Assembly (NCBI GenBank): GCA_015904055.1
Contig: JABMDE010000169.1
Span: forward strand, 1 to 10,480
DNA: 10,480 nucleotides
Source of the DNA: Nitrospira sp.
GTDB lineage: Bacteria > Nitrospirota > Nitrospiria > Nitrospirales > Nitrospiraceae
Direction of reading: 5' to 3'
Shown here: positions 1 to 10,480 of the stretch, piece by piece
Position numbering within the stretch: position 1 is the stretch's first letter
How the letters are laid out: the number at the start of each line of letters is the position of its first letter
Program-made: the position numbers and the translations under genes
The notes under the pieces: model-generated
The model's database searches: none
What the model was told of the DNA's origin: nothing
The model's input: only the letters and a program-made list of their open reading frames with translations

Positions 1-6
1 TCTCTT

Positions 7-27
7 CTGTGGCATCCTGCGCCAGCT
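7..27 (+). promoter_or_regulatory. Candidate enhancer (UAS) copy 1 for sigma-54 activator
   Basis: A 21-bp sequence starting CTGTGG and ending TGCGCCAGCT matches positions 2182-2202 at 18 of 21 bases in the same orientation. Its centre lies about 126 bp upstream of the -12 base of the candidate sigma-54 element at 129-143, a normal position for an enhancer-binding-protein site. Within it TGGC (10-13) and GCCA (21-24) form a short imperfect dyad. Identity as a binding site is inferred from the repeat and its spacing; no footprint is known to me. Confidence 0.5.
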
Positions 28-128
28 GCCTGCTTCATGTTGTGGTGTTTGTCTCCATCTGAAGGCCTCTGCAGCCTTCTCGTGCTGCAAATCCTCTGCA
101 ATGTCGACGATGTAGCCGTCCGTTCAAG

Positions 129-143
129 CGGCATGTCCTTTGC
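129..143 (+). promoter_or_regulatory. Candidate sigma-54 promoter of the receiver/activator operon
   Basis: CGGCATG, four bases, TTGC. Compared with the sigma-54 consensus TGGCACG-N4-TTGC, the invariant GG and GC dinucleotides are present, separated by exactly 10 bp, with two mismatches in the -24 block (C for T at 129, T for C at 134). Transcription would start near 155, leaving roughly 40 nt before the ATG at 194. This supports 194 rather than 161 as the start codon. It suggests autoregulation by the sigma-54 activator encoded second in the operon. Confidence 0.5.
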
Positions 144-193
144 CACTCATCTGAGCGTAGATGAAGAATGGAGTAGGAACAGGATCAACGAGG

Positions 194-604
194 ATGACAA
201 CCGTGAGCAAGGGGAAGGCTGCTATCGTGCTGATTGTCGAGGATGACCGGGAGATGCTCAGTCTGCTCTGCGACGAGTTCTGGAGCGCCGAGTATCGGCT
301 TCGGCAAGCTCGGGACGGAGACGAGGCCTTTCGGATGGTAATGGAGTCCGTTCCAGATCTGATCCTGACCGATCTCCGTATGCCGGCTGGTGGCGCGGAC
401 TATATCAGCCGGCTGAGGACCGTGGCGCCGATCTGCCCCATCGTCGTCATGACGGCATTTGGAGACGCACGGTGCAAGAACGACGTGTTGAAGGCCGGCG
501 CCAATGCCTATTTTGACAAACCGGTCCGGGTTGCAGAGCTGAAGCAGTGCGTACGAGATTTGCTCGCGAACTCCTCCGAAGGCGCTGACAAGGCTGCGAG
601 CTGA
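194..604 (+). CDS. Stand-alone response regulator receiver protein
   Basis: A 136-aa CheY-like single-domain receiver. Visible receiver signatures are the acidic pocket Glu16-Asp17-Asp18, the phospho-acceptor Asp60 in LILTDLRMP, the switch Thr87 in VVMTAFGD and the invariant Lys109 in YFDKPV. There is no output domain after the receiver, so it must act through protein contacts or phosphotransfer. The ATG at 194 is preferred over the in-frame ATG at 161: an AGGA motif (181-184) sits 9 nt upstream, and a predicted transcript start near 155 would leave almost no leader for 161. The next gene, a sigma-54 activator that lacks its own receiver, begins 63 nt downstream on the same strand, so the two probably form one operon and may act together. 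No histidine kinase is in the window; it may lie upstream or elsewhere. Domain identity is certain; the partner is inferred. Confidence 0.93.
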   Translation: MTTVSKGKAAIVLIVEDDREMLSLLCDEFWSAEYRLRQARDGDEAFRMVMESVPDLILTDLRMPAGGADYISRLRTVAPICPIVVMTAFGDARCKNDVLKAGANAYFDKPVRVAELKQCVRDLLANSSEGADKAAS

Positions 605-639
605 CAAACTCTCAAGGAGTATCATCTCAGCTTGTCAGC
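584..639 (+). repeat. Inverted repeat across the receiver/activator junction
   Basis: GCTGACAAG at 584-592 is the exact reverse complement of CTTGTCAGC at 631-639. A second left arm, GCTGACAA at 600-607, lies between them and includes the receiver stop codon. Either arm could pair with the right arm in the mRNA, with the AAGGAG at 613-618 in the loop. It could influence the ratio of the two proteins, but it may be coincidence. Confidence 0.4.
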
Positions 640-667
640 ATGCCTCTTATTATCCTCAAGGAACCCG

Positions 668-2062
668 ATGGCCGGATCTTCTGAAGGCGACAAGCTGACC
701 CCTCCCTTTACCGATCCTATCCTGGCTGCCAGACTGGAAGCCATCAAACAGCTTGCCGGTGGCTTGACTGACCGTGTGGCCGTCATGGATCGCAGTTTCA
801 ATGTGATCTATGCGAACGAGTCGGCCTGGTCGTCGGCTTCCGTCAGGAACTCCGCCGGCCGCCAGGCCAAGTGTTACGAAGCCTTCGCCCATCGAACCGA
901 TCCCTGCGGAACCTGTCCGGCCGTCACCGTCTTCGACGCTCCGGAGGTTCAGTCTGTTTCCTGTCACAGCGGAGGCGACGGCACGGCTTGCGGGATGCAG
1001 CAGGCCTTTCCGCTTGCCTCAGGCCCTGGCGACATCGGCTCCATGCTGGTGTTGTTCAAGGATGAGCCATTTCAAAATCTCCCGGACCTCACGCCTGTTC
1101 CCGATGAACAGCCGCCTCCAGCGGTGCGGGAGTCCTTGGGCGAGTTGATCGGCCGGAGTCCGGTCATGCAGCAACTGTTCGACATGACCGCGCTTGTCGC
1201 GGACAGCGCGGCTACGGTCCTGATCCAGGGTGAGAGCGGAACGGGCAAAGAGGTTCTGGCCAGAACGATTCACACCTTGAGCCAGCGGAACGAGAAACCG
1301 TTCATCGTCGTGGATTGCGGCGCGTTGCCGGAGACATTGCTTGAAAGCGAATTGTTCGGCCATGTGAAGGGAGCCTTCACCGGGGCGGTCGCAGATAAAC
1401 GGGGTCTGTTCGAAGAGGCCGACGGAGGGACGATCTTCCTCGATGAGATTGCCGACACCGCACCGGTGTTTCAGGCCAAGCTGTTGCGCGTTCTCCAAGA
1501 GGGTGAGATCAAGCGGGTCGGCGGGGCCAGACCCATCAAGGTCGATGTGCGGGTCATCTCCGCGGCAAACAAAGACCTGGCTGAACTGGTGAAGGCCAAG
1601 TCGTTTCGCCAGGATCTCTACTATCGTCTGGCAGTGTTGCCGCTGTTTCTCCCGCCGCTCCGGGACCGGCGGGAGGATATCCCGTTGTTGGTCAAACACT
1701 TCGTCGCCGCGTCCTGTGCCCGGCATGGTCAAGCCCTGCGGCATGTCGCTGAAAAAACGATGCGGATATTGTGCGACGCTCCCTGGCCAGGGAATGTTCG
1801 AGAATTGCAGCACTCCATCGAGCGGGCTGTTGTTACGACGACCGGATTGAATCTCATATGCAACGACATCGATGCCAGGTACCAGAGAGAAGATCCGAAA
1901 GACCTTCGATCCGCCGCGCGTGAGGCCGTGTCGCACACCGAACGGGCGCGTATTCTTGAGGCGCTCGCGAAAACCAACGGCAATCGGGTGAAAGCGGCCA
2001 AGCTGCTCAAGATCAGCCGGGCGAACCTCTACAACAAACTGCGCGACTACTCTATTCAATAG
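668..2062 (+). CDS. Sigma-54-dependent transcriptional activator (PAS-AAA-Fis)
   Basis: A 464-aa bacterial enhancer-binding protein that would remodel sigma-54 RNA polymerase at -24/-12 promoters. An N-terminal PAS-like sensor (about 25-133) carries five cysteines (69, 80, 83, 99, 108), including a CxxC in DPCGTCP, which could bind a metal or cofactor or sense redox state. The AAA+ domain (about 160-390) has Walker A GESGTGKE (188-195), the sigma-54-contacting GAFTGA loop (235-240), Walker B GGTIFLDE (253-260) and WPGNVREL (373-380). A Fis-type helix-turn-helix closes the protein (about 428-461, [20 protein letters not shown]). GAFTGA is intact, so it should be a true sigma-54 activator. It lacks a receiver domain; a separate receiver is encoded just upstream. 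The ATG at 668 has AGGA (659-662) five bases ahead. An in-frame TTG at 632 with AAGGAG (613-618) would add 12 residues. Likely targets are the two sigma-54 elements in this window. Confidence 0.93.
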
Positions 2063-2103
2063 TTCCTTCATCTGTCCCTCTTCGCCTCATCCCAGGGGCA
2101 ACT

Positions 2104-2125
2104 GCTGTCTATTTATTTAGACAGC
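2104..2125. repeat. Perfect 8-bp inverted repeat: distal activator site or hairpin
   Basis: GCTGTCTA (2104-2111) and TAGACAGC (2118-2125) are perfect inverted arms around the AT-only spacer TTTATT. The repeat starts 41 bp after the stop of the sigma-54 activator gene and about 185-205 bp upstream of the predicted oxidase transcript start. There is no T-run after it, which argues against a simple intrinsic terminator. A dyad of this size at this distance also fits an enhancer-type protein site. A second small palindrome, TGGAATTCCA, follows at 2135-2144. Confidence 0.5.
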
Positions 2126-2181
2126 GGAACGTATTGGAATTCCATGTTGAGTAGCGGCTTTCCTGTATGAGCCGTGTATCT

Positions 2182-2202
2182 CTGTGGATTCTTGCGCCAG
2201 CT
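2182..2202 (+). promoter_or_regulatory. Candidate enhancer (UAS) copy 2 for sigma-54 activator
   Basis: This is the second copy of the 21-bp element at 7-27, differing at three bases (offsets 7, 8 and 11). Its centre is about 106 bp upstream of the -12 base of the sigma-54 element at 2284-2298. The two copies therefore lie 20 bp apart in relative position, close to two helical turns, which would keep them on the same DNA face relative to their promoters. The function is inferred. Confidence 0.55.
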
Positions 2203-2283
2203 CCGGTGTGGGCACGTTCGGGTCAGTCTCGCAATTGCCGCTCCTGCCAATAGGATTCTTGATGTTGTGATTCAGCAGAAGCG

Positions 2284-2298
2284 TGGCACAAAGGTTGC
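2284..2298 (+). promoter_or_regulatory. Strong sigma-54 (-24/-12) promoter of the oxidase gene
   Basis: TGGCACAAAGGTTGC matches the sigma-54 core consensus TGGCACG-N4-TTGC at every defined base except one (A for G at 2290), with exactly 10 bp between the GG and GC pairs. Transcription should start near 2310, about 235 nt before the oxidase start codon. The adjacent upstream gene encodes a GAFTGA-type activator, the protein such a promoter needs. The oxidase is therefore predicted to be off unless the activator is switched on. Confidence 0.82.
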
Positions 2299-2504
2299 GC
2301 TAGTGCTGGGCTGCTGGTGAGGGTATGGGTGATTATGGACCGGCCTCCGAATGACCCATCCCTTCTCAAGAAGGAGCCCTCACCAGCTCTATCCCTCCGC
2401 GACCTAGGCCGGAAGGTACTCGGAGGCCGGTTCTCTCCATACTGTGAACGTAGGAATCGCGAGAGCGCAGGTAAGGGCGACGAGACCCTGACATCGTTAA
2501 CCAT

Positions 2505-2524
2505 ACCCGCCGAACAAGGCGGGT
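2505..2524 (+). promoter_or_regulatory. Perfect hairpin just upstream of the oxidase RBS
   Basis: ACCCGCC (2505-2511), loop GAACAA, GGCGGGT (2518-2524): seven consecutive base pairs, five of them G-C. It ends six bases before the GGAGGAGG ribosome site. No T-run follows, so it is unlikely to end transcription by itself. It could stabilise the mRNA, space the leader structure from the ribosome site, or take part in translational control. Confidence 0.5.
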
Positions 2525-2530
2525 CTATCG

Positions 2531-2538
2531 GGAGGAGG
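2531..2538 (+). promoter_or_regulatory. Strong ribosome binding site deciding the oxidase start
   Basis: GGAGGAGG lies six bases before the ATG at 2545, which opens directly into a Sec-type signal peptide. The reading frame stays open back to a GTG at 2317, but that start has no ribosome site, is about 7 nt from the predicted transcript start and would bury the signal peptide. The start at 2545 is therefore preferred. Confidence 0.85.
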
Positions 2539-2544
2539 CCGTGT

Positions 2545-5500
2545 ATGAGATCGTTAGTATGTGAATCACACCATAGGGGAAGGACAACCAGCCTTGGATT
2601 GGTGCTTCTGAGTCTGTTGTTCGTAGGCAGTCTGGTCATGGCGCCGATCGGGCTGGCCCAAGATCGGCACAGTCACCACGGAAGCACCGACCAGGCGTCT
2701 GTGGAGAAGGTCATTTATCGCGAAGGCGGGCCGACGCTGCACGACCGTATGATGCAGGAGGTGAAGCGGCAACAGGAGTTCGTCGGGCAGAAGGGCGGAT
2801 ACAGCGCCGGCGCCGATAGCCACATGCTCCAACAGGGTGTGTTGTTGGTGGCGGAGGATCAGGCGAAAGTCGGCGTCGGAGCTCGCTGTCCATCGAATGT
2901 GCCGGTGAAAGAGTATCACGTCTCGGCGATCAACATCGAAATCACGCTCAGCCGGTTCCTCGACTATTTCCCCGGCTATATGTACGTGCTGACCGAGAAC
3001 GTCGAGAAGGCGAGAGCCGAGGAAACGGCGAATCGGGACGCGCGGGAGAAGGACAACGATCCCGGTGCCGTATCGAACGGGCTGCAAGGCGATGTGATCC
3101 AACCGCTCGTCATCAGGGCCAATCAGGGCGATTGCCTCAAGCTGACGCTCCACAACCAGGTCACCGATGAACCGACGAACCTCGTCATTAACGGGTCCTC
3201 GCTGGTGGTTGCGGCTACGGGCAAACCGGCGACTCCTTCGAATCCGGAGACCACGGTGGCGCCGGGCGGGCAGCAGACGTTCGAATGGTTCATCCAGCCG
3301 GATACGCAGGAAGGCGCGCGATTTTTCCGCTCGCATGCTTCGCGCGAGCAGTTCAACCAGGGCTTGATCGGCATGCTTGTCGTGGAGCCGCGCGGCTCGC
3401 GTTATCTCAGCCCATTCGACGGGAAGCCGATGGCGAGCGGGTGGGAAGCCATGATCGAAGATCCGAAGGGAGCGGACTTCCGCGAGTTTGCGATCTTCTA
3501 TCATGAAGCCGGCGACGAAGCCTTCCGGCTGTTGAACAAGAAGAGCGAAATGCTGCCGCAACGCGATCCTCACACCGATTCCTATCGTCCCGGCGCGCGG
3601 CTGCTGAATTATCGAAGCGAGCCGCACGGCACACGCATCGAGCTTCAGGCCCATCTGGGGTTCTATGGCGACGAGTCCATGGCGTACGGGTCCTATACGT
3701 TTGGCGATCCGGCGACGACGATTCCCCGGTCCTACCTCGGCGATCCGGCTAAATTCCGGATGGCGGGCGGCTCGGAGATCGTCCATTCACATCATCTTCA
3801 TGGCGGGTCCATCCGTTGGGCGCGCCAGCCGGGGATCAGCCAGCTTGATTTCTCGGTGTCGAAGAACGGGCCGGTAAAGTTTCCTCCGATCAGCGACCCT
3901 TCGGATCGGTTGGACGTACAGTCCATCGGGCCGACGGAAGTCTATGATCAGGTGATCGAAGGAGGGTCAGGAGGTCTGCAGGCCTTGGCGGGTGAGTTCG
4001 TGTTTCATTGCCATATCCCGCAACATTATGTGACAGGGATGTGGGGGTTCTGGCGCGTATACAACACGCTGCAAGCGCCGGGATTCCAGACCGACGTGAT
4101 GAAGCCGCTTGTTGAATTGCCGGATCGTATCGGCAAGATCAAGCCGGGCATTCCATCCGACACACTGGTCGGCACCACGGTGGATTGGTACGGCGGCAAG
4201 AAATACGAGATCACTAAAGACAAGACCGACTGGAAAGCCGATCCGGTCAAGGTCTCCATCAAGGACTGGGTGGAGATGATGCTCACGCCGCAGGGAAAGC
4301 CCGGCAAGAAGAGCACGGAGAAAGAGCAGACCTTGGCCTACGATGCGACCGTCAACGACTGGGCGTGGGACGGGCAGAAGGCCATGAGCGAACCCGAAAC
4401 GATGTATGAGTGGGTCAACTACAAGTCGGCGACGCCGGGCAAGCGCCAGGAAATTCTTTTTGATGCCAAGACCGGCAAGATCGCCTGGCCATGGCTGCGG
4501 CCGCATCTGGGCCGGCGCGTGCCCTTCTCGCCGAGCCACAGCGGGGCGCCGTGGCTTGAGCCGATTCATCGTCGTGACGACGGCAGCAATTCCACCGAGC
4601 CGCCGAAGCCGGGCGAGCAAGGACCCTGGAGTCTCTGTCCTGAGGGTGCGCCTCGGAAGTATTTCAACATCCATGCGATTACGTTGCCGATCACGCTCAA
4701 GAAGGCGACGGCCAAGACGCCGGCCATCGTGGACCCGGACGGCATGCTCTATGTGCTGCACGAAGAAGAGCAGGAGGTGCGGAAGCATCATGCCAAGCAG
4801 ATGCCGCTTGTGATTCGTGGCAACGTGCAGGATTGCATCGATGTTGTCTACAAGAGCGAGTTGAAAGACGATCAGCGGCAAGGGTTCTCCAGCAAGACGA
4901 ACCTGCACCCGCACATGTTCCAGTTCGATACGCAAGCGTCGGACGGGCCCATCATCGGATTCTCCTATGAGATGTCATTGCGGCCCTTCACGATTTTGAA
5001 GGACGAACATCCCGGCAAGGGCATGCCCGTGCCGATGAACACGACGATCGAGGCCGATGCGCCGAAAGGCGCAACCGGCATCACTGTGAAGGATGCCTCG
5101 CGGTTTCACGTCAAAACCGAGCTTGGCGTGGGCATGGACGAAGTGGGCCGGTTCGAGTCGGCTCGAATCAGCAAGATCGACGGCAATAGAATTTCCTTTG
5201 AGCGCCCGCTCATGCACGGTCACAAGAAGGGTGAGATCGTGTCGGTGGAATGGATCAGGGAACGGTGGTATGTGGACGCTGATTTCGGCACCACCTTCTG
5301 GCACGACCATGTGTTTGGGTTGGACGGCTGGGGCCACGGCCTCTTCTCCACCTTCATTGCCGAACCGCCGCGGTCTACCTACCATGATCCGGTGACCGGC
5401 AACGAACTTCGCAGCGGGCCGGTGGCCGACATTCACACCACCGAAGCAGTCTCTGCCCATATCAATGGGTCCTTCCGTGAGATCGTGACGCAGGTCATGG

Positions 5501-7296
5501 ATTCCAATCCCAGAACAGCCGAGTTGATCACGACCGACAATCCACAGGCGAGAGTCGGGGCGATCTCCGTAGACGGCACCCCGTCCGCGGTCTATCCGGC
5601 CAAGCTCAATCTCTCGCCGATGAAATTCCTGAACGGCGGTGAAGCCACGACAGGGAGCGGGTACAACATGCGTGTGGAGCCCTTGTCGGTGCGATTGGCG
5701 AACAATCCGGATCCGTCGCAGTTGTTCAGCAGCCGGATTCACGGTGATCCCGAGACGCCGATGTTGCGGGCCTACCTGGGCGATCCGGTGGTGGTTCGGC
5801 TGCTCGAAGGGTCGGCCAATGAAGTCCATTCCTGGCACATCAGCGGCCATTGGTTCCCGATGGAGCGCTACAGCAAGCACTCCATCCCGCGCAGCACGTT
5901 GCACGTGGTGATCGGAGAACGGTACGACGCGGCCATTCCAGCGGCAGGAGGGCCGCAACAGATGGCGGGCGACTATCTGTACTACAGCGGCCGGGCGTCG
6001 CACTTCGCGGAAGGCAGTTGGGGTCTGTTCAGGGTCCTGGACAAGGCTGAGGCGTCCTTGAAGCCGCTGCCGGGCCGGAGCGCAATTCCAGAGTCGGCCA
6101 AGTCTGTCTGTCCGGCCGATGCACCGGTGAAAAGTTTCAACGTGTCTGCTATCGACAAGACGATCCGCTACAACAAGGGAACGCCTGGTGTCATGGAAGT
6201 GGATCTGGAGCGAAAGATGGTCTTGGGCAATGAGAGCGGCAAGATGTACGTGCTCGATGGCGAGAAAACGAAAGTAGCCTCGGGCAGTCTCGAACCGAGC
6301 CCGCTGACCTTGCACGTCAATGTAGGCGATTGCATCAAGGTCAATCTCAAGAACGAGATGGCCAAGGATCGGGCCGGATTCCATGTCGATCATCTGGCAT
6401 TCGATCCGAAAGAGTCGATGGGGATCAACGCCGGTAACAATCCCGGCGACCAGACGGTTGCGCCGGGACAACGCCGGACCTACACGTTCTACGCTCATCC
6501 GGAATTCGGGGAGAATGCCGCTCTGATTCAGGATTGGGGTAACGTGATCGAGAATCCTCGAAACGGGCTGTTCGGGGCGATCATCATCGGCCCGAGGGGA
6601 TCGCAATATCGCGATCCGGTGGCCGGCGAAGATTTGGCCCAGAGAAGTTCCTGGCGGGCGGACGTGATGGTGGACCGGAGCCTGCCGGGGAATGAACAGC
6701 GGCAGAACTACCGGTCCTTCGCGCTTCTGTTCCAGGATGAAGACAACATCATCGGCACCAGCTTCATGCCGTATATTCAAAAAGTGGCCGGCGTGACGGC
6801 GGTGAACTATCGGTCTGAGCCGACCGACTATCGGACTGAGAAAGGTTGCGCGTACAGTGAAGTCTTCGCCTGCGTCAAGGCGGGGGACCAGCCGGTCACG
6901 CCGACCATCGCGGCGCACCTCGGCGATCCGGTCGTCATTCACGTACTGGGCGCCTTCAGCGAGCAGGTCCAACTGTTCAGCGTGTCGGGCCATGAATGGA
7001 AACATGAGCCGTACCTGGCCGGAGCGGATCTCGTGAGCACCATGGAATTCGGCGGGTCCGAGGTCATCAACGCCTGGCTGCACGGCGGAGCCGGAGGGCC
7101 CAACGGTATTCCCGGCGACTATCTTTGGCTCAACCAGCGTCCAGGGTATCTTGATGCCGGGCACTGGGGGATGTTGAAGGTCTTGGATCGTGACAGCCGC
7201 GGGATTCTCCCATTAAGTGGTCGGGTCCCTAGTACTCAACAAGCCGGAGATGGTCCATCCGCGAAATCCATCCCGGTGTCCAGGCAGGCCGAGTAG
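2545..7296 (+). CDS. Exported six-cupredoxin multicopper oxidase, MnxG/ceruloplasmin-like layout
   Basis: A 1583-aa multicopper oxidase, expected to couple one-electron oxidation of a substrate (metal ion or organic) to reduction of O2 to water outside the cytoplasm. A Sec signal peptide (core about 16-33, cleavage near Ala38) precedes a His-rich stretch (42-45). Three tandem two-cupredoxin units follow: A about 115-505, B about 698-1165, C about 1189-1548. Each starts with a CPxxxP motif (Cys115, 698, 1189), has a second Cys (197, 764, 1263), NYRSEP or NMRVEP (355, 1041, 1421) and LGDP (398, 1078, 1459). One full set of copper ligands is seen: His414/417/419 (HSHHLHG) and His488-Cys489-His490, His494, Met499 (HCHIPQHYVTGM) in unit A; His788/790 (HPH) and His920/922 (WHDH) in unit B. 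The order is therefore L3-L4-L1-L2, the reverse of ordinary laccases. Unit B's second domain keeps HSWHISGH (1095-1102) but lacks the L4 Cys; unit C is degenerate. A roughly 70-residue insert (833-904) separates L1 from L2. Mn(II), Cu(I) or Fe(II) as substrate is inference only. Confidence 0.9.
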   Translation: MRSLVCESHHRGRTTSLGLVLLSLLFVGSLVMAPIGLAQDRHSHHGSTDQASVEKVIYREGGPTLHDRMMQEVKRQQEFVGQKGGYSAGADSHMLQQGVLLVAEDQAKVGVGARCPSNVPVKEYHVSAINIEITLSRFLDYFPGYMYVLTENVEKARAEETANRDAREKDNDPGAVSNGLQGDVIQPLVIRANQGDCLKLTLHNQVTDEPTNLVINGSSLVVAATGKPATPSNPETTVAPGGQQTFEWFIQPDTQEGARFFRSHASREQFNQGLIGMLVVEPRGSRYLSPFDGKPMASGWEAMIEDPKGADFREFAIFYHEAGDEAFRLLNKKSEMLPQRDPHTDSYRPGARLLNYRSEPHGTRIELQAHLGFYGDESMAYGSYTFGDPATTIPRSYLGDPAKFRMAGGSEIVHSHHLHGGSIRWARQPGISQLDFSVSKNGPVKFPPISDPSDRLDVQSIGPTEVYDQVIEGGSGGLQALAGEFVFHCHIPQHYVTGMWGFWRVYNTLQAPGFQTDVMKPLVELPDRIGKIKPGIPSDTLVGTTVDWYGGKKYEITKDKTDWKADPVKVSIKDWVEMMLTPQGKPGKKSTEKEQTLAYDATVNDWAWDGQKAMSEPETMYEWVNYKSATPGKRQEILFDAKTGKIAWPWLRPHLGRRVPFSPSHSGAPWLEPIHRRDDGSNSTEPPKPGEQGPWSLCPEGAPRKYFNIHAITLPITLKKATAKTPAIVDPDGMLYVLHEEEQEVRKHHAKQMPLVIRGNVQDCIDVVYKSELKDDQRQGFSSKTNLHPHMFQFDTQASDGPIIGFSYEMSLRPFTILKDEHPGKGMPVPMNTTIEADAPKGATGITVKDASRFHVKTELGVGMDEVGRFESARISKIDGNRISFERPLMHGHKKGEIVSVEWIRERWYVDADFGTTFWHDHVFGLDGWGHGLFSTFIAEPPRSTYHDPVTGNELRSGPVADIHTTEAVSAHINGSFREIVTQVMDSNPRTAELITTDNPQARVGAISVDGTPSAVYPAKLNLSPMKFLNGGEATTGSGYNMRVEPLSVRLANNPDPSQLFSSRIHGDPETPMLRAYLGDPVVVRLLEGSANEVHSWHISGHWFPMERYSKHSIPRSTLHVVIGERYDAAIPAAGGPQQMAGDYLYYSGRASHFAEGSWGLFRVLDKAEASLKPLPGRSAIPESAKSVCPADAPVKSFNVSAIDKTIRYNKGTPGVMEVDLERKMVLGNESGKMYVLDGEKTKVASGSLEPSPLTLHVNVGDCIKVNLKNEMAKDRAGFHVDHLAFDPKESMGINAGNNPGDQTVAPGQRRTYTFYAHPEFGENAALIQDWGNVIENPRNGLFGAIIIGPRGSQYRDPVAGEDLAQRSSWRADVMVDRSLPGNEQRQNYRSFALLFQDEDNIIGTSFMPYIQKVAGVTAVNYRSEPTDYRTEKGCAYSEVFACVKAGDQPVTPTIAAHLGDPVVIHVLGAFSEQVQLFSVSGHEWKHEPYLAGADLVSTMEFGGSEVINAWLHGGAGGPNGIPGDYLWLNQRPGYLDAGHWGMLKVLDRDSRGILPLSGRVPSTQQAGDGPSAKSIPVSRQAE

Positions 7297-7320
7297 GCTA
7301 CGTTGGAGACCTGACAGGCG

Positions 7321-7363
7321 GGGGAATCTGGCTGGTGAGGGCCAGGTTTCCCCGTTCGTTTTT
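7321..7363 (+). terminator. Intrinsic terminator of the oxidase gene
   Basis: GGGGAA (7321-7326) pairs with TTCCCC (7348-7353), and CTGGC (7328-7332) with GCCAG (7341-7345), separated by a small internal loop and closed by an 8-nt loop. A T-rich tract ending in TTTTT (7359-7363) follows. It begins 24 bp after the oxidase stop codon, so the oxidase probably ends its transcript alone. Confidence 0.8.
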
Positions 7364-7639
7364 GGCGGGCGCGAAGCGGGTGGCTCCACACGGTATACCG
7401 GTAGCCCCGCCTGGCTAAGAGTTGGTGCGTGGCGGGATGGATTTGGCCCAGGATTAGAAGGGGTACTGAGGTGTGAGGTGTATCGCTCCGCTAGCCGATC
7501 CAGTAAGGTGAGTAGGGCGCTCGGCGATTCTTTGCGCGGCTCCGTCTCAAAGCACGTCAGGCCTGATGGAGTCCGAGTGTGGTATGAGGAGGAGTCGCGT
7601 TATCCGGGTCTGCGTAGACCCTGACCAACCGGTGTTCCT
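7364..7639. other. Convergent intergenic region without a gene
   Basis: About 275 bp between the oxidase terminator and the stop of the minus-strand universal stress gene. No reading frame here has a ribosome site or family motifs. It holds two 10-bp perfect palindromes, CGGTATACCG (7391-7400) and TCAGGCCTGA (7557-7566), with no assignable function, and the hairpin at 7606-7621 listed separately. Confidence 0.6.
7606..7621 (-). terminator. Terminator-like hairpin after the stress gene
   Basis: GGGTCT (7606-7611), loop GCGT, AGACCC (7616-7621): six perfect base pairs with a 4-nt loop, starting 18 bp past the stop of the minus-strand universal stress gene. On the minus strand no U-tract follows, so it may be a weak or factor-assisted terminator or an mRNA 3'-end stabiliser. 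Confidence 0.5.
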
Positions 7640-8497
7640 TCAGCGAACGACTAATACCGAGCACGTGCTATGCTGCACCACACGGGTCGACACACTGCCA
7701 AGCACCACACGGCGGATCGCACCCAACCCTTTCGCTCCGGTGACGATGAGATCTGCCTTGTCTTTGTCGGCAACAGTCAGAATTTCGTCTGCGGGCTTCC
7801 CCAATCGTAAGGCCTCTCGTATCTGGAAACCTGATTTTGCCAGCTTATCGCCATAGCGTTGCACCAGCGCTTTCCCGGCCTCTTTGACTTCCGGGTATTT
7901 AAAATACGGCACCGCGTACGTCACAGTCACCATGATCGGCTCTCGATCTGGACCATCGGGTGTTGGATTGATCGTGCGAATCAGAAACTTAACCGCTTTA
8001 TCCGACGCGGCCGATCCATCGACCGCCAAGACCACATGCCGCACAGGACGAGGGGCCTCTTTGACGACCAGCACAGAGCAAGGGGCATGGTGAATAGCAT
8101 AGTTCGAGATACTGCCCAGCATGAAGCGATCCAACCCATCCAATCCTCGGGACCCAATCGAAAGAAGTCCGACACCCCGCTGCGCATGTTTCATGATCGT
8201 GTTCGCTACACCGCCTCGATCGATTGTCACGGCTCCGCTCAGACCGAGCGTTGATAACAACCTTTCCGATTCTTTCTTCGTTGATTTCGCTGCCGCCTCC
8301 AACCGCTTCACTTCTGCCTGAATGTATCGTTCGGTGCCGACAATCACCGGTTGGATCATGAAGGGAGCTCGAACACTCGCCACATCGACGACATGTAGGA
8401 CACGGACGACCGGCGGTATGACGAACGGCACCTCCGTTAACCATTCGATCGCCCACCGACTGTGTTTCGATCCATCCGTTGCTGCGAGAACTTTCAT
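7640..8497 (-). CDS. Tandem-domain universal stress protein (UspA family)
   Basis: A 285-aa cytoplasmic protein of two fused Usp domains (about 1-146 and 151-285), linked to stress survival and energy limitation in the family. Both halves keep the ATP-binding signature G-x2-G-x9-G-S: Gly115/118/128-Ser129 in GSRGLDGLDRFMLGS, and Gly254/257/267-Ser268 in GAKGLGAIRRVVLGS. Each half ends with the typical final strand (CSVLVV). Both halves are therefore likely to bind nucleotide. The start at 8497 is chosen because MKVLAATDGS is the normal Usp N-terminus and AGGAAAGGA precedes it; an upstream in-frame ATG at 8530 would add 11 residues and lacks such a site. The gene follows the 466-aa gene after 155 bp, so it may have its own promoter, though I saw no convincing one. 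A second Usp gene enters the window at its right edge on the same strand. Confidence 0.93.
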   Translation of the reverse strand: MKVLAATDGSKHSRWAIEWLTEVPFVIPPVVRVLHVVDVASVRAPFMIQPVIVGTERYIQAEVKRLEAAAKSTKKESERLLSTLGLSGAVTIDRGGVANTIMKHAQRGVGLLSIGSRGLDGLDRFMLGSISNYAIHHAPCSVLVVKEAPRPVRHVVLAVDGSAASDKAVKFLIRTINPTPDGPDREPIMVTVTYAVPYFKYPEVKEAGKALVQRYGDKLAKSGFQIREALRLGKPADEILTVADKDKADLIVTGAKGLGAIRRVVLGSVSTRVVQHSTCSVLVVR

Positions 8498-8652
8498 GCT
8501 GATATCCTTTCCTCGGATGAGATTATCCACCGGCGTTAATCACACCATTGATCCCAGGCGCAGGCCCGCCACCTCTTCATGATCCGCGCATTGTTGTATG
8601 CTCCGTCTCGTCAAGAGGCAAGCGGTGCGACTCGAAAGGATCAACAAGCATG

Positions 8653-10053
8653 TTATGGGCCGCACGACGGCTTTTCATCCAACCCGACATGTGCACGAAG
8701 GCGGTTGTAGTCGAACGCAGTCCTGCCGATGCGAGAGAAGCCTGGGTCGTGCTGTTCCATTTCATCGATCAAGGCACCGACCTTGCCACGCATGGCAGCA
8801 GACGTCGCTGCATGACGCGGCGTTTGTTTGTCGAGTGCCAGATGCGGCTGATCCGACCATTCGAGATAGGCCTTTTCTAGAAACCCACCGAGCAGCGCAC
8901 GGTCTTGCTCTTCCGTCACAAGCAATGTCAGCGGTTCGGCGGACATGAGTTCGGCAACCGACAATTGGCGTACAGGAGGGGTCAGCGTCTCATCTCGGAA
9001 ATGCAGCGAAAATCCAAACGAGGCTGCCAGGCGATGTTTCATCTGGTTAAGCCGTTCCGGACTGTCGCATTCTACGATGAGCTGGGACGACGTCAGTGTC
9101 ACTTTTGCGACAATAGGGCCGGTCTCGCTACTTCCGTCCCGTTGCATCCAGGTGCGAGCCGGTGGAACATCTACGTCTGGCCCTGGCCTCCCGGTCGGAG
9201 GCGCCGTCTTCTCCGGCACAAGCTCGCTCATCTCAGACAACCCATCGGCAAAGAACCGATACTCATGGTGGTCGTACAAAGCCACCGCATAGAGATAGGG
9301 CTGGCCATCGGGACGGCGATAGCAAATATGGGCGACGGCGTCTACCAGCGCGTCCTTGCGGAGCTGTGCGAACGCCCAGAGCAGCATATACCCGACACGC
9401 TTGGTAAACTCCTTCCACTCTCCTAACGCGAAGGACCCGGAACTCATCTCCATCTCGCGTTGCCATTCTGCCGTCATCTCGAGTAGCGCATGGGCATCGG
9501 TCTGCGACAAGACGATTCCGCAACCAGCCCACACCGATTTGCCTGATGCGCCACTATCCGGGGAGGGAACGACGCGGGTCAACAACACCTGACCCGCTGT
9601 CACATTCTTGAGGGAGTCATCGCACGGCATGACACACATCGTTCGATCTCCAAGTGACCGCAGCACGAGCTCGTCCCCGGACTTTGGAGAGGCGGTCAGT
9701 TCCAGCAGATCGAAGTAGGAATGCTTCAACGGATCGAGCCATTGCCGTTCGTCATTGGGAATGTGTTCGGTAATCACATCGCGCAACTGTTCGATGAGCG
9801 TTAGTTGCCCGTCTTCTGGATAGAAATCGCAAAAGAGCACGAGATTTGCGAGCTCTACTTCCTGCTCCAGCGGTGGGGCGAGCCGTCCTGCGCCCCCTTC
9901 CAGATACGGCTTGAGCACGAGCGTGAAGGCCACCTCGCGTTGCACTCGAAATTCTGGCTTACGAGAGAGGTGTTCCAGACGTGCCAGAATCGCATCCAGA
10001 AACAGAGGTCTCTGAGTCCAGAATCCTATTGCTTGTTCACTCGCGAGCTTCAT
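8653..10053 (-). CDS. Uncharacterised 466-aa protein
   Basis: I do not recognise this as a named protein. It is soluble-looking: no signal peptide and no membrane segment. The N-terminal half is helical and acidic; the middle has CYRRPDGQPYLYAVALYDHHEY-type strands; a Pro-rich linker (about 285-305) leads to a C-terminal region ending in a module with TPRHAA (411-416), RGKVGALIDEME (422-433) and FDYNRLRAHVGL. That module resembles the TPR-x-A...R-x-V...LL...E...LR..LGL pattern I associate with C-terminal domains of several uncharacterised bacterial proteins. The start at 10053 has a GGAGGA site a few bases ahead and overlaps the end of the DUF2934 frame by 17 nt, suggesting translational coupling. 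The frame stays open to an ATG at 10173, but that extension runs through the DUF2934 coding sequence out of frame and is rejected. The surrounding Usp genes hint at a stress-related role, not shown. Confidence 0.82.
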   Translation of the reverse strand: MKLASEQAIGFWTQRPLFLDAILARLEHLSRKPEFRVQREVAFTLVLKPYLEGGAGRLAPPLEQEVELANLVLFCDFYPEDGQLTLIEQLRDVITEHIPNDERQWLDPLKHSYFDLLELTASPKSGDELVLRSLGDRTMCVMPCDDSLKNVTAGQVLLTRVVPSPDSGASGKSVWAGCGIVLSQTDAHALLEMTAEWQREMEMSSGSFALGEWKEFTKRVGYMLLWAFAQLRKDALVDAVAHICYRRPDGQPYLYAVALYDHHEYRFFADGLSEMSELVPEKTAPPTGRPGPDVDVPPARTWMQRDGSSETGPIVAKVTLTSSQLIVECDSPERLNQMKHRLAASFGFSLHFRDETLTPPVRQLSVAELMSAEPLTLLVTEEQDRALLGGFLEKAYLEWSDQPHLALDKQTPRHAATSAAMRGKVGALIDEMEQHDPGFSRIGRTAFDYNRLRAHVGLDEKPSCGP

Positions 10054-10261
10054 GGATTTCCTCCATGACGATTTCTTCTGCGTCGAGCCAGTTTTGAAGC
10101 GTATCCCCGTCTTGACGGCCGCGCTCTTCCCAGAGCTCCTACGCTTTCTGCGAGATTCGTTCCCACATGCCATCCGGCAATTCGATAGGCTTCTCCGCCA
10201 AGCTGGTTGCAGAGGAAGATCGGCTTTTCCCTTTACTGCTTGTTGTTGGACTCCTTCGCAT
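10037..10261 (-). pseudogene. DUF2934 protein interrupted by an amber codon
   Basis: Read from the ATG at 10261 (GAGGAG ribosome site 6 bases ahead, 14 nt after the upstream Usp stop), the frame encodes a Ser/Lys-rich head and then WERISQKA, a TAG codon at 10139-10141, and ELWEERGRQDGDTLQNWLDAEE, ending at a TGA at 10037-10039. Joined across the TAG this is 74 codons and matches the DUF2934 pattern (AYELWEERGR-DG-WL-AE), a small family often found near stress genes. The TAG sits exactly where the family has Tyr, so a single-base change TAT or TAC to TAG explains it. It is either a true nonsense mutation, a sequence error, or (less likely) suppressed. As given, only a 40-aa fragment would be made. 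The 3' end overlaps the next gene by 17 nt. Confidence 0.8.
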
Positions 10262-10275
10262 GACTCACTCCTCGG

Positions 10276-10480
10276 TTACACGGTGGTTAAGATGGATCGT
10301 CCAGAGAGCACACGGCGATGACCGGGTTGAAACTTCGGACTGCGGATGGTCAACACAGGGCACAAGGACCTTCGAAGGACGGACTCTGTGATGCTGCCAA
10401 ATAGCGTATGGGACAAGCCGCGGCGGCCATGGGTTCCCATCACGATCATATCAATCGACTGCGATCTGGCCGTCTCGAGG
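10276..10480 (-). CDS. Universal stress protein, 3' part (5' end outside window)
   Basis: The last 67 codons of a Usp-family gene that begins beyond the right edge; the stop TAA is at 10276-10278. The visible residues include SIDMIVMGTHGRRGL and the nucleotide-binding signature G-x2-G-x9-G-S (GTHGRRGLSHTLFGS), followed by ITESVLRRSLCPVLTIR, the standard last helix and strand of a Usp domain. A 21-residue basic tail extends past the normal end of the fold. It lies 14 nt ahead of the DUF2934 frame on the same strand, so the two are probably co-transcribed. Whether it is a single or tandem-domain Usp cannot be seen here. Confidence 0.88.
   Translation of the reverse strand, partial: LETARSQSIDMIVMGTHGRRGLSHTLFGSITESVLRRSLCPVLTIRSPKFQPGHRRVLSGRSILTTV

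Follow-up and report, generated by a model that had tools for sequence, protein, structure and literature searches.

The window, by which we mean the whole 10,480-nt stretch of Nitrospira DNA analysed here, carries on its plus strand a gene for a single-domain response regulator (161..604; PF00072, E 6.1e-22), a gene for a sigma-54-dependent activator with an AAA+ domain and a Fis-type HTH (632..2062; PF00158, E 1.7e-70), and a stop-free reading frame (2545-7296) for a 1583-residue, probably six-domain multicopper oxidase of the MnxG type, the A-type paralogue of Nitrospira. Between the activator and the oxidase, on the same strand, lie a -24/-12-type sigma-54 promoter, TGGCACAAAGGTTGC (2284..2298), that agrees with the consensus at 10 of 10 positions, and a predicted structured leader RNA with a three-way junction (2313..2387), which starts 14 nt beyond the -12 GC. 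The oxidase is followed by a universal stress protein gene, and the minus strand holds a 506-aa frame (8653-10173) for which neither Pfam nor NCBIfam gives a match at E 1. The original prediction concerned the oxidase; the most novel feature of the locus sits upstream of the gene, outside its view.

An MnxG-type oxidase with a probable six-domain plan

In a search against solved structures, the oxidase has a single strong match, the MnxG of Bacillus sp. PL-12 (PDB 9bxa, the Mnx H340A complex; E 3.6e-103). The predicted model of domains 1-3 (pLDDT 91) superposes on this structure over 588 residues at 2.6 Å, and both the arrangement and the fold of the three domains agree with the solved enzyme, bearing out the distant kinship to MnxG that had been proposed. 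The six-domain plan is probable as well, with domains 1-4 covered by predicted models (domain 2 being well modelled in one model only) and domains 5 and 6 placed by sequence alignment to MnxG alone, where the repeats are partly out of register. The NCBIfam model for MnxG (NF041487, 1894 positions) matches in seven stretches (E 1.6e-35) with 121.5 bits, far under its equivalog cut-off of 3100 bits. Residues 1-39, judged by eye, look like a Sec signal peptide, and the oxidase is probably secreted.

The copper ligands lie in four motifs, all on the plus strand, which the 1583-residue translation places at the residues first reported for them. Domain 2 holds L3, HSHHLHG (residues 414-420; 3784..3804), with the type-1 ligand H414 and the trinuclear ligands H417 and H419, and L4, HCHIPQHYVTGM (residues 488-499; 4006..4041), with H488, C489, H490, H494 and M499. 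Domain 3 holds L1, HPH (residues 788-790; 4906..4914), and L2, WHDH (residues 919-922, with HDH at 920-922; 5299..5310), which align with the HIH and the HDH of MnxG 9bxa, respectively. The four pattern types occur together in none of 2000 shuffles of the protein. This set, split between domains 2 and 3, is the sole complete one, as had been claimed: domains 1, 4, 5 and 6 carry remnants only, no further Cys-containing L4 was found (neither in domain 4 nor in domain 6), and the single type-1 site lies in domain 2. All 12 ligands (H414, H417, H419, H488, C489, H490, H494, M499, H788, H790, H920 and H922) are unchanged in every one of 121 aligned sequences (with the query included) and in 112 of 112 rows of a second alignment, A3. 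The latter combines a query fragment and 55 rows from the query search with 27 rows that a Streptomyces relative and its hits contributed, one haloarchaeal row and 28 rows obtained with a Priestia MnxG together with its hits, and so includes Bacillota MnxG. In domain 1, A-type proteins have lost both the L1- and the L2-like remnant (VIN, and FRSH or LRSH), B-type proteins retain HSH alone, and a group of roughly 60% identity retains HIH and HSH; the remnant positions correspond to residues 209-218 and 258-269 of P0001.

The original prediction took the "swapped" motif order and the size of the protein as unusual. According to the sections of PMC3600357 drawn on here, every bacterial six-domain oxidase analysed there draws its trinuclear histidines from domains 2 and 3 and confines the mononuclear site to domain 2, with members listed at 1217-2681 aa; ligand order and size are therefore traits of the family. 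The expectation of a trinuclear site between domains 2 and 3 agrees with the placement of the ligands. With very little room for doubt, family, ligand order and the fold of domains 1-3 are MnxG-type.

A long form with a module in domain 3

The oxidase is a Nitrospira protein of a long form. An 86-residue module (residues 816-901; 4990..5247, plus strand) lies in domain 3 between L1 and L2 and is absent from Bacillota MnxG; in 9bxa it has no counterpart, the flanking HMMER stretches joining at MnxG residues 556/557. In A3 the 55 query-type rows have an L1-L2 gap of 128-153 residues and the 27 Streptomyces-type rows one of 112-132; it is 42 in the single haloarchaeal row and 43 in every one of the 28 rows of Bacillota MnxG. 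The suggestion that the protein might be its own subfamily is partly borne out by the longer domain-3 gap, common to Nitrospirota- and Streptomyces-type rows. The module is predicted confidently (ten-residue pLDDT means of 87-98), and its residues E871 and H893, invariant in 121 of 121 sequences and, within A3, in 55/55 query-type and 27/27 Streptomyces-type rows, offer a second handle on substrate choice.

The nearest relatives come from Nitrospira genomes, with 96% identity in L001; at least one relative is present in 78 of 79 such genomes and at least two matches, fragments counted, in 69 of 79. By identity the Nitrospirota proteins form three paralogue types, namely A (over 80%, including the window's), B (about 70%) and a third (about 54%). 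At least 10 of 70 loci carry two copies 2.2-4.1 kb apart, and nine of these pair A with B (L006, L009, L010, L016, L046, L047, L052, L054 and L064). A conserved, exported-looking, cupredoxin-like protein with a CGMHPYM motif is encoded, for example, at L005:13462-14253, L046:6587-7360 and L047:13492-14265; its H, C, H and M are invariant in 50 sequences.

A conserved leader RNA behind a sigma-54 promoter

Directly behind the promoter, a stretch of about 75 nt is near-identical across 19 A-type sequences (that of the window among them), whereas the flanking sequence for the most part diverges. The predicted fold is a three-way junction (z -3.5 for 2311-2440) in which P1 pairs 2313-2323 with 2377-2387. 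In alignment A6, whose 31 sequences were aligned without a structure model, pairing holds in 97.6% of cells and both sides have changed in 6 of 30 pairs, a number of changed pairs matched by none of 500 shuffles; further pair types are no more frequent than in shuffles (443 of 500 as high). A covariance model then finds diverged leader copies before nine B-type and three A-type genes. Alignment A8 comprises 30 sequences, diverged copies included, and has 25 of 30 pairs compensated, with none of 500 shuffles reaching any of five values and with P1 100% paired and compensated in 9 of its 11 pairs, counts that lean toward structure because A8 was fitted to the model built from A6. The loci are related, so that all these counts are non-independent. 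The compensatory changes indicate that the leader RNA structure is very probably conserved. Rfam gave no credible match for window positions 2000-2700 (only NEAT1_2, at 17.2 of 60 bits and E 0.4) or for leader copies from five distant loci, and the literature searched contained no earlier description of such a leader RNA.

The RNA travels with the oxidase gene. A refined model gives 89 hits in 73 of the 79 Nitrospira-genus genomes, and for 78 of these hits an oxidase start is listed on the same strand no more than 700 nt downstream (median 159 nt). Across a phylum sample of 295 Nitrospirota genomes the model is found at 97 places in 80 genomes, 40 of them outside the genus set; all 20 places that were fetched, from 19 genomes outside that set, have a six-domain oxidase downstream (51-71% identical). 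This sample is the cleaner test of the association, because many of the loci behind the 107 distinct loop-core sites, 102 of which have an oxidase N-terminus downstream, were collected via the oxidase. Relatives of the oxidase in Streptomyces, Priestia and Halomarina, at plasmid loci, have no match to the leader-RNA model. At L049:9444-9518, a leader copy with a 10-of-10 sigma-54 promoter precedes a different frame whose product looks exported, with the end of that sequence about 2 kb away.

A sigma-54 score of at least 9/10 is reached upstream of 23 of 31 A-type genes, compared with 6 of 36 for the B-type and 47 of 3000 among random segments. Among the 107 loop-core sites, 87 have a score of at least 8, reached in 47 of 4000 control segments, and 84 of those 87 promoters sit 36-40 nt before the loop. 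Judged by this conservation, the promoter is in all likelihood real, and transcription most likely starts at it, directly before the structured RNA; given the fixed spacing, the 5' end of the transcript would lie at the foot of P1. The sigma-54 activator at 632..2062 is a candidate regulator of this promoter, its family occurring within 3 kb upstream in just 9 of 23 A-type loci and the response regulator in 6 of 23.

Possible pairing of the apical loop with the Shine-Dalgarno region

The apical loop region, GGACCGGCCTCC (2337..2348, plus strand), holds the anti-Shine-Dalgarno sequence CCTCC, and the apical loop, GGAYYGRCCTCC, varies little among leader copies. The Shine-Dalgarno (SD) region, GGAGGCCG (2534..2541, plus strand), 3 nt ahead of the ATG, is the exact complement of CGGCCTCC in the loop, and two more conserved loop-complementary copies, AGGCCGG (2406-2412) and GGAGGCCGG (2422-2430), lie within 2406..2430 on the same strand. 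With start codons assigned automatically and some of them wrong, an exact complement of at least 7 nt at the SD is found for 34 of the 37 A-type genes, for 11 of 23 genes of the third type and for none of the 12 B-type genes, as against 9 of 363 other genes. When G-U pairs are allowed and starts preceded by GGAGG are used, at least 7 pairs form in 37/37 A-type, 18/23 third-type and 4/12 B-type genes; the B-type genes mostly pair with the loop through GGAGG alone (8 of 12 at 5 pairs). Loci L012, L016 and L064 have UUGGCCUCC in the loop and GGAGGCUAA at the SD, giving 9 pairs versus 7 with the usual loop, a compensated change that probably belongs to a single lineage. When SDs were exchanged among the 23 distinct loop/SD combinations, 651 of 10000 swaps had a mean at least as high; a loop thus pairs only weakly better with its own SD than with a swapped one. 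The closing pairs of the loop (GGA/TCC) and the SD pairing are mutually exclusive, which fits the requirement of a switch.

Proposed mechanism and alternatives

We envision that the sigma-54 promoter would give rise to a message whose 5' end is the structured RNA, and that pairing of its apical loop with the SD would set oxidase translation in response to some signal. In the enzyme, the type-1 copper of domain 2 (H414, C489, H494 and M499) would accept electrons singly from the reduced substrate; by analogy with the family, these would pass over the H-C-H bridge to a trinuclear cluster formed by H417, H419, H488 and H490 of domain 2 and H788, H790, H920 and H922 of domain 3, where O2 would be converted to water. 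To this explanation as a whole, an MnxG-type oxidase preceded by a sigma-54-driven leader RNA that controls its translation, we assign a probability of about 0.6. The low NF041487 score, the absence of an MnxE/F-like frame, the generic pairing of the B-type genes, the swap result, the further pair types in A6 and the presence of the activator family at only 9 of 23 A-type loci count against it.

Since the loop can pair with the SD, setting oxidase translation is the most likely role of the leader RNA, and control through this pairing is, on balance, probable. The leader might instead be a 5'-terminal stability structure, or give rise to a small RNA that acts in trans through an anti-SD loop, with no switch in cis. 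Like anti-SD small RNAs, the loop contains CCUCC; the B-type SDs, moreover, mostly fit the loop only by a generic GGAGG, and the weak outcome of the swap test points the same way. Against this count the extended match to the gene's own SD in the A and third types, rare among the other genes (9 of 363), the two extra complementary copies kept within the same leader, and the single lineage in which loop and SD are both altered (L012, L016 and L064), and we consider a role without a cis switch unlikely. The leader has one trait of riboswitches, a conserved, covarying structure in the 5' leader, and as a riboswitch candidate it might directly sense a ligand such as a metal ion, with the odds somewhat against it. 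A class of sigma-54-transcribed leader dedicated to the six-domain MnxG-type oxidases of Nitrospirota, sensing a signal and switching translation through its anti-SD loop, is a tentative but serious proposal; the signal would then perhaps be Mn2+, Cu+ or a redox-linked metabolite.

As for the substrate, Mn(II) is plausible as the physiological one, at not quite even odds, with Fe(II), Cu(I) or phenols as alternatives. An enzyme that is mainly a copper or iron oxidase guarding the periplasm, in the manner of CueO or a ferroxidase, would fit the discussion of CueO/PcoA-type oxidases for nitrifier copper handling in the text available from PMC13374858 and the green-algal six-domain ferroxidases with the same D2/D3 site in the portion of PMC3600357 used; we nevertheless hold it unlikely, because the only strong match among solved structures is MnxG and because Nitrospira with MnxG genes are tied to manganese removal in sand filters, by correlation only, in the excerpted PMC12070406. 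It is more doubtful still that the oxidase passes electrons to a periplasmic carrier, such that respiration (lithotrophy) would be fed by Mn(II) or another metal, whose oxidation would not run against O2 alone. The CGMHPYM protein, which we take to resemble blue-copper carriers, is a candidate electron partner; among genes with 3 kb of downstream DNA, it comes after 22 of 25 of the A-type and 12 of 24 of the B-type. But the trinuclear site is complete, so that O2 can serve as acceptor, the carrier gene is absent from the window, and Pfam matches only the C-terminal part of the carrier, with no copper domain. That a ceruloplasmin-like oxidase evolved independently here and acquired a swapped motif order of its own is extremely improbable, being contradicted by the 9bxa match, the ligand alignment, the superposition and the family survey as excerpted from PMC3600357.

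Nitrospira are important nitrifiers. In the parts of PMC12070406 consulted, ammonium and manganese removal in drinking-water filters appear linked and manganese oxidation by Nitrospira is called an open question. What is new here is a sigma-54 promoter at fixed spacing and a leader RNA absent from Rfam before the oxidase gene; the signal of this RNA would point to the physiological role of the enzyme, which brings the question within reach of tests on a short RNA and a reporter gene.

Comparison with known systems

MnxG 9bxa shares with the oxidase the placement of L3/L4 (domain 2) and of L1/L2 (domain 3) as well as the fold of domains 1-3, and the Bacillota MnxG rows share all 12 ligands. It is shorter, however (1227 versus 1583 aa), lacks the L1-L2 module, and belongs to a group with a D2-D3 linker of 77-82 residues as against 180-221 in the oxidase's group. 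Bacillus MnxEFG has the small genes mnxE and mnxF directly upstream, and the Priestia MnxG locus has small genes of 96 and 108 codons; at the Nitrospira locus the upstream gene is the sigma-54 activator, no separate plus-strand ORF of at least 80 aa lies between 2063 and 2544, and no MnxE/F-like frame is seen there. Three-domain laccases, with L1/L2 ahead of L3/L4 in about 500 residues, were rejected on the 1583-aa length and the L3/L4-first order. Ceruloplasmin, compared here together with coagulation factors V and VIII, has its trinuclear site between domains 1 and 6 and type-1 sites in domains 2, 4 and 6 (PMC3600357, in the sections drawn on); membership of the ceruloplasmin family was rejected, as the oxidase has no D1/D6 trinuclear site.

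No published assay of an enzyme from the oxidase's clade was found in the literature searched. The Nitrospirota proteins annotated as "multicopper oxidase domain-containing protein" in Nitrospira and Ca. Manganitrophaceae belong to the same family, with up to 96% identity; as far as the available text goes, each Ca. Manganitrophaceae member has two novel multicopper oxidases (PMC9040806), and Nitrospira genomes of a sand-filter inoculum encode MnxG (PMC12070406). The leader RNA has no credible match to any of the structured leaders and riboswitches of Rfam 15, with which it nonetheless shares the character of a conserved, covarying 5' leader with a possible SD-sequestering element.
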